The notes under the pieces are model-generated. The model was not told the origin of the DNA and searched no databases. It saw only the letters and a list, made by a program, of their open reading frames with translations. A stretch of DNA of 64,000 nt from Cellulomonas palmilytica (GTDB lineage: Bacteria > Actinomycetota > Actinomycetes > Actinomycetales > Cellulomonadaceae): contig NZ_CP062221.1 in NCBI RefSeq assembly GCF_021590045.1, forward strand, positions 3,100,001-3,164,000. The letters run 5' to 3'. Made by a program: the position numbers and the translations under genes. Positions 1 through 64,000 of this stretch are shown piece after piece (position 1 is the first letter of the stretch; each line of letters starts with the position of its first letter).

Positions 1-7
1 ATCCAGC

Positions 8-625
8 GTGAGTCCCCACACGCACGCACCGCGGCCGTCCACGCCGCCGCAGGTCGCGCGCCAGCCGATCTGGTCGCCCGGCGGTGAGCTGCACGGTTAC
101 GAGCTGCTCTACCGCATGCCGGACGGCACCCCGGCGGGCGTGGACCACTGGGACGAAGGCCGACAGGAGGACGCCACCGAAGCCGTCCTCGGCCGGATCC
201 CCACCATGGACCTGCGCGACACGCTCGCGTTCGTGAACGTCACGCGCGGCTACCTCGTCGACACCCGGACGCTGCCGCCGCACCGCGATCGGCTCGTCCT
301 GGAGGTCGTCGAGACGGTCCCCGCCGACGACGCGGCGCTCGCCGGGCTGACGCGGCTGCGCGCCGCCGGCTACCGGCTCGCGATCGACGACTTCACCGCG
401 ACCGCCGCGCAGCTCGCGATGCTGCCGTGGGCGGACTACGTCAAGATCGACTGCCGCGACCTGGTCCAGCACGGCAGCGCGCTCGTCGAGCTCGCACGCA
501 GCACGGGAGCGCAGGTCGTCGCCGAACGCGTCAGCGACACCGCGCTCGTCGACCACTGCGTCGCGTGGGGGTTCGACCTCCTGCAGGGCGACGTGCTCGG
601 CCCGGCGGCGACGCTCGCGCTCTGA
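8..625 (+). CDS. EAL-domain protein, stand-alone
   Basis: A 205-residue protein made almost entirely of one EAL domain, the fold of cyclic-di-GMP phosphodiesterases. The EAL signature itself is YELL (residues 31-34). Most other positions expected to bind metal or substrate are present: Asn77, the LEVVET segment (98-103), Asp127-Asp128, Lys146 in VKID, Glu173, and Gln193 in LQGDVLGP. The loop after the Asp pair reads IDDFTA instead of the usual DDFG. The N-terminus (VARQPIW) resembles the EAL half of EAL-HDOD proteins, but no HDOD half follows. It could be a weak phosphodiesterase or a c-di-GMP receptor. The GTG start lies 8 bases from the window edge, so a longer N-terminus cannot be excluded. 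Confidence 0.8.
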   Translation: MSPHTHAPRPSTPPQVARQPIWSPGGELHGYELLYRMPDGTPAGVDHWDEGRQEDATEAVLGRIPTMDLRDTLAFVNVTRGYLVDTRTLPPHRDRLVLEVVETVPADDAALAGLTRLRAAGYRLAIDDFTATAAQLAMLPWADYVKIDCRDLVQHGSALVELARSTGAQVVAERVSDTALVDHCVAWGFDLLQGDVLGPAATLAL

Positions 626-658
626 CCTCTCGCTCGCCGTCCCGCCGCCGCGAGGACG

Positions 659-1702
659 TCAGGACCCGGCGGCGGCCGCGACGCGGAGCACGGCCCGCTC
701 GACCGCGAACCGCGGGTCCCGGCTCTCGCCCTTGACCTCCGCGTCCGCCTGCGCGACCGCGCTGATCGCCTCCGCGAGGGCCTCCGGCGTCCACGAGCGC
801 AGCTCACGCAGCGCACGGTCGACCTGCCACGGCGCGAGCCCCAGGTCCCGCAGCGCACCCTGACCGCGGCTGCGCACGGCACCCACCTTCGCGATGGTGC
901 GGAGCTTGGCGGCCAGCGCGGCGACCACGGGCACGGGGTCGAGACCCGTCGCGAGCGCGTGCCGCAGCAGCGCGACGGCCTGGCCCGCGTCGCCCGCGAC
1001 GGCGGCGTCGGCGACCCGGAACCCGGTCGCCTCGATGCGGCCCCCGTAGTACCTCTCGACGACGTCGACGCCGATCATCCCGGTGGTGTCGGCGACGAGC
1101 TGCGAGCACGACGCGGCCAGCTCGCGCAGGTCGCTGCCCACGGCGTCGACGAGCGCACGCACCGCGGCGCCGTCCGCGCGCCGACCGGCCCGCCGCAGCT
1201 CGGCGGTCACGAACGACGTCTTGTCGGCGTCCGACGTCACGGCGTCGCACGCGATCTCCGGCACCTTCGCCGCGCGGAGCGCGTCGAGCGTCTTCTTGCC
1301 CCGCACTCCTCCGCTGTGCCGCAGGACCAGCACGACGCCGGGAGCCGGGGCGGCCAGGTACGCCTGGACGTCGGCGAACACGTCGTCCGGGCCGGTCTCG
1401 AGCGCCTCGACCACGACGACCTTGTCCTCGGCGAACAGCGACGGGCTGGTGGTCACGCCGAGCATCCCGGCGGTGTACTGGGCGGCGTCGATGCGCGTGA
1501 CCTCGACGTCCGGGTCGGCCTCGCGTGCCAGGGCGACGATCCGGTCGGTCGCCCGGTCGACGAGCAGGCCCTCCGAGCCGCGCACCAGCACGACGGGCGC
1601 CGGTGCGGCCTCCTCCCACGTCAGCCCGGGGGGTGCCGACGAGCGGCGCTGGCCGCCGGAGCGACCACCGGAGGAGCGGCTGGATCGGGTGGGCGCGGGC
1701 AC
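659..1702 (-). CDS. holA: DNA polymerase III subunit delta
   Basis: A 347-residue protein matching the delta subunit of the clamp-loader complex, which opens the beta sliding clamp during replication. Visible family features are the N-terminal LVRGSEGLLVDRA segment, the acidic LFAEDKVVVVEALE strand region, and the C-terminal helical collar with the RLLAK-like segment AAKLRTIAKV. The first 30 residues are Ser/Arg-rich and poorly conserved, so a slightly later start is possible. It lies downstream of comEC and comEA on the same strand, the usual actinobacterial order. A CAGGCT box 6 bp before the GTG start may be its own leaderless promoter. Confidence 0.92.
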   Translation of the reverse strand: MPAPTRSSRSSGGRSGGQRRSSAPPGLTWEEAAPAPVVLVRGSEGLLVDRATDRIVALAREADPDVEVTRIDAAQYTAGMLGVTTSPSLFAEDKVVVVEALETGPDDVFADVQAYLAAPAPGVVLVLRHSGGVRGKKTLDALRAAKVPEIACDAVTSDADKTSFVTAELRRAGRRADGAAVRALVDAVGSDLRELAASCSQLVADTTGMIGVDVVERYYGGRIEATGFRVADAAVAGDAGQAVALLRHALATGLDPVPVVAALAAKLRTIAKVGAVRSRGQGALRDLGLAPWQVDRALRELRSWTPEALAEAISAVAQADAEVKGESRDPRFAVERAVLRVAAAAGS

Positions 1703-1771
1703 GGGTCCAGCCTGCCAGACGTCACCGACACCTCACGCCGCCGCGTCACACCGGGGGCTCACGCCGCCGCC

Positions 1772-3313
1772 TCACGCCGACACCCCACCCCGACGGCTCT
1801 CCCCGGTCCCGGCCGGTCCCGCCGGCGCGTCGCGTCTCGGCCCGAGCAGGAGCCGCGCGAGCGTCGCACCGACCACGGCTAGCAGCACCACGCCGGCGGG
1901 TCCCGGCAGCCACGCGAGGCGCGCACCGGGCAGGTGCGCGGCGTGGCGGGCGACCGCGCCGATCCACCAGCACGCCGCGCCGGCCACCGCCGCGACCGCC
2001 TCGGCCGCGCCCGGCCACCACGGAGCCAGCACGGCGGCGAGCAGGCCCAGCAGCGTGGCCGGCGCGACCGCGGGTGCCGCCACGACGTTGGCCAGGACGC
2101 CCCACGGCGTGAGCACGCCGCTCACGACGAGCACGAGCGGGCCGCACACGAGCTGCGCCGCGACCGGCACCGCGATCCCGGACGCCGGACCGTGCCCGAG
2201 CCGAGCCGCCCAGCGCCGCGTGAGCGCGGTCCCGAGCAGGACGATCCCGGCGGTCGCCGCGACCGACAGCGCGAAGCCGAGCTCGCCCGCGAGCCACGGG
2301 TCCGCCACGAGCAGCACGACGACGGCCGCCCCGAGCGCGGCGGGCGAGCGCGCCGGCCGTCCTGCGGCGAGACCGAGCACGCCGACCGCGCCCATCGCGG
2401 CGGCCCGCACGACACTCGGCTCAGGGTGCACCAGCACGAGCATCCCGGCCGCGACGGCGACGGTCGCACCGGCCTGCACGCGCGGCGGCGCGCCGACCGC
2501 CGCGGTACCGGCGAGCACGAGCGACGCGACGAGCGCGAAGTGCGCACCCGAGACCGCCACGAGGTGCGTCAGCCCGGACGCGCGCATGGCGTCGGCCAGG
2601 TCGTCGGGCACGCGCGAGGTGTCCCCGACCGTCACACCGGGCAGCAGGGCGGCGGCGTCGCCCGGGATCCCGTCCGCGAGCGCTCGCACGTGCGCGCGGG
2701 CGCGGCCGGCGGCGGCGTCCCACGCGCGCGGGGGCTCGAGCGTCACCGGGTCGGCGCCCGCGACGAGCACCGCGACCTCGCGGGCGCCGGGATCGGCCGC
2801 GCGCAGCCTGCCCGTGACCTGCACCCGCGCACCGTAGGCGGGCCCGCCGCCCCCGAGCGCGCCGCACAGCACGACGACCCGCCCGACGGCGGCCGACGTC
2901 CGACGACCCGCCTCCACGCGCGTCACGTCGAGCACCCACCGCGTGCGCGGCGGCGCACCGGGCCACGTCGCGCGCACGGGCACCGGGTCGGCGCCCACGC
3001 GGCCGACGAGCGTGGCGACCGCCGCCCGCGCCGAGAGCTCGGGCAGCAGACCCCGTTCCCGGGCCGCGACCTGCGTGGCCCCCGCGGCACCGACGGCCGC
3101 GGCTGCGACCAGCGCGAGCACGACCGACGCCTGCCAGGAGGGCTGCACGAACCCGTCCCACCGGCGCCGGACCGGCCCGAGCGCACAACCGGACGCGAGC
3201 AGCACGGCGCCGACCGCCACGACGAGCGCCCGGCCGGGCGGCGCCCGCACGACGAGCAGCGCCGCGACCCAGGACGCGAGCGCGGCCGGCACGAGGCGCA
3301 GGTCGAGCGTCAC
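1772..3313 (-). CDS. comEC: ComEC/Rec2-type competence membrane protein without a metallo-beta-lactamase domain
   Basis: A 513-residue polytopic membrane protein. An N-terminal hydrophobic pair and a soluble beta-rich domain (about 60-220) are followed by a competence-type membrane domain with the conserved GLTHLVAVSGAHFAL segment and many hydrophobic helices. Full-length ComEC forms the DNA-uptake channel and often ends in a metallo-beta-lactamase nuclease domain. Here the protein stops after the last membrane segments with an Arg/Gly/Pro-rich tail, so that domain is absent. The GTG start overlaps the comEA stop codon by 4 bp (GTGA), which implies translational coupling and fixes the start. 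Minus-strand neighbours are comEA upstream and holA downstream. Confidence 0.88.
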   Translation of the reverse strand: MTLDLRLVPAALASWVAALLVVRAPPGRALVVAVGAVLLASGCALGPVRRRWDGFVQPSWQASVVLALVAAAAVGAAGATQVAARERGLLPELSARAAVATLVGRVGADPVPVRATWPGAPPRTRWVLDVTRVEAGRRTSAAVGRVVVLCGALGGGGPAYGARVQVTGRLRAADPGAREVAVLVAGADPVTLEPPRAWDAAAGRARAHVRALADGIPGDAAALLPGVTVGDTSRVPDDLADAMRASGLTHLVAVSGAHFALVASLVLAGTAAVGAPPRVQAGATVAVAAGMLVLVHPEPSVVRAAAMGAVGVLGLAAGRPARSPAALGAAVVVLLVADPWLAGELGFALSVAATAGIVLLGTALTRRWAARLGHGPASGIAVPVAAQLVCGPLVLVVSGVLTPWGVLANVVAAPAVAPATLLGLLAAVLAPWWPGAAEAVAAVAGAACWWIGAVARHAAHLPGARLAWLPGPAGVVLLAVVGATLARLLLGPRRDAPAGPAGTGESRRGGVSA

Positions 3314-4272
3314 ACGCGCACCCGGTCCCGCAGCCGCTCGAGCAGCGCCGTGCCGATCCCGGGCACGTCCACGAGCTCGTCGACGCTCGAGAACGGGCGG
3401 TCCGCGCGGTGCTCCACGATGCGCTCGGCGAGCACCGGTCCGATGCCGGGCAGCGTCTCGAGCGCAGCGGCGTCGGCGGCGTTGAGGTCCACGAGGTCGT
3501 CGCCCGCTCCCGCCCCGGTCGCGGCCCCGGAGCCCGGGGAAGGGCCGACCGGGAGCGGGTCGCCCGGCCGTGGGACGAGCACCTGCTCCGCGTCGACGAG
3601 CACGCGCGCGAGGTTGAGCCGTGCGAGGTCCGCGTCGGCCGTCGCTCCCCCGGCGGCGTCGATCGCGTCGACGACGCGTGCCCCCACCGGCAGCCGCACG
3701 ACGCCCGGGTGGGTGACCGCGCCGGCGACGTCCACGACGACCTCCTGCGGCGCCTGGGACGCCGAGCCGTCCGCCTCGACACCCGCCGAGCCCGCCGCAC
3801 CGGACGGCGTCGCCGGCGCGGCGGTGAGCGGCGCGGGCACCGGCAGGTCGACCGGCTCCCCCGGCTGCGTCACGACGGTGCGCAGCGCGACCGCCCCGGC
3901 GACGAGCACGATCGCCACCGAGCCCGCGAGCGCGGTCCGCACGCTCGGACGCCACCGCACGCGGGTCGGGGCCCGCTCGGGTCCCGGGAGCACCCCGTGC
4001 GCGTCGGCGTAGCGCTGCGCCGCGATCGCGAGCGCGTCCCCGAAAGGAGGCCCCGCTCGTGACGGGTCCGGCCCCGAGCCGTCCACCCGCGAGCCGTCCG
4101 ACCACGAGCCGTCCGACCACGAGCAGTCCGGCCACGAGAGAACCGACCGCGAGGGACCTGGCGCCGGGAGGCTCGACCGCGCCTGGTCGGCGACCGCGTC
4201 GTCGTGCACCAGGGAGCGCAGCCGCGCGCGCACCTCGCGGCCGCGGGACCGGGTCGGGTCGAGCGGGATCAC
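3310..4272 (-). CDS. comEA: ComEA-like DNA-binding competence protein
   Basis: A 320-residue, single-pass membrane protein. It has an Arg-rich cytoplasmic N-terminus, a low-complexity Trp/Ser/Asp repeat region, one membrane helix (about 127-145), a SLBB-type region with the VAGAVTHPGVVRLPVGARV segment, and a C-terminal helix-hairpin-helix pair (LNAADAAALETLPGIGPVLAERI and VDVPGIGTALLERL). ComEA captures extracellular DNA for ComEC. The chosen GTG start sits 7 bp after a TAGCGT box, predicting a leaderless mRNA, and avoids overlap with the DegV-family gene upstream. Confidence 0.9.
   Translation of the reverse strand: MIPLDPTRSRGREVRARLRSLVHDDAVADQARSSLPAPGPSRSVLSWPDCSWSDGSWSDGSRVDGSGPDPSRAGPPFGDALAIAAQRYADAHGVLPGPERAPTRVRWRPSVRTALAGSVAIVLVAGAVALRTVVTQPGEPVDLPVPAPLTAAPATPSGAAGSAGVEADGSASQAPQEVVVDVAGAVTHPGVVRLPVGARVVDAIDAAGGATADADLARLNLARVLVDAEQVLVPRPGDPLPVGPSPGSGAATGAGAGDDLVDLNAADAAALETLPGIGPVLAERIVEHRADRPFSSVDELVDVPGIGTALLERLRDRVRV
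4076..4135. repeat. Four 15-bp tandem repeats inside comEA
   Basis: Four consecutive 15-bp units related to GAGCCGTCCGACCAC, with two units identical and two diverged. On the coding strand they give five-residue repeats of the type S-W/R-x-D-G in the cytoplasmic N-terminal part of ComEA. The repeat number is likely to vary between strains because the array stays in frame. Confidence 0.8.
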
Positions 4273-4279
4273 CGCACGG

Positions 4280-4285
4280 ACGCTA
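4280..4285 (-). promoter_or_regulatory. Leaderless -10 box for comEA
   Basis: TAGCGT on the minus strand, 7 bp before the comEA GTG. The spacing places the transcription start on or next to the start codon. Confidence 0.5.
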
Positions 4286-4370
4286 GGGAGCCCACCCGCG
4301 GCGACGAGGCCGACGGTGGCCCGCCTGTGGATGCGGGAGGCATCCGCCGGGGCTGGGGTCGGGTGGTCCG

Positions 4371-5347
4371 TCAGGCGTCGACGACGACGACCGCGAGCAG
4401 CCCCGGGCCGACGTGCGCCGCGATCACCGCGCTCGTCTCGCACGCGACCGCCTCGACCACGTGCGGCCACCGCCGCGCCTGCGTGACGAGCTCCGCGGCG
4501 ACGTCGGGCTGCCCGAGGTGGTGCACGGCGACCCGCACGGGGCCGCGCGTCTCGGCGTGGGCACGCGCGACGGCCTCGAGCCGCTCACGCGCGGCGCGCC
4601 GGGTGCGCACCTTCTCGGCGACGACGACGCGCCCGTCGTCGAGCGTGAGCAGCGGCCGCAGACCCAGCACGGTGCCGAGCGCCGCCGCCGGGGCGGACAG
4701 GCGGCCACCACGCCGCAGGTGGTCGAGCGAGTCGACCAGGAACCACGCGCGGGCGTCCGCGCTGCGCTCCCGCGCGACCCGTGCGACGTCCGCACCGTCG
4801 GGCAGGGCGGCGGCGTCCGGCCGCGCGACCCACTGCGCGACCCGGTCGGCGAGGCGCGTGGGCGCCGCGTCGGGCGCCGGCGGCCCGTCGAGCAGCCCGC
4901 CCGAGACCTCGTCGAGACCCCGCGCGTGCCGGGCCGCGGCGAGCACCGCGAAGCCGAGCGCCATCACGGTGACCGCGGAGTCCACCACGTGCACCGGCAC
5001 GGGGGCGTCGGCCGCGGCGACCTGTGCCGCGCCCACCGTCCCGGACAGCTCGCCCGACAGGTGCACCGAGACGACCTCGCGCGCCCCGGCCTCGGCGGCC
5101 GCGCGGTACGCCGCGGCGAACGCGGCGGGCGGCGGCTGGGAGGTGCTGACGCGCTCGCCGCGCTGCAGCGCGGTGAGCAGGTCCGCCGGGCTGAGGTCGT
5201 GGCCCTCGACGTGCCGCTGCGTCCCGACGAGCACGTCGAGCGGTACGACACGCACGCCCCACCGCTCCGCGAGCCCGTCGGGCAGCGACGCGGTGGAGTC
5301 CGTGACGACGGCGACCGGCCCGGCGGCCGGCCGCCCGCGACGCCCGA

Positions 5348-5351
<4 letters not shown>
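4371..5351 (-). CDS. DegV-family fatty-acid-binding protein, unusual start
   Basis: A DegV-family lipid-binding protein, typically a carrier that presents fatty acids to acyl-kinase systems. Visible motifs are [12 protein letters not shown] at the N-terminus, [47 protein letters not shown] and the [11 protein letters not shown] strand near the end. The only in-frame ATG/GTG/TTG is the GTG at 5255, which would delete the conserved VAVVTDS strand. The frame is open upstream into the end of leuS, and a CTG at 5351 overlaps the leuS stop codon. I therefore annotate the CTG start (326 residues), as coupled translation with leuS is plausible. The family assignment is firm and the start is not. Confidence 0.8.
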
Positions 5352-8272
<2,921 letters not shown>

Positions 8273-8278
8273 CCCGCG

Positions 8279-8284
8279 AGTTTA
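8279..8284 (-). promoter_or_regulatory. Leaderless -10 box for leuS
   Basis: TAAACT on the minus strand, 6 bp before the leuS GTG. It shares a 54-bp divergent gap with the promoter of the HerA-like gene. Confidence 0.55.
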
Positions 8285-8313
8285 CCGAGCCCGCGCGGGA
8301 CCCCTCACCGCTC

Positions 8314-8319
8314 TAGGAT
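8314..8319 (+). promoter_or_regulatory. Leaderless -10 box for the HerA-like ATPase gene
   Basis: TAGGAT, 7 bp before the ATG at 8327, with no ribosome binding site between them. Confidence 0.55.
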
Positions 8320-8326
8320 CGGCGCC

Positions 8327-10210
8327 ATGTCGGACAGCGAGGTCCCTGCCGCCGGCACCGCCGGCACCCCCAGCACCCCCACCGGCGAGGTCGAGCTCGC
8401 CGCGCTGCGCGCCGCCGCGGCGGCCGCAGCCGCCGAGGCGGCCGAGGCGAAGGCCGCAGCAGCAGCGGCCGCGCTCGCCGCGGCCGAGGCCGCCGCGCGC
8501 TCGTCGGCACCCGCGGCGTCGGCCGCTCCCCCGCAGCCGGCCGAGGCGGCACCCGCCGAGGCGCCCGGCACCGCGGCACCGAGCGCGGCACCCGCTGCGG
8601 CACAGCCCGCCGACCCGTCGCCCGACGCTGCGCAGCTGTCCGAGCACGCCGAGAAGGTCCGCGCCGGCTACACGTTCTCCGGTGCCGTGCTCCCGCTCGG
8701 CGCGTTCCTCGAGGACGGGTCGCCCGTCCCCGCCGTCCAGGTGGGCCTCCCGCTCGGCATGCTCAACCGGCACGGCCTCGTCGCGGGGGCCACCGGCACC
8801 GGCAAGACCAAGACCCTGCAGGTCATGACGGAGGGGCTCTCCGCGGCGGGCGTCCCGGTGTTCGTCGCGGACGTCAAGGGCGACCTGTCGGGCCTCATGC
8901 GGCCCGGCGCGTCGTCGGACAAGCTGCTCGAGCGCACGCGCAGCATCGGCCAGGAGTGGGTGCCCACCGCGTCGCCCGTGGAGCTGCTCACGCTCGGCGG
9001 CATGGGCACCGGCGTGCCGGTGCGCACCACGGTCACCGACTTCGGGCCGCTGCTGCTGGCCAAGGTGCTCGGCCTGAACGCGACGCAGGAGTCCAGCCTC
9101 GGGCTGATCATGCACTGGGCGGACGCGCAGGGACTCGCGCTGCTGGACCTCAAGGACCTGCAGTCGACGATCGCGTACCTCGTGTCCGACGAGGGCAAGG
9201 CCGAGCTCAAGGGCATCGGCGGGCTGTCCGCCGCGACCGCGGGCGTGATCCTGCGTGAGATCGTCGCGCTGCAGGCGCAGGGCGCCGACGCGTTCTTCGG
9301 CGAGCCCGCGTTCGAGGTGACCGAGCTGCTGCGCACCGCGCCCGACGGCCGCGGCGTCGTCACCGCGCTCGAGCTGCCGGGCGTGCAGGACCGGCCCGCG
9401 CTGTTCTCCACGTTCCTCATGTGGCTGCTCGCCGAGCTGTTCCAGGTGCTGCCCGAGGTCGGCGACCCGGAGAAGCCGCGCCTGGTGTTCTTCTTCGACG
9501 AGGCGCACCTGCTGTTCCACGACGCGTCCGACGACTTCCTCACGCAGGTCACGCAGACCGTGCGGCTCATCCGGTCCAAGGGCGTGGGCGTGTTCTTCGT
9601 GACCCAGAGCCCCAAGGACGTGCCCGCGGACGTGCTCGCACAGCTCGGCAGCCGCGTGCAGCACGCGCTGCGCGCGTACACCCCGGAGGACGCCAAGGCG
9701 CTGCGCGCGGCCGCGCGCACGTTCCCGACGTCGCCGTACGACCTCGAGCAGGTGCTCACGTCGCTCGGCACGGGCGAGGCGGTCGTGACGGTGCTGGGCG
9801 AGAAGGGCGTCCCGACGCCCGTCGCGTGGACCCGGCTGCGCGCGCCGCAGTCGTCCATGGACCCGGCGCCGGCCGACGAGCAGACCGCCGCGGTCACCGC
9901 GAGCCCGCTGGCGGCGCGGTACGCGCAGGCCGTGGACCGCGAGTCGGCCTACGAGCTGCTCACGGCACGCGCCGAGCAGACGGCGGCCGAGCGGCTCGCG
10001 GCGCAGAAGGCGGCCGAGGAGGCGGAGCACGCGAAGGAGCAGGCAAAGGAGGCCGAGCGCGTCGCGAAGCAGCGCGAGAAGGAGGCCGCCGCGGCACGCA
10101 AGAAGACGACGCAGCGCACGAGCGGCGCGTTCGACTCGCTGCTGCGCTCGGTCGGCACGCAGCTCGGCCGGGAGATCACGCGCACGGTGTTCGGCACGCG
10201 CCGCCGCTGA
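8327..10210 (+). CDS. HerA-like ATPase, DUF853 family
   Basis: A 627-residue ATPase. Residues 1-110 are an Ala/Pro-rich, poorly conserved extension with a heptad-like Ala/Glu stretch. The core has a Walker A motif GATGTGKTKT near residue 155, VADVKGDLSGL after it, and a Walker B strand ending FFFDEAHLLF near residue 390. An Arg-finger-like VTQSPKDVP region and a charged coiled coil (about 545-595) follow. This is the C-terminal-domain helicase family related to HerA/FtsK pumps. Its cellular role is not settled, so a DNA-processing function is inference. The frame is open for almost 3 kb upstream, antisense to leuS, but the ATG with a TAGGAT box 7 bp before it is the sensible start. Confidence 0.88.
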   Translation: MSDSEVPAAGTAGTPSTPTGEVELAALRAAAAAAAAEAAEAKAAAAAAALAAAEAAARSSAPAASAAPPQPAEAAPAEAPGTAAPSAAPAAAQPADPSPDAAQLSEHAEKVRAGYTFSGAVLPLGAFLEDGSPVPAVQVGLPLGMLNRHGLVAGATGTGKTKTLQVMTEGLSAAGVPVFVADVKGDLSGLMRPGASSDKLLERTRSIGQEWVPTASPVELLTLGGMGTGVPVRTTVTDFGPLLLAKVLGLNATQESSLGLIMHWADAQGLALLDLKDLQSTIAYLVSDEGKAELKGIGGLSAATAGVILREIVALQAQGADAFFGEPAFEVTELLRTAPDGRGVVTALELPGVQDRPALFSTFLMWLLAELFQVLPEVGDPEKPRLVFFFDEAHLLFHDASDDFLTQVTQTVRLIRSKGVGVFFVTQSPKDVPADVLAQLGSRVQHALRAYTPEDAKALRAAARTFPTSPYDLEQVLTSLGTGEAVVTVLGEKGVPTPVAWTRLRAPQSSMDPAPADEQTAAVTASPLAARYAQAVDRESAYELLTARAEQTAAERLAAQKAAEEAEHAKEQAKEAERVAKQREKEAAAARKKTTQRTSGAFDSLLRSVGTQLGREITRTVFGTRRR

Positions 10211-10243
10211 CCTCGGCCGCGGGCGCCCCGCCCGTCCGCGCGG

Positions 10244-10936
10244 TCAGCGCGTCGCGGCCGGTGCGATCCAGATCGCGTGCGCCGCGACCTGACCGAGGTC
10301 CAGCTCGCGGCCGGCGACCGTCACACCCACGGTGCCCACGGCGTCGCGTCGCGCGCCCACGGTCAGCGCGGTGTCGAGCCCGATGCCGACCTCGTCGAGG
10401 TAGCGCAGCAGGTCCGGGTCGGCGTCGCTGATCCGCGCGACCGTCCACTCGCCCGGGCCCGCGTCCCACATCGGCGTCGCGTCGGGCGCGACGATCGCGC
10501 CGTCCGGTCCCGGGATGGGGTCGCCGTGCGGGTCACGCACCGGGTGCCCGAGCCGTTCGGCGACCCGCTCGACGAACACGTCGCTGACCGCGTGCTCCAG
10601 CACCTCGGCCTCGTCGTGCACCTCGTCCCAGCCGTACCCGAGCACCTCGACGAGGAACGTCTCGACGAGGCGGTGGCGGCGCACCATCGCGAGCGCGTGC
10701 CGTCGGCCCTCGTCCGTCAGCCCGACCGCGCCGTACGGCTCGTGCGTGAGCAGGCCCTGGTCCGCGAGGCGGCGCACGGTCTCCGAGACGGTCGACGCAC
10801 CGACGCCGAGCCGCGTGGCGAGCAGCTTGGTGGTCACGGGGCGCTCGGCCCACTCCGTGGCCGACCAGACGACCTTGAGGTAGTCCTGCGCGACGGGCGA
10901 CAGCACGGGGGTCGGCTCGGGTACGGGGTCGCTCAC
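10244..10936 (-). CDS. DtxR-family metal-dependent transcriptional regulator
   Basis: A 230-residue repressor of the DtxR/MntR family. The N-terminal winged helix-turn-helix (about 10-75) contains PVTTKLLATRLGVGASTVSE and RLADQGLL. The dimerisation and metal-binding domain carries HRLVETFLVEVLGYGWDEVHDEAEVLEH and DVFVERVAERLGHPVRDPHGDPIP, with the His and Glu residues expected to bind Fe2+ or Mn2+. An SH3-like C-terminal domain ends the protein, which suggests the longer DtxR/IdeR type. Its targets cannot be read from this window. It is convergent with the HerA-like gene. The GTG start follows a TAGCCT box by 7 bp. Confidence 0.92.
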   Translation of the reverse strand: MSDPVPEPTPVLSPVAQDYLKVVWSATEWAERPVTTKLLATRLGVGASTVSETVRRLADQGLLTHEPYGAVGLTDEGRRHALAMVRRHRLVETFLVEVLGYGWDEVHDEAEVLEHAVSDVFVERVAERLGHPVRDPHGDPIPGPDGAIVAPDATPMWDAGPGEWTVARISDADPDLLRYLDEVGIGLDTALTVGARRDAVGTVGVTVAGRELDLGQVAAHAIWIAPAATR

Positions 10937-10943
10937 GAGGACC

Positions 10944-10949
10944 AGGCTA
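10944..10949 (-). promoter_or_regulatory. Leaderless -10 box for the DtxR-family gene
   Basis: TAGCCT on the minus strand, 7 bp upstream of the GTG start at 10936. Confidence 0.5.
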
Positions 10950-10967
10950 GGCCAGGTGCCCGGCCGG

Positions 10968-12590
10968 TCAGGAGCCGTCCACGCTCCAGTGCCACGGCTC
11001 GCCCGGCAGGTTCGCCAGCCCGTACCGTCCGGCGTTCTCGACGAGCCAGTCCCACGCGGGTGTGCCGGTGCGGACGAGCCGCCCGTGGTCGGTGAGGTCG
11101 AGCGCGAGACCCCGCTCGTGCCGCGACTTCCCCGGTGTCGCGGTGGGCGGACGGCACACGACGCCCGACGAGGTCGCGTGGCAGTTGCGGGCCCGCGCGG
11201 CCTGCTGCTGCTCGCGGCTGCGCCATCCCGACGCCCCGAGGTCGATGCCCGCCGCGCGCGCCTGCGTGAGCAGCTCGTCGACCGCGTCCGCGAGGCACGC
11301 GTGCACGCGCACGCCGTGGCTCGTCAGGACGGTCGCGTCCAGGCCCACGGGGCCGTCGACGAGCGAGCAGTCGGCGGGCGGCGCGACGGGCGCGACGAGC
11401 ACCTCGGCGGGGACGTCGACGCGCCACAGCTCCTGGCCGTTCCCGGCGGTGAGCAGCGCGCCGGCGGCGTCGAGCCGCAGCGCGGCGCCGGTCGCGCCAC
11501 CCTCGGGCGCCTCCGTCCCCCACACGGCCTGCCCGTCGCCGTCGACCAGGACGAGCCGCCCGTCGCCGCGCACGTGCAGCGAGCCACCCGGACCGGGCGT
11601 GGCGGGTGCGGTCCACACCGTCGTGTCGTCGTAGCGCAGCGTGAGCGCGTCCGCAGCGAGGTCGAGGTGCAGGTGGCCGTCGGGGCCGTCGAGCCGTTGC
11701 CCCTCGGCGAGCACGGCGTCGACCGCGAGGCTCGTCGGGCCGAGCCCGGTCCCGCTGCTCCACACGACGCTCCCGTCGGGCGCCGCGAGCACCAGGTCGC
11801 CGTCGTCGCGCAGGACGAGCGTCGCACCGGGCACCGCCGCGCGGTGCGTGGTCCAGACCGCGTCGCCCTGCGCGTCGCGCACCGCGAGCACGCCGTCCGC
11901 GTCGAGCGTCAGCGCGGTCCCCTCGCCCTCGGTCGCGCTCGACCACCGCGGTCGCGAGTCCGGGCCGAGCAGCACGACGTTGCCGGTGCGCCGCACGACG
12001 AGCACGTGCCGCCCGTCCGGAGAGGTCAGCGGCTGGCCCGGGACCACCATGCCGCCCGGTGCCAGCGTCGACGAGCGCTGCGCGGTGCCCGTCGCCCACA
12101 CGGTCGCGCCGGTCTCGTCGAGCAGCACGAGGTCGCCGTCGTCCCGCAGCTCGAGCCGTGCCCCGACGACCGGCCCCTCCCCGAGGTCGGGAGTCCACAG
12201 CGTGCGCCCGCCGCGACCGACGAGCGCGAGCCGGCCCTCGTCGTCCAGCCCGAGCGCCGCGCCGCGTGAGCGGCCGGCCACGGTCCACACCACGTCGCCG
12301 GCCGGGCCGTACAGCGACACCTGCCCGGACGCGCCGACGACGAGCACGGCGGTGCCCCCGGGCGACACCAGCGACTGCCGCGGGCGCAAGGACTCCCCCG
12401 CGGCCAGGTGGTCGGTGTCCGCGCCGGCGTTGCCCGGCGCCACGGGTCCGAGCATCGCGAGGATCGTCAGGCCGAGCGCGAGCAGGATCGTCAGCACCAC
12501 CCGCACCAGCGAGTGCCGCAGGGACGCGTGCGACGGCGCGGCGGTCACCCTCGACCGTCGCGGCTCCATCCCCCCGGGCCGCTTCGCCAC
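10968..12590 (-). CDS. Membrane-anchored bulb-lectin repeat protein with a VanY-type D,D-carboxypeptidase domain
   Basis: A 540-residue protein with an N-terminal signal or anchor helix (about 28-50, VRVVLTILLALGLTILAML). Residues 60-370 hold successive bulb-type (B-)lectin repeats of the form RLxLRDDGDLVLLDxxGxxVWxT. The C-terminal 140 residues are a VanY-type D-Ala-D-Ala carboxypeptidase domain with SRHERGLALDL (about 488-498) and EPWHWS (about 530), which hold the zinc ligands and catalytic residues. It probably acts outside the membrane, binding mannose-type glycans and trimming peptidoglycan stem peptides. The GTG start lies 6 bp after a TACCGT box. The fusion is uncommon; the two domain calls are each clear. 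Confidence 0.85.
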   Translation of the reverse strand: MAKRPGGMEPRRSRVTAAPSHASLRHSLVRVVLTILLALGLTILAMLGPVAPGNAGADTDHLAAGESLRPRQSLVSPGGTAVLVVGASGQVSLYGPAGDVVWTVAGRSRGAALGLDDEGRLALVGRGGRTLWTPDLGEGPVVGARLELRDDGDLVLLDETGATVWATGTAQRSSTLAPGGMVVPGQPLTSPDGRHVLVVRRTGNVVLLGPDSRPRWSSATEGEGTALTLDADGVLAVRDAQGDAVWTTHRAAVPGATLVLRDDGDLVLAAPDGSVVWSSGTGLGPTSLAVDAVLAEGQRLDGPDGHLHLDLAADALTLRYDDTTVWTAPATPGPGGSLHVRGDGRLVLVDGDGQAVWGTEAPEGGATGAALRLDAAGALLTAGNGQELWRVDVPAEVLVAPVAPPADCSLVDGPVGLDATVLTSHGVRVHACLADAVDELLTQARAAGIDLGASGWRSREQQQAARARNCHATSSGVVCRPPTATPGKSRHERGLALDLTDHGRLVRTGTPAWDWLVENAGRYGLANLPGEPWHWSVDGS

Positions 12591-12596
12591 CGGTCC

Positions 12597-12602
12597 ACGG
12601 TA
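12597..12602 (-). promoter_or_regulatory. Leaderless -10 box for the lectin-carboxypeptidase gene
   Basis: TACCGT on the minus strand, 6 bp before the GTG at 12590. It separates this gene from the metallophosphoesterase gene upstream. Confidence 0.45.
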
Positions 12603-12635
12603 AGCCCGTGCGCGCGAGGTGGCACGGGTGAACCG

Positions 12636-14501
12636 TCAGGAGGGGACGGGACCGTTGATCGGCACCGGGCCGCCCCGCTCCGGCCGCACGATCGTCGGCC
12701 ACGGCACGCGCTCGAGCACGTCGACGGTCGCCGACGGCGACACCCGCACCACCTGGTGGTCGACGAACAGCCGCGTCGCGGGGTCCCACCGCAGCACCGT
12801 GAGCTCCGCCGTGCCGTTGAGCGGCCCGACCGTCGCCTGGCCCAGCGTGGCCCCCGCCGTGCTCGAGCTGATGAACCGCACGCCCAGGCCGACCTGCTGC
12901 GGGTCGGTGCGCCGGTGCAGGTGCCCGGACACCTGGGCGGGCACGCAGCCGGTCGACAGCACGCGCTCCCCGACCGCCGGGGTGTGGATGAGCAGCAGGT
13001 CGACGCCGTCGTCGTCGCACGCCGTGGCCGCGAGGCGGTCGCCCGCGTCCTGCGCGCTCTCGCCGAGGGACGCCGTCGCGGCACCCGCGCGCGTCTCGTT
13101 CGGGTCGGCGTCGCCGAGGACCCGGATCCCCTTCACCTCGACGACCTTGCCGGACAGCAGGGTCGCTCCGGCCTTGGCGTAGCTGCGCGCCGAGTCGGCC
13201 GAGTCGTGGTTGCCGCCGACCGCGACGAGATCGACGCCGTCCGGGACCGCGGACGCGAACGTCGACGTGCAGTACTGCTCGACGGCCGTGCCGTTCATCG
13301 TGGTGTCGCCCGCGTCCAGCACGACCGACGCGCCGGAGCGCTCGACGAGCGTCGTGATGAGCGGCGCCATCCCGACGTTGCAGTGCAGGTCGGAGACGAC
13401 GACGAGCGTGACGAGGTCCTCCTCGGGCGTCGTCGGGGTCGGCGACGGGGTGCCGGACGGCGTCGCGCCCGCACCCCCGTCCGCGCCCGCGTCCGTGCCC
13501 GCGTCCCCGCCTTCCTCCGTGCCGTCGACACCCTCGCGGCCGCCGTCGGGAACGCCGGTGGCGCCCGTCGTCGGGACGGGACCCGTCGGGCTCGTCGGGT
13601 CCGCCGTCGGGTCGGGCGGCACGACGAGCTCGGGCGGCACCGCGGCCGCGCTCTCGCGCGCGAGCAGCTCCTGCGCGAGCCGCTCGGCCTCCGCCGCGCG
13701 CGCGGCCTCGAGCGCCTGGGCCTCCTGCCGCTCGTCCCACGCGACCGCGAGCGCCTCGTCGGCGCGCGCGTAGAACTCCTCGTTCGTGCGATACGCGGCG
13801 AGGACCTTCGCACCGTAGGTGTCGATCACACCGCCGAGCCGGCCGGTCACGCGCGCCCCCTCGAGCGCGGTGCCGTCGAACACGTGCGACACGGGCCGCG
13901 AATCGTCGGCCTGGTCACCGGGTCCGAGGCTCGAGGTGGACAGGCTCGCGACGACGACCGCGAGCGCCGTGCCCACGGCGATCTGCGTGCGGTGCGCGCT
14001 CCACCTCGCGCCCAGCTCGGCGCGTCTCGGCCCGCCGAGCGCGACCCGACCGAACCACCACGCGCCCACGATCACGACGAGCGCACCGAACGCGCGGCGC
14101 AGCGCGTCCGCGACGATCGCGCGCGTCACGTCGTCGACGGTCGCGCGGGGCGCGGAGAAGAACTGCACGTACCGCTGCAGGTCCCCGGACAGCGCCTGGA
14201 GCGTCGTCGCGTCGTCGACCTCGGTGAGCGACGCGGGGATCTCCTGCACCGTGACGCGCGCGCCGAGCGTCAGCGGGAGCGGCGAGTCGACCTCGAGCGT
14301 GCCGAGCGGGCCGAGGTCCACCACGACGAGGTCGTCCGTCGTGACGGCGTACTGCGCGAGGTGCGGGCCGAACCCCGCCTCCGCGCGGGCCGTCGTCAGG
14401 CCGTAGACGAGCGAGACGAGCACCGCGACGAGCGCGAGCGCGACGCGCACGAGCCACCGCGCGCGCCGGTCGTCGCGCGTCGCGTCGGTCTGCTCGTTCA
14501 T
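12636..14501 (-). CDS. Membrane-anchored metallophosphoesterase
   Basis: A 621-residue protein. It has an N-terminal membrane helix (about 16-38), an extracytoplasmic segment, and a second pair of hydrophobic stretches near residues 125-190. A Glu/Ala-rich helix and a Pro/Thr/Gly-rich linker precede the C-terminal calcineurin-like phosphoesterase domain. All family motifs are present in that domain: VVSDLHCNVG near residue 367, VLDAGDTTMNG, VGGNHDS, LLIHTPAVGE and VSGHLHRRTD. Substrate unknown; the anchor suggests an extracytoplasmic phosphodiester or phosphomonoester. The start is supported by a TAGGCT box 8 bp before the ATG. Confidence 0.85.
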   Translation of the reverse strand: MNEQTDATRDDRRARWLVRVALALVAVLVSLVYGLTTARAEAGFGPHLAQYAVTTDDLVVVDLGPLGTLEVDSPLPLTLGARVTVQEIPASLTEVDDATTLQALSGDLQRYVQFFSAPRATVDDVTRAIVADALRRAFGALVVIVGAWWFGRVALGGPRRAELGARWSAHRTQIAVGTALAVVVASLSTSSLGPGDQADDSRPVSHVFDGTALEGARVTGRLGGVIDTYGAKVLAAYRTNEEFYARADEALAVAWDERQEAQALEAARAAEAERLAQELLARESAAAVPPELVVPPDPTADPTSPTGPVPTTGATGVPDGGREGVDGTEEGGDAGTDAGADGGAGATPSGTPSPTPTTPEEDLVTLVVVSDLHCNVGMAPLITTLVERSGASVVLDAGDTTMNGTAVEQYCTSTFASAVPDGVDLVAVGGNHDSADSARSYAKAGATLLSGKVVEVKGIRVLGDADPNETRAGAATASLGESAQDAGDRLAATACDDDGVDLLLIHTPAVGERVLSTGCVPAQVSGHLHRRTDPQQVGLGVRFISSSTAGATLGQATVGPLNGTAELTVLRWDPATRLFVDHQVVRVSPSATVDVLERVPWPTIVRPERGGPVPINGPVPS

Positions 14502-14509
14502 CCCGACGA

Positions 14510-14515
14510 AGCCTA
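14510..14515 (-). promoter_or_regulatory. Leaderless -10 box for the metallophosphoesterase gene
   Basis: TAGGCT on the minus strand, 8 bp upstream of the ATG at 14501. Confidence 0.45.
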
Positions 14516-14567
14516 GACGCGCGTGCTGAGGGTTCTCGCGCGCGGTCCCCCGACCGCGGCGCGGCCG

Positions 14568-14605
14568 CTGGCGGGCGGGTCAGGCCACGCCACGGCGCCC
14601 GCCGG
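14568..14605 (-). terminator. Hairpin after the secreted TIM-barrel-like protein gene
   Basis: Inverted repeat CTGGCGGGCG / CGCCCGCCGG with one non-Watson-Crick position and an 18-nt loop, located 15 bp downstream of the stop codon at 14620. There is no T-tract, as is common for high-GC actinobacteria. Confidence 0.4.
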
Positions 14606-14619
14606 CCGTCAGGGCGGCG

Positions 14620-16539
14620 TCACTGGTACGTGACGAGGTCCGGGACCGGGTCGACCTGGTACGTCTCCTTCGGGGTCAGCATGGGCGAGTCCTCGTCGTG
14701 GAAGTTCTTCCACCCCCAGTGCACCGGCGGCGCGCCCCGGCGCAGCGTGCGCCACGTGTCCCGCTTGGCGGGCTGCGTGCCCTGCCCGTCGACGTGGATC
14801 ACCGTCGCGAGCTCGTCGTGGCTCGTGTCGAGCCGCGCGCGGTCCGAGATCATCCGCAGCGAGAACTGGTGGAGCACGAACATCTTCTGCGGCAGGTGGT
14901 TCGACGCGGTGAGCTCCGCGAGCCAGTCGGCGACCTCGTTGACCTCGTCGATGCCGACCGACCCGATCTGCTCCAGGTGCACCTGGTCGGGCTCCAGCCG
15001 CCACTCGGGGTCGAGCGCGAGGCCCACGTACGGCAGCTCGAGGAGCTCGCGGTAGCGCTTCGCCTGCGTGAGGAAGTCGGTGCGGCCGGGCTGCAGGTCG
15101 AGGACGACCGCGACGCCCGCCTCCCCCGCCGCCTCGACGAGCGGACGCAGCTCGGCGACCGACCGCTCGCGCGAGTAGTCGCCATCGTCGCCCGCTCCGG
15201 AGGACGCGATGGTCGCGATGACCTCGACCGCGGGGACCACCGTCGCGTCCGTGAGCGGGCGGTAGTGCCGCGCGACCTTCTGGGCGCGGGCGATCGTCTC
15301 GGGCACGTCCTGCTCGCCGAGCACCCCGAGCGCACCCGACCCGGGCGACCCGTACAGCGCGACGTACCGCTTGGTCGGCACGCCCTCGACCTGCGGGAAC
15401 ACGAGCTGGCCGCCGCCTGGCGCGAGCGTCCCGGTCGCGGCGGTCGCGACGCGCGTCGCGAGGCGGTCCGCGGGACCGAACGCGGACCCGAGCGCGACGA
15501 CGTGCGTCGTCTCGGCCTTCGCGAGCTCCCGCACGGTGCGCGTCGCGGCGCGGGGGTCTCCACCGGGGACGGACACCAGCGGGACGCGCGCTGCCCGGAG
15601 CGTCGCGACGGCGGCCGTCGTGTCGCCGCCCGCACCCGTGAGCCCGACGAGCCCCTCGACCCGCTGCGGCCGTCGGGTCGCGGGCAGGCGGGACGGCTCG
15701 GGCGCCGGGGTGCGCGCGGCGCTCGGCGACGCGGTCGGCGTCGCGCTCGTCGTCGGGCTCGGCGGCGCGCTCGGGCCGGCCGTCGAGGACCGCGTCGACG
15801 AGGCCGTGGGCGTCGAGGCCGTGGGCGTCGAGGTCGGCGCGCGGGTCGCGGCGGCGGTCGCCCTCGGCGTCGCCTTCGGCGAGGACCCCGGGACGACGAG
15901 CGCCGGGAACGGCTCCGAGCCGAGCCGCGCGACCGCGGAGACCGGCGACCTCGCGGCGACACGCTCGGCGAACGGCTCACCGGTCACCGCCGCGAGCTCG
16001 TCGGGACCCGCACCGGCGGTCACGGGGACCAGCGTGAGGGCCTCGGGCAGGCTGCGCGTGCTCGCCGACCCGACCACGAGCACCGTCCGGGCCCCGAGCC
16101 GGACGACCTCGGCCTGCACGGGACGGTCGGCACCCGTGCCCGTCACGAGCAGGAGCGGGCCGCCCACGGCGACGGCCGCGGACGCGCCCGTGAGCTGCGC
16201 CGCGGGATCGTCGTGGGATGCGACGACGACGACGGGCGCGGACTCGAACACCGCGGACGACGCCTGGACGGCCGCGGCGACGGGGTCGGTCGCGGGCAGC
16301 ACGGTCGCCGCCTCACGGGGCGCACGCACGCGCGAGGACAGCGTGCCCGGCTCGGACGTCCGGCCCGGCCGCGGCGCCGCGCTCGTCGTCCCGGCGGACG
16401 CCGAGACGAGCGGCGTCGGCCCCGGCGATCCCTGCGGCGACCAGGCGCGCGGCCAGCCCTGCGTCCCTGCCACGACGGCGAGCGCCGCGACCAGCACGGC
16501 CAGCGCCGTCACCGTGACGACCACGCGACGTCGACGCAC
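14620..16539 (-). CDS. Large secreted or anchored protein of unknown function
   Basis: A 639-residue protein with a basic N-terminus and a signal or anchor helix (about 6-26). Residues 75-200 resemble a cell-wall-binding repeat region, with alternating strands such as VLVVGSASTRSLPEAL. A Ser/Thr/Pro/Ala linker (about 220-285) follows, then a second Rossmann-like stretch. A conserved-looking C-terminal domain (about 395-639) contains VVPAVEVIATIASSGAGDDG, VVLDLQPGRTDFL, YVGLALDPEWRL and VIHVDGQG. The alternating strands and helices with acidic residues at strand ends suggest a TIM-barrel, possibly acting on carbohydrate, but I cannot name a family with confidence. A strong AAGGAGG lies 5-6 bp before the GTG start. 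Confidence 0.75.
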   Translation of the reverse strand: MRRRRVVVTVTALAVLVAALAVVAGTQGWPRAWSPQGSPGPTPLVSASAGTTSAAPRPGRTSEPGTLSSRVRAPREAATVLPATDPVAAAVQASSAVFESAPVVVVASHDDPAAQLTGASAAVAVGGPLLLVTGTGADRPVQAEVVRLGARTVLVVGSASTRSLPEALTLVPVTAGAGPDELAAVTGEPFAERVAARSPVSAVARLGSEPFPALVVPGSSPKATPRATAAATRAPTSTPTASTPTASSTRSSTAGPSAPPSPTTSATPTASPSAARTPAPEPSRLPATRRPQRVEGLVGLTGAGGDTTAAVATLRAARVPLVSVPGGDPRAATRTVRELAKAETTHVVALGSAFGPADRLATRVATAATGTLAPGGGQLVFPQVEGVPTKRYVALYGSPGSGALGVLGEQDVPETIARAQKVARHYRPLTDATVVPAVEVIATIASSGAGDDGDYSRERSVAELRPLVEAAGEAGVAVVLDLQPGRTDFLTQAKRYRELLELPYVGLALDPEWRLEPDQVHLEQIGSVGIDEVNEVADWLAELTASNHLPQKMFVLHQFSLRMISDRARLDTSHDELATVIHVDGQGTQPAKRDTWRTLRRGAPPVHWGWKNFHDEDSPMLTPKETYQVDPVPDLVTYQ

Positions 16540-16616
16540 GCCAACCTCCTTCGGCCCGTGGCAAGGCCCGTCACTCTAGTGCTGCCGGCCGTGCGCGCAG
16601 CGGGCATGATCGGACG

Positions 16617-17666
16617 ATGGGCACCACCGCGCAGGACGCGCACGACCGTCCCGGCGTGTACTCGCAGGACGGCACCGAGTACCGGCGGGACACGCGCTAC
16701 ATCACGACCCGCATCACCGCGGACGGCCGCGACGGCTACCCCGTCGAAGCCGGCCGGTACCGCCTCGTCGTCGCGCGTGCCTGCCCGTGGGCGAACCGCG
16801 CGATCATCGTGCGACGCCTGCTCGGGCTCGAGCCCGTGCTGTCGATGGGCGTGTGCGGGCCGACGCACGACGAGCGCTCGTGGACGTTCGACCTCGACCC
16901 GGGCGGTGTCGACCCCGTGCTCGGCATCCCGCGCGTCCGCGACGCCTACCTCGCGCGGTTCCCGGACTACCCGCGCGGCATCACGGTCCCCGCGATCGTC
17001 GACGTCCCCACCGGGCAGGTCGTCACCAACGACTTCGCGCAGATCACGCTCGACCTGTCGACGCAGTGGACCGCGTACCACCGCGAGGGCGCGCCCGACC
17101 TGTACCCGGACCATCTGCGCGACGAGATCGACGAGGTCGCGGACCTCGTGTACCGCGACGTCAACAACGGCGTGTACCGGTGCGGGTTCGCGGGCGAGCA
17201 GGCCTCGTACGAGAAGGCCTTCGCGCGCCTGTTCGACCGCCTCGACCGGCTGAGCGAGCGGCTCGCGACGCAGCGCTACCTCGTGGGCGACACGATCACC
17301 GAGGCCGACGTGCGGCTGTTCACCACGCTCGTGCGGTTCGACGCGGTCTACCACGGGCACTTCAAGTGCAACCGGAGCACGCTGGCCGCGATGCCGGTGC
17401 TGTGGGCGTACGCGCGCGACCTGTTCCAGACGCCCGGGTTCGGCGACACGGTCGACTTCGTGCACATCAAGCGGCACTACTACGAGGTGCACCGCGACCT
17501 GAACCCGCGCGGCATCGTCCCGCTCGGTCCGGACCTGTCGGGCTGGTGGGCACCGCACGCGCGCGAGCAGCTCGGCGGGCGCCCGTTCGGCGACGGCACA
17601 CCGCCCGGGCCGGTCGCCCCGGGTGAGCACGTCCCCGCGGAGCACTCCGCCCCACGCCCGGCGTGA
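16617..17666 (+). CDS. Glutathionyl-hydroquinone-reductase-like protein (ECM4/YqjG family)
   Basis: A 349-residue protein of the Xi-class glutathione-transferase family. The redox Cys56 lies in ARACPWANRA, followed by LLGLEPVLSMGVCGPTHDERSW, the conserved PAIVDVPTGQVVTNDF beta strand region, and the C-terminal helical domain with YLVGDTITEADVRLFTTLVRFDAVYHGHFKCN. In proteobacteria these enzymes reduce glutathionyl-hydroquinones. Actinobacteria use mycothiol, so the natural thiol here is probably mycothiol (inference). A CATGAT sequence 6 bp before the ATG may serve as a leaderless -10 box. The gene converges with an unknown gene, with a 10-bp gap. Confidence 0.9.
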   Translation: MGTTAQDAHDRPGVYSQDGTEYRRDTRYITTRITADGRDGYPVEAGRYRLVVARACPWANRAIIVRRLLGLEPVLSMGVCGPTHDERSWTFDLDPGGVDPVLGIPRVRDAYLARFPDYPRGITVPAIVDVPTGQVVTNDFAQITLDLSTQWTAYHREGAPDLYPDHLRDEIDEVADLVYRDVNNGVYRCGFAGEQASYEKAFARLFDRLDRLSERLATQRYLVGDTITEADVRLFTTLVRFDAVYHGHFKCNRSTLAAMPVLWAYARDLFQTPGFGDTVDFVHIKRHYYEVHRDLNPRGIVPLGPDLSGWWAPHAREQLGGRPFGDGTPPGPVAPGEHVPAEHSAPRPA

Positions 17667-17676
17667 CCGCCGAGGC

Positions 17677-18363
17677 CTACACGCGCAGGAACGCGATCGC
17701 ACCCGAGGCGGGCGTCACGAAGAACTGCCGGGAGATGAGCAGCCGCACGCCGGCGTTCCGACGCGTCCAGGTGACGCACGGGACGTCGAGCAGCTCGATC
17801 CTCGGTGCCTCCAGGGCGGGAAGCACGACGGCCTCGATCACCCGACCACGGGCCACGCCGAGCGGCAGACCTTTCGGGTTCACGACCTCGGCGCGACGCG
17901 TCGACGCGAGGTGGTCCGCGGCCCTGCCGCGACCGACGACCCGTCCCCCGACCGGCCAGCGGTGCTGCGGGTCGACGGACCTGGGGTCGTCGTCGCGTCG
18001 GTCCGTCACCCGCGCGAGCACGCGCTCGACGACGGTCGACACGTAGAGGTCGGCCACGGTCACGACGGCCGCGGAGAACGTCGGCCGCACAGGGACCTGG
18101 AGGTCGTCCACGCTCAGGTCGACCTCGGCGGCCACCCGCACGGCCCCTTCCGTGCTCGCCACCGCTGACTCGACCGTCGCCCCTCCGCGTCCGTCCTGCA
18201 GCGACCAGGCGACCGAGGTGGGGCGCCACGGCACCGCGTCGGACGCCGTCTCGACCGCGACGAGCGGCGCGACGAGCGCCTCGGCGCGGGCGAGCCGTGC
18301 CGTGACGAACGCCGTCCACACCGGCAGGTGCTCGGCCACGCGGGTCCCGATCACGTCGTCCAC
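17677..18363 (-). CDS. Conserved hypothetical protein, partner of the upstream membrane protein
   Basis: A 228-residue protein with no motif I recognise. It has no signal peptide or membrane helix, is rich in Val/Ala/Arg, and has alternating short strands that suggest a mixed alpha/beta or all-beta soluble protein. The GTG start is 3 bp after the stop codon of the 824-residue membrane protein, so the two are co-transcribed and probably work together. Coding potential is supported by codon position GC bias and the tight operon spacing. Confidence 0.65.
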   Translation of the reverse strand: MDDVIGTRVAEHLPVWTAFVTARLARAEALVAPLVAVETASDAVPWRPTSVAWSLQDGRGGATVESAVASTEGAVRVAAEVDLSVDDLQVPVRPTFSAAVVTVADLYVSTVVERVLARVTDRRDDDPRSVDPQHRWPVGGRVVGRGRAADHLASTRRAEVVNPKGLPLGVARGRVIEAVVLPALEAPRIELLDVPCVTWTRRNAGVRLLISRQFFVTPASGAIAFLRV

Positions 18364-18366
18364 GGC

Positions 18367-20841
18367 TCACGCCTCCTCGTCGTCGTCCACCTGCGCGCAC
18401 ACCCACGCGAACCGTGGGTGGTCCCGCACGCTCGCCAGATCGGGGTCCGCTCGCAGCCAGTCCAGGGCCATCTGGGTGGAGCCGGGTCGCTCGAGCACCG
18501 TCTCGAGCCACTCGAGCGCCCGGTCGCGGTTGACGAGCTCGTCGTAGCTGAGCGGCCTGCCGCCGTTCCTCGCCCGCGCGGACTGCTCCGCGAGCTCCAG
18601 CGCGTACGAGCACGCGACGTTGTAGGACAGCTGCCAGAAGCTGCCCCGCCGCCGGGCGACGGTGATCGCGGCGTCGCGCTCGCGCTCGAGGTCGCTGCTC
18701 CCGGCGCGCGCCATGTGGGTGAGCGCACCGGACCGGGCGACCCACCGCGCCCGGGACCAGGCCCCGCGCTCGCCGAGCTTCTCCCACCCCGGCGGCCAGA
18801 ACACGTCCCGCTCGCTCCGGCGGAGCCCGGACCAGGGGATGCGCCACCACCGCGTGCTGGTGCGCAGGTGGTCGAAGAGCGCGCCGGCGACCGCGCCCGA
18901 CGCCGTGCTCGCCTCCGTCGCCTCCGCGGCCGTCAGCGTCACGAGGTGGTCGTCCACCTGCGGCCCGAGCCCCATCCCCCGGCACGCGCGGCGCAGCTGC
19001 GCCACGGTCCGGGCGCGCTCGTCCGCCGACCCGGCGCACCAGCCGCCCCCGGCGCGCGTCGCGCTCGCGAGCATCGTGAGCGACACGGCCAGGCGGTATC
19101 GGGCCGCGGGGAACCGCGGGTGCGCGGCGACCGCCCGCGCGTACAGCCCGAGCGCCTCGAGGTGCCGTCCGTGCAGGTCGCACCAGTCCGCCCACTGGTG
19201 CAGGAGCACCCCGCTGTCGGGCGCCGCGGCGACCGCACGCGCGAGCTCCTCCCAGGTCGAGTCGGCCGCGTCCACGTCGTTCGCGCTGTCGTACGCCGCG
19301 AGCGACCGCGCGCTCTCCGGCGTCCACCGGGCCCACCGCGGGACCCGGCTGCTGCGCGCGAGCACGGCCGCGGCCGCCCAGTACCCGGCGGTCCGGCACG
19401 CGCCGACCGCGGTCGTCCCGACGACCGACGCGACCGTGTCCGACCGGCTCCCGGCACGGTCGGAGATCCGCACCAGGACCCGGAACCGGCCCGTGGTGGA
19501 CCCGCCCGCGGGCGGGGCGACCTCCGCGGTGACGTCGTAGCCGACCGGCGCCTGCAGGACGTGGGACACGGCCGTCGCGACGCGCGTGATCCAGGACGTC
19601 GGCCCCGTGGGCGCGAGCTCCGCCAGGTCGGTCAGCGACTGCAGCGCCGTGGCTCCCGGCACCGCCGCGGGCTCCGAGATGTTGCGCAGCAGCGCCGCCC
19701 GGAACACCGCCTTCTGGTCGTCGGCCGTGTCCGGGCCGCCGTCCTTCGGCGTGTACGGCGTGAGCGTCGGCCGGACCGGGCCGGGCAGCTGCCGGGCGCT
19801 GCGCTTCTCGACCCAGCGCCAGAACAGCAGCGCGGCGAGCCCGAGCAGCACCCACGTCGCCGGCTCGGGGACGAGCCGCACGTCGGACGGGTCCGACGAG
19901 CCACCCACGAGCACGTCCCGCGCTCCGGCGCTGAACGCGGTGCCGACGGTGACCTCCTGCGGCGCCCAGCGCGGCGTCGCGGCGAGCGCCGCGGTCAGCG
20001 CGTCCGTCGCCTCCGCGACAGCCGTGTCGTCCTCCGGCCGGCCGAACAGTTCCGCCCGGAGCTCGGCGAGCCGCAGCCGCACGACGGCCACGGCGACGGC
20101 GGCCCCGTCCACCTCCCCCGCCGCGCCCGCCTGGTTCCCGGTGGCGGCGTCCGCGCGCGTGAGCGCGGCCTCGACCTGCGCGTTCGCCGTCGACGCGTCG
20201 GACCGGCTCCCGAACGCGCCGACCGCGCCCTCGATCGCCTCCTGGAGCTCGACGACCACGGGAGCGGCCGACGCGGGCACGGCCCGCGCGAACCTCGCGC
20301 TCGCCGACGCGACCCGCTCGTCGTCGTCCGCCTCGATCGCGTCCGCGACCTCGTCCGCCCGGTCCGCGAGCGCACCCACGCCGACGTCCGACCCGCGGGC
20401 TTCCTGCGCGAGCGTCCGGAGCGCCGAGACCCTCTTCGCGAGCGCGGCGGCGCGTGACTCCTCGGTCTCGCGGACCGTCGACTCGAGGCTGTCGGCAGCC
20501 GACCGCAGAGCGCCGAGCTCGGACCGCGCCTCGTCGAGCGACTGGGCGGCGCGCACGTCACGGCCGACGTCGACGAGCATGAGGGCCAGGATCGCGACGC
20601 CGAGCGCGGCGACCAGACGCAGCGACGCCCGGCGCCAGTTCGTGGACGCGAGCGTGACCGCACCGACCAGCGCGACGAGGGTCAGCAGGACCGCGGCGGG
20701 GGGCGTGACGTCCGTCCACCACCACAGCACCGGTCCGACGACGAGGGCGAGGACGACGCCGACGAGCGACAGCAGCCCGTGGACCTGCTCGCCGTCCGGA
20801 CCGCGCCCGTCGTCGGGCTCACGGTTCGCGTCATGCCCCAT
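18367..20841 (-). CDS. Large membrane protein of unknown function with coiled-coil and TPR-like regions
   Basis: An 824-residue protein. Three hydrophobic helices lie in the first 95 residues, followed by a long Ala/Glu/Arg coiled-coil-like region (about 98-260). A single membrane helix near residue 325 (TWVLLGLAALLFWRWV) is followed by a large cytoplasmic C-terminal part. That part contains helical pairs resembling tetratricopeptide repeats, such as LLHQWADWCDLHGRHLEALGLYARAVAAHPRFPAARY, and ends in further short helical repeats. The layout suggests a membrane scaffold or sensor, but the function is not known. Upstream there is a TATCGT box about 35 bp from the ATG and a GGAGGGGG ribosome binding site. 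Confidence 0.75.
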   Translation of the reverse strand: MGHDANREPDDGRGPDGEQVHGLLSLVGVVLALVVGPVLWWWTDVTPPAAVLLTLVALVGAVTLASTNWRRASLRLVAALGVAILALMLVDVGRDVRAAQSLDEARSELGALRSAADSLESTVRETEESRAAALAKRVSALRTLAQEARGSDVGVGALADRADEVADAIEADDDERVASASARFARAVPASAAPVVVELQEAIEGAVGAFGSRSDASTANAQVEAALTRADAATGNQAGAAGEVDGAAVAVAVVRLRLAELRAELFGRPEDDTAVAEATDALTAALAATPRWAPQEVTVGTAFSAGARDVLVGGSSDPSDVRLVPEPATWVLLGLAALLFWRWVEKRSARQLPGPVRPTLTPYTPKDGGPDTADDQKAVFRAALLRNISEPAAVPGATALQSLTDLAELAPTGPTSWITRVATAVSHVLQAPVGYDVTAEVAPPAGGSTTGRFRVLVRISDRAGSRSDTVASVVGTTAVGACRTAGYWAAAAVLARSSRVPRWARWTPESARSLAAYDSANDVDAADSTWEELARAVAAAPDSGVLLHQWADWCDLHGRHLEALGLYARAVAAHPRFPAARYRLAVSLTMLASATRAGGGWCAGSADERARTVAQLRRACRGMGLGPQVDDHLVTLTAAEATEASTASGAVAGALFDHLRTSTRWWRIPWSGLRRSERDVFWPPGWEKLGERGAWSRARWVARSGALTHMARAGSSDLERERDAAITVARRRGSFWQLSYNVACSYALELAEQSARARNGGRPLSYDELVNRDRALEWLETVLERPGSTQMALDWLRADPDLASVRDHPRFAWVCAQVDDDEEA

Positions 20842-20877
20842 CGCCCGGCCCCCTCCGCCCGCGACGCGCTCTCTCGA

Positions 20878-20883
20878 ACGATA
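20878..20883 (-). promoter_or_regulatory. Candidate -10 box for the 824-residue membrane protein operon
   Basis: TATCGT on the minus strand, about 36 bp before the ATG at 20841, leaving room for the GGAGGGGG ribosome binding site. No convincing -35 hexamer. Confidence 0.35.
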
Positions 20884-20958
20884 GGGGTGGGCGCGGCGCG
20901 TGTCTTCACCCGCCCGCGGGGCCGACGTGGGCGCCGAGGCCCCCGGTGGAGCGGGCGG

Positions 20959-21594
20959 TCAGTCCTGGCCGGCGCGACGCGTGCGGCCGAGGCCGGGAAG
21001 GAACCGGGGCCCCGTCGCGGCGAGCTCGCGCTCGTACCGAGCGGCCCACGGTCCGTACGGCGTGCGGGCGAGCGCGTCGTTCCCGAACCGCGGGTCGTCG
21101 GTCACCTCGGTGACGCAGAACTCGGGCACGACGAGGTCCGTGACCGGCCCGCCGCGCTCGACCTCGGCCACGACGAGCGGCGCGTTCGCGCCCGCGAACA
21201 CGTCGACCACCCAGCCGTCGTCACCCAGCCACACCGAGTGCCGTGTCTTGGCGACGCGCTGCCCGCCGCGCCGCACGAGCTCCATCCCGACCGCGACGTC
21301 GAGCTCGCGCTCGGCCTCGTAGCGCGTGCCGGAGTTCATGGGGCCCTTGACCGTGACGGCGCAGAAGTCGAACCGGTCGGCGTGCTCGTCGAGCACCTCC
21401 AGCGGCGAGCGGGCCGGGTCGACCGCGGGTGCGCCGCCCGAGGTCTGCACGCGCACCCGCAGCGCGAAGCCCTCGTCGGCCAGGAAGTACGACTGCACGA
21501 TGATCGTCGGGGACTCGTCGAGCAGGTCCACGGGCAGGTCCCGGACCCAGAACCGCCGCTCGAACTCGAAGTCGCCGTAGCCGGTGTCGCTCAC
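20959..21594 (-). CDS. CYTH-domain protein
   Basis: A 211-residue protein with the CYTH tunnel fold shared by class IV adenylate cyclases, thiamine triphosphatases and inorganic triphosphatases. Visible family positions: EFERRFWV near the start (usual EIERKFLV), ALRVRV, VTVKG, YEAERELD, AKTRHSVWL, WVVDVFAG, and VVAEVER, with acidic and basic pairs on alternating strands as expected. The most likely activity is hydrolysis of a triphosphate in the presence of a divalent metal; the substrate cannot be read. The GTG start lies 6 bp after a TAGCGT box. Confidence 0.85.
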   Translation of the reverse strand: MSDTGYGDFEFERRFWVRDLPVDLLDESPTIIVQSYFLADEGFALRVRVQTSGGAPAVDPARSPLEVLDEHADRFDFCAVTVKGPMNSGTRYEAERELDVAVGMELVRRGGQRVAKTRHSVWLGDDGWVVDVFAGANAPLVVAEVERGGPVTDLVVPEFCVTEVTDDPRFGNDALARTPYGPWAARYERELAATGPRFLPGLGRTRRAGQD

Positions 21595-21600
21595 GGCACC

Positions 21601-21606
21601 ACGCTA
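21601..21606 (-). promoter_or_regulatory. Leaderless -10 box for the CYTH gene
   Basis: TAGCGT on the minus strand, 6 bp before the GTG at 21594. Confidence 0.5.
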
Positions 21607-21661
21607 GGGTCACGAACGACGCGCGTGGGGGGTGCCGCGCCGCGAGCGATCGGAGAGTCGC

Positions 21662-23359
21662 ATGACGAGCGTCGGTCGGTTCCGTCGGTGGCTGCGGCGC
21701 TTCTCCGGGCCGGGGCTGGCCGTCGCGCTGGTGTTCTTCGCGGTCGCGCTCGGTCCCGCGCTCGTGCCCCGGGCCGCGTTCTACCAGGGCGCGGTCGCCG
21801 GCATCTGCGCGGCGATCGGGTACGGCGTGGGCGTGCTGCTCGCGTGGGTGGTGCGCCGCGCCGGCGTGCCGTGGTCCCGGCGCGGGAGCCGGTGGTTCCG
21901 GCGCGTGCTGCTGGTCGCCGCGGTGCTCGTCGTGCCGTGGGCGCTGTGGTGGAACCGCACGTGGCAGGACGACCTGCGCGCGCTGTTCGGGATGCCGCCC
22001 GCCGAGTCGTCGCACCCGTTCGTGGTGCTCGTCCTCGCGCTCGTCGTCGCCCTGCTCCTGCTGCTCGTCGGGCGCGGGCTGCGCCGCGTGACGCGGTGGG
22101 TCACGCGGCTGGTGCGCCGCGTGGTGGGGCGCTGGGTGCCGCTGCCGGTCGCGCGGCTCGTCGCGGTCGCGCTCGTCGCGTGGCTCACGGTCGTCGTGCT
22201 CGACGGGACGGTGGTGCGGGGCGGGCTCGCCGCGCTCAACGACGTCTACTCGACGGTGGACGAGGGCACCGCCGAGGGCGTCGTGCAGCCCACCGACCCG
22301 CTCCGCTCGGGCTCGCCCGACTCGCTCGTCGCCTGGGACGACCTGGGCCTGCAGGGCCGCACGTTCGTCGCGGGCGGGCGTCCGGCCGCGCACTTCGAGG
22401 AGATCGCGCAGCGCACCGGCCGGACCGCCCCGCTGCAGGAGCCGATCCGCGCCTACGCGGGGCTCTCGACCGGTGACACGCTCGACGAGGTCGCGCAGCT
22501 CGTCGTCGCCGAGCTCGACCGGACGGACGCCTGGGACCGGTCGGTGCTCGCCGTCGTCACCGCGACGGGCACCGGGTGGGTGGACCCGTCGATGGCCGAC
22601 GCGCTCGAGCTCCTGTGGGGCGGCGACACCGCGATCGCGTCGATGCAGTACTCGTACCTGCCGTCGTGGGTGAGCTTCGTCGGGGACCGTTCGACGCCGC
22701 CCGCCGCGGGCCGCGCGCTGTTCGAGGCGGTCTACGAGCGCTGGTCGCAGCTGCCCGCCGACGCGCGACCCGCGCTGTACGTCGCGGGCATCTCGCTCGG
22801 GTCCTACGGCAGCCAGGGCGCGTTCTCCTCGCTGCAGGACGTCGAGGCCCGTACCGACGGCGCGCTGTGGGTCGGGACCCCGGGCTTCACGCAGCTGTGG
22901 GGCGAGCTCACCGCCGAGCGCGACCCCGGCTCGCCGCAGATCACGCCCGTGCTCGACGACGGCCGCACGGTGCGGTGGGCGAACCGCCCCGCCGACGGCG
23001 ACGACCGTCAGCTCTGGGCGCTGGGCACCGACTGGTCGCAGCCGCGCGTCGTGTACGACCAGCACGCGTCCGACGGGGTCGTGTGGTGGTCGCCGCGGCT
23101 CGTGCTCAACAAGCCGGACTGGCTCTCCGAACCGCGCGGCAGCGACGTGCTGCCGTCGACGCGCTGGTACCCGCTCATCACGTTCTGGCAGACGACGATC
23201 GACCTGTTCGTCGCCGGGTCGGCGCCTGCCGGGCACGGGCACAACTACCACACCGAGTACGCCGACGGGTGGTCCGCGATCGCCCCGCCGGACGGGTGGT
23301 CCGACGACGACACGGCCGTGCTGCGCGAGGTGGTCGCGCTCGTGGAGTCGGTGGCCTGA
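21662..23359 (+). CDS. Membrane alpha/beta-hydrolase family protein
   Basis: A 565-residue actinobacterial membrane hydrolase. The N-terminal part holds four or five membrane helices (about 13-185), including GPGLAVALVFFAVALGPALVP and PFVVLVLALVVALLLLLVG. The C-terminal half is an alpha/beta-hydrolase domain with the nucleophile elbow GISLGSYG near residue 377. Candidate acid and base residues follow, including the terminal GHGHNYHTEYADGW segment. The two-part layout matches the actinobacterial Abhydrolase_9 type. Substrate unknown; an extracytoplasmic lipid or ester is likely. I chose the ATG at 21662, preceded by GGAGAG, over the more distal ATG at 21632. Confidence 0.85.
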   Translation: MTSVGRFRRWLRRFSGPGLAVALVFFAVALGPALVPRAAFYQGAVAGICAAIGYGVGVLLAWVVRRAGVPWSRRGSRWFRRVLLVAAVLVVPWALWWNRTWQDDLRALFGMPPAESSHPFVVLVLALVVALLLLLVGRGLRRVTRWVTRLVRRVVGRWVPLPVARLVAVALVAWLTVVVLDGTVVRGGLAALNDVYSTVDEGTAEGVVQPTDPLRSGSPDSLVAWDDLGLQGRTFVAGGRPAAHFEEIAQRTGRTAPLQEPIRAYAGLSTGDTLDEVAQLVVAELDRTDAWDRSVLAVVTATGTGWVDPSMADALELLWGGDTAIASMQYSYLPSWVSFVGDRSTPPAAGRALFEAVYERWSQLPADARPALYVAGISLGSYGSQGAFSSLQDVEARTDGALWVGTPGFTQLWGELTAERDPGSPQITPVLDDGRTVRWANRPADGDDRQLWALGTDWSQPRVVYDQHASDGVVWWSPRLVLNKPDWLSEPRGSDVLPSTRWYPLITFWQTTIDLFVAGSAPAGHGHNYHTEYADGWSAIAPPDGWSDDDTAVLREVVALVESVA

Positions 23360-23375
23360 CCCGCCGCTCGTCAGC

Positions 23376-25067
23376 TCATGCGCCGCGCAGCTCCTGCCAC
23401 CGGGCGCGTCGCTCGGCCTGCTCGACCGGGTCCGGCACGGGCAGCGACGCCAGGAGGCGCTGCGTGTACGGGTGCTGCGGGTCCCCGAGCACCTGCGCGC
23501 CCGTGCCCTCCTCGACGAGCGACCCGCGGTGCAGCACCGCGATCCGGTCGGCCAGCAGGTCGACCACCGCGAGGTCGTGGCTGATGAACAGGCACGCGAA
23601 CCCGAGCTCCGCCTGCAGCCGCGCGAACAGGTCGAGCACACGCGCCTGCACGGACACGTCGAGCGCGGACGTCGGCTCGTCCGCGATCAGCAGCTCGGGG
23701 TCGAGCGCGAGCGCGCGGGCCAACGACGCGCGCTGGCGCTGCCCGCCCGACAGCTCGTGCGGGAACCGGTCGCCGAACGCGCGCGGCAGCTGGACCGCCT
23801 CGAGCAGCTCGTCGACCCGGCCGCGCGCCGCTTGCGGCGAGGAGGCGACGCCGTGCACGACGAGCGGCTCCGCGACGCACTGCGCGATCGTGAGCAGCGG
23901 GTTGAAGCTCGTCGCCGGGTCCTGGAACACGAACCCGATGCGCTTGCGCACGGGACGGAACCGGCGCTCCCGCACGCCGTTCATCTCGACCCCGAGCACC
24001 TCGAGCGACCCGCCCGTGACGTGCGTGAGGCCCGCGATCGCGCGTCCGATCGTGGTCTTCCCGGAGCCGGACTCGCCCACCAGGCCGAGCACCTCACCGG
24101 GCCCGATGTGCAGGTCGACGCCGTCGACCGCGCGGAAGCCCGGCTTGCGCAGGCGTCCCGGGTAGGTCACCTCGAGCGCGCGTGCCCGCACGACCGCGCC
24201 CGCGGCCTCGTCGGACGGGCGCGACGTGAGGGTCGGCTCGACCCGCTCGCGCAGCGACGGACCGCCGATGCGCGGCACCGAGTCCAGGAGCCGGCGCGTG
24301 TAGGGGTGCTGGGGTGCCGCGAAGAGCGCGCGCACGTCGGCCTGCTCGACGATCTCGCCGTCGTACATGACGGCCACGCGGTCCGCGAGGTCGGCGACCA
24401 CGCCCATGTTGTGCGTGATGAGCACGATCGCCGCACCGAACTCGCGCGGCAGGATGCGCAGCAGGTCGAGGATCTCCGCCTGGACGGTGACGTCGAGGGC
24501 CGTGGTCGGCTCGTCGGCGATCACCAGGCCCGGGTTGAGCACGAGCGCCTGCGCGATGACGATGCGCTGCTTCTGCCCGCCCGAGAACTGGTGGGGGTAG
24601 TGGTCGACGCGGTGCTCGGGGTCGGGGATCCCGACGCGGCGCAGGACGTCGATGGCCTTCTCGCGGGCCTCGGCGCGTGACATGCGCGTGTGCGCGCGCA
24701 GCCCCTCGGCGATCTGCCAACCCACCGGGTAGACCGGGTTGAGCACCGACGACGGCTCCTGGAACACCATCGCGGCGTCCTGACCGCGCAGCCTGCGCAG
24801 CTCGGAGGACGACGCGCTCGTGACGTCACGCGCGTCGCCCCCGCCGCGGCCCGACAGCAGGACCGCGCCCTGCGTGCGCGCGGTGCGCGGCAGCAGGCCG
24901 AGGATCGTGCGGGCCGTGACGGTCTTGCCGGACCCGGACTCCCCCACCACGGCGAGGACCTCGCCGGGCTCGACGTGCAGGCTCACGCCCTTGACGGCCT
25001 CGACGGGTCCGGCGTCGGTGTCGAACGTGATCCGCAGGTCGCGGATGTCGACGACGGGTGTGCTCAT
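23376..25067 (-). CDS. Oligopeptide-type ABC transporter, fused double ATPase
   Basis: A 563-residue protein with two complete nucleotide-binding domains in one chain, equivalent to DppD plus DppF. Each half has a Walker A (GESGSGKTVTAR and GESGSGKTTIGR), a signature (FSGGQKQR and LSGGQRQR), a Walker B (VIADEPTTALD and LIADEPTSALD) and a switch His (THNMG and SHDLA). Each half ends with the oligopeptide-transporter tail containing HPYTRRLL and HPYTQRLL. It powers the two permeases upstream. Its ATG overlaps the permease stop codon by 4 bp (ATGA). It converges with the alpha/beta-hydrolase gene with a 16-bp gap. Confidence 0.95.
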   Translation of the reverse strand: MSTPVVDIRDLRITFDTDAGPVEAVKGVSLHVEPGEVLAVVGESGSGKTVTARTILGLLPRTARTQGAVLLSGRGGGDARDVTSASSSELRRLRGQDAAMVFQEPSSVLNPVYPVGWQIAEGLRAHTRMSRAEAREKAIDVLRRVGIPDPEHRVDHYPHQFSGGQKQRIVIAQALVLNPGLVIADEPTTALDVTVQAEILDLLRILPREFGAAIVLITHNMGVVADLADRVAVMYDGEIVEQADVRALFAAPQHPYTRRLLDSVPRIGGPSLRERVEPTLTSRPSDEAAGAVVRARALEVTYPGRLRKPGFRAVDGVDLHIGPGEVLGLVGESGSGKTTIGRAIAGLTHVTGGSLEVLGVEMNGVRERRFRPVRKRIGFVFQDPATSFNPLLTIAQCVAEPLVVHGVASSPQAARGRVDELLEAVQLPRAFGDRFPHELSGGQRQRASLARALALDPELLIADEPTSALDVSVQARVLDLFARLQAELGFACLFISHDLAVVDLLADRIAVLHRGSLVEEGTGAQVLGDPQHPYTQRLLASLPVPDPVEQAERRARWQELRGA

Positions 25068-26188
25068 CGGTCCTTCTCCTCGTCCGGGCCGTCCTCGGGC
25101 TCGGGCACGACGTCCGGCGGCGGGCCCTCGAGCGCGTCGACGCCGCCGACCCCCTCCGGCCCGGCCGCGAGCACGCCGCCCGGCACGACGACCGTCTGGC
25201 CGACCTCGCCCGCGACGAGCGCCTTGCGGCGGCGCGTGCGCAGGCGCGGGTCGGCGAGGTCGTTGAGCGACTCGCCGACGAGCGTCACGCCGAGCGCCGT
25301 GAGGACGATCGCGACGCCCGGCGGGATGGCGGTCCACCAGATGCCGCTCGTGACGTCCGCGAGCGCCTTGTGCAGGTCGTAGCCCCAGTCGCCCGCGGCG
25401 GTCGGCTCGATGCCGAAGCCCAGGAAGCCGAGGCCGGCGAGCGTGAGGACCGCCTCGCACGCGTTGAGCGTGACGATCAGCGGGAGCGTGCGGATCGCGT
25501 TGCGCAGCACGTGGCGCGTCATGATCCGCACGTGGCCCGAGCCGACGACGCGCGCCGACTCGACGAACGCCTCGCCCTTGACGCGCACCACCTCGGCGCG
25601 CACGACCCGGAAGTACTGCGGGATGAACACCACCGTGATGGACACGGCCGTGGCGATCACGCCGCCCCACATCGACGACTGGCCGCCGCTGATGACGATG
25701 GCCGCGAGGATCGCGAGCAGCAGCGACGGGAACGCGTAGATCGCGTCGGACACCACGACGAGCACGCGGTCGAGCCACCCGCCGAAGTACCCGGACACGA
25801 GTCCCAGCACGACGCCGATGACGATGGACGCCACGACGCCGATGACGATCGTGTACAACGCGGTGCGCGCGCCCCAGATGACGCGGGACAGCACGTCGTA
25901 GCCCGCGACCGTGGTACCGAGCAGGTGGTCGGCGTTCGGTTCGACGTGCGCGCCGAACAGCTCGCCGTCCGCGCGCAGCTGCGCCCAGCCGTACGGCGCG
26001 AGCACGGGCGCGAGGACCGCCGTGACCAGGAAGACCGCGCACAGCACGAGGCCCGCGACGAGCATGCCGCGCTGGAGGCCGACGCTCGTGCGCAGCTGGT
26101 GCACGACGGGCAGCCGCTTCCAGCGCGACGTGTGCTCGGGGGTCGCCGGCGTCGCCGCGGGCGTGGGGACAGGGGTCTGCGTCGCCAT
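25064..26188 (-). CDS. Oligopeptide-type ABC transporter permease (DppC-like)
   Basis: A 374-residue inner-membrane permease. The N-terminal cytoplasmic segment is followed by a first membrane helix (about 38-58), a periplasmic loop with HLLGTTVAGYDVLSRVIWGARTAL, and five more helices. The EAA loop ESARVVGSGHVRIMTRHVLRNAIRTL contacts the ATPase. The C-terminal tail of about 50 residues is Pro/Gly/Glu-rich and longer than usual. It pairs with the DppB-like permease, from which it is separated by 1 bp. Confidence 0.93.
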   Translation of the reverse strand: MATQTPVPTPAATPATPEHTSRWKRLPVVHQLRTSVGLQRGMLVAGLVLCAVFLVTAVLAPVLAPYGWAQLRADGELFGAHVEPNADHLLGTTVAGYDVLSRVIWGARTALYTIVIGVVASIVIGVVLGLVSGYFGGWLDRVLVVVSDAIYAFPSLLLAILAAIVISGGQSSMWGGVIATAVSITVVFIPQYFRVVRAEVVRVKGEAFVESARVVGSGHVRIMTRHVLRNAIRTLPLIVTLNACEAVLTLAGLGFLGFGIEPTAAGDWGYDLHKALADVTSGIWWTAIPPGVAIVLTALGVTLVGESLNDLADPRLRTRRRKALVAGEVGQTVVVPGGVLAAGPEGVGGVDALEGPPPDVVPEPEDGPDEEKDR

Positions 26189-26189
26189 G

Positions 26190-27284
26190 TCAGTACCTCA
26201 CCCGGGGGTCGACGAGCGCCGCGATCACGTCGACGACGAAGTTGGTCACCGCGACGATCACCGCGAGGAGCGCGACCATGCCCTGCACCGCGACGAAGTC
26301 GCGCGCGAGCAGGTACTGCACGAGCTGGAAGCCCAGCCCCTTCCACTCGAACGTCGTCTCGGTGAGCACCGCGCCCGCGAGCAGCAGCGCGATCTGCAGG
26401 CCGATGACGGTGATGATCGGCACGAGCGCGGGACGCCACGCGTGCTTGCGCAGCAGCCGCCGCTCGGCGACGCCGCGCGAGCGCGCGGCCTCGACGTAGC
26501 CCGTGGTGAGCGTGCCGATGACGTTGGTGCGCACCAGGCGCAGGAACACCCCCGCCGTGAGGAGGCCGAGCGCGACCGCGGGCAGCACCGCGTGCTCGAG
26601 CACGTCGAGGACGACGGCCCCGTCGCCCGTGCTGATCGCGTCGATGAGGTAGATCCCGGTGTCCGCCCCCTTGCGCTGCATCTGGATCTCGGCGCCGGTC
26701 GACGCGCGGCCCGCGACGGGCAGCCAGCCGAGCCACACCGAGAACACGAGCTTGAGCAGCATCCCCGCGAAGAACACGGGTGTCGCGTACACGAGGACGG
26801 CGGAGACGCGCAGCGTCGCGTCCGTGCCGGTGTCGCGCCGTGCGGCGGCCAGCCGACCGAACGGGATGCCGACCGCGAACGCGACGACGAGCGCGTACAC
26901 CGCGAGCTCGAGCGTCGCCGCGCCGTACGTGACCAGCACCTCGGTCACGGGCCGGTTGTCGGAGATCGTCGTGCCGAAGTCGCCGCGCAGGATCCCCCCG
27001 AGGTACTCGAGGTACTGCACGACGATCGGCCGGTCGTAGCCCGCCTCGTGGATGCGCTCGGCGAGCTGGTCGGCCGTCAGGCGGCCGCCGAGGGCCGCGG
27101 TGATGGGGTCACCCGTCGCCCGCATCATGACGAACACGGTCGTCACGAGGATGAGGATCGTCGGGAAGATCAGCAGGAAGCGGACCAGCAGGTAGCGGCC
27201 GAGGCCGCCACCGGGGCGCCTTCTCCGGGGCGTCGCGGCCGCCGGCGCGGCGTTCGCCGCGTCGTCCGTGGTCAGGGTGGTCAT
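26190..27284 (-). CDS. Oligopeptide-type ABC transporter permease (DppB-like)
   Basis: A 364-residue permease with an Ala/Arg-rich cytoplasmic N-terminus and then the typical first helix LLVRFLLIFPTILILVTTVFVMM. The external loop contains YDRPIVVQYLEYLGGILRGDFGTTI. The EAA loop is YVEAARSRGVAERRLLRKHAWRPALVP, and the C-terminal VDVIAALVDPRVRY signature of DppB proteins is present. I chose the ATG at 27284, which follows GGACC and leaves the hairpin between this gene and the binding-protein gene outside the CDS. Confidence 0.93.
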   Translation of the reverse strand: MTTLTTDDAANAAPAAATPRRRRPGGGLGRYLLVRFLLIFPTILILVTTVFVMMRATGDPITAALGGRLTADQLAERIHEAGYDRPIVVQYLEYLGGILRGDFGTTISDNRPVTEVLVTYGAATLELAVYALVVAFAVGIPFGRLAAARRDTGTDATLRVSAVLVYATPVFFAGMLLKLVFSVWLGWLPVAGRASTGAEIQMQRKGADTGIYLIDAISTGDGAVVLDVLEHAVLPAVALGLLTAGVFLRLVRTNVIGTLTTGYVEAARSRGVAERRLLRKHAWRPALVPIITVIGLQIALLLAGAVLTETTFEWKGLGFQLVQYLLARDFVAVQGMVALLAVIVAVTNFVVDVIAALVDPRVRY

Positions 27285-27321
27285 GGGTGGTCCCGGTTCG
27301 ACGTCGGAGGTGCGTGACGGG

Positions 27322-27358
27322 CGACGGCCCGCCCCGCACGGTGCGGGACGGGCCGTCG
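27322..27358 (-). terminator. Hairpin between the binding-protein and permease genes, likely attenuator
   Basis: Two 18-bp arms (27322-27339 and 27341-27358) pair with a single mismatch around a minimal loop, starting 6 bp after the binding-protein stop codon. With no T-tract it is probably a partial terminator or an mRNA-stabilising structure, allowing excess production of the binding protein over the membrane components. Confidence 0.6.
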
Positions 27359-27363
27359 ACGGG

Positions 27364-29004
27364 TCACTTGGCGAGTGCGCCGTAGCGGAACTTGAAGGAC
27401 GCGTCGAGCGTGTCCTCCGTGCCCTGCACGTCCTTGCCGACGACCGCGACCTGCGCACCCTGCAGGTACGGGACGGTCGACAGGTCGGCGGCGACCTTGT
27501 CCTGGATCTCCTCGATCAGCGCGGTGCGCGCGTCGGCGTCCGTGGTGACCGCCTGCTCGAGGATCAGGTCGTTGACCTCGGAGTTGTCGTAGTGGTTCGC
27601 CAGGAAGTTCTCCGTGAGGAAGAACGGCGTGAGGTAGTTGTCCGCGTCCGAGTAGTCCGGGAACCAGCCGAGCTGGTACGCCGGGTAGACGTCAGCGGTG
27701 CGGTCCTTGGAGTACTGCACCCACTCCGTGGTCTGCAGGTCGACCGTGAACAGGCCGTCCGCCTCGAGCTGGTCCTTGATCATGGCGTACTCGTCGGCCG
27801 ACGACGGGCCGTAGTGGTCGTTCGAGTACTGCAGGCCGAGCGCGACCGGCGTCGTGACGCCCGCGGCCGCGAGGCGCTCCTTGGCCTTCGCCGCGTCGGC
27901 TCCGCCGGAGCCGTCGCCGTACAGGCCCTTGAGCGACTCGGTCGCACCCGTCAGACCGGCGGGGACGTAGGAGTACAGCGGCGTGTAGGTGCCCTTGTAG
28001 ACCTGCTCCGAGATCGCCTCACGGTCCAGGAGGTCCGCGACCGCCTGACGGACCGCGAGCGCCTTGGCCGGGTCCGCCTCGGGCGTCTTGGCGCCGAACG
28101 GCTGCGTGTCGAAGTTGAAGGTGATGTAGCGGATCTCGCCGCCGGGGCCGTCGACGACCTTGACGGCGTCGTTCCCGCGCAGGTCCTCGATGTCCGTGGC
28201 CGTGAGGCTGCGGAACGCGACGTCGATGTTGCCCTGCTGGATGTCGAGCTTGAGGTTGGAGGCGTCCGCGTAGTACTTGACGTTGACCTCCTTCGTCTTC
28301 GCCGCGCCCAGGACGCCCTGGTAGTCCGCGTACGCCTCGTACGACACCAGGTTGTTGAAGTCGTAGCCGGTGATGACGTACTGACCGGCGAACGCGTTGC
28401 CCTTGACGATGTCGGCGTCCGGGGTCAGCGCGTCGGCCGCGAAGACGTCCTCGTCGACGATCGGGCCCGCGGGGCTCGACAGGATCTGCGGGAAGACCTG
28501 GTCGTTCTCGCTCTTGAGGTGGAACACGACCGTCGTCTCGTCGACGGCCTCGACGCTGTCCAGGTTGTAGAGCAGCGACGACGGGCCGTTCTCGTCGGCG
28601 ATCGCGACCTGGCGGTCGAACGAGAACTTCACGTCCGAGGAGGTGAGGTCGTTGCCGTTCGCCCACTTCAGGCCGGCCTTGAGCTTGACCGTGTACTCGG
28701 TGGGTGCGGTGAACTCGGCCGACTCCGCGATGTCGGGCTGGACGTCCGGGCTGCCGTACGGGGTGTTCAGCAGGAACGGGAACACCTGGTTCATGACCGC
28801 GAACGAGCCGTTGTCGTACGAGCCGGCCGGGTCCAGGGTGGTGACCTTGTCGGTGGTCCCGATCGTCAGCGTGCCCCCGCCGCCGCTCGTCGAGTCGCCG
28901 TCGGCGGAGTCGTCGTTGCCCGAGCAGGCCGTGAGCACGAGCGCTCCGACCGTGAGACCTGCGGCCGTCGCGATCATGCGACGACGGTTGCGTGCGGAGG
29001 TCAT
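27364..29004 (-). CDS. Oligopeptide-type ABC transporter substrate-binding lipoprotein
   Basis: A 546-residue extracytoplasmic solute-binding protein of family 5 (SBP_bac_5). The lipoprotein signal peptide ends in the lipobox LTAC near residue 26, followed by a Ser/Asp/Gly linker. The mature part contains YTVKLKAGLKWANGNDLTSSDVKFSFDR, the family signature region, and DKVAADLSTVPYLQGAQVAV near the C-terminus. It binds peptides or another small ligand for the permeases downstream. The ATG is preceded by GGAAGAGG. It is the first gene of the operon, divergent from the YkoF-like gene across a 285-bp gap. Confidence 0.93.
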   Translation of the reverse strand: MTSARNRRRMIATAAGLTVGALVLTACSGNDDSADGDSTSGGGGTLTIGTTDKVTTLDPAGSYDNGSFAVMNQVFPFLLNTPYGSPDVQPDIAESAEFTAPTEYTVKLKAGLKWANGNDLTSSDVKFSFDRQVAIADENGPSSLLYNLDSVEAVDETTVVFHLKSENDQVFPQILSSPAGPIVDEDVFAADALTPDADIVKGNAFAGQYVITGYDFNNLVSYEAYADYQGVLGAAKTKEVNVKYYADASNLKLDIQQGNIDVAFRSLTATDIEDLRGNDAVKVVDGPGGEIRYITFNFDTQPFGAKTPEADPAKALAVRQAVADLLDREAISEQVYKGTYTPLYSYVPAGLTGATESLKGLYGDGSGGADAAKAKERLAAAGVTTPVALGLQYSNDHYGPSSADEYAMIKDQLEADGLFTVDLQTTEWVQYSKDRTADVYPAYQLGWFPDYSDADNYLTPFFLTENFLANHYDNSEVNDLILEQAVTTDADARTALIEEIQDKVAADLSTVPYLQGAQVAVVGKDVQGTEDTLDASFKFRYGALAK

Positions 29005-29289
29005 CCGTCACCTCTTCCGTGGGGGCCGGCTGGAGACCGGCGCAGTACGTGGTGGGGGCCTGTGTAGCACACGGGTGTGACCTGGGTAACCGGTGTCTTA
29101 CCGGTGAGTAACATCGCGATCTCGATTCGGTCACGGCCCGGGAACGCCCACGGTGTGAGAGCGCGTCCACACCGCGGGACGGACATCCCGGACATTCCGC
29201 CCTACTCGCTAAGGTCGTCCAGCGGGGCGTGCCGCGACGGCACGAGCCGTCGCCGCTCGCCTCGTCCGTCACGACTAGGGGGCACACCG

Positions 29290-29934
29290 ATGACGCACGA
29301 CACGCGCACGCTCGCGACAGCACCGACCGACCGCAGGAGCCGACCGACACCCAGCGACCTGGGGATCGGCGCACGCTTCTCCCTCCACCCGCACCGCGAC
29401 GACTTCGTCGACGTCATCGTCGACGCGCTCGACGCCGCGCAGGCCGACGACGTCGAGGTCACCACCGACGACGTCACGACGTTCGTGCGCGGCACCGAGG
29501 ACGCCGTCGTGCGGTACCTGTTCGACGCGCTGCGCGCCGCCGCCGAGGCGGGCGGGCACCTCGTCGCCCACGTCCACCTGTCGCGCGGCTGCCCGGGCGA
29601 GGTCGCGTGCGAGCTGCCCGACGACGTCGTCCTCGCGACGCCCGCCGTCCCCTACCTGCCCCGCTGCGGCATGCCGACCGCCGCGCACTGGTCGCTGTAC
29701 CCGCTGGACGACGGCACGACCGGACGCCCCGGGAACCACATGGCAACCATCGCGGCCGCCGTCGAGGCCGCGCACCGGCGCGTCGAGGTCACCCCCGAGC
29801 ACTTCGTCACGCGGCTCGACGGCGACCTCGCCGACGTGCTCACGACGGTCGTGGAGGGCTGGCTCGCCGCGGGGCGGACCGTGCGCCACGTCGCGACCCA
29901 CGCCACGTTCGTCGTCGCGTCGCCGTCCTGGTGA
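29290..29934 (+). CDS. YkoF-family thiamine/hydroxymethylpyrimidine-binding protein
   Basis: A 214-residue protein with two related halves, typical of YkoF, which binds thiamine or its pyrimidine moiety. Signatures are GARFSLHPHRDDFVDVIVDAL and VTTDDVTTFVRGTEDAVVRYLFDAL, then HLVAHVHLSRGCPGE, and in the second half AAHWSLYPLD and VEVTPEHFVTRLDGDLADVL. The usual partner genes, the ykoEDC thiamine-precursor transporter, are absent and no TPP riboswitch motif is visible upstream. The divergent neighbour is an oligopeptide-type ABC operon. An AGGGGG ribosome binding site precedes the ATG. The family call is good; the ligand is inferred. Confidence 0.8.
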   Translation: MTHDTRTLATAPTDRRSRPTPSDLGIGARFSLHPHRDDFVDVIVDALDAAQADDVEVTTDDVTTFVRGTEDAVVRYLFDALRAAAEAGGHLVAHVHLSRGCPGEVACELPDDVVLATPAVPYLPRCGMPTAAHWSLYPLDDGTTGRPGNHMATIAAAVEAAHRRVEVTPEHFVTRLDGDLADVLTTVVEGWLAAGRTVRHVATHATFVVASPSW

Positions 29935-29977
29935 GCACCGGCGCACCGCCGACCCGTCCGTCGGGGATGATCGCCAG

Positions 29978-30469
29978 GTGACCGACACCCCCGAGCGCTA
30001 CCGTCCCGACGACCACCTCGGGCACCGCAGCCTGCTGGTCGCCGCCGCGTACGTCGTGCTGCGGCGCGACGACGAGGTGCTGCTGCAGCTGCGGCAGAAC
30101 ACCGGCTACATGGACGGCCGGTGGGGCGTGCTCGCGGGCCACGTCGACCCGGGCGAGTCGGTGCACGAGGCCGCGGTGCGCGAGGCGTTCGAGGAGGGCG
30201 GCGTCCGCGTCGACGTCGCCGACCTCGTCCCCCTCACCGCGCTGCACCGGTTCGAGCGCGGCGGACCCGCCGTCGAGCAGCGGCTCGACGCGTTCTTCCT
30301 CGCGCGCTCGTGGGACGGCGACCCGACGCTCCAGGAGCCGGACAAGAGCGCCGCGATGGGCTGGTTCCCGCTCGCGGCGCTGCCGGACGTCGTCCCGCAC
30401 GAGCGCCTCGTGCTCGACGCGCTCGCCACGGGCACGTCGCTGCCCGCGGTCGTCTCGCTGCCGCGCTGA
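29978..30469 (+). CDS. Nudix hydrolase
   Basis: A 163-residue Nudix protein. The Nudix box is intact: GHVDPGESVHEAAVREAFEE then GG, which provides the Glu residues that bind Mg2+ or Mn2+. The sequence LRQNTGYMDGRWGVLAGHVDPG is typical of small nucleotide pyrophosphohydrolases related to MutT/NudG, but the substrate is uncertain. It begins 43 bp after the YkoF-family gene on the same strand. A GATGAT sequence 6 bp before the GTG could act as a leaderless -10 box. Confidence 0.9.
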   Translation: MTDTPERYRPDDHLGHRSLLVAAAYVVLRRDDEVLLQLRQNTGYMDGRWGVLAGHVDPGESVHEAAVREAFEEGGVRVDVADLVPLTALHRFERGGPAVEQRLDAFFLARSWDGDPTLQEPDKSAAMGWFPLAALPDVVPHERLVLDALATGTSLPAVVSLPR

Positions 30470-30513
30470 CCACGGCCCTGACCAAGGCCCGGACCAGGGC
30501 TCTGACCAGGGCC
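30466..30513. repeat. Four 12-bp tandem repeats after the Nudix gene
   Basis: Four consecutive 12-bp units of the form CTGACCANGGCC begin at the Nudix stop codon and run to 30513, with a fifth partial unit after it. They lie in the short non-coding gap between two convergent genes, just before the shared terminator. Confidence 0.7.
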
Positions 30514-30522
30514 CGGACACGG

Positions 30523-30556
30523 CGAGGGCTCCACCGGCACGGCCGGGGAGCCCTCG
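30523..30556. terminator. Bidirectional terminator between Nudix and ppc genes
   Basis: A long hairpin: outer arms CGAGGGCTCC and GGAGCCCTCG (30523-30532, 30547-30556) and an inner CCGGC/GCCGG stem with an ACG loop, interrupted by one bulged base. It sits between two convergent genes and 19 bp from the ppc stop codon. Confidence 0.75.
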
Positions 30557-30574
30557 TCGCGGGTCGGGTGCGCG

Positions 30575-33250
30575 TCAGCCCGTGTTCTGGACGCCCGCGG
30601 CCACGCCGTTGACGCTCAGGAGCAGCAGACGCTGCAGGTCCTCCGCGCGCTCGGGCGCGTCGCCCGTGCGCAGACCGCGCAGCGCGCGCAGCTGCAGGAG
30701 CGACAGCGCGTCGACGTACGGGCTGCGCAGCTGGACCGCGCGGCCGAGGATCCGGCGGCGAGACAGCATCGCGTCGGAGTCCGTGATCGCGAGGACCCAG
30801 CGGCGCGTGCGCGCCATCTCGTCGAGCACGAGCTGCGCGAGGTCCTCGCGGTCGCCCAGCGCCAGGTAGCGCGCCGCGATCCGCTCGTCGGTCTTCGCGA
30901 GCGACATCTCGACGTTGTCGATGATCGTCGCGAACAACGGCCACCGCTCGTACGCCGACCGCAGCTCGTCGAGGTCGTCGACCGCCTCGAGCGCCGTGCC
31001 CAGGCCGTACCAGCCGGCCAGGTTGATGCGCGCCTGCGACCAGGAGAACACCCACGGGATCGCCCGCAGGTCGTCGAGCGACGACACGGACAGACCGCGG
31101 CGCGCCGGACGCGAGCCGATCGGCAGCAGGCCGATCTCCTCGAGCGGCGTCACCTGCGCGAACCACTGGGGGAAGCCCTCGGCACGCACGAGCTCGTGGA
31201 AGTGCGCGCGCGACGACGCGTCGAGCCGGTCCGCGAGCGACCGGAACCGCTCCGCCGCCTCGGCGTTGCGCTCCTCCACGCTCGGCGCCCCCTGCAGCAG
31301 CGTCGCGGCGACGACCTGCTCGATGTGCCGGGCGGCGATGTGCGGGTCGCCGTAGCGGGCGAAGATGACCTCGCCCTGCTCCGTGAGCTTGAACCGGCCG
31401 TCCACCGAGCCCGGCGGCTGCGCGAGCACCGCGCGGTTCGCGGGGCCACCACCGCGGCCGAGCGCGCCGCCGCGGCCGTGGAACAGCGTCAGCTGGATGT
31501 CGTTGTCGCGCGCCCACTGCGCGATGCGCCGCTGCGCGTCGTCGAGCGCGAGCGTCGCCGACAGCGGCCCCACGTCCTTCGACGAGTCCGAGTAGCCGAG
31601 CATGACCTCGACGCGACGGCCGTTCTCCGCGAGGCGCTTGCGCACCTGCGGCAGCTCGAGCGCCTGCTCGAGGATCCCGACGCTGGCCTGCAGGTCCGCG
31701 AACGTCTCGAACAGCGGCACCGCGTCGATGACCGGCACGTTCTCCGCGCCGCCGTACGCGAGCTCCGCGAGCTCGTACACCGCGGCCAGGTGCTCGGCCT
31801 TCTGCGTGAACGACACGATGTAGCGGCGTGCCGCGTCGGGGCCGAACCGCTTCTGCACGGTGCCGATCGTGCGGAACGTGTCCAGCACCTCGACCGTGCG
31901 GGGCTCGAGGTCCCCGTCGATGCCCTTCGCCGCGATGTCCGCGAGCGCGGACTCGTGCACCTGCGAGTGCTGGCGCAGCTCGAGCTCGGCGAGGTGGAAG
32001 CCGAACGTCTGCACCTGCCACAGCAGTCGCTGCAGGTCGCCGAACGCCTGACGCGTCGCGCCCGCGTCGACGAGCGAGCGCTGCACCACGAGCAGGTCCG
32101 CCTCGAGCTCGCCCGACGAGCCGTACGCCAGGTCGGCGTTGCGGCTGCGCGTCGCGGCGAGCCGCTCGACGACGAACAGCAGCGCGCGGCGGTGCGGCTC
32201 GTTGGGCGACTCCGCCGCGACCCGCGACGCGATCGACTCCGACAGCGACCGCTCGCGCTGCCACAGCGCGTTGAGCTCCGAGGAGGCGGGCGTGCCGACC
32301 CCGTCGAGCGTGAGCCCCGCGGCGGTCCGGACCGCGGACCGCTCGAGCTCGAGGAGCACCTGCTCCGAGGCGAGCTGGGCCGCGGCGCGCGTGATCTCCG
32401 CAGTGACGTTCGGGTTGCCGTCGCGGTCGCCGCCGATCCACGAGCCGAGGCGCGCGAACGGCCGCACCACCGGCGGGGTCGTGCCCGCGTCGCCGTCGAG
32501 GAGCCAGTCGTCGAGACGGCGGTACACGGCGGGCAGCACGTCGGCGAGCGTCGACTCGAACACGCTCAGGACCGTGCGGACCTCGTCGAGCACGGTCGGC
32601 TTGGACTGGCGCAGCGGCGCGGTGCGCCACAGGGTGTCGATCTCGGCGAGCAGTCGACGGTCGTTCTCCGCGAGCGACACCCCGCCGGTCGACAGGATGT
32701 CGCGCTCGGCGACGAGCTCGGCGATCCGGCGGATCGAACGGGACACCGCGCGACGCCGCGCCTCGGTGGGGTGCGCCGTGAGCACGGGCCGGAACTCGAC
32801 CTCGCGCAGGCGCCGGCGCGCCTCCTCCTCGCCGACCTCGCTCGCGAGCTGCGCGACCGCGGCCGGCAGCGAGTCGTCCGCCGTCAGCGTGTGCGGGTCG
32901 ACGTGCGCCTCGCGCTCCCGCAGGACGCGGACGCGGTGGTACTCCTCGGCCGTGTTGGCCAGGTGGAAGTAGCACGTGAACGCGCGGGCGACCTGCTCGG
33001 CGCGCTCGAGCGTGAAGCCCGCGACGAGCTCCTCGGCACGTACCAGGGCGTCGCTCTCCGGGTCGTCGTGCGCGGCGATCGCGAGCTCGCGCAGGCGCTC
33101 GACGTCCTCGAGGAGGCCGTCCCCGCCGGACTCGCGCAGGACCCGGCCCAGGAACTCACCGAGCACGCGGACGTCGTTCCGCAGCGGCTCGGGGACCTCG
33201 TGACGGGCGATGCCCCGCTGGTTCTCACGGGGAGGAAGTGGTGCTGTCAC
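30575..33250 (-). CDS. ppc: Phosphoenolpyruvate carboxylase
   Basis: An 891-residue enzyme that carboxylates phosphoenolpyruvate to oxaloacetate, replenishing the citric-acid cycle. Catalytic landmarks are all present: VLTAHPTEARRR with the essential His near residue 157, SWIGGDRDGNPNVTAE, the second signature MLGYSDSSKDVG near residue 550, and the glycine-rich FHGRGGALGRGGGPANRA near 590. The C-terminal NGVAAGVQNTG ending is the classic PEPC terminus. The GTG start lies 6 bp after a TATCTT box, and the open frame that continues upstream is not coding. Confidence 0.97.
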   Translation of the reverse strand: MTAPLPPRENQRGIARHEVPEPLRNDVRVLGEFLGRVLRESGGDGLLEDVERLRELAIAAHDDPESDALVRAEELVAGFTLERAEQVARAFTCYFHLANTAEEYHRVRVLREREAHVDPHTLTADDSLPAAVAQLASEVGEEEARRRLREVEFRPVLTAHPTEARRRAVSRSIRRIAELVAERDILSTGGVSLAENDRRLLAEIDTLWRTAPLRQSKPTVLDEVRTVLSVFESTLADVLPAVYRRLDDWLLDGDAGTTPPVVRPFARLGSWIGGDRDGNPNVTAEITRAAAQLASEQVLLELERSAVRTAAGLTLDGVGTPASSELNALWQRERSLSESIASRVAAESPNEPHRRALLFVVERLAATRSRNADLAYGSSGELEADLLVVQRSLVDAGATRQAFGDLQRLLWQVQTFGFHLAELELRQHSQVHESALADIAAKGIDGDLEPRTVEVLDTFRTIGTVQKRFGPDAARRYIVSFTQKAEHLAAVYELAELAYGGAENVPVIDAVPLFETFADLQASVGILEQALELPQVRKRLAENGRRVEVMLGYSDSSKDVGPLSATLALDDAQRRIAQWARDNDIQLTLFHGRGGALGRGGGPANRAVLAQPPGSVDGRFKLTEQGEVIFARYGDPHIAARHIEQVVAATLLQGAPSVEERNAEAAERFRSLADRLDASSRAHFHELVRAEGFPQWFAQVTPLEEIGLLPIGSRPARRGLSVSSLDDLRAIPWVFSWSQARINLAGWYGLGTALEAVDDLDELRSAYERWPLFATIIDNVEMSLAKTDERIAARYLALGDREDLAQLVLDEMARTRRWVLAITDSDAMLSRRRILGRAVQLRSPYVDALSLLQLRALRGLRTGDAPERAEDLQRLLLLSVNGVAAGVQNTG

Positions 33251-33256
33251 CCGGAC

Positions 33257-33262
33257 AAGATA
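33257..33262 (-). promoter_or_regulatory. Leaderless -10 box for ppc
   Basis: TATCTT on the minus strand, 6 bp before the ppc GTG. Confidence 0.5.
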
Positions 33263-33321
33263 GGCCACGGGTGTTTCGTCCGTGCTGCCGGTCCACGGCG
33301 TGAGCATCGCCGGAGAACGGC

Positions 33322-33355
33322 CTCGGGCCCGGCCCCCGAGGGGACCGGGCCCGAG
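33322..33355 (-). terminator. Terminator of the secreted protein gene
   Basis: Arms CTCGGGCCCGGCCCC (33322-33336) and GGGACCGGGCCCGAG (33341-33355) pair over 15 bp with one mismatch and a 4-nt loop, 11 bp downstream of the stop codon at 33367. Confidence 0.75.
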
Positions 33356-33366
33356 CGACGAGCGGG

Positions 33367-34122
33367 TCAGCCGAGCGACAGGCTGTTCGCCGACGACGTG
33401 CCGGCGGGCACGATCTGGCCCGAGTCCGACTTCGCCTTGAGCACGTACGTCGAGCCCGCGTAGCCGACGTACACGTGGCCGTAGGTGAGCTTCGTGGACG
33501 TGAAGCCCCACTTCCCGCTCGAGTTCACCTTCGTCTTGCCGACCACCTTGTACGTGGTGGTGCCGCGCTTCTTGAAGTAGATCTTGACTTCCTTGCCCTT
33601 CATGTCGATCGCCGGGTCCGGGTAGCCGTACACGTAGAAGCCCTTGCTGGTGTCGTAGCCGTTGATGTCGAGCGCCGGCGTCACCTTGAGGGTGCCGCGC
33701 GCCTCGGCCGCGCCCTGCACCTTGCCGCTCACGCGCACGGCGGCGTTGATCTTGTACGGCCCGGCCTTCCTCGTGCTCCCGCACACGTAACCGGCGACCT
33801 TGTTCTTGCCGTTCTTCAGCGGGTAGCTCACGAGCGAGCCGGTGATCGGGCTCGCGGTGCCCTGCTTCGCGGAGGTCGTGAACGAGTAGGACGTGTCCGA
33901 CTTCAGGCCGGAGACCGTCACCCACCAGTAGATGTCCTTGCAGCCCGTCGCGGTCTTCTTCGCGTTGAACGGCGAGATCGTCATCGTGACCGGGTAGGCC
34001 TGGGCCGTGTCGGCGCTCGCCGGAGCAGCCGAGAGCGCCGCCGTGAGCACGAGCGCGCCACCCGCGACCACCGCCGCCCACCGCTTGCGCCCGTTCGTCG
34101 CGACCGTGGTCCACCTGCTCAT
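33367..34122 (-). CDS. Secreted hypothetical protein
   Basis: A 251-residue exported protein with a clear signal peptide: basic start, hydrophobic core VVAGGALVLTAALSAAP, and a probable cleavage after ASA near residue 37. The mature part is rich in Lys, Thr, Tyr, Ser and Gly and predicted all-beta. Two regions resemble Ig-like or fibronectin-like modules, for example TYKVVGKTKVNSSGKWGFTS. Two Cys (about 61 and 113) could form a disulfide. Its amino-acid use, with many Lys and Tyr, differs from the Arg-rich cytoplasmic neighbours. The ATG is preceded by AAGGAG. No function is recognisable. Confidence 0.75.
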   Translation of the reverse strand: MSRWTTVATNGRKRWAAVVAGGALVLTAALSAAPASADTAQAYPVTMTISPFNAKKTATGCKDIYWWVTVSGLKSDTSYSFTTSAKQGTASPITGSLVSYPLKNGKNKVAGYVCGSTRKAGPYKINAAVRVSGKVQGAAEARGTLKVTPALDINGYDTSKGFYVYGYPDPAIDMKGKEVKIYFKKRGTTTYKVVGKTKVNSSGKWGFTSTKLTYGHVYVGYAGSTYVLKAKSDSGQIVPAGTSSANSLSLG

Positions 34123-34191
34123 GCGCTGCTCCTTCGTTCGTCGGGTCGTACGGCCGTCCGCGCACGTACGGCCGCGCCGGACACTACCCGG

Positions 34192-34219
34192 GATGTCCGT
34201 TTTTCGTGCCCGATGTCCG
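34192..34219 (-). promoter_or_regulatory. Paired 8-bp direct repeats upstream of the secreted protein gene
   Basis: CGGACATC occurs twice on the minus strand with exactly 20 bp between starts (two helical turns). The proximal copy ends 6 bp before a TAGTGT -10-like box (34181-34186). This is the layout of an activator site. The proximal copy is part of ACGGACATCCCGG, which also occurs at 29179-29191 upstream of the YkoF-family gene. Confidence 0.35.
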
Positions 34220-34301
34220 GTCGGACGACCCGGACGTGTCGCGACGCCGCCCCGACGGGCGAGGCGTACGGGTCAACGTTCACCCGATCGGCTGACGCGC
34301 C

Positions 34302-36167
34302 TCAGTCCGCCCGTTCGCGCACCCACCACCGGTTCGCGAGCGCCCACGAGCCCGCACCCAGCCCCGTCAGCACCCCCAGCGAGATCGCGACCATCGTCGT
34401 GGCCGCGGTGACGACCGCGGTGATCCCCTGGTCCGCCGACTCCCCCAGCACCGACGTCACGCCGACGAGCCCGAGCGCACCGGGGACCAGGAGCCAGAAC
34501 GCCGGCAGGAAGCTCACCATCGCGGGCGGACCGTCCGGGTGCCGGGCGACGACGAGCGCCACCGGTGTCATCGCGAGCGCGCCGACGAACCCCGATACCT
34601 GCGAGCCGAGCAGCGCGCCGCCGACGACCTGCCCCGCGTACGCGACGACGAGCACGAGCAGGATCCACGGCACCGCACGCCGCCGCGCGCTGTGCCGGAT
34701 CGTCACGCCCGCGCCGTACACGACCACGCCCAGCCACGCACCCACCCAGCCGAGCGCCTGCTCCCCGCCCGGCGCGACCGCGGACGCCGGGATACCGACG
34801 AGGTTCGCGCCCCCGACGATGCCCAGCGCCAGGAGGACGAGCGTCATGGCGCCCGCCGCGAGCCGCGCCGCCCCGGCGATCATCTGGCGCGTCGCGAGGT
34901 CGATCACCGACGTCGTGAGCAGCGCACCCGGCAGGAACGTGATGAGCGGCGCGACCAGCGCGGGCAGCAGCGACACGTCGAGCCCCGTCCGCGACGCCGC
35001 GAACACCGCGGTCGAGACGCCGAACGCCGACAGCAGCACCACGATCGACCGGTACGGCCCCGCCCACGCGCTCGTGAGCTTCTCGAACCCCACGACCGCC
35101 GCACCGAGCACCGCCGCGAGCGCGACGTCCGTGAGCGAGCCGCCCAGCACGAGCGCGAGCCCCACCGCCGAGATCACGTACCCGAGCGCCTGCTGCCATG
35201 CCGCGTACGGCGAGCTGCTCGCGAACGCCGCCGCGATCCGCCGCGAGCCCTCCGCCGGCCCCACGGCACCCTCGCGCGCGAGGTCCGCGACCTCGAGCAC
35301 CTCGTGCACCTGGTCGAGCCGCAGCGAGCGGTACCCCGCGGACACCGCGACCGTCCGCGTCTGCTCCGCGCGCGGCGTGGACAGCACGAGCGCCGTCGGC
35401 AGGGCCACGACCTCGACGTCCGGCAGCCCGTTGGCGTGCGCGACGTGCTCGAGCGCGTCCTGCACCTGCACCACGGGCGCGGTCGCGTCGATCATCGCCT
35501 CACCGAGCTGCAGGCAGAAGCGCACCGTCTCGTCGACGGACGCGGGCTCCTCCCGCGGACCCTCGGGCGCCTCGTCGTGGACGGTTGCCGCGAGCAGGTC
35601 GACGACGTCGTCCTCGGCGTCCGAGGCCGCCGACGCGCCCGCCAGCAGCGTCGAGGTCGGCACCCGCAACGGCACGGTCCGAGCGTCCGCCCGCGGGTCC
35701 GTGGCGGTTGCGGTGGCGCGCCCGACGACCCCCTCGGCCGGACCGCCCGCGGGCACCGGCCGCCGGGCAGCCCCGCGCCGTGTCGCGAGCGCGATCGCCG
35801 CGGTGGCCGCCACGAGGACGAGCAGGGCGAGCGCGATCACCCCGACCGGCAGCTCGCTCGTCGTGACCGTGGGCGGCGTCGTCCAGACTGTGCCGCCGGT
35901 GCTCGTCGGCGTCGGGACGAGCGTGGTCGCCGCGGGGGCGGGCGTGCTCGTCGGCGTGGGCTCCGGCGGCGGCGACGTGGCCACGCTCGGTTCGGGGGTC
36001 GCCTCGGGAGGCGGGGTGGGCGCGCTCGTCGTCGCCGGGACCGTCGGAATGGGCCCCTGCGTCGCCGGGGCGGTCGGCGCATCCGTCGTCGCGACCGGCG
36101 TCGGCACCGCGTCGGACGACGCCGCCGGAAGCGGGTCGACGTCGGCGACCCACCACGCGCCGGGCAT
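34302..36167 (-). CDS. ThrE-type threonine/serine exporter family protein
   Basis: A 621-residue membrane protein. The first 110 residues are Pro/Thr/Ala-rich, then comes a membrane helix (SELPVGVIALALLVLVAATAAIALA) and a variable stretch. The conserved DUF1212 region follows (FCLQLGEAMIDATAPVVQVQDALEHVAHANGLPDVEVVALPTALVLS), and then about ten membrane helices. ThrE of Corynebacterium exports threonine and serine by proton antiport and has the same two-part organisation. Here the protein is longer because of the Pro/Thr-rich extension, which looks like a surface linker but has no signal peptide. It starts 6 bp after the DUF488 gene. Confidence 0.85.
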   Translation of the reverse strand: MPGAWWVADVDPLPAASSDAVPTPVATTDAPTAPATQGPIPTVPATTSAPTPPPEATPEPSVATSPPPEPTPTSTPAPAATTLVPTPTSTGGTVWTTPPTVTTSELPVGVIALALLVLVAATAAIALATRRGAARRPVPAGGPAEGVVGRATATATDPRADARTVPLRVPTSTLLAGASAASDAEDDVVDLLAATVHDEAPEGPREEPASVDETVRFCLQLGEAMIDATAPVVQVQDALEHVAHANGLPDVEVVALPTALVLSTPRAEQTRTVAVSAGYRSLRLDQVHEVLEVADLAREGAVGPAEGSRRIAAAFASSSPYAAWQQALGYVISAVGLALVLGGSLTDVALAAVLGAAVVGFEKLTSAWAGPYRSIVVLLSAFGVSTAVFAASRTGLDVSLLPALVAPLITFLPGALLTTSVIDLATRQMIAGAARLAAGAMTLVLLALGIVGGANLVGIPASAVAPGGEQALGWVGAWLGVVVYGAGVTIRHSARRRAVPWILLVLVVAYAGQVVGGALLGSQVSGFVGALAMTPVALVVARHPDGPPAMVSFLPAFWLLVPGALGLVGVTSVLGESADQGITAVVTAATTMVAISLGVLTGLGAGSWALANRWWVRERAD

Positions 36168-36173
36168 GTCCGC

Positions 36174-36539
36174 TCAGCGCGTCCGCTCGTCGAGCAGGCG
36201 CGCCAGCACCGTGAGGTGGCTCAGCTCGACCTCGCGCGTCGCGGTCACCAGCGTCGTCGGCTCGTGGTCCACCAGCGCGGCCAGCCGCGCGAACGCGTCC
36301 GCCTGCTCCCCCTCGGCGAGCTCGGCCTCGTACCGGCGGGCGAACTCGTCGAACGCCTCCTCGCGGTGGCCGTACCAGTGCCGCAGCTCCGTGCTCGGCG
36401 CCGCGAGCGGCAGCCACTCGTCGATCCGCGGGTCGTCCTTGCGGATCCCGCGCGGCCACAGCCGGTCGACGAGGACGCGACGGCTCCCGTCGCCCTCGTC
36501 GTACACCCGCCCGACCTGCACCATGCCCACATCATGCAC
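36174..36539 (-). CDS. DUF488-family protein
   Basis: A 121-residue protein with the DUF488 signature VLVDRLWPRG near residue 22, then IDEWLPLAAPSTELRHWYGH, FARRYEAEL and TLVTATREVELSHLTVLARLL. The family is small and soluble with conserved Arg and His residues, and its biochemical role is not established. GGGAGGAAC lies before the ATG at 36539. A second in-frame ATG 15 bp later (MVQVGRVYD) is a reasonable alternative start. It is the first gene of a short operon with the ThrE-type exporter. Confidence 0.85.
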   Translation of the reverse strand: MHDVGMVQVGRVYDEGDGSRRVLVDRLWPRGIRKDDPRIDEWLPLAAPSTELRHWYGHREEAFDEFARRYEAELAEGEQADAFARLAALVDHEPTTLVTATREVELSHLTVLARLLDERTR

Positions 36540-36597
36540 GTTCCTCCCGACCCTGACCCGCCGAGCAGCGGCACCCGGTCGTCGTGCGCGCCGTCGC

Positions 36598-36603
36598 TAG
36601 CAT
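36598..36603 (+). promoter_or_regulatory. Leaderless -10 box for the small ATP-binding kinase gene
   Basis: TAGCAT, 7 bp before the GTG at 36611, with no ribosome binding site between. It supports the internal GTG over the more upstream one at 36584. Confidence 0.5.
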
Positions 36604-36610
36604 CGCGAGC

Positions 36611-37171
36611 GTGACCGCAGCCGACGTCGTCATCCTCACGGGGCCGCCCGGGGCCGGGAAGTCCACGACCGCACGCGCGCTCGCCGCGTCGTCCGACCGC
36701 GGCGTGCACCTGCACACCGACGACTTCTGGCACTGGATCGTCTCCGGCGCGATCCCGCCGTACCTGCCGGACGCCGACACCCAGAACCAGACCGTGCTGC
36801 GCGCCGTGCGGGGCACCGCGTTCGCGTACGCGCAGGGCGGGTACACGACCGTCGTCGACGGCATCGTCGGACCGTGGATGCTCCCCCACTTCACGTCGGT
36901 CCCCGCGAGCCCGCCGCTGCACTACGTCGTCCTGCGGCCCTCGCGCGACGAGACGTTGCGGCGTGCGCAGGCGCGGGTCGCGCCCGGCGCGCTCGTCGAC
37001 GCCGGTCCCGTGCTGGCGATGTGGGACCAGCTGGCCGACCTCGGCGAGCTGGAACGCCACGTCATCGACACGACCGGCCAGGACGCCGCACAGACGCTGG
37101 CCGCGGTACGCGCGGCCGTCGCCTCCGGCCGGTACGTCCTGCACCCGACCGACACGTCGCCCGAGGAGTGA
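36611..37171 (+). CDS. Small P-loop kinase-like ATP-binding protein
   Basis: A 186-residue P-loop protein beginning with the Walker A motif VVILTGPPGAGKSTTARALAA. Then come HLHTDDFWHWIVSG, GGYTTVVDGIVGPWMLPHF and YVVLRPSRDETLRRAQAR. These fit the AAA_33/chloramphenicol-phosphotransferase-like or gluconate-kinase-like small kinases, which phosphorylate a small molecule. The acceptor substrate is unknown. It stands alone, divergent from the DUF488 gene. Confidence 0.8.
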   Translation: MTAADVVILTGPPGAGKSTTARALAASSDRGVHLHTDDFWHWIVSGAIPPYLPDADTQNQTVLRAVRGTAFAYAQGGYTTVVDGIVGPWMLPHFTSVPASPPLHYVVLRPSRDETLRRAQARVAPGALVDAGPVLAMWDQLADLGELERHVIDTTGQDAAQTLAAVRAAVASGRYVLHPTDTSPEE

Positions 37172-37203
37172 CCGCGTCCCCACCGAGCGCGCACGTCCTG
37201 CAC

Positions 37204-37252
37204 CGAGTGCGCACGCCGGACGTGCGCACTCGCACCGGTACGTGCGCACTCG
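37204..37252. repeat. Inverted and direct copies of an 11-bp palindromic-half motif
   Basis: CGAGTGCGCAC (37204-37214) is the exact inverse of GTGCGCACTCG at 37222-37232, and GTGCGCACTCG recurs at 37242-37252, exactly 20 bp on. The first pair forms an 11-bp hairpin with a 7-nt loop, 32 bp after the kinase gene, which could be its terminator. The third copy does not fit a terminator and suggests a protein-binding array. Confidence 0.6.
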
Positions 37253-37330
37253 CGGGGAACGACCGTCCCGGCGGGGTTCCGGGTGGGGTGACGCCGGGCG
37301 GCGACGGGGCAAGACGAGGAGGAAGACGAC

Positions 37331-37362
37331 GAGAGCGGGTCGCCTTCCGGCGACCCGCTCTC
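37331..37362 (-). terminator. Terminator of the tRNA-Ala gene
   Basis: A perfect 14-bp stem GAGAGCGGGTCGCC / GGCGACCCGCTCTC with a 4-nt loop, reading GGAA on the transcribed strand. It lies 6 bp after the 3' end of the tRNA and is followed by a T/C-rich stretch. Confidence 0.85.
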
Positions 37363-37368
37363 GATCGG

Positions 37369-37441
37369 TGGAGCTGAGGGGACTCGAACCCCTGACCCCC
37401 TGCATGCCATGCAGGTGCGCTACCAGCTGCGCCACAGCCCC
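37369..37441 (-). tRNA. tRNA-Ala (anticodon GGC)
   Basis: A 73-nt tRNA. The acceptor arms GGGGCTG and CAGCTCC pair with one G-U. The anticodon stem CCTGC/GCAGG encloses the loop ATGGCAT with anticodon GGC, which reads GCC and GCU alanine codons. The T arm AGGGG/CCCCT encloses TTCGAGT. The D arm is GCGC/GCGC. CCA is not encoded in the gene. Confidence 0.97.
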
Positions 37442-37476
37442 TTGTGCAGTTGTCGTCCCCGTGGGGACGCTCGGAG

Positions 37477-37482
37477 AGTCTA
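37477..37482 (-). promoter_or_regulatory. Candidate -10 box of tRNA-Ala
   Basis: TAGACT on the minus strand, about 35 bp before the mature 5' end. A TTGGCG sequence lies 19 bp upstream as a weak -35. Confidence 0.4.
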
Positions 37483-37534
37483 GGCCGATGACAGGCCCTG
37501 ACGCCAATCGCCCCCGTGCGACGCGCGTCACGCG

Positions 37535-38230
37535 TCAGTCGGGGTCGCGGGTCGAGCCGCCCTCGTGCTCGTCGGTGCGGTCCGGGCCGGCGTTCCAGTC
37601 CGCGGAGGCGTCCGTCGGCCCGAGGTTGTAGCCGACCAGCCGCCAGGCGGGCAGGATGCCCGACGACGAGGGCACGAGCTCCGCCCAGTGCGCGTTGTGC
37701 ATGCCCGCGAGCGCGCGCCAGTCGGCCGGCAGGCCCATGAGCTCGGCGACCGCGGAGCTGATCGCCGCGCCGTGCGACACGACGACGAGGGTCTCCTCAC
37801 GCGCCATGCGCTGGGCGTGCTCGTCGATCGCTGCCGCCGTGCGCTTCGCGACCTGCAGGCGCGTCTCGGCACCGACGCGCTCCGGCTCCCCGCCGGAGCG
37901 CCAGAGCGCGAAGTCCTCGGGCCACCGCTCGGCGATCTCGGGGCCGCTCAGCCCCTCCCACTCGCCGAACGACCTCTCACGCACGCGCTCGTCGGTCTCG
38001 ACGTCGACGCCCGCCATGCGCGCGAGCGGGTCAGCGGTCTCCACGGCACGGCCGAGGTCGGACGAGACGATGCGCGTCGGGGTGTGCCGCACGAGCATCG
38101 CGGCCGCCGCGGTGCGAGCCTGCCAGCGGCCCACGTCGTCGAGCGGGATGTCCACCTGGCCCTGGAGCCGGGCGGTGGCGTTGAACGCGGTGCGGCCGTG
38201 CCGCCAGAGCAGCAGGCGGCCGACCGTCAC
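37535..38230 (-). CDS. Histidine phosphatase family protein
   Basis: A 231-residue member of the phosphoglycerate-mutase-like phosphatases. The catalytic RHG motif is LLLWRHGRTAFNATARLQG near residues 7-25. The second His is in VVVSHGAAISSAV, and SDLGRAVETA and ERSFGEWEGL complete the active site. The GTG start overlaps the rsfS stop by 4 bp (GTGA), a conserved arrangement in actinobacteria. The substrate is probably a small phosphate ester; in related operons it is annotated as a phosphoglycerate mutase family protein. The C-terminal 30 residues are Asp/Gly/Thr-rich and variable. Confidence 0.92.
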   Translation of the reverse strand: MTVGRLLLWRHGRTAFNATARLQGQVDIPLDDVGRWQARTAAAAMLVRHTPTRIVSSDLGRAVETADPLARMAGVDVETDERVRERSFGEWEGLSGPEIAERWPEDFALWRSGGEPERVGAETRLQVAKRTAAAIDEHAQRMAREETLVVVSHGAAISSAVAELMGLPADWRALAGMHNAHWAELVPSSSGILPAWRLVGYNLGPTDASADWNAGPDRTDEHEGGSTRDPD

Positions 38231-38619
38231 GCGTCGGCCTCGCTCCCGTCGCCACCCCGCGCGTCGGCGGGCAGCTCGATGAGCGGGCAGTCCTTCCACA
38301 GGCGCTCGAGCGCGTAGTACACGCGGTCCTCGGCGTGCTGCACGTGCACGACGACGTCACCGAAGTCGATGAGCACCCAGCGGCCCTGCGCCTTGCCCTC
38401 GCGGCGCACGGGCTTGGCGCCGAGCTTGAACAGCGACTCCTCGACGGCGTCGACGATCGCGCCGACCTGGCGCTCGTTCGTGCCGGACGCGATGAGGAAC
38501 ACGTCCGTGAGGACGAGCTGCTCGCTCACGTCGAGCGCGATGATCTCCTGCGCCTTGAGGTCGGACGCCGCGCGGGCGGCGGCGACGGCGAGCTCGACGG
38601 CACGTTCGGTGGCGGCCAC
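38227..38619 (-). CDS. rsfS: Ribosome silencing factor
   Basis: A 130-residue RsfS protein, which binds ribosomal protein L14 and blocks subunit joining when nutrients are low. Family segments are AARAASDLKAQEIIALDVSEQL, LTDVFLIASGTNERQVGAIVDAVE, REGKAQGRWVLIDFGDVVVHVQ and YYALERLWKDCP. AGGAG precedes the GTG start, which lies 23 bp after the stop codon of the membrane protein upstream. It belongs to the nadD operon. Confidence 0.95.
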   Translation of the reverse strand: MAATERAVELAVAAARAASDLKAQEIIALDVSEQLVLTDVFLIASGTNERQVGAIVDAVEESLFKLGAKPVRREGKAQGRWVLIDFGDVVVHVQHAEDRVYYALERLWKDCPLIELPADARGGDGSEADA

Positions 38620-38642
38620 TGGTCTCCTAGGTTCGGGGTGGG

Positions 38643-40196
38643 TCAGGCGCTGGGGCCGGCCCGGACGGCGGGCACCGTGACCACGGTGCTGCTCGAGGCG
38701 GTCGCCTCGTCGCTCGTCTTCGTGTACAGCAGGACGATGAGGAAGCCGAGGACGAACGCCACGACGGCGAGCACGATGAGGTGCAGCCAGGTGTAGGGGT
38801 GGCGCGGACGCTCCTCGTCCTCGTCCTCGTCGAGGTCGACGGCCTCGTGCTCGGTACCCGGGACGGGCGCGAACGGGCGACCGGACTCGGCGGGCGCGTC
38901 CTGGCCCCACGGCGTCGCGGCCGGCTCGGCATGCGGTGCGGGGTCGGAGGCGGCCGACGGCGTGGGGGTCCAGCCCGACGACGCCCCGGCGGGCGCCCAG
39001 CTCGACCCGGGAGCCGCCGCGGGGGCGGCTGCGGGCGCCGCGGCGGACGCGGCTGCCCCCGCGCCGAGACCGGTGACGCCGAAGCCCGTGACGCCGAAGC
39101 CGCTCGCGGGCGCCGACGGCGCGGGCTGTGCGGGCGCCGGGGCGGGCGAGGGCTGCGCGGGCGCGGGCTGGGCGGGCGCGGAGCGAGCGGTCCGCGGGGC
39201 CGGGGTGCCCGAGGCGTCCGGACGGGTCACGGGCGCCTGCGCGCCGGCGGTCGTCGGCGCCCACCCCGTGCCCTGCGCGGACGACGGTGACCACGAGGGT
39301 GCGGACGCCGGGGCGGGCGCGGCGGGCTGCTGCGGGACGGCCGGGGCGGGGTACGCGGACGGCTGCGCGGGTGCCGCGGACGAGGGCTGCGCGTACGACG
39401 GCGACGCGGGCGCCTCCGGACGGCCGCCGGTCCACGCGGACGAACGGGCGGCCGGGACGACGGGCTGCGCCGGTCGCGGCTGGGCGGAGCCCGAGTGCGG
39501 GCCCGTCTGTGTGCCCGGCTGTGTGCCCGGCTGCGGGCCGCGCGGTGCGGCACCCGGCTGGGCGGTCGGAGCCGCGGCGGCGGGCTGCGGTGACGCGCCC
39601 CACGCGGGGCCGGGTGCCGGCGCGGGGGCCGACGTGGGCCGCGGCGCGCTCGGCGGCACGGCGACCGAGCGCGAGCTCGTCGGGTCGAGCATGGTGTCGC
39701 GCACCGACGAGCGGCGGGGACGCTCGACGGGAGCGGGGGCCGGCGCGGGCGACGGCCCGGCACCGGGGCCGGCGGTCGGCGCACCCGGCGCGGGCATCGG
39801 GCTGCCGACCGGGCGCGCGGAGGACTGCGGACCGGCCGAGGAGGTCGGGCGGGGCGCTGCGGGACCGGCGGGCTGCTGCGGGGCCCACGCGGGAGCGGCT
39901 GCGGGCCGCGCGGACGAGCGCTGCGGCGCGACGGGGGCGGGCGCAGGCGCGGCGGGCGCCGCGGCCGTCGGGTACCCGCCCTGCGCGCCGGGCCAGCCGG
40001 GCGCGGTCGGGTTCTGCTGGGCCGGGGCGTCGAACGACTCGCTCTGCACGCGTCGGGCACGACGCGACCCCGGGGCGGGCGTGCCGCCCGGTGCCGCGGC
40101 CGACGCCTGACCGGCGTCCGGCGTCTCGGGCGTCCCGGCGACGTCGTCGCTCCGGTGCAGGTCACGGCGCCGCGGCCGTGCTCCTGGTTCCGTCAT
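38643..40196 (-). CDS. Ala/Pro-rich single-pass membrane protein of the nadD operon
   Basis: A 517-residue protein. About 430 residues are low-complexity Ala, Pro, Gly, Ser and Gln with scattered Trp, such as repeated SWAP and GWTP motifs. Near the C-terminus there is an acidic patch ([11 protein letters not shown]) and one membrane helix ([19 protein letters not shown]), so the long repeat region is probably cytoplasmic and disordered. Similar proteins occupy this place between nadD and rsfS in related actinobacteria. The ATG overlaps the nadD stop by 4 bp. Function unknown. Confidence 0.8.
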
Positions 40197-40780
40197 GACA
40201 AACCTCGATACAGCTGGTGCTTCGCGATGTACTGGACCACCCCGTCGGGGACGAGGTACCAGACCGGCTGGCCGGCCCGTTCCCGGGCGCGCACGTCGGT
40301 GGAGGAGATCGCCAGCGCCGGGATCTCCATGACGTGCACCCGGTCCACCGGCAGTCCCTCGACCGAGAGCGTGTGCCCCGGACGTGTGACGGCCACGAAC
40401 TGCGCCATCGAGAACAGCTCCTGCGCATCCTTCCACGTCAGGATCTGCGCGACGGCGTCGGCACCGGTGATGAAGAACAACTCGGCATCGGGCCGAGCCG
40501 CCTTGAGGTCGCGCAGGGTGTCCACGGTGAACGTCACACCGCCGCGGTCGATGTCGACGCGGCTGACCGTGAACCTCGGGTTGGAGGCCGTGGCGATCAC
40601 GGTCATCAGGTAGCGGTGCTCGGCGGGCGTGACGTCCTGGTCCTGCTTGAACGAGGGCGTGCCGGTGGGCACGAACACGACCTCGTCGAGGCCGAACCTC
40701 GCGGCGACCTCGCTCGCCGCGACCAGGTGTCCGTGGTGGACGGGGTCGAACGTCCCGCCCATCACCCCCAGTCGCGTCAC
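40193..40780 (-). CDS. nadD: Nicotinate-nucleotide adenylyltransferase
   Basis: A 195-residue enzyme that adenylylates nicotinate mononucleotide in NAD synthesis. The nucleotidyltransferase signature is [15 protein letters not shown], with the catalytic Hx[32 protein letters not shown], and the ISSTDVRAR signature near the C-terminus complete the call. I chose the GTG at 40780, giving the usual [12 protein letters not shown] start. A GTG 15 bp upstream is an alternative. A conserved small membrane protein gene lies immediately upstream. Confidence 0.95.
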
Positions 40781-40799
40781 CGGGCGTACGTGCACGCGA

Positions 40800-40955
40800 T
40801 CAGTGGCGCGTGCCGACGAGACGGAAGGCGTAGGTGAACAGCAGCGCGGCGACGAGCCCCACGAACGCACCGACGCCGAAGACGACCGGCGGGAACGGCA
40901 GCTCGTTCGTCTTCTCGGCGGCTTCCCCAGCGGCGGCGATCAAGGCGGCGTGCAC
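40800..40955 (-). CDS. Small conserved membrane protein
   Basis: A 51-residue protein with one C-terminal membrane helix ([21 protein letters not shown]) after the conserved [12 protein letters not shown] segment, ending in a basic tail. Proteins of this type commonly precede nadD in actinobacteria. The GTG start is fixed by GGAGG 5-7 bp upstream. Longer in-frame starts to 41063 lack that signal. Function unknown. Confidence 0.75.
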
Positions 40956-41088
40956 GGCAGTCCTCCGGTGCTCGAGTGGTGGTGCTCTGACCATCGCCTC
41001 CCCCCGGGAGACGAGCGGTGACGATTGTCGCACGTCCCCGGCCGCGAGCGGGGGTCCGCACACGGCGTGGGACCCCGCCCGCGGGAGG

Positions 41089-41511
41089 TCAGGCGGTCCC
41101 GGTCGCGCGCTCGACGGGCAGGCCCGCCTCGGCCCACGCGGGCGCGCCGCCCTCGACGTGCACGACGTCGGTGTACCCCTTGGCGCGCAGGGCGGCGGCG
41201 ACGGGTCCCGAGCCGCGGACCGAGCCGCACACGACGACGATCGGCGTGTCGAGCGACACGACGGGCTCGAGCCGGGCCGCGGCGGCGAGGTCGAACGTCT
41301 CGTCCACGCGGTACCGGTCGACCACGTGCGCGCCCGGGATGCTGCCGGTCGTGGCGCGCCCCGCGTCCGAGCGGACGTCGACGAGCACGGCGCCCTCGGC
41401 GAGGCGCTGCGCGGCGGTCTGTGGCGCGACGAGCGGCGCGAGCGCGCCCGCGTCCTCGAGCGAGAGGTCGACGGCGGGTGCGGTCGAGGGCGTGGTGGCC
41501 TGGTCGGTCAT
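41089..41511 (-). CDS. Rhodanese-like sulfurtransferase domain protein
   Basis: A 140-residue single-domain rhodanese. The active-site loop VVVCGSVRGSG carries the Cys that holds the persulfide sulfur. EGAVLVDVRSDAGRATTGSIPGAHVVDRY and GYTDVVHVEGGAPAWAEAGLPV are the flanking family motifs. Its location at the end of the nitroreductase-MFS operon suggests a role in handling sulfane sulfur or sulfite released from organosulfur compounds (inference). A strong GAAGGAGG precedes the ATG, which lies 10 bp after the MFS stop codon. Confidence 0.9.
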   Translation of the reverse strand: MTDQATTPSTAPAVDLSLEDAGALAPLVAPQTAAQRLAEGAVLVDVRSDAGRATTGSIPGAHVVDRYRVDETFDLAAAARLEPVVSLDTPIVVVCGSVRGSGPVAAALRAKGYTDVVHVEGGAPAWAEAGLPVERATGTA

Positions 41512-41521
41512 GGTGCCTCCT

Positions 41522-43150
41522 TCAGTGCGGCACCGGGACCTGGCGGCCCCGGCTGTTCTCGGTCGTGGGTCCTGTGGTGGGTTCCGTGGTGGGTTCTGTG
41601 GTGAGGTCGGTGGCGGGTTCTGTGGCGGGTCCTGCGGGCTCGAGCACGACGAGGCGGCCGGCACGACGACGTGCGCGCGAGTCGACCGCGGAGGCGAGCG
41701 CGGACAGCGCGGTCATGGCGGCGCACACGACGAGTCCCGTCGCGGCGGCGCGCCCGTCCGCCCCGGGCCCGGCGGTGGGATCCGACCCGGAGACGACGAC
41801 ACCGCCCAGCAGCGCGAGCGCGAGCACCGCGCTGACGCGCTGCAGGACCTGCAAGAAGCCCGCGGCAAGCCCGGCGGCGTCGGGTGGGACGGCCTCGAGC
41901 GTGAACGCCTGGTTGGGGGCGTGCACCAGCCCGGTCCCCACTCCCCCGACCACCTGCACGGCGACGAGCCCGGGCACGACGAGGTGCGCGGGAGCGCCCG
42001 CGACGAGCGCGGCGGACGCGGCCGTCGACCCGGCGACGAGCAGGAGCGCGACGGTCACGGCGCGTCGCCCGAACCGTCCCGCGACGCGCCACGCGACGGT
42101 CGAGACCACGGCCCCGACGACCGCGCCGGGTGTCCCGACGAGCCCCGCCCGCCACGCGGGCATGCCGAGCCCTTCCTGCAGGTGCAGGACGAGCACGAGC
42201 GTCGAGCCGAGCGACGCACCGAACACGAGCGTGGCGACCGCGGTGCCGAGCACGAACGACCGGGACGCGAGCAGCGCCGGCAGCAGGAGGGGCAGCCCGC
42301 CGCGGCGGGCGTGGTGCCGCTCCCAGACGACGAGCGCGGCGCCCGCGAGCACGGGGGCTCCCCACGTCCAGCCCGGGGTGCTGGTGCCGCCGGTCACGGC
42401 GACCGCCGGCACGAGCAGCGCGAGCACGGTCAGACCGAGCAGCGCGACGCCCACCGGGTCGACGTCGGGGCGCCGCCCGGGACGCGCGACGCGCGGCAGC
42501 CAGCGGCGGCCGAGCAGCGCGGCCGCGAGGCCGAACGGCACGTTGAGCAGGACGACCCAGCGCCACGGGGCCGCTCCCCCGGCGGCCTCGAGCACGAGCC
42601 CGCCGACGAGCGGCGCGAGGATCCCCGCGAGGGCCGCGACGCTCACGTAAGCGCCGAGCGCGCGCGTGCGGCGCGCGCCCGTGAAGTGGTCCTGCAGGAG
42701 CCCGAGCACCTGGGGGTTGGCGACCCCGGCGGCGACGCCCTGCAGGAACCGGCACGCGACCGCCACGTCGGCGGTCGTCGCGGTCGCGGCCGCGACGCTC
42801 AGCAGCGAGAACACCGCGACGCCGCCGACGAGCAGCCCGCGTCGCCCGCGCACGTCGCCGAGCCGGCCGGCGGGGACGAGCGCGAGCGCGAACCCCAGGG
42901 AGTACGCGGCGACGAGCCACTGGACCTGCCCGGTCGAGGCCTCGAGGGACGCGCGCAGCGACGGCACCGCGACGGTGACGACGGCCTGGTCGGTGAGCGT
43001 CGCGAAGCCGACCGCGAGGCACACGAGCGTCACGCGCGTCTCGGTCGCGCGCCACGCGGGCGCCGACCGCGGGGGTCCCGCGGCGGTCGTCGGGGAGGTC
43101 GTCGGGGCGGTCGTCAGGGAGGTCGCCGGGGAGGTCGCAGCCGAGGTCAC
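41522..43150 (-). CDS. MFS transporter of the DHA2 (EmrB/QacA) type
   Basis: A 542-residue transporter with about 14 membrane helices. The loop 2-3 motif is GRLGDVRGRRGLLVGG, and helix 5 carries the antiporter motif GPxxGG-like ILAPLVGGLVLEA. The N-terminus (TSPATSLTTAPTTSPTT) and the C-terminus (TEPATDLTTEPTTEPTTG) are tetrapeptide repeats encoded by 12-bp tandem units. This type normally exports toxic organic compounds by proton antiport. In this island it may export an organosulfur substrate or a breakdown product. The GTG overlaps the nitroreductase stop by 4 bp. Confidence 0.92.
   Translation of the reverse strand: MTSAATSPATSLTTAPTTSPTTAAGPPRSAPAWRATETRVTLVCLAVGFATLTDQAVVTVAVPSLRASLEASTGQVQWLVAAYSLGFALALVPAGRLGDVRGRRGLLVGGVAVFSLLSVAAATATTADVAVACRFLQGVAAGVANPQVLGLLQDHFTGARRTRALGAYVSVAALAGILAPLVGGLVLEAAGGAAPWRWVVLLNVPFGLAAALLGRRWLPRVARPGRRPDVDPVGVALLGLTVLALLVPAVAVTGGTSTPGWTWGAPVLAGAALVVWERHHARRGGLPLLLPALLASRSFVLGTAVATLVFGASLGSTLVLVLHLQEGLGMPAWRAGLVGTPGAVVGAVVSTVAWRVAGRFGRRAVTVALLLVAGSTAASAALVAGAPAHLVVPGLVAVQVVGGVGTGLVHAPNQAFTLEAVPPDAAGLAAGFLQVLQRVSAVLALALLGGVVVSGSDPTAGPGADGRAAATGLVVCAAMTALSALASAVDSRARRRAGRLVVLEPAGPATEPATDLTTEPTTEPTTGPTTENSRGRQVPVPH
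41565..41636. repeat. Six 12-bp tandem repeats in the MFS gene 3' end
   Basis: Six consecutive 12-bp units like GTGGGTTCTGTG encode a Thr/Glu/Pro/Thr tetrapeptide repeat tail on the minus strand. The array is in frame, so copy-number change would alter tail length only. Confidence 0.85.
43086..43145. repeat. Five 12-bp tandem repeats in the MFS gene 5' end
   Basis: Five 12-bp units like GTCGTCGGGGAG encode a Thr/Ser/Pro/Ala tetrapeptide repeat before the first membrane helix. The unit differs from the one at the 3' end of the same gene but has the same 12-bp period. Confidence 0.85.
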
Positions 43151-44019
43151 CGCAGCCCGAGGCCCGCCTGCCGCAGCGCCTGCGCGAGCCGCTCCCGCCC
43201 GTTGAGCGCGCGCGGGCTCGCGAACCGCGCGAGGAGCCGCTCGGTCCACGAGTGCCGCAGCCCCTGCGCGCGGTAGTACTCGCCGATCCGGTCCTCGTAG
43301 GCGGCCACGGCGTCGAGCTGGTGCGCCAGGTCGTACGTCTCGTGGTGCAGCACGGCCTCCTGCGGGAGCCGCGGCTTGACGCCCGCCTGCTCGCTCGGGT
43401 CGGGGTGCCCGACGACGAGCCCGAACGCCGGGAACACGTGCGCGGGCAGCCCGAGCACCTCGGCCACGTCCTCGGGCCGGTTGCGCAGCGCGCCGATGTA
43501 CACGGTGCCGAGGCCGAGCGACTCCGCGGCGAGGGTCGCGTTCTGGGCCGCGAGCGCGGCGTCGACGAACCCGACGACGGTCGACTCGAGGAACTCGGCC
43601 GCCTCGGTGGGCGCGCCGTGCCGGTCGGCGACGACGTGCGCGCGCCCCAGGTCGACGAGCCACACGAGCAGCACGGGCGCCTGGACGACGTGCTCCTGGT
43701 CGCCCGCGAGGTGCGCGAGCCGGGCCCGGCGCTGCGGGTCACGGACCGCGACGACGCTCCACAGCTGCAGGTTCGAGCTGGTCGCGGCGGACTGCGCCGC
43801 GGCGACGAGCGTCGCGACGACCTCGTCGGGCACGTCGTCGGGCAGGTACCGGCGCACGGAGCGGTGCGCGAGCTGTCGGCGCACGACCGCGGAGTCGACG
43901 AGCGGGCCGTGCGGCGCCGCGGCGCCGCCGTACCGCGCGTGCCGCAGCTCGTCGAGGGGTGCGGCGTCGTCGGGTGCGGGCTGGGCGGTGGGCTGTTCCA
44001 CGACGACGTCGACGGACAC
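43147..44019 (-). CDS. Nitroreductase-family FMN oxidoreductase (NfsA/FRP-like)
   Basis: A 290-residue flavoprotein. Family segments are HRSVRRYLPDDVP near residue 52, AAAQSAATSSNLQLWSVVAV (FMN binding), AALAAQNATLAAESLGLGTVYIGALRNRPEDVAEVLGLP and FPAFGLVVGHPDP. The 290-residue length and the C-terminal YDLAHQLDAVAAYEDRIGEYYR helix region fit the FRP/NfsA type, several of which reduce free FMN. In this island it could supply FMNH2 to the LLM monooxygenases (inference). The GTG follows AAGGAG and opens the nitroreductase-MFS-rhodanese operon. Confidence 0.88.
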   Translation of the reverse strand: MSVDVVVEQPTAQPAPDDAAPLDELRHARYGGAAAPHGPLVDSAVVRRQLAHRSVRRYLPDDVPDEVVATLVAAAQSAATSSNLQLWSVVAVRDPQRRARLAHLAGDQEHVVQAPVLLVWLVDLGRAHVVADRHGAPTEAAEFLESTVVGFVDAALAAQNATLAAESLGLGTVYIGALRNRPEDVAEVLGLPAHVFPAFGLVVGHPDPSEQAGVKPRLPQEAVLHHETYDLAHQLDAVAAYEDRIGEYYRAQGLRHSWTERLLARFASPRALNGRERLAQALRQAGLGLR

Positions 44020-44069
44020 GGTGCGCTCCTTCTCCCGCCGCCCGCGGGTGCGGGCGCTGCTGCGGATCG

Positions 44070-44132
44070 ACCCGGGCGCGAGCCGCTCTCGTCGCGGCCG
44101 CCCGCCCCGCCTGCCGGGACAGACGGCGGGGC
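44070..44132 (-). ncRNA. Leader RNA element resembling the P2/pseudoknot part of the SAM riboswitch at 45651
   Basis: The hairpin at 44104-44132 has the same length (29 nt) as the P2 hairpin of the SAM riboswitch and matches it at 23 positions. Four of the six differences form two compensated stem pairs (U-A to C-G). Twenty-eight nt after it, a CCGGG sequence (44071-44075) can pair with the CCCGG loop, mirroring the pseudoknot, and one pseudoknot pair is also compensated. The conserved GCAACC and GGUGC core is not present and there is no convincing P1. It sits in the leader of the nitroreductase operon. Function unproven. Confidence 0.4.
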
Positions 44133-44144
44133 TCGTGGGGCGCG

Positions 44145-44173
44145 AGGTTCGTCCGTCCCGGGAGGTGGGTCAA
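44145..44173 (-). promoter_or_regulatory. Promoter of the nitroreductase-MFS-rhodanese operon
   Basis: TTGACC (44168-44173) and GAACCT (44145-44150) on the minus strand with a 17-bp spacer. The predicted transcription start is near 44138, just before the riboswitch-like hairpin. Confidence 0.5.
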
Positions 44174-44277
44174 CGACCGGGCCGTCGCGTCTCACATGAC
44201 GGGAAGTCCGGTGGGAGCCGTGCCGGCGTGCCGGCCGCGCCGCACACTTCCGGGCACCGACGACGAAGGGGGCCGCG

Positions 44278-45621
44278 GTGGAGCGCTGGATGCGACTGGG
44301 CACGTACCACACCGTGACGGGCCAGCACGCGGGTGCGTGGCGCGTGAGCACGCAGGCGACCGACAGCGAGTCGCTCGCGCAGCACGTCGCCGCGGCGCGC
44401 GCGGCGCAGGACGCGGGGCTCGACTTCCTGCTCGTCACCGACGTGCTCGGTGAGCAGGCCGACCCGCAGCGCCCGCACGAGGTGCGCGCCGACCTCGTCC
44501 CGCGCCTCGAGCCGACGGCGCTGCTGGCCGCGCTCGCCGCGACGACGCGGGACATCGGGCTCGTCGGGAGCTTCTCGACGACGTTCGAGGACCCGTACCA
44601 CCTGGCCCGACGGCTCGCGAGCCTCGACCACCTGTCCGAGGGCCGGGCCGGCTGGAACGTCGTGACGTCGTTCCAGGCGCTCGCGTCCGCCGCGGCGGGC
44701 GGCGAGCCGCTGCCGCCGCACGCGGACCGGTACGCCCGCGCCCGTGAGGCGCTCGAGGTCGCGTGCGCGCTGTGGGACGCGTGGGAGCGAGACGCCGTCG
44801 TCCGCGACCGGCGCGCCGGCCGGTACGTCGACCCCGCGCGCGTGCGCCGCGTCGAGCACGCCGGCCCGTCGTTCGACGTCCGCACGGTGCTGCCGTCGTC
44901 GCGTTCGCCGCAGGGCCGCCCCGTGCTGTTCCAGGCGGGCGCGTCCGAGGCGGGGCGCGCGCTGGCGGCCGACCACGCGGACGTCGTGTTCACGAGCCAG
45001 GACCACCTGCCCGACGCGCGGAAGTTCTACCGCGAGGTCAAACACCGCGTCGCGGACGCGGGACGCGACCCGGACGGCGTGCTCGTCATGCCGGGCGTCG
45101 TCGCGATCGTCGCATCGACGCGCGCGCAGGCCCGCGAGGTGCGCGCGCGGCTCGACGAGGCGATCGACGACGAGCGTGCGCGCCGCCGGCTGTCCGCGCT
45201 GCTGGGGTGGGACACCTCCGCGCTGCCCGCGGACGCGCTGCTCGACGCCGCACCGGCGCAGACCGAGGGGCACCGCAGCCGGGCGCGCCAGCTGCACGAG
45301 CGCGCGGTCCGCGAGCGCCTGACGGTCAGGGAGCTCGCGCGCGTCGCGGAGGCCACGCGCGGCCACCTGCTCGTCGTCGGGAGCCCGCAGGACGTCGCCG
45401 ACGAGCTGCTCGCCTGGTTCGAGGCGGACGCCGCCGACGGGTTCGTCGTCGGACCGGCCGTGATGCCCGCGGGCCTGCGACGGTTCACGCGCGACGTCGT
45501 GCCGCTGCTGCGCGCCGCGGGCGTGCGGCCGGACCGCCCGCACGGCGGGACGCTGCGCGACCGGCTCGGGGTCGGCGCACCGACGGGGGCAGCCCGTGAG
45601 ACGACCGCCCTCAACCGTTGA
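44278..45621 (+). CDS. LLM-class flavin-dependent monooxygenase (NtaA/SnaA/DszA family)
   Basis: A 447-residue FMNH2-dependent monooxygenase of the family that includes nitrilotriacetate and dibenzothiophene-sulfone monooxygenases. Landmarks: LGTYHTVTGQHAGAWR at the N-terminus, DHLSEGRAGWNVVTSF, RARE helix, SPQGRPVLFQAGASEAGRALA and ADAADGFVVGPAVMP. The family uses reduced flavin from a separate reductase to cleave C-S or C-N bonds. The GTG follows GAAGGGGG and the next ATG is 12 bp later. It is divergent from the nitroreductase operon and precedes the SAM riboswitch, whose -35 box overlaps its stop codon. Confidence 0.93.
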   Translation: MERWMRLGTYHTVTGQHAGAWRVSTQATDSESLAQHVAAARAAQDAGLDFLLVTDVLGEQADPQRPHEVRADLVPRLEPTALLAALAATTRDIGLVGSFSTTFEDPYHLARRLASLDHLSEGRAGWNVVTSFQALASAAAGGEPLPPHADRYARAREALEVACALWDAWERDAVVRDRRAGRYVDPARVRRVEHAGPSFDVRTVLPSSRSPQGRPVLFQAGASEAGRALAADHADVVFTSQDHLPDARKFYREVKHRVADAGRDPDGVLVMPGVVAIVASTRAQAREVRARLDEAIDDERARRRLSALLGWDTSALPADALLDAAPAQTEGHRSRARQLHERAVRERLTVRELARVAEATRGHLLVVGSPQDVADELLAWFEADAADGFVVGPAVMPAGLRRFTRDVVPLLRAAGVRPDRPHGGTLRDRLGVGAPTGAARETTALNR

Positions 45622-45646
45622 CCCGGGCCTGCCCGCCACCTAACTT
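45618..45646 (+). promoter_or_regulatory. Promoter of the SAM-riboswitch operon
   Basis: TTGACC (45618-45623) and TAACTT (45641-45646), spacer 17 bp. The predicted transcription start falls at about 45652, exactly where the riboswitch P1 helix begins. The -35 box overlaps the stop codon of the preceding monooxygenase gene. Confidence 0.65.
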
Positions 45647-45650
45647 CTGC

Positions 45651-45736
45651 GGCCGGTCCCGAGTTCCGCCGTCTGGCTCGGCAGGCGGAACAGCAACCCC
45701 CAGACACCGGTGGGGTGCTCCCGAGCACGACCTGGC
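45651..45736 (+). ncRNA. SAM riboswitch, SAM-IV / SAM-I-IV class
   Basis: The 5' strand GCCGGTC pairs with GACC-TGGC at the end (P1). P2 is GTTCCGCC/GGCGGAAC (45663-45670, 45684-45691). The conserved GCAACC follows, then P3 pairs ACCCC with GGGGT across a short loop, and GGGGTGCTC follows. The P2 loop GCTCGG (45676-45681) pairs perfectly with CCGAGC (45721-45726), the pseudoknot typical of the actinobacterial SAM-IV class. A GC-rich hairpin (about 45735-45757) after P1 and the AGGAAGG ribosome binding site may form the expression platform. It controls the aminotransferase-LLM-LLM operon. Confidence 0.75.
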
Positions 45737-45791
45737 GCACCCGCACCAGCGGGCGCGCAACCGATGTCCCCCAGGAAGGCGCCACGACGCC

Positions 45792-47027
45792 ATGACGACA
45801 GTCCTCGACCCGGCCGCGACCTCGGTCGGCGCGTCCCTCACCACGTTCACCGCCGCGTTGAGCCGTCCCCGCGGGTTCGGCGACGCGAGCCTGCGCCGTC
45901 GTCGCCCCGGCGACATCGAGCTGCTGGGCGGCATCCCCGACGACTCCGCGCTGCCCGTGAGCGAGCTCCTCGCGTCCGCGCAGCGCGTGCTGTCCGACGA
46001 GCGCGCGGGCGCGGGCGCGTTCCAGTACTCGCAGTCCGCGGGTCTCGACGAGCTCCGCGCCTGGATCGCCGCGCGCGAGGGTGTCGCACCCGAGCGCGTG
46101 ATCGTCACGAACGGCGGGTTCCACGGCCTGTCGCTGTCGGTCCTCGCGCTCATCGAGCGCGGCGCGCCCGTCGCCGTCGACAACCCCGTGTTCCCGCTGT
46201 TCCTGCGCGCGCTCGAGCTGTCCGCCGGCCGCGCCGTGCCGATCTCGGTCGGCCCGCACGGGCTCGACGTCGACGAGCTCGAGCACCACCTGCGCGGCGG
46301 CGGTCGTCCGGCGGCGGTCTACACCGTGCCGGACTTCCACAACCCGAGCCAGGGCACGCTGCCGAGCGAGCAGCGCGTGCGGCTCGTCGAGCTCGCCGAG
46401 CGGTACGGGTTCGTCGTGCTCGCGGACAACCCGTACCGCGAGCTGCGGTTCCGCGGCACGGACGCCGACCAGCGCGTGCTGTCCGAGTCCGACCGCGTGG
46501 TGCACGTCAACACGTTCTCCAAGACGCTCGGGCCCGGCCTGCGGCTCGGCTGGGTGGTCGCGGCGCCCGAGCTGGTCGAGGCGTTCGTGCGCGTGCGCAA
46601 CCGGCAGGACTCGCACACGTCGACGCTCGAGCAGCGCCTCGTGATCGACCTGCTGACGCACGACGACACGTGGTTCGACCGCACGCTCGAGCGCGCCCGT
46701 GCGCTGTACCGCGAGCGCGCCGACGTCCTCGCCGGTGCGCTGCGCGAGCGGCTCGGCGAGCTCGTGGAGGTCGAGGACCCCGAGGGCGGGTTCTTCCTGT
46801 GGCCGCGGATCACGCTGCCGGGCCTGGACCCGGCGCGGCTCGCGGAGGCGTCCGCCGAGCGCGGTGCCACGTACCAGCGGGGCGACTTCTTCTCCTCGAG
46901 CGGTCGCCCTGAGTTCACCGACCGCGTGCGCCTGGCGTACGGCGACCGCGACGTCGCGACGCTGCGCGAGTTCGTCGCGCGGTTCGGCGACGCGGTCGAC
47001 GCCGTCGCCGCGGGGACCGACCGATGA
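45792..47027 (+). CDS. PLP-dependent aminotransferase, class I/II
   Basis: A 411-residue aminotransferase of the type related to 2-aminoadipate transaminase and MocR C-terminal domains, but without a DNA-binding domain. Landmarks: FQYSQSAGLDELRAWIA, VTNGGFHGLSLSVLALI, YTVPDFHNPSQGTL, VLADNPYRELRF and the PLP-binding Lys near residue 244 in NTFSKTLGPGLRLGW. It is the first gene after the SAM riboswitch, so a role in methionine or other sulfur-amino-acid metabolism is likely, for example a last transamination step from a keto acid (inference). The ATG at 45792 follows AGGAAGG. Confidence 0.9.
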   Translation: MTTVLDPAATSVGASLTTFTAALSRPRGFGDASLRRRRPGDIELLGGIPDDSALPVSELLASAQRVLSDERAGAGAFQYSQSAGLDELRAWIAAREGVAPERVIVTNGGFHGLSLSVLALIERGAPVAVDNPVFPLFLRALELSAGRAVPISVGPHGLDVDELEHHLRGGGRPAAVYTVPDFHNPSQGTLPSEQRVRLVELAERYGFVVLADNPYRELRFRGTDADQRVLSESDRVVHVNTFSKTLGPGLRLGWVVAAPELVEAFVRVRNRQDSHTSTLEQRLVIDLLTHDDTWFDRTLERARALYRERADVLAGALRERLGELVEVEDPEGGFFLWPRITLPGLDPARLAEASAERGATYQRGDFFSSSGRPEFTDRVRLAYGDRDVATLREFVARFGDAVDAVAAGTDR

Positions 47028-48238
47028 GCGCGCTGCACCTCGCGGTCGAGCTGGACGGCCGCGGCGCCCACCCGGGCGCGCACCTCGTCGACACGCCGCC
47101 CCTGACGCGCACCGCCTGGAGCGACACGGCGGGGTCCGACGACGTCGGGCCGGAGCGCCTGCGCCGTGCCGTGGCCGCCGCGCAGGACGCCGGCGTCACG
47201 TTCGTGACGTTCGACGACAGCCTGACGCCCGCCCCGGCGGGTCCCGCGCTGCGCGTCGACGCCGTGACGCGCGCCGCGTTCGTCGCGCCCGTGACGTCAC
47301 GCATCGGCCTCGTGCCGCTCGTGCACCCGGGCGTGACCGAGCCGTTCCACGTCGCGAGCCAGCTCGCGTCGCTCGACCACGCGAGCCGTGGCCGGGCGGG
47401 CTGGCTCGTCGGCTCGGGCGACGTGCCCGGGGCGCGGGCGGCGCTCGACCGTCCCGTCGCCGCCGGCGACGACCTGCGCGACGAGACCGCCGACGTCGCG
47501 CGCACGCTCGCGGCGTTGTGGGACTCGTGGGAGGACGACGCGGTCGTCCGGGACACCGCGACGGGGCGCTTCGTCGACCGTGAGCGCCTGCACAAGGTCG
47601 ACGTGACGTCGGGCGGCTCGGGCGCGACCGCGAGCCCCGCGACGCGCGACGTGCCGGACGGCGTGCGCGCGCCGTTCAGCGTCGTGGGGCCGCTCATCGT
47701 CCCGCGTGGCCCGCAGGGGCGTCCGGTCGTGGTCGCTCGCGCCGGCGTGCTGCCGGGTACGGCGGTCGACGTCGCGCTCGTCGGGCCGGGTGCCGACGAC
47801 GACGCGCGGCTGACGGCCGCGTCGCTCGCGGGCGACTCGTGGGTCGCGCGCGTCGCGGCGCAGGCCCGCGCGGACGGTGCGCCGCTCGTCGTGCTCGACC
47901 TCGCGGTCGTGCTCGACACCGCCGACGCGGGCGCACCCGCTCGTGCGGCCGAGCTCGACGCCGCGACGGCGCCGCTGCCCGGTTCGGCGTGGGCCTCGGC
48001 GGCTCGCTGGAGCGGTTCCGCGTCCGGGCTCGTCGAGCTGCTGCTCACGCTGCGCGGCGTGGTCGACGGCGTGCGCGTGCTGCCCGCCGTGCAGGACGTC
48101 GACCTCGCCGTGCTCGTGCGCGACGTCCTGCCCGCGCTGCGCGTCGCCCGCGCCGTCCCGACGCCGCGCCCCGGCGCGACGCTGCGCGACACGCTCGGCC
48201 TGGCACGCCCCGCCAACCAGTTCGCCCGCGGCGCGTGA
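47024..48238 (+). CDS. Divergent LLM-family protein, possibly inactive
   Basis: A 404-residue protein clearly related to the LLM flavin monooxygenases around it (LASLDHASRGRAGWLVGSGD, LWDSWEDDAVVRDTATGRFVDRERLHKV, GATLRDTLGL at the end). It is shorter, and key segments are altered. The family WN-V-T motif after GRAG is WLVGS, and the usual GxPVLFQAGxS substrate/flavin segment is GRPVVVARAGVLPG. It may be a regulatory or structural partner of the monooxygenase encoded next, or a decaying paralogue. The ATG overlaps the aminotransferase stop codon by 4 bp. Confidence 0.8.
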   Translation: MSALHLAVELDGRGAHPGAHLVDTPPLTRTAWSDTAGSDDVGPERLRRAVAAAQDAGVTFVTFDDSLTPAPAGPALRVDAVTRAAFVAPVTSRIGLVPLVHPGVTEPFHVASQLASLDHASRGRAGWLVGSGDVPGARAALDRPVAAGDDLRDETADVARTLAALWDSWEDDAVVRDTATGRFVDRERLHKVDVTSGGSGATASPATRDVPDGVRAPFSVVGPLIVPRGPQGRPVVVARAGVLPGTAVDVALVGPGADDDARLTAASLAGDSWVARVAAQARADGAPLVVLDLAVVLDTADAGAPARAAELDAATAPLPGSAWASAARWSGSASGLVELLLTLRGVVDGVRVLPAVQDVDLAVLVRDVLPALRVARAVPTPRPGATLRDTLGLARPANQFARGA

Positions 48239-48263
48239 CGCGCCCGTCCGTCAGGAGACTCCC

Positions 48264-49631
48264 GTGAGCACCGCCACCGGCCCCTCGTCGGCCGACTACC
48301 CCCGCCCCCACGCGCACGTCCACCTGGGCGTGTTCTTCCAGGGCGTCAACCACACCACCATCTGGTCCGACCCGGCGAGCGGGTCGCAGATCGACTTCGA
48401 GACGTTCCGCGAGGTCGCGCAGACCGCCGAGCGCGGGCTGTTCGACGCGTTCTTCCTCGGTGAGGGCCTGCGCCTGCGCGAGCAGAACGGCCTGCTGCAC
48501 GACCTCGACGTCGTGGGTCGGCCCGACGCGATCACGCAGCTGTCCGCGCTCGCCGCCGTGACCCGACGCATCGGGCTCGTCGCGACGCAGAACGTCACGT
48601 ACAACGACCCGGCCGACCTCGCGCGCCGCCTGGCGAGCCTCGACGTCCTGTCGGGCGGCCGCGGCGCGTGGAACATCGTCACGACCGACAACTCGTGGAC
48701 GGGCGCGAACTTCCGCCGCGGCGGGTGGCTCGACCACGAGCTGCGGTACGTGCGCGCGGCCGAGTTCGTCGAGGCGGCCCAGGCGCTGTGGGACGCGTTC
48801 GACGACGAGGGCGCGCCCGTCGAGGTGCGCTACGCGGGCCGGACCGTCGAGCTCGTCGCGACGCCCACCGTGCCGCGCAGCGCGCAGGGACACCCGGTGC
48901 TGTTCCAGGCCGGCGACTCCCCCGCCGGCCGGGACTTCGCGGCGTCGCACGCCGAGGTGATCTTCTCGGCGCACGGCACGGACCACGCCGACGCGCTCGC
49001 GTTCGCGCACGACGTCCGCCGCCGCACGGTGGCCGCGGGACGCCCCGAGGACGACGTCAAGATCCTGCCCGGGACGCAGATCATCCTGGGCGCGACGCCC
49101 GACGAGGCCCGCGAGAAGGCGCGCTGGGTCAAGGAGCAGCAGGTCACGCCCGCGACCGCGCTGTCCCTGATCGGCCAGGTGTGGGGCGAGGACCTGTCCC
49201 ACCTCGACCCCGACGGCCCGCTGCCGGAGCACGACCCGGTGGTCAAGGCGATCGGCGAGACGCGCGGCACGCCGCGACCCGGCCGGGACGCCGTGGCCGT
49301 CGCCCGCGCGTGGCGCGAGCGCGCGACCGAGCAGGGGTTCTCGATCCGTGAGCTCGTGCTCGACCAGGAGCGGCAGCGCGGGTTCGTCGGGACCCCGTCG
49401 TCGGTGGCCGACGAGCTCGCGCACTGGGTGCGCTCGGGCGCGAGCGACGGGTTCAACCTCACGCCGTGGGTCGTGCCCGGCGGGCTCGACGACGTCGTGG
49501 ACCGGCTCGTGCCCGAGCTCCAGGAGCGCGGCGCGTACCGCACGGAGTACACCGGGACGACGCTGCGCGAGCACCTGGGCCTGCGCGCACCCGTCCCGCA
49601 CCGCCGCACGCTCGTGACCGCCGACGCCTGA
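48264..49631 (+). CDS. LLM-class flavin-dependent monooxygenase (NtaA/SnaA/DszA family)
   Basis: A 455-residue monooxygenase with HLGVFFQGVNHTTIWSDPASGSQIDFETF at the start, LASLDVLSGGRGAWNIVTTDN, RAAEFVEAAQALWDAF, GHPVLFQAGDSPAGRDFAASHAE and HWVRSGASDGFNLTPWVVPGGLDDVVDRLVPELQERGAYRTEY at the end, all typical of the family. Probably cleaves a sulfonate, sulfone or thioether using FMNH2. The GTG follows AGGAGACTCCC, 25 bp after the preceding gene. It ends the riboswitch operon just before a strong terminator. Confidence 0.93.
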   Translation: MSTATGPSSADYPRPHAHVHLGVFFQGVNHTTIWSDPASGSQIDFETFREVAQTAERGLFDAFFLGEGLRLREQNGLLHDLDVVGRPDAITQLSALAAVTRRIGLVATQNVTYNDPADLARRLASLDVLSGGRGAWNIVTTDNSWTGANFRRGGWLDHELRYVRAAEFVEAAQALWDAFDDEGAPVEVRYAGRTVELVATPTVPRSAQGHPVLFQAGDSPAGRDFAASHAEVIFSAHGTDHADALAFAHDVRRRTVAAGRPEDDVKILPGTQIILGATPDEAREKARWVKEQQVTPATALSLIGQVWGEDLSHLDPDGPLPEHDPVVKAIGETRGTPRPGRDAVAVARAWRERATEQGFSIRELVLDQERQRGFVGTPSSVADELAHWVRSGASDGFNLTPWVVPGGLDDVVDRLVPELQERGAYRTEYTGTTLREHLGLRAPVPHRRTLVTADA

Positions 49632-49671
49632 GTGCCGGGAGTCGCCTGAGCACCGGCACGCAGCACGCACA

Positions 49672-49708
49672 CGGGGGCCCGTCCTGCATCCCACAGGACG
49701 GGCCCCCG
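49672..49708. terminator. Terminator shared by the two convergent sulfur operons
   Basis: A perfect 15-bp stem: CGGGGGCCCGTCCTG (49672-49686) and CAGGACGGGCCCCCG (49694-49708), 7-nt loop. It lies 40 bp after the riboswitch operon and 63 bp after the end of the ABC-monooxygenase operon, so it can serve both. Confidence 0.85.
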
Positions 49709-49771
49709 CCTCGTGCCCGACGTGCCTCGCCCCGCCGTCCCCCCGGAACGGGGCGGTGCGTCGAGCTGGTC

Positions 49772-50641
49772 CTACCCGGGCGGTGCCGGTGCCGCCGGCA
49801 CCGGCAGCCACCGCTGCGCCCACTCCCGGGCGAGCGCCGCGACCTGGCCGAGGTGGGCCGCGAACGAGTGGTCCGCGCCCGCGATCACCTCGACGTGCGA
49901 GTGCGCCGGGAGCCAGCGCTCGCCCTGGGCGGTCGTCGCGGCGAGCCGCTGCTCGCTGTCCTGGTCGCCGTGCACGACGAGCACCGGCACGCGCACCGCG
50001 CGCAACAGCGCCTCCTGCGTCCCGCACGCGCCGACCTTCGGGCGTGCGCGGTTGACCGTGGCGTGCGTCCGCACGTGCGTCGGCACCGTCAGCGGCAGGT
50101 GAACGTCGCGGTCGAGGTACCAGTCCTGGACCTGCTCCGGCGTGAGGAACGGGTAGGGAGCGTCGCCCGAGCCCGCACCCGTGAGCGCACCTGTCAGGAC
50201 GAGCGTGCGCACGGACGTCCGGCCCGGCGCGACGCGCAGCGCGACCGCCGAACCCAGCGAGTGGCCGTGCACCAGCACGTCCGACAGGCCGAGCGCCTCG
50301 ACGTGGTCGAGCACCGCGTGCAGGTCCGAGATCAGGTGGTCGCCGTCGACGACGTCGCCGTCGGACTCCCCGAACGCCGAGAAGTCGAAGCGCAGCACTG
50401 CGTGCCCGAGCGCCGCGTACTCCTCCGCCAGCACGTCGTACCGGCCGTTCGCGCGGCGATCGGAGAGGAACCCGTGCGCGAGCACCACCGCCGAGCGCAC
50501 GCCGTCCGCCGCGGGCGTGAACGTCGCCGCGAGCGTGCCGTGGTCCGTGCCGATCCGGTGTTCGACGCTGCGGCGGGCCGGCACGCTCGTCGTCCCCGCG
50601 CGCACGCCCGTGCCGGACGCCGCGCTCGTCGTCGCGGTCAC
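49772..50641 (-). CDS. Alpha/beta hydrolase
   Basis: A 289-residue soluble hydrolase. AVVLAHGFLSDRRANGRYDVLAEEYAALGHAVLRFDFSAFGESDG contains the oxyanion-hole region. The nucleophile is in VHGHSLGSAVAL near residue 130, the acid in VVHGDQDSE, and the base His in IAGADHSF. The Cys residue in VGACGTQEALL is unusual but not catalytic by position. Its GTG overlaps the stop codon of the LLM gene upstream by 4 bp, so it belongs to the ABC-monooxygenase operon and may hydrolyse an ester or thioester produced from the imported compound (inference). Confidence 0.88.
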   Translation of the reverse strand: MTATTSAASGTGVRAGTTSVPARRSVEHRIGTDHGTLAATFTPAADGVRSAVVLAHGFLSDRRANGRYDVLAEEYAALGHAVLRFDFSAFGESDGDVVDGDHLISDLHAVLDHVEALGLSDVLVHGHSLGSAVALRVAPGRTSVRTLVLTGALTGAGSGDAPYPFLTPEQVQDWYLDRDVHLPLTVPTHVRTHATVNRARPKVGACGTQEALLRAVRVPVLVVHGDQDSEQRLAATTAQGERWLPAHSHVEVIAGADHSFAAHLGQVAALAREWAQRWLPVPAAPAPPG

Positions 50642-51954
50642 TTCAGCCCCAGGTGCGAGCGCAGCGTCGTGCCCTCGTACTCGGTGCGGAACACGCCCAG
50701 GCGCTGCAGGTGCGGCACGACGGCGCGGCCGAACTCGTCGAACGTCCCCGGGAAGTGCGTCGGCGTGACGAGGAAGCCGTCCGCGGCACCCGAGGTGAAG
50801 ATGTCCGCGAGCTGCTCGGCGACCTCCCGGCCCGTGCCGACGACCTGCGGCGTGAGCTCGCTCGTCGAGAACGTCACCGCGGCCTCCGCGAGCGTCACCG
50901 CGCGCTTGCGCGCGCCCAGCAGCTCGTCGAGCTGCACGATCGTGCGCGACTCGAGGTGCTCGGGCGTCGCCCGCTCCTCGAGGACCTGCGCGTACGGCGT
51001 TCCCGGGTCCAGGTCGCCCAGGTCGAGCCGGGAGAACATGCCGAAGAACTCGATCCCCGCCTCGGGCGCGATGTACGAGGCGAGCGCGTCGCGGCGGGCG
51101 CGGGCGATCTCCGTCGTCTCGCCGATGATCGGCTGGACCGCGGCGAACAGCCGCAGCGCGTCGGGGTCGCGGCCCTGCCGCGCCGCCCGGGCGCGCAGGT
51201 CGTCCTTCTTGGCGCGCAGGTCGGCGGGCGTGCGCTCGATCGCGAAGATCACGTCGCCCCAGCGCGCGCCGTGGTCGCGCCCGCGCGGCGAGTCGCCCGC
51301 CTGGATGATCACCGGGTGCCGCTGCGGCGACGGCGGCAGGTTGAGCGGCCCGCGCACCTCGACGTACTTCCCCTTGTACTCGGGCGCGGTGATCCTCGTC
51401 GTGTCCGCGTACACGCCGGTCTCGGGGTCCGCGACGAGCGCGTCCGGCGCCCACGAGCGCCACAGCGCGAGCACGGCCTCGACGAACTCGTCGCCGCGGT
51501 CGTACAGCTCGGTACGCCCGAGCTGCTCCGCGCGCGGGAAGTTCGCGTAGTTGGCAGGGCCGCTGGACTGGATGACGTTCCACGCGACGCGCCCGCCCGA
51601 CAGGTGGTCCAGGCTGAGCAGCGTGCGCGCGAGGTTGTACGGCTCGTTGAAGCTCGTCGAGAGCGTCACGCCGACGCCGAGGTGGTCGGTCACCGCGACG
51701 ACCTGCGCGGCGAGCTGCGCCGGGTCGTGCTTGAGGCCGTTGCTCAGGCCGTGCCGCGCGAAGCCCTCGCGGTAGCTCACGGTCTCCGGGATGAACGCCA
51801 GGTCGAACCGCGCGCGCTCCAGGGTGCGGGCGATGTCCTGGTAGAGCGTGCGGTCGTTGAAGTCGCGCTCGGAGTACGGGTGGCGCCAGGCGCCGGCGTA
51901 GTGCCCGCTCGGGAACAGCAGGTACGCGCCGAGGAACAGCTGTCGCTCGGTCAT
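50638..51954 (-). CDS. LLM-class flavin-dependent monooxygenase
   Basis: A 438-residue monooxygenase of the NtaA/SnaA/DszA type. LGAYLLFPSGHYAGAWRHPYSERD, LLSLDHLSGGRVAWNVIQSS, the YDRGDEFVEAVLALWRSW helix, YVEVRGPLNLPPSPQRHPVIIQAGDSPRGRDHGARWGDVIFAIE and the closing VFRTEYEGTTLRSHLGL are diagnostic. Second of two adjacent monooxygenases in the cysteine-leader operon, separated by 30 bp, and coupled by a 4-bp overlap to the hydrolase. AGGGGG precedes the ATG. Confidence 0.93.
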   Translation of the reverse strand: MTERQLFLGAYLLFPSGHYAGAWRHPYSERDFNDRTLYQDIARTLERARFDLAFIPETVSYREGFARHGLSNGLKHDPAQLAAQVVAVTDHLGVGVTLSTSFNEPYNLARTLLSLDHLSGGRVAWNVIQSSGPANYANFPRAEQLGRTELYDRGDEFVEAVLALWRSWAPDALVADPETGVYADTTRITAPEYKGKYVEVRGPLNLPPSPQRHPVIIQAGDSPRGRDHGARWGDVIFAIERTPADLRAKKDDLRARAARQGRDPDALRLFAAVQPIIGETTEIARARRDALASYIAPEAGIEFFGMFSRLDLGDLDPGTPYAQVLEERATPEHLESRTIVQLDELLGARKRAVTLAEAAVTFSTSELTPQVVGTGREVAEQLADIFTSGAADGFLVTPTHFPGTFDEFGRAVVPHLQRLGVFRTEYEGTTLRSHLGLK

Positions 51955-51984
51955 GGGGTCCCCCTCGTGGTCGGTGGGTGGTGG

Positions 51985-53325
51985 TCAGGCGGAGACGAGC
52001 TCGGGGCGGTGCTGTCCGCGGACCGCTGCCGGTCGCGGCAGGCCGAGGTTGTCGCGCAGGGTCGTGCCCTCGTACTCGTCGCGGAAGATCCCGCGACGGC
52101 GCAGCTCGGGCACGAGCCGTCGGGTCACGTCGTGCAGTCCCTGCGGGATCGACGACGGCAGCAGGACGAACCCGTCCGCCGCGTCCCCGTGGAACCACGA
52201 CTCGAGCTCGTCGGCCACCTCGCCCACCGTCCCGACGACCTGCCGGTGGCCGCTCGAGCCGACCTCGAGCTCGATGAGGCGGCGCAGCGTCCAGCCCTCG
52301 TGCACCGCGAGGTCGCGGAACACCTGCGCGCGGGACTGGCGGATGTTGACCGTCGCCGGGTCGGGCAGCAGGTGCTCGGGCGGCACCTCGTCGAGCCCGA
52401 CGCCCGACAGGTCCGCGCCGCCGAGCTGGCGCTGCAGCCGCAGGAGCCCCGCCGCCAGGTCGACGCGCCCGTCGAGCGCGCGCTTGGTCGCGACCGCCTC
52501 GTCGTGCGTGTCGCCGACGACGACGCTCGTGCCGGGCAGGACGAGCACGTGCTCCGGCTCCCGGCCGAGCGCCGCGACGCGCGACTTCACGTCCCGGTAG
52601 AACTCGCGGGCGCCGCGCAGCGACTGCTGCGCCGTGAAGATGACGTCGGCGTACCGGGTGCCGAGCTCCTTGCCGTCCTGCGACGACCCCGCCTGCACCA
52701 GCACGGGACGGCCCTGCGGCGTGCGCGGCAGGTTCAGCGGCCCGGCGACCGTGAAGTGCTCCCCCACGTGGTCGATCGGGTGCACGCGGTCCTGCTCCGC
52801 CCACACGCGCCGCTCGCGGTCGACGACGATCGCGTCGTCGTCCCAGCTGTCCCACAGCGCGGTGGCGACCTCGACGAACTCCGCGGCCCGCCCGTAGCGC
52901 CACGTGTGGTCCGGCAGCGGGCCGCCGCCGAAGTTCTCCTGGCCCGCCGACGAGGTGACGACGTTCCACGCCGCACGGCCGTCGGAGATGAGGTCGAGCG
53001 ACGCGACCTGCCGGGCGAGGTTGTACGGGTGCGAGTACGTGGTCGACGCGGTCGCGATGAACCCGATGCGCTCGGTGAGCGCCGCGAGCGCCGAGAACAG
53101 CGTGAGCGGCTCGAGGTGCGCGTACGGGCGGTCGCCGATCTGCTTGCGGTCGAGCGTGACGCCGTCGGCGACGAACAGCGCGTGGAGCTTCGCCCGCTCC
53201 GCCTCGAGCGCGATGTCGCGTGCGAGGCCGAGCGAGAACGCCTCCTCGGCGCGCGAGTCCGGCCGGGTCCACGCGCCGCCGACGCCTCCGAGGATGAGGC
53301 TCAGGACGAGCTGGCCGCGGCTCAT
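51985..53325 (-). CDS. LLM-class flavin-dependent monooxygenase
   Basis: A 446-residue monooxygenase. It has LSLILGGVGGAWTRPDSRAEEAFSLG, ATASTTYSHPYNLARQVASLDLISDGRAAWNVVTSSAGQEN, PLNLPRTPQGRPVLVQAGSSQDGKELGTRYADVIFTAQ, and GFVLLPSSIPQGLHDVTRRLVPELRRRGIFRDEYEGTTLRDNLGL at the C-terminus. Its ATG overlaps the stop codon of the ABC binding-protein gene by 4 bp, tying substrate capture directly to oxidation. The oxidised compound is probably the imported organosulfur ligand (inference). Confidence 0.93.
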   Translation of the reverse strand: MSRGQLVLSLILGGVGGAWTRPDSRAEEAFSLGLARDIALEAERAKLHALFVADGVTLDRKQIGDRPYAHLEPLTLFSALAALTERIGFIATASTTYSHPYNLARQVASLDLISDGRAAWNVVTSSAGQENFGGGPLPDHTWRYGRAAEFVEVATALWDSWDDDAIVVDRERRVWAEQDRVHPIDHVGEHFTVAGPLNLPRTPQGRPVLVQAGSSQDGKELGTRYADVIFTAQQSLRGAREFYRDVKSRVAALGREPEHVLVLPGTSVVVGDTHDEAVATKRALDGRVDLAAGLLRLQRQLGGADLSGVGLDEVPPEHLLPDPATVNIRQSRAQVFRDLAVHEGWTLRRLIELEVGSSGHRQVVGTVGEVADELESWFHGDAADGFVLLPSSIPQGLHDVTRRLVPELRRRGIFRDEYEGTTLRDNLGLPRPAAVRGQHRPELVSA

Positions 53326-54899
53326 GCGCGCCCCACCTCCTGCGCGTAGAGGTAGCGCGACGGCCGCTGCTCCCACGTCACCGCGCGGGAGATCACCGCG
53401 GTGAACGGCGACGGGTACAGGAAGATCGTGTGCGCCTGCTCGCGGTACAGCGCGGTCGCCTGCCGCACGAGGTCGCCCTGCTCGTCGACGTCGGTCGACG
53501 CCTGGATCTGCTTGACGAGCGCGTCGAACTCCGGCGAGACCACGTCGCTCTGGATGTGGTCGGTCGTGAACGGGTCGAACAGCTGGTAGCCGCCCCGGTA
53601 CTGCCCGCCCCACATGATGTAGACGAGGTCCGCGCCGGCCTGCGCGTCGCCGTACTGCCGCTCGATCCACGCGGGGAACGGCGTCTGCGTGATCGTGAGC
53701 TTCACGCCGACCTGCTCCCACTGCGACGCGATCGCCTGCGACGCGAGGTCCGCCGACACGTACGTGCCCGACGGGACGTCGACCTCGAGCTCGAAGCCGT
53801 CGGCGTAGCCCGCCTCGGCGAGCAGCGCGCGCGCCTTGTCGAGGTCGAACGGGTACGCCTCGAGGTCCGGGTTCTCCTCCTGGTAGGGCTCGAACAGCAC
53901 CGACCCGGGCAGCGGCTCGACGGCCCCCTTGAAGAGTCCCTCGATGATCGTCTCCTTGTCGGTGGCGTAGTTGAGCGCCTGCCGCACGCGCTCGTCCGCG
54001 AGCGGCGTGCCCTTCTTCTCCTCGTTGACGGCGAGGACGAGCGGCTGCGGTCCGACGCCCAGCACCGTCTCGTAGACCGGCGAGTCGGCGAACTGGTCGA
54101 GGCTCAGCGGCTCGACGTTCAGCACGATGTCCGCCTCGTTCGCGGCGATCGCGGCCACGCGCTGGGCCTCGGACGCGAGGACCGTGTAGCGCACCTTCTC
54201 GAACGCCGGCTTCTCGCCCGCGTAGTGCGGGTTGAGCGAGAGCGTCACGCCGTTCTCGAGGTCGAGGTCGTCGACCTGGTACGGCCCGGTGCCGAGCGAC
54301 TCGGTGTCGAGGTTGTGCGACTCGGCGAACGCCTTGTCGACGATGTACACGTTCCACAGCCGGCCGGGCAGGTCGAGCGCGGGCGCCAGCAGGTCGAACC
54401 GGACCGTGTCCTCGTCGACCGCCGTGACGGACTTCGTGTAGACGCGCAGCGGCGCGCCGAGCGTGCCCTCGTACTCCGGGTCGAGCAGTCGCTCGAAGTT
54501 CCACGCGATCGTCTGCGCGGTCAGCGGGGTGCCGTCGGAGAACACCGCGTCGGTGCGCACGGTGAACTCCCACTGCAGGTCGCTGACCTGCGTCCACTCG
54601 GTCGCGAGCGAGGGCGCGACCTCGTTGTCCGGCGTGATGCGCGTGAGCGCCTCGTACACCGAGCCCGCGACGGCGCCCTGGCTGTCGGGCGAGCCGCCCT
54701 TGTGCGGGTGGAGGTTCGTGAGCTGGCGGCTGAGCACGAGGCGCAGCGTGTCGCCGGCGGCGGGCGCCGCGGTGACGCCCGACGACGAGCCGGGGTCGGC
54801 GCTCGTCGACGACGCGCACGCCCCGAGGACGAGCAGCGCGGCGGTGGCCGCGGCGATGCCGGCGAGCCGTCGACGGGACGAGGACGTGGATCGGGACAC
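53322..54899 (-). CDS. ABC transporter substrate-binding lipoprotein (family 5)
   Basis: A 525-residue solute-binding lipoprotein. The signal peptide has an Arg/Ser-rich start, a hydrophobic core (LAGIAAATAALLVL) and the lipobox LGAC. The mature part contains YEALTRITPDNEVAPSLATEWTQVSDLQWEFTVR, then DGTPLTAQTIAWNFERLLDP, of the family signature, and QALNYATDKETIIEGLFKG. I chose the GTG at 54899, preceded by AGGAG, because it gives a normal lipoprotein signal peptide. The ATG at 54971 overlapping the ATPase stop would add 24 residues. Ligand unknown; an organosulfur compound is inferred from context. Confidence 0.92.
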   Translation of the reverse strand: MSRSTSSSRRRLAGIAAATAALLVLGACASSTSADPGSSSGVTAAPAAGDTLRLVLSRQLTNLHPHKGGSPDSQGAVAGSVYEALTRITPDNEVAPSLATEWTQVSDLQWEFTVRTDAVFSDGTPLTAQTIAWNFERLLDPEYEGTLGAPLRVYTKSVTAVDEDTVRFDLLAPALDLPGRLWNVYIVDKAFAESHNLDTESLGTGPYQVDDLDLENGVTLSLNPHYAGEKPAFEKVRYTVLASEAQRVAAIAANEADIVLNVEPLSLDQFADSPVYETVLGVGPQPLVLAVNEEKKGTPLADERVRQALNYATDKETIIEGLFKGAVEPLPGSVLFEPYQEENPDLEAYPFDLDKARALLAEAGYADGFELEVDVPSGTYVSADLASQAIASQWEQVGVKLTITQTPFPAWIERQYGDAQAGADLVYIMWGGQYRGGYQLFDPFTTDHIQSDVVSPEFDALVKQIQASTDVDEQGDLVRQATALYREQAHTIFLYPSPFTAVISRAVTWEQRPSRYLYAQEVGRA

Positions 54900-54967
54900 G
54901 GAGGGGCTCCTGCGTTCGAGGGTGTCCGCCGGCACGGTCGGCCGGCGGCGGGTGGAGGTCGGCCTGG

Positions 54968-56668
54968 TCATGCGGTGCCCTGGCCGGGGACCGCGGCGAC
55001 CAAGGCGCGGGTGTACGGGTGCTGCGGGTCGTCCAGCACGTCCCGGGTGCGGCCCTGCTCGACGATCCGCCCGGCGCGCAGCACCACGACGTCGTCGCAC
55101 AGGAACCGCCCGACACCCAGGTCATGCGAGATGAACAGGTAGGTCAGGCCGCGCTCGGCGCGCAGCCGCTCGAGCAGGCGCAGGATGCGCGCCTGCACGG
55201 ACAGGTCGAGGGCGGAGACGGGCTCGTCGGCGACGACGAGGCGCGGCCGGGTCGCGAGCGCCCGCGCGATGCCCACGCGCTGGCGCTGCCCGCCCGACAG
55301 CTCGCCGGGCAGCCGCTGCGCGAACGCGCGCGGCAGCTCGACCTCGTCGAGCAGGTCGGCGACCTGCCGCTCGGCCTCGCGGCGGCTCAGGCCGAGCGTG
55401 AGCTCGAGCGGCTCGCGCAGCGTCTGCGCGACCGTGAGACGTGGGTCGAGGGAGCCGTACGGGTCCTGGAACACGTACTGCACGTCGCGGCGCCACGCGC
55501 GCCGCTGCGCGCGGTCGAGCCGCGTCGCGTCGAGGCCGTCGTGCTCGACCGTGCCCGAGTCGGCGCGCTCGAGGCCGACGACGATGCGTGCGAGCGTCGT
55601 CTTGCCCGAGCCGGACTCCCCGACGAGGCCGAGCGCGGCGCCCTGCCGGATCGTGAGGTCGACGCCGTCGAGCGCGACGTGCCGTGTGCGGCCGTGGGCA
55701 CCGCGCAGCGCGAACGCCCGGCGCAGGTCCCGCACGACGAGCTGCGGCGCGACCTCGTCGGCGGCGGGCGACGACGCGCGCGGCGTCACCCGGGCGCGCT
55801 CGAGACGACTGGGCACCGCGGCGAGCAGGCGCTGCGTGTACTCGTGCTGCGGCCGCTCGAGCACGTCGCGCGTCGGGCCGGACTCGACGACGACGCCCTG
55901 CGACATGACGTGCACGTGGTGCGTGCGGTCGGCGATCACGCCGATGTCGTGGCTGACGAGCAGCACGCCGAGCCCGTGCCGCTCGCGCAGGTCGTCCAGC
56001 AGGTCGAGCACCTGCGCCTGCACCGACACGTCGAGCGCGGTCGTCGGCTCGTCGGCGATGAGCAGGCGCGGCGAGCGCGCGAGCGCCATCGCGATGACGA
56101 CGCGCTGGTTGAGCCCGCCGGACAGCTCGTGCGGGAAGGCGTGCGCGGTCTTGGCCACGTCGTCGATGCCGACGTCGCGCAGCAGCTGCGCGACCTGCTC
56201 GCGCGCCGCACGCCGCGGCGTGCCCGCGGGCAGCGCCTCCGCGACCTGGCGCCCGATGCGCAGGCGCGGGTTGAGCGCAGGCGTCGGGTTCTGGAACACG
56301 ACGCCGACGTGCGCGGCGAGGTGGGCCCGCCGGTCCCGCGGCGCGAGCGCGCGCACGTCACGCCCGACGACGTCCACGCCGCCCGACCAGACCTCGACGC
56401 CGGCGGGCAGCAGGCCGGCCACCGCGAGCGCGGTGAGCGTCTTGCCCGAGCCGGACTCCCCGACGAGCCCGACGACCGACCCCGCGGGGACGTCGAGGGA
56501 CACCCCGCGGACGATCGGCACGGGCTCGGAGTCCCGGCCCGCCGCGCCTCGTCGTGCCGCCGGCCGTTCCAGGCCCACGACGAGGTCGCGCACGGCGAGC
56601 GCGGCGGTGCCGGTCGGCCGGGCCTCGAGCGTGGCGAGCGACGGACGGTCGTGCAGGTCGACGCTCAT
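54968..56668 (-). CDS. ABC transporter, fused double ATPase (oligopeptide type)
   Basis: A 566-residue protein with two nucleotide-binding domains. First half: GESGSGKTLTALA, LSGGLNQRVVIAMAL, LLIADEPTTALD, SHDIG. Second half: GESGSGKTTLARI, LSGGQRQRVGIARAL, LVVADEPVSALD, SHDLG. Both halves end with the oligopeptide-type tails HEYTQRLL and HPYTRALV. The first signature reads LSGGLNQR instead of LSGGQxQR, a common variant. The ATG overlaps the permease stop codon by 4 bp. It energises the two permeases of the cysteine-leader operon. Confidence 0.95.
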   Translation of the reverse strand: MSVDLHDRPSLATLEARPTGTAALAVRDLVVGLERPAARRGAAGRDSEPVPIVRGVSLDVPAGSVVGLVGESGSGKTLTALAVAGLLPAGVEVWSGGVDVVGRDVRALAPRDRRAHLAAHVGVVFQNPTPALNPRLRIGRQVAEALPAGTPRRAAREQVAQLLRDVGIDDVAKTAHAFPHELSGGLNQRVVIAMALARSPRLLIADEPTTALDVSVQAQVLDLLDDLRERHGLGVLLVSHDIGVIADRTHHVHVMSQGVVVESGPTRDVLERPQHEYTQRLLAAVPSRLERARVTPRASSPAADEVAPQLVVRDLRRAFALRGAHGRTRHVALDGVDLTIRQGAALGLVGESGSGKTTLARIVVGLERADSGTVEHDGLDATRLDRAQRRAWRRDVQYVFQDPYGSLDPRLTVAQTLREPLELTLGLSRREAERQVADLLDEVELPRAFAQRLPGELSGGQRQRVGIARALATRPRLVVADEPVSALDLSVQARILRLLERLRAERGLTYLFISHDLGVGRFLCDDVVVLRAGRIVEQGRTRDVLDDPQHPYTRALVAAVPGQGTA

Positions 56669-57576
56669 CGGTCGACTCCCTTCGACGAGGCGCCGGTCCG
56701 GCCGGCGCCGAACCGCTCCGCGAGGCCGTCGCCCAGCAGCTGCAGGGCGACGATCGTGACGATGAGGGCGACGCCCGGGACGAGCGAGAGCCAGGGGGCG
56801 GTCGCGAGGCGCGCCTGCCCGGCCGAGACCATCTGGCCCCAGTCGGGCTGCGGCGGCTGCACCCCGAGCCCCAGGAACCCGAGGCTGGACTCGAGCAGCA
56901 GCACGGCCGAGGCGGACAGGGTCACCGCGACGAAGAACAGCGGCAGCACGCTCGGGACCACGTGGCGGCACGCGACCGCACCGCGGCCCGCGCCGGCCAC
57001 GCGCGCGGCCTCGACGTACGGCTGCGCGACGACGGCACGCGCGTGCCCGCGGATCACCCGGAACGTCAGCACCCAGGCGCCCAGCACGAGCACGACGACG
57101 ATCGGCACGAACGAGTTGCCGACGAACGACAGGATGACGATCGCGAGCACGATCGACGGCACCGCGAGCTGCACGTCCGCGAGCCGACCGCCGATCGCGT
57201 CGACCACGCCTCCGAACAGCGCGCCGGCCACGGCGAGGCCGAGGCCCAGCACGGACGCGACGAGGCTCGCGACCGCCGTCACCGCGAGCGCCGTGCGCCC
57301 GCCGTGCACGGTGCGTGCGAGCAGGTCCCGTCCGAGCTCGTCGGTGCCGAACCAGTGCTCGGCCGACGGCGCCTGCAGGATCGCCGTGAAGTCCTGCGCG
57401 TACGGGTCGGCCACCAGCAGCGGCCCGACGACCGTGGCGGCGACGACGAGGGCGAGCAGCGACGCGCCCACCCACGTGCCCACGCTGAGCCGCGCACGGC
57501 GCCGCGGCGCGGCCACCTCGCGGACGGAGGTGGACGTGGCGCCGTCGACGACGACGGCGGCGAGCTCGGCGGTCAT
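56665..57576 (-). CDS. ABC transporter permease (DppC-like)
   Basis: A 303-residue permease. The first helix is VGASLLALVVAATVVGPLLV, then HWFGTDELGRDLLARTVHGGRTAL, the signature of DppC-type permeases, and five more helices with the EAA loop PYVEAARVAGAGRGAVACRHVVPSVLPL. The first 30 residues are cytoplasmic and Arg-rich. Its start overlaps the DppB-like gene by 4 bp. Confidence 0.93.
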   Translation of the reverse strand: MTAELAAVVVDGATSTSVREVAAPRRRARLSVGTWVGASLLALVVAATVVGPLLVADPYAQDFTAILQAPSAEHWFGTDELGRDLLARTVHGGRTALAVTAVASLVASVLGLGLAVAGALFGGVVDAIGGRLADVQLAVPSIVLAIVILSFVGNSFVPIVVVLVLGAWVLTFRVIRGHARAVVAQPYVEAARVAGAGRGAVACRHVVPSVLPLFFVAVTLSASAVLLLESSLGFLGLGVQPPQPDWGQMVSAGQARLATAPWLSLVPGVALIVTIVALQLLGDGLAERFGAGRTGASSKGVDR

Positions 57577-58583
57577 GAGCGCAACCTCGGTTCGGCGATG
57601 GCGGCCAGGACGTCGACGAGCAGGTTGATCAGCACGAAGCCGACCGCGATGACCAGCACGCAGACGATGACCAGCGGGTAGTCGCGGTTCTGGACCGCGT
57701 TGATGGACAGCTGCCCGATGCCGGGCCAGCCGAAGATCGACTCGGTCACCACGGCTCCCCCGAGCAGCACGCCCGCCTGGATGCCGACGACCGAGAGCGT
57801 GGGGCCGAGCGAGTTGCCGAGCACGTGGCGACGCACGAGCACGTGGCGCGACAGACCCTTGGCCCGCGCGGTCCGCACGTGGTCGGCGCCGAGCGTGTCG
57901 AGCACCGCGGTGCGCAGCACGCGGGCGATCGCGGGGACGAACGCGACCGCGAGCGTGAGCGCCGGCAGCACGAGGCCCGCCGGGCCGGTCCCGCCGGTCG
58001 CGGGGAGCCAGCCGAGGTTCACCGCGAACACGAGCGTCACGAGGATGCCGAAGAAGAAGGTCGGGATCGCGTCGAGCCCGACGACGAACGACAGCGGGAC
58101 GCGGCGCCAGAACGCCGAGCGTGCGGTCGCCGAGACGTACCCGATCGTCCCGCCGACCAGGATGCCGAGCGCGAGCCCCGCGAACCCGAGCTGCAGGCTC
58201 GCGGGCAGCCGCTCGAGCGCGATCCCGACCGGGTCCGCGCCGTAGCGCAGCGAGTCCGGGAAGTCACCGCGCACCGCGGCGCCGAGGAAGCTGACGTACT
58301 GCACCGCGACGGGCCGGTCGAAGCCGAGCTGCGCGGTGAGCCGCGCGGCCTCCTCGGGCGGGGCGTCGGGCGCGATGAGCAGCAGCGCGGGGTTGCCGGT
58401 CGAGTACAGCGCGAAGAAGACGAGCGTCGCGGCACCCCACACGGCGACCAGCCCCGTGAGGAGGCGGCCGCCCAGGTAACGCCAGCCGACGGGCGGACGC
58501 AGGCGGCGCGCGACCGCGGCGAGCCGCGGGCCGGTGCCGGACGCCGCGGGTACCGCGGGCGGTCGGGCGGTGAGGACGGACAT
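57573..58583 (-). CDS. ABC transporter permease (DppB-like)
   Basis: A 336-residue permease with an Arg-rich N-terminus, the first helix LLTGLVAVWGAATLVFFALYS, the external LGFDRPVAVQYVSFLGAAVRGDFPDSLRYG segment, and the EAA-like loop VRTARAKGLSRHVLVRRHVLGNSLGPTL. The C-terminal VDVLAAIAEPRLR matches DppB proteins. It is the first large gene after the cysteine-rich leader peptide. The gap between them is 253 bp. Confidence 0.93.
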   Translation of the reverse strand: MSVLTARPPAVPAASGTGPRLAAVARRLRPPVGWRYLGGRLLTGLVAVWGAATLVFFALYSTGNPALLLIAPDAPPEEAARLTAQLGFDRPVAVQYVSFLGAAVRGDFPDSLRYGADPVGIALERLPASLQLGFAGLALGILVGGTIGYVSATARSAFWRRVPLSFVVGLDAIPTFFFGILVTLVFAVNLGWLPATGGTGPAGLVLPALTLAVAFVPAIARVLRTAVLDTLGADHVRTARAKGLSRHVLVRRHVLGNSLGPTLSVVGIQAGVLLGGAVVTESIFGWPGIGQLSINAVQNRDYPLVIVCVLVIAVGFVLINLLVDVLAAIAEPRLRS

Positions 58584-58836
58584 GGGTGCTCCGGAGGTCT
58601 GGGGCGGACCGGGACGGCCGGTCGGGCAGGAGGGGACGCACGACGACCGCGAGGGCGGCCGGCGAGACGCGCAGGGCGCGACGACGACGCGGGCCGGGCG
58701 GCGCCACGAGGCGGCCCGGTCCGGGCGTGCGGGAGGGCGTCGACCACCGTGACGGTCGACGGCGGGCGCGCGGCCCGCGGCGGGGTGCGGCGTGTCGAGG
58801 GCGCGCGTGGGCGCCCGCGCTCAGGCGTCGCTCAGG
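58584..58836 (-). promoter_or_regulatory. Untranslated region between the leader peptide and the ABC operon, candidate attenuator
   Basis: A 253-bp non-coding leader. Two hairpins stand out on the transcribed strand: GGGCGC/GCGCCC (58799-58804, 58811-58816), 20 bp after the leader stop codon, and GTCGACC/GGTCGAC (58739-58760). Ribosome stalling or completion on the upstream Cys codons could shift which structure forms. This is the expected position of a terminator or ribosome-binding-site occluding structure in cysteine attenuation, but no alternative pairing has been computed. Confidence 0.45.
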
Positions 58837-58899
58837 TCAGCGACAGCACGCGACGGCGGGACAGCAGCGCATCGCGGTGAGGTGGTGGTGCTTCGACAT
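58837..58899 (-). CDS. Cysteine-rich leader peptide
   Basis: A 20-residue peptide, MSKHHHLTAM followed by RCCPAVACCR. It contains two Cys-Cys pairs (residues 12-13 and 18-19) and three consecutive His. GGAGG lies 5-6 bp before its ATG. Short Cys-rich peptides ahead of sulfur-assimilation genes are known in actinobacteria as translational sensors of cysteinyl-tRNA supply, and in mycobacteria poly-Cys leaders act as cysteine-responsive attenuators. Here the peptide precedes the whole ABC-monooxygenase operon, so high cysteine should lower expression and starvation should raise it. Confidence 0.8.
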   Translation of the reverse strand: MSKHHHLTAMRCCPAVACCR

Positions 58900-59037
58900 G
58901 GCCGCCTCCGGCGGGAGGTCGTACGGGGTCCGGCGCCGAGACGACGCGGACGCGGTGCGCCCGGGGACACGTGCCCGGTCGCCCGGGTCGCGCCGCACCG
59001 CCAGCCGGGCCTGACGGCGGTGCGTGAAACCGCGAGG

Positions 59038-59083
59038 AACGTACGAGCGCGCCCGGCAAGGGTCAATGGTCCCCCTCGTACGT
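59038..59083 (-). promoter_or_regulatory. Promoter and palindromic operator of the cysteine-leader operon
   Basis: TTGACC (59061-59066) and TACGTT (59038-59043) on the minus strand, spacer 17 bp. Two exact inverted 9-bp half-sites flank the promoter: ACGTACGAG at 59039-59047 overlaps the -10 box, and CTCGTACGT at 59075-59083 lies just upstream of the -35 box. The geometry fits a repressor that blocks or loops across the promoter. Confidence 0.6.
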
Positions 59084-59160
59084 CCCACGATCCGAGACCC
59101 GCCGCCCGCGATCAGGGCCGACGCCGTGCGGTCAGCCGGGGGGTCAGCCGTGCGGACGGG

Positions 59161-60306
59161 TCAGGAGGCGACGCGGCGGCGGGTGAGCACGAGGTCGTCG
59201 CGGTGGACGAGCTCACGGTCGTAGCCCGCGCCGAGCTCGCGGCGCAGGTCGCGCGTCGATCGACCGAGCAGGCTCGGCACCTCGTCGGAGCCGAACGCCA
59301 CGAGACCCCGCGCGACGACGCGCCCGTCCGGGGCGACGAGCTCGACCGGGTCCCCCGCCTCGAAGTCGCCCTCGACGGCGGTGACCCCCGCGGGCAGCAG
59401 CGACGTGCGCCGCTCGACGACGGCCTTGACCGCGCCCTCGTCGAGGACGAGCCGACCGCGGACGCGCGCGGCGTGCGCGAGCCACAGCAGACGGATCGAC
59501 TTGCGCCGACCGGTCGCCGCGAACCACGTGCCGACGTCGTCGCCCGCGAGCGCCTGGGCGGCCTGCGCGGCTGAGGTCAGCACCACGGGGATGCCCGACG
59601 CGGTCGCGATCGCGACCGACTCGAGCTTGGTGACCATGCCGCCCGTGCCGACCGCCGAGCCGCGCCGCGACACGTCGATGCCCTCGAGGTCGCGCGCGCT
59701 GTCGACGCGCGAGATCCGCCGCGCTCCCGGCGAGGACGGTGCGGCCGTGTACAGGGCGTCCACGTCGGTGAGCAGCACGAGTGCGTCGGCGTGCACGAGG
59801 TGGGAGACGAGGGCCGCGAGGCGGTCGTTGTCGCCGAACCGGATCTCGTCGGTCGCGACCGCGTCGTTCTCGTTGATCACGGGGACGACACCGAGGTCGA
59901 GCAGGCGCGTCAGCGCGCGGTGCGCGTTGCGGTAGTGCACGCGCCTGACCGTGTCGTCGGCGGTGAGCAGCACCTGCCCGACGCGCAGGCCGAGGTCCGC
60001 GAACGCCTTCGTGTAGTGCGCGACGAGCAGCCCCTGCCCCACCGACGCGGCCGCCTGCTGCGTCGCGAGGTCCCGCGGGCGCGCCGCGAGGCCGAGCGGC
60101 CCGATCGCCGCGGCGATGGCACCCGACGAGACGAGCACGACCTGGCCGCCCGCGGCGCGACGCTTCGCGAGGACGTCGACCAGCGCCCGGAGCCGCTCGG
60201 GGTCGAGCCTTCCGTCCGGGCTCGTCAGGGACGACGAGCCGACCTTGACGACGACCCGCGAGGCCGTGGCGATCTCGGCGCGGTCGTGCAACGGAGGGGC
60301 GGTCAC
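59161..60306 (-). CDS. proB: Glutamate 5-kinase
   Basis: A 381-residue kinase that phosphorylates glutamate as the first step of proline synthesis. The amino-acid-kinase domain has VVVKVGSSSLTSPDG, VVLVSSGAIAAAIGPLGL, VVPVINENDAVATDEIRFGDNDRLAALVS and GTGGMVTKLESVAIATASG. A C-terminal PUA domain (about 285-375) is present, with KAVVERRTSLLPAGVTAVEGDF. The GTG follows GGGAGA and lies 16 bp after the obg stop codon, so it belongs to the rplU-rpmA-obg-proB unit. Confidence 0.97.
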   Translation of the reverse strand: MTAPPLHDRAEIATASRVVVKVGSSSLTSPDGRLDPERLRALVDVLAKRRAAGGQVVLVSSGAIAAAIGPLGLAARPRDLATQQAAASVGQGLLVAHYTKAFADLGLRVGQVLLTADDTVRRVHYRNAHRALTRLLDLGVVPVINENDAVATDEIRFGDNDRLAALVSHLVHADALVLLTDVDALYTAAPSSPGARRISRVDSARDLEGIDVSRRGSAVGTGGMVTKLESVAIATASGIPVVLTSAAQAAQALAGDDVGTWFAATGRRKSIRLLWLAHAARVRGRLVLDEGAVKAVVERRTSLLPAGVTAVEGDFEAGDPVELVAPDGRVVARGLVAFGSDEVPSLLGRSTRDLRRELGAGYDRELVHRDDLVLTRRRVAS

Positions 60307-60322
60307 CTGGGCATTCTCCCGG

Positions 60323-61840
60323 TCAGTCGGCGTCGGGGTCGGTCCACACGCCGTGCTCACGCTCGGAGCGCAGCTCGGCACGCGCGGCCGCCTTCGCGTC
60401 CATGCGCTCCTTGAACTCGGCGCGCTTCTCGCCGCGCGTCGGACGCGAGTGGTCCTCGAGGCGCAGGTCCGTGCCGCGCGCGCCGAGCAGCTCGGCACCC
60501 GTGACCAGCGTCGGCTCCCAGTCGAACACCACGGAGTTCGTCTCCGGGCCGATGCGCACCTCGTCGCCGGCCACGGCACCGGCCGCGAACAGCCGCTCCT
60601 CGACGCCGAGCCGCGCGAGGCGGTCCGCGAGGTAGCCCACCGCCTCGTCGTTGTTGAAGTCGGTCTGGCGCACCCAGCGCTCGGGCTTCTCGCCGCGCAC
60701 CTGGAACCAGACCTCGCCCCCGGCCTCGCGCCGCGTGACGGTGAAGCCCGCGTCGTCGACCGCACGCGGCCGCAGCACGACGCGCGTCGCCTCGGGCGCG
60801 GGCGCCTCGCGGCGCGCCGTCTCGACGATCTGCGCGAGCGCGAACGTCAGCGGGCGCAGCCCCTCGTGACTCGCGGTCGACACCTCGAACACGCGCAGGC
60901 CGCGCGCCTCGAGCTCGGGACGTACCAGCTCCGCGAGGTCGCGGGCCTCGGGGACGTCGATCTTGTTGAGCACGACGACGCGCGGACGCTCGGTCAGCGG
61001 CACGCGGCCGCCCTCGATCTCCAGGTCGCCGGCGTACGCCGCGAGCTCGGACTCGATGACGTCGAGGTCGGACAGCGGGTCGCGGCCCGGCTCGAGCGTC
61101 GCGCAGTCGAGCACGTGGACGAGCACGGCGCAGCGCTCGACGTGCCGCAGGAACTCCAGGCCCAGCCCGCGCCCCTCGGACGCACCCGGGATGAGCCCCG
61201 GGACGTCCGCGACCGTGTAGCGCGCGTCGCCCGCCTGCACGACGCCGAGGTTCGGCACGAGCGTCGTGAACGGGTAGTCGGCGATCTTCGGGCGCGCCGC
61301 GGAGATCGCGGCCACGAGGCTCGACTTGCCCGCCGACGGGTACCCGACGAGCGCGACGTCGGCGATCGTCTTGAGCTCGAGCACGACGTCGGCGCTCTCC
61401 CCCGGCTCGCCGAGCAGCGCGAAGCCGGGCGCCTTGCGGCGCGGCGACGCGAGGGCCGCGTTGCCCAGTCCGCCGCGGCCGCCGGACGCGACGACGTACT
61501 CGGCGCCGACGCCCACGAGGTCGGCGACGACCTCGCCGTCCGGGGTCTTGACGACCGTGCCGTCCGGGACACCGAGGACGAGGTCCTCACCGGTCGCACC
61601 CGCGCGGTGGTCCCCCATGCCCTGCGTGCCGGACGAGGCGCGCCGGTGCGGCAGGTGGTGGAACTCGAGCAGCGTGGTGACCTGCGGGTCGACCCGCAGG
61701 ATCACCGAGCCGCCGTTTCCTCCGTTGCCGCCGTCGGGGCCGGCGAGCGGCTTGAACTTCTCGCGGTGGATGGAGGCGCAGCCGTGCCCGCCGTCACCAC
61801 CGGTCGCGTGCAGCACCACGCGGTCGACGAACGTCGCCAC
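60323..61840 (-). CDS. obgE: GTPase Obg (CgtA), ribosome-associated
   Basis: A 505-residue GTPase with three domains. The glycine-rich Obg fold has [29 protein letters not shown]. The G domain has [11 protein letters not shown] near residue 170, [16 protein letters not shown] and [13 protein letters not shown]-terminal OCT domain and a basic tail follow. It participates in 50S assembly and the stringent response. The GTG is preceded by a strong CAGGAGG. A hairpin lies between rpmA and this gene. Confidence 0.97.
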
Positions 61841-61880
61841 GGCGGACCTCCTGGGATAGCGGGACTTCGATGGTCGAACG

Positions 61881-61915
61881 ACGAAGGGGCGCACCGAGAC
61901 GGTGCGCCCCTTCGT
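61881..61915 (-). terminator. Hairpin between rpmA and obg, probable partial terminator
   Basis: A perfect 15-bp stem ACGAAGGGGCGCACC / GGTGCGCCCCTTCGT with a 5-nt loop, 20 bp after rpmA. It sits inside the operon, so it probably reduces obg and proB expression relative to the ribosomal protein genes. Confidence 0.75.
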
Positions 61916-61934
61916 GACGAGTCGTGGAGAGGAC

Positions 61935-62192
61935 TCAGGCCTCGGCAGCGACGATGTCGACGACCTTGCGGCCGCGGCGCGTGCCGAACTGCACCGCACC
62001 GGCAGCCAGCGCGAACAGCGTGTCGTCGCCACCGCGACCCACGTTGTTGCCGGGGTGGAAGTGGGTGCCGCGCTGGCGGACGATGATCTCGCCGGCCTTG
62101 ACGACCTGGCCACCGAAGCGCTTCACGCCCAGGCGCTGGGCGTTCGAGTCGCGACCGTTGCGCGAGGAGCTCGCGCCCTTCTTGTGTGCCAT
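61935..62192 (-). CDS. rpmA: 50S ribosomal protein L27
   Basis: An 85-residue ribosomal protein with the diagnostic start [28 protein letters not shown], then [21 protein letters not shown]. The N-terminus reaches the peptidyl-transferase centre of the 50S subunit. It lies 63 bp after rplU. Confidence 0.98.
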
Positions 62193-62255
62193 GACGAACC
62201 TGCTCTCGGGTTGCTCAGAACTGTCGCTGCAGCCGCGGCGTGCCGCGGCGCGAGA

Positions 62256-62576
62256 TCACTTGATGCCGGTGACCTTGAGGCGCGTGAGGGCCTGACGGTG
62301 GCCCTGGCGCTTGCGGTAGCCGGTCTTGTTCTTGTACTTGAGGATGTCGATCTTCGGGCCCTTCTCGTCCCGGACGACCTCCGCCGTGACCTTGACCTTC
62401 GCGAGCGCACCCGCGTCGGTGGTCACCTTCTCGCCGTCGACGAGCAGGAGTGCCGGCAGCTCGACCGTCGAACCCGCCTCGGCGGCGAGACGGTCGACGA
62501 CGACGACGTCGCCGACGGCGACCTTCTCCTGGCGGCCGCCGGCCTTCACGATCGCGTACACCACGTTGCTGCTCAT
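62256..62576 (-). CDS. rplU: 50S ribosomal protein L21
   Basis: A 106-residue ribosomal protein with [26 protein letters not shown], then [44 protein letters not shown], the classical L21 C-terminus. The ATG at 62576 is the first in-frame ATG that fits L21. The transcript begins about 165 nt upstream (promoter at 62745-62773), leaving a 5' leader that may carry an L21 autoregulatory structure. Confidence 0.98.
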
Positions 62577-62744
62577 CTCTGCTCGTCGAACTGCTCGGTC
62601 CAAGGTGTCAGGTGCCTGCCAGCGCCCGCGCGCGTCCCACAGCGTCCGGTCAGGACCGGTCCGTCGGGGAGTCGCGTTCGCGCCGACCTCGTTCGTCGAT
62701 CGGCGGCACACATGACCAGCGCGCACACGGCGCACCGTCGATCT

Positions 62745-62773
62745 AGGTTACGGACCCCGCGCCGCAGGGTCAA
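62745..62773 (-). promoter_or_regulatory. Promoter of the rplU-rpmA-obg-proB operon
   Basis: TTGACC (62768-62773) and TAACCT (62745-62750) on the minus strand, spacer 17 bp. The transcript would start near 62738. The 160-nt leader that follows contains a GC-rich hairpin (CCGGT/ACCGG at about 62652-62665), consistent with an r-protein leader. Confidence 0.7.
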
Positions 62774-62824
62774 ACCTGGTGAGCGCTGCCGCCGTCCGCG
62801 GGACGAACGTCACACCGCTCGGGC

Positions 62825-62855
62825 GGTGCTCCCGCGACGTCGCCGCGGGAGCACC
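62825..62855 (-). terminator. Terminator of rne
   Basis: A perfect 12-bp stem GGTGCTCCCGCG / CGCGGGAGCACC with a 7-nt loop, 7 bp after the rne stop codon at 62863. Confidence 0.8.
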
Positions 62856-62862
62856 CTCGCCG

Positions 62863-64000
62863 TCAGCCGGCGTCGTCCGCCGCGCCCTCGTCCTGCGACG
62901 CCTCGTCGGCGTCGAACGTCACGAAGACCGACGGGTCGACCGGGGTCAGCTCGAGCCGCTCCGCGGGGGCGTGCTCCTTGCGCAGCGACGAGAGCTCGGC
63001 GAGCACGTCGAGCTCGGGTCCGGAGGCCTTGTCGGGCTCCCCCGTCCCGCCCTCGGGCGCGTCGACGTCCACCGTCTCTGACGTCGCCGCGACGGACTCG
63101 ACGACGGTGTCGACGACGAGCTCCGCCGCCGGCTCCGTGACCGGCTCGGCCGCGGGCTCCACCGGCGCGGCGGTGGCCTCGACGCCCGTCACGGCCGGCT
63201 CGGGCGCCGGGGCGTCCCCGAGGTGCTCGTGGTCGTGCTCATGGTCGTGCTCGTGGGCGTGCGCAGCCGCCGCGGCGATCGTCGCGAGCGTCGCCTTCAC
63301 GGCCGAGCGCTCCTGCGGGAGCACCGGGACGCCGGCGTGCGCGGCCGCGGGGGCCGTCTCCTTCGCCCCGCCGCGCTTGCGACGCGAGCGCTTGGGCTCG
63401 TCGGTCGCGGCGGGCTGCGGCGCGCCAGCGTCGGGCCGCGGGTTCTTCTCGACCGGCTGGTCGTGCACGATGAAGCCGCGCCCGTGGCAGTGCTCGCACG
63501 TCTCCGAGAACGCCTCGACGAGCCCCTGGCCCACGCGCTTGCGCGTCATCTGGACGAGGCCGAGCGACGTCACCTCGGCGACCTGGTGCTTGGTGCGGTC
63601 CCGCCCGAGGCACTCGACGAGCCGGCGCAGCACGAGGTCACGGTTGGACTCGAGCACCATGTCGATGAAGTCGATGACGATGATGCCGCCGATGTCGCGC
63701 AGCCTCAGCTGCCGGACGATCTCCTCCGCGGCCTCGAGGTTGTTGCGCGTGACGGTCTCCTCGAGCGTGCCGCCCGAGCCGGTGAACTTGCCGGTGTTGA
63801 CGTCGACGACCGTCATCGCCTCGGTGCGGTCGATCACGAGCGAGCCGCCCGAGGGCAGCCAGACCTTGCGGTCCATGCCCTTGGTGAGCTGCTCGTCGAT
63901 ACGGTGCGCCGAGAACACGTCACCCGTGCCCGTGTACTTGGAGACCTTCTGCGCGAGGTCGGGCGCGAGCTCGTCGATGTACGACGAGATGGTCGACCAC
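62863..64000 (-). CDS. rne: Ribonuclease E/G, C-terminal part (cut by the window edge)
   Basis: The visible 379 residues cover the catalytic DNase-I-like domain and a long tail of an RNase E/G endoribonuclease. Catalytic and metal-binding motifs are present: AMTVVDVNTGKFTG, IGGIIVIDFIDM with the second catalytic Asp, and the zinc link CEHCHGRG. The tail is Ala/Glu/Pro-rich and disordered. It contains the His/Glu/Asp stretch HAHEHDHEHDHEH near the middle, which could bind metal, and a Lys/Arg cluster (KRSRRKRGG). The frame continues without a stop past 63918 to the window edge; the N-terminal S1 part is outside. Confidence 0.95.
   Translation of the reverse strand, partial: WSTISSYIDELAPDLAQKVSKYTGTGDVFSAHRIDEQLTKGMDRKVWLPSGGSLVIDRTEAMTVVDVNTGKFTGSGGTLEETVTRNNLEAAEEIVRQLRLRDIGGIIVIDFIDMVLESNRDLVLRRLVECLGRDRTKHQVAEVTSLGLVQMTRKRVGQGLVEAFSETCEHCHGRGFIVHDQPVEKNPRPDAGAPQPAATDEPKRSRRKRGGAKETAPAAAHAGVPVLPQERSAVKATLATIAAAAAHAHEHDHEHDHEHLGDAPAPEPAVTGVEATAAPVEPAAEPVTEPAAELVVDTVVESVAATSETVDVDAPEGGTGEPDKASGPELDVLAELSSLRKEHAPAERLELTPVDPSVFVTFDADEASQDEGAADDAG

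Follow-up and report, generated by a model that had tools for sequence, protein, structure and literature searches.

A probable cysteine attenuator leader behind a SAM-IV-like pseudoknotted RNA at the head of an organosulfur-type operon in Cellulomonas

Canestrari and colleagues reportedly described mycobacterial polycysteine leader frames in 2020. The cysA2 leader is a mycobacterial polycysteine frame treated in the part of Shell et al. 2015 available to us (PMC4633059), and the SAM-IV riboswitch (RF00634) is laid out, in the accessible portion of PMC6890682, as P1, P2a, a four-nucleotide turn, P2b, PK-1, P3, P5 and PK-2. Here we analyze 64,000 nucleotides of Cellulomonas palmilytica (contig NZ_CP062221.1, positions 3,100,001 to 3,164,000; hereafter the window), in which a short cysteine-rich frame lies behind a pseudoknotted RNA element resembling SAM-IV. 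The evidence points to a cysteine attenuator leader for an organosulfur-type operon, placed behind a SAM-IV-derived pseudoknot, and we regard this reading as probable. No pairing of SAM-IV with an amino-acid leader peptide was found in the literature searched, most subscription papers lying outside it, and the portion of a tandem-riboswitch review available to us (PMC9481103) makes no mention of a leader peptide, attenuation or a uORF.

The leader frame, its operon and its relatives

The frame occupies 58837-58899 on the minus strand, with its ATG at 58899 and its TGA at 58837, and its 20 codons specify the peptide MSKHHHLTAMRCCPAVACCR, in which a run of histidines (His4-His6) precedes two Cys-Cys pairs (TGC TGT ... 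TGC TGT). The gap that holds it measures 577 bp, from the permease start at 58583 to the end, at 59161, of an upstream same-strand frame which we take, from the way it reads, to be a glutamate 5-kinase. A preliminary description of this DNA had listed the 20-codon frame (leaving its strand unsaid), a ribosome binding site of its own, both Cys-Cys pairs, the 577-bp gap before the first permease and a promoter ahead of the frame, and all of these are confirmed here, the ribosome binding site as GGAGG at 58905-58909 and the promoter as TTGACC-17-TACGTT, of a form (TTGACC-17-TANNTT) that recurs at all six of the loci designated class A below, though an automatic sigma-70 scan of 58400-59200 called no promoter. 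The features of the locus are these:

59038-59066, minus strand: promoter TTGACC-17-TACGTT, read from the sequence and recurring at 6/6 loci
58951-59034, minus strand: SAM-IV-like 5'UTR element (class A), found by the promoter plus loop pattern at six loci in 221 family genomes
58995-59023, minus strand: P2 hairpin with an 8-bp stem, four stem pairs of which changed on both sides among the six class A rows
59003-59015, minus strand: P2 loop GTCAGGCCCGGCT, which includes P2b and the pseudoknot's 5' strand; near-constant loop, covarying arms
58967-58993, minus strand: P3-like hairpin (limits by eye), without the GCAACC motif on motif comparison
58960-58964, minus strand: 3' strand (CCGGG) of a PK-1-like pseudoknot, with one informative pair
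58905-58909, minus strand: Shine-Dalgarno (SD) sequence GGAGG of the leader frame, from the sequence
58837-58899, minus strand: cysteine leader frame MSKHHHLTAMRCCPAVACCR, marked by TGC TGT ... TGC TGT, the chance control and TGT bias
58584-58836, minus strand: untranslated stretch between leader and permease, rich in C and poor in G, a candidate expression platform (C/G 1.54)
57573-58583, minus strand: Opp/Nik-type permease 1 (PF00528, NCBIfam)
56665-57576, minus strand: Opp/Nik-type permease 2 (PF00528)
54968-56668, minus strand: fused two-domain ABC ATPase of 566 aa (PF00005, two stretches in a longer frame)
53322-54971, minus strand: solute-binding protein, family 5, start approximate (PF00496)
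51985-53325, minus strand: NtaA/DmoA family FMN-dependent monooxygenase, start approximate (TIGR03860 at 478.5 bits in the longer frame; PF00296)
50653-51930, minus strand: second NtaA/DmoA family monooxygenase, given as match extent (TIGR03860 at 415.9 bits)

Judged by the names of these families, the operon would be an organosulfur-type set for uptake and monooxygenation. Related leaders were found in four other Cellulomonas genomes (G002, G006, G024 and G031) and at a second locus in the window's own genome (G000b), and together with the window these make up the six class A loci. In the first three of these genomes the leader occupies the corresponding position of the orthologous operon, each frame with its own SD (MTTSSRWTTAPTPAPRVCRACRR, MSTHTRTALPLLRARRAHPAHCAPCCR and MTTPITAQVALGRTTPVLVACCRA, respectively; the G002 contig stretch stops within the ATPase); the peptide is MSKHHPLAAPRCCPAAHACCR in G031 and MIQALAPLAHRPARRTPCPPACPSARCR at G000b, the latter ahead of a TIGR03860 monooxygenase, so that in the window's genome both loci have NtaA/DmoA monooxygenase genes downstream of the leader. 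C-terminal Cys codons and an SD before the ATG are present at all six loci, and the Cys-tailed, SD-led frame starts 74-92 nt past the hairpin match in every one. Conservation of the Cys codons in related genomes, which the preliminary description had proposed to look for, is thus observed, a Cys tail occurring in the equivalent position in four relatives and also at G000b. TGT accounts for 11 of the 18 leader Cys codons, compared with 3 of 99 in 37 gene-like frames of the window (Fisher p 1e-8, which is too optimistic because the leaders are related to one another).

The G031 locus differs in what follows the leader, where the permease match covers no more than residues 18-90 of 336 and none reaches E<=1e-60, and the operon therefore appears largely lost and its leader copy may be free of selection. 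This remnant lies at 2181-2399 (-) of contig L157, and a monooxygenase match on the opposite strand (1782-2192) adjoins it, so that an operon deletion seems likely. By eye, the G002 leader is followed, from its stop codon on, by about three near-identical tandem units of 16 bp (L124, ~5620-5675 (+)).

The permease itself is narrowly distributed, occurring at 77-100% identity in 4/81 Cellulomonas genomes including that of the window (E<=1e-60), with copies of 38-42% identity at the same threshold in three further genomes of the 81, and at E<=1e-90 in 4/221 family genomes. Orthologues of 67-72% were present, among the matches listed, in two Pseudonocardia genomes and one Nakamurella genome. The permeases, ATPase and binding protein keep the same order on contigs L013, L014, L015, L016/L125 and L126, and on these the monooxygenase match behind the operon reaches only 34-50%. 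The Nakamurella operon has a Cys leader, MTHEPRGLLTSRRRVVDLLQTASSLCCQHRW (TGT TGC). The Pseudonocardia operons (L013 ~6505-6606 (+) and the matching position of L014) have leader-like frames with the tail LTQRRFIDHGTVxSASCR, one TGT near the end and a start codon placed by eye; Rfam gave no SAM-IV in this region at E<=1.

The upstream RNA and its relation to SAM-IV

Between promoter and frame, 6/6 loci carry an 8-bp hairpin with the loop GTMAGN1-2CYCGGCT and, downstream, a CCGRG capable of pairing with that loop; an outer CGCGGT/ACCGCG pairing (P1) was seen by eye in just two copies, that of the window and that of its nearest relative, G031. If transcription starts where the -10 box implies, the 5'UTR before the Cys frame would be an estimated 110-132 nt. 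In an alignment of the six class A rows (here and below with rows chosen by us and P3 omitted) 100% of cells were paired, a value as high as which occurred in 0/500 shuffles, while slid-partner controls reached at most 53.3%; of the five pairs with changes on both sides, four belong to the stem and one to the pseudoknot, and further pair types were unremarkable (100/500 shuffles as high). When the six were aligned with 13 SAM-IV-like elements, 98.2% of cells in the 19 rows were paired and seven pairs had changed on both sides. The pseudoknot's varying pair was U-A in 11 of these rows, C-G in 6, U-G in 2 and broken in none, and it is the one informative pair of five because the strand had been picked by its motif. 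The preliminary description had read the frame as the leader of an ABC-transporter and monooxygenase operon, and the cysteine leader in that reading is supported, while the conserved pseudoknotted RNA between promoter and frame had been missed.

A hairpin model (R1) built from four class A hairpins and run on 221 family genomes, with stricter filters and 32 candidates scored per genome, matched at E<=0.5 in at least 153 of them, mostly weakly; the window hairpin scored 51 bits, with a model that this copy had helped to build. Among the matches listed, 27 had E<=1e-3, comprising the six class A loci (the four model sources, G031 and, lower down, G000b), 10 Rfam-confirmed SAM-IV elements and a remainder of SAM-IV-like elements, coding-like sequence and three left uninterpreted. 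A scripted screen of 50 loci around R1 matches (30 from the search itself and 20 by region) found a Cys frame behind such a hairpin only at class A loci. The promoter combined with the class A loop pattern matched in 9/221 family genomes, comprising all six class A loci, spread over five Cellulomonas genomes, together with four other matches judged from their letters to be chance; since its design relied on loci already known, class A elements of greater divergence could escape it. Across the order the pattern matched 37/396 genomes and a reversed-pattern control about 26, and on the overall reading we take the matches outside this genome's two loci to be chance. Class A is paired with a Cys leader at 6/6 loci, an arrangement found in only 5/81 Cellulomonas genomes.

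Rfam called no SAM-IV at the class A element of the window, G002, G006 or G024 at E 10, nor at those of G031 and G000b at E 1, and class A elements fall short of the SAM-IV gathering score of 38 bits. The SAM-site signature, consisting of purines (GA/AG) before P2 and the GCAACC of P3, was found in 0/6 class A elements and in 10/10 Rfam-positive Cellulomonas SAM-IV elements. Seven further elements were intermediate, with GA in 6/7, GCAACC in 0/7 and P3 missing from two; five of the seven were Rfam-negative at E<=1 and the other two, L168 and L169, lay outside the Rfam scan. L168 2595-2626 (+) and L169 2512-2543 (+) are the elements in which P3 is absent, and they retain a P1-like GGTC/GACC, P2 and the pseudoknot motif. 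Within the window, a SAM-IV-like P2 without GCAACC, also Rfam-negative, lies at 44101-44132 (-), and the gene behind it is similar to NADPH nitroreductases, with a match of 192.8 bits that does not reach the cut-off of 223. A canonical SAM-IV (68.9 bits) is found at 45655-45769 (+), amid an NtaA/DmoA monooxygenase cluster at ~44-53 kb.

In the orthologous operon of Nakamurella, a canonical SAM-IV (95.3 bits) precedes the Cys frame at a distance of 15 nt. The simplest history would be that SAM-IV and a Cys leader stood together and that SAM-IV then changed in Cellulomonas. Rfam matches to SAM-IV are common in this genus, with at least one in 76/81 genomes (E<=1) and, in the window's genome, seven at E<=1 and five at E<=1e-6. 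A general tandem of SAM-IV with a Cys frame was considered and rejected, since an SD-led Cys frame was near the best-scoring canonical SAM-IV at 3/115 loci, compared with 31/2400 random stretches from the same loci (5/120 loci having been dropped where the core motif was not found; a smaller count gave 3/55, control 11/600), and the Cys frame is therefore not a general companion of SAM-IV. Individual cases do occur: in L252 a canonical SAM-IV is followed within ~40 nt by an SD-led MRCCPLTRSH before an O-acetylhomoserine sulfhydrylase, which looks real, and in L246 by a very short SD-led Cys frame, MCIRRMCCR, again within ~40 nt. Divergent pairs of SAM-IV elements ~150-170 bp apart occur in three Cellulomonas genomes (L158, L163 and L164).

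The strongest alternative, to which we assign not far short of an even chance, is that the element ahead of the frame is no more than a SAM-IV in decay, its P2 and pseudoknot serving as a scaffold or 5'-end stabilizer that binds no ligand. The absence of both GA and GCAACC from every class A element when both are kept in all Rfam-positive Cellulomonas elements would fit such decay, as would the seven intermediates, two of them already without P3. Against this, the P2 loop is near-constant while its arms show compensated changes, which suggests present selection, and promoter spacing and the Cys frame are kept in 6/6. A more speculative possibility, which we consider doubtful, is that class A represents a riboswitch variant in which the ligand site of a SAM-IV scaffold has been rebuilt for some other sulfur metabolite, and which gates translation of the Cys leader; were this true, one 5'UTR would take two sulfur signals in series, the aptamer first and the ribosome second.

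The output step and remaining alternatives

According to the cysteine attenuator reading, the mRNA would begin with a pseudoknotted RNA descended from SAM-IV, with P2 and PK-1 retained and the SAM-site signature lost. When Cys-tRNA is scarce, ribosomes would stall on the TGC-TGT codons close to the frame's end, and the operon would thereby be expressed; with ample cysteine they would finish and leave, and the downstream gap would shut the operon off. We infer the pausing from the anatomy of the frame and from mycobacterial precedent, as given in the accessible parts of PMC4633059, PMC13236596 and PMC9094748.

The gaps behind five leaders span 130-347 nt with C/G of 1.38-1.89, above the 99th percentile of the window at matched lengths (1.43-1.60) in 4/5, the fifth, G031, being just under its own 99th and above the 95th; 18 other upstream gaps in the window have C/G of 0.70-1.43. 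Such a C-rich gap hints, weakly, at Rho, the comparison being with this window only. Each of the five gaps contains several strong GC hairpins, none of them common by eye, and no common terminator or anti-terminator was seen.

It is possible, though unlikely, that shut-off is instead by translational attenuation of the mycobacterial polycysteine type, in which a stalled ribosome frees a masked ribosome-binding site of the permease. The closest characterized system is cited as translation attenuation in the portion of PMC13236596 available to us, and in G002 the stalled state was slightly more open than that with the ribosome at the stop (0.36-0.39 compared with 0.34, a difference of 0.02-0.05). 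In the other 4/5 folded leaders, however, accessibility of the start site was equal in the two states, the mean unpaired probability at the permease start, stalled and at stop, being 0.59/0.59 in the window, 0.48/0.48 in G031, 0.62/0.62 in G006 and 0.42/0.42 in G024 (thermodynamic folding without co-transcriptional kinetics, with ribosomes at each Cys codon or the stop, and with G000b left out). Because no start release was seen in 4/5 foldings, the gaps are C-rich and no common hairpin was seen, premature termination, by Rho or by GC-rich hairpins, would be likelier than masking of the permease start, and with modest confidence we favor it as the route of shut-off, Rho being the likelier agent.

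Other alternatives fare considerably worse. The inverted repeat could be a protein operator on the DNA rather than an RNA, and the loop end does fall 24-30 bp past the -10 box, a possible position for repressor binding, but compensated arms around a near-constant loop are the opposite of a palindromic operator and the distal pair covaries too, making this reading very unlikely. That the window frame is a chance open frame is more improbable still: by eye, little similarity beyond the Cys tail is apparent among the peptides of G002, G006, G024 and G000b, yet of 30 SD-preceded ATG/GTG frames of 12-36 codons on both strands of the 64-kb window only the leader shows four or more Cys among its 12 C-terminal residues, no such frame arose in 25 first-order Markov simulations of the window, and recurrence at 6/6 loci and the TGT bias also speak against chance, in agreement with the preliminary description, which had called the Cys pattern improbable by chance. 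Its suggestion that the His codons could give a second sensing input is not supported, and a dual His/Cys sensor, which the three His codons of the window copy might evoke, is scarcely credible given HHP in G031 and no HH run in G002, G006, G024 or G000b.

Comparison with known leaders and riboswitches

The window leader has the form of a putative cysteine leader, a short frame with clustered Cys codons before predicted sulfur genes, and that it is a further member of this known kind is, on the sequence evidence, well supported. The preliminary description had likened it to known actinobacterial cysteine leaders; the kind is supported by the Cys tails at 6/6 loci and the TGT excess, while no curated family matches, since the window peptide had no match to NF042933, NF042934 or any curated leader family, and neither it nor the five other class A peptides matched NF042933 (Ms5788A; cut-off 45 bits) at E 10. 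The Nakamurella peptide is weakly like NF042933 (E 0.011) and NF042934 (E 0.034), below the cut-offs. Three Cys lie close to the end of a Streptomyces lividans leader called 'metL' (MSTTSDRTPATEATTTPGARCMCRRMCAF); Table 4 in the available part of PMC8079986 assigns it to methionine, but it may belong with the cysteine leaders.

If the attenuator reading is true, cysteine attenuation by leader peptides extends to organosulfur scavenging in Cellulomonas, and a leader peptide for an amino acid, arranged in series behind a riboswitch-like RNA, would make a design with two inputs. Elements passing from canonical SAM-IV through those with P3 altered or missing to class A, tied to Cys leaders, would form a natural series in which loss or change of a riboswitch ligand site can be traced.

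Class A frames resemble mycobacterial polycysteine frames in being short, in their C-terminal Cys codons and in their position at the head of an actinobacterial sulfur operon. They differ in that the mycobacterial frames are leaderless, whereas class A frames are SD-led, an estimated 110-132 nt inside the mRNA, and preceded by a structured RNA, and in that folding lends no support to start-site masking in class A. With SAM-IV, as drawn in the accessible part of PMC6890682, class A shares P2a, a short turn, P2b and PK-1 in SAM-IV order, and its element sits at the same place as the one that Rfam calls SAM-IV in the orthologous Nakamurella operon; it differs in lacking the GA before P2 and GCAACC, in having A-U for U-A at one P2b pair, and in that P5/PK-2 were not seen by eye and P1 was seen in two close relatives only. 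Divergent members of the SAM-I/SAM-IV superfamily have been described, said to be without the P2 internal loop and to have many features of both families; class A is likewise a divergent member, but it keeps the P2 turn and is without the SAM-site signature. What is new here, relative to all of these systems, is a Cys leader together with a pseudoknot of apparent SAM-IV descent.
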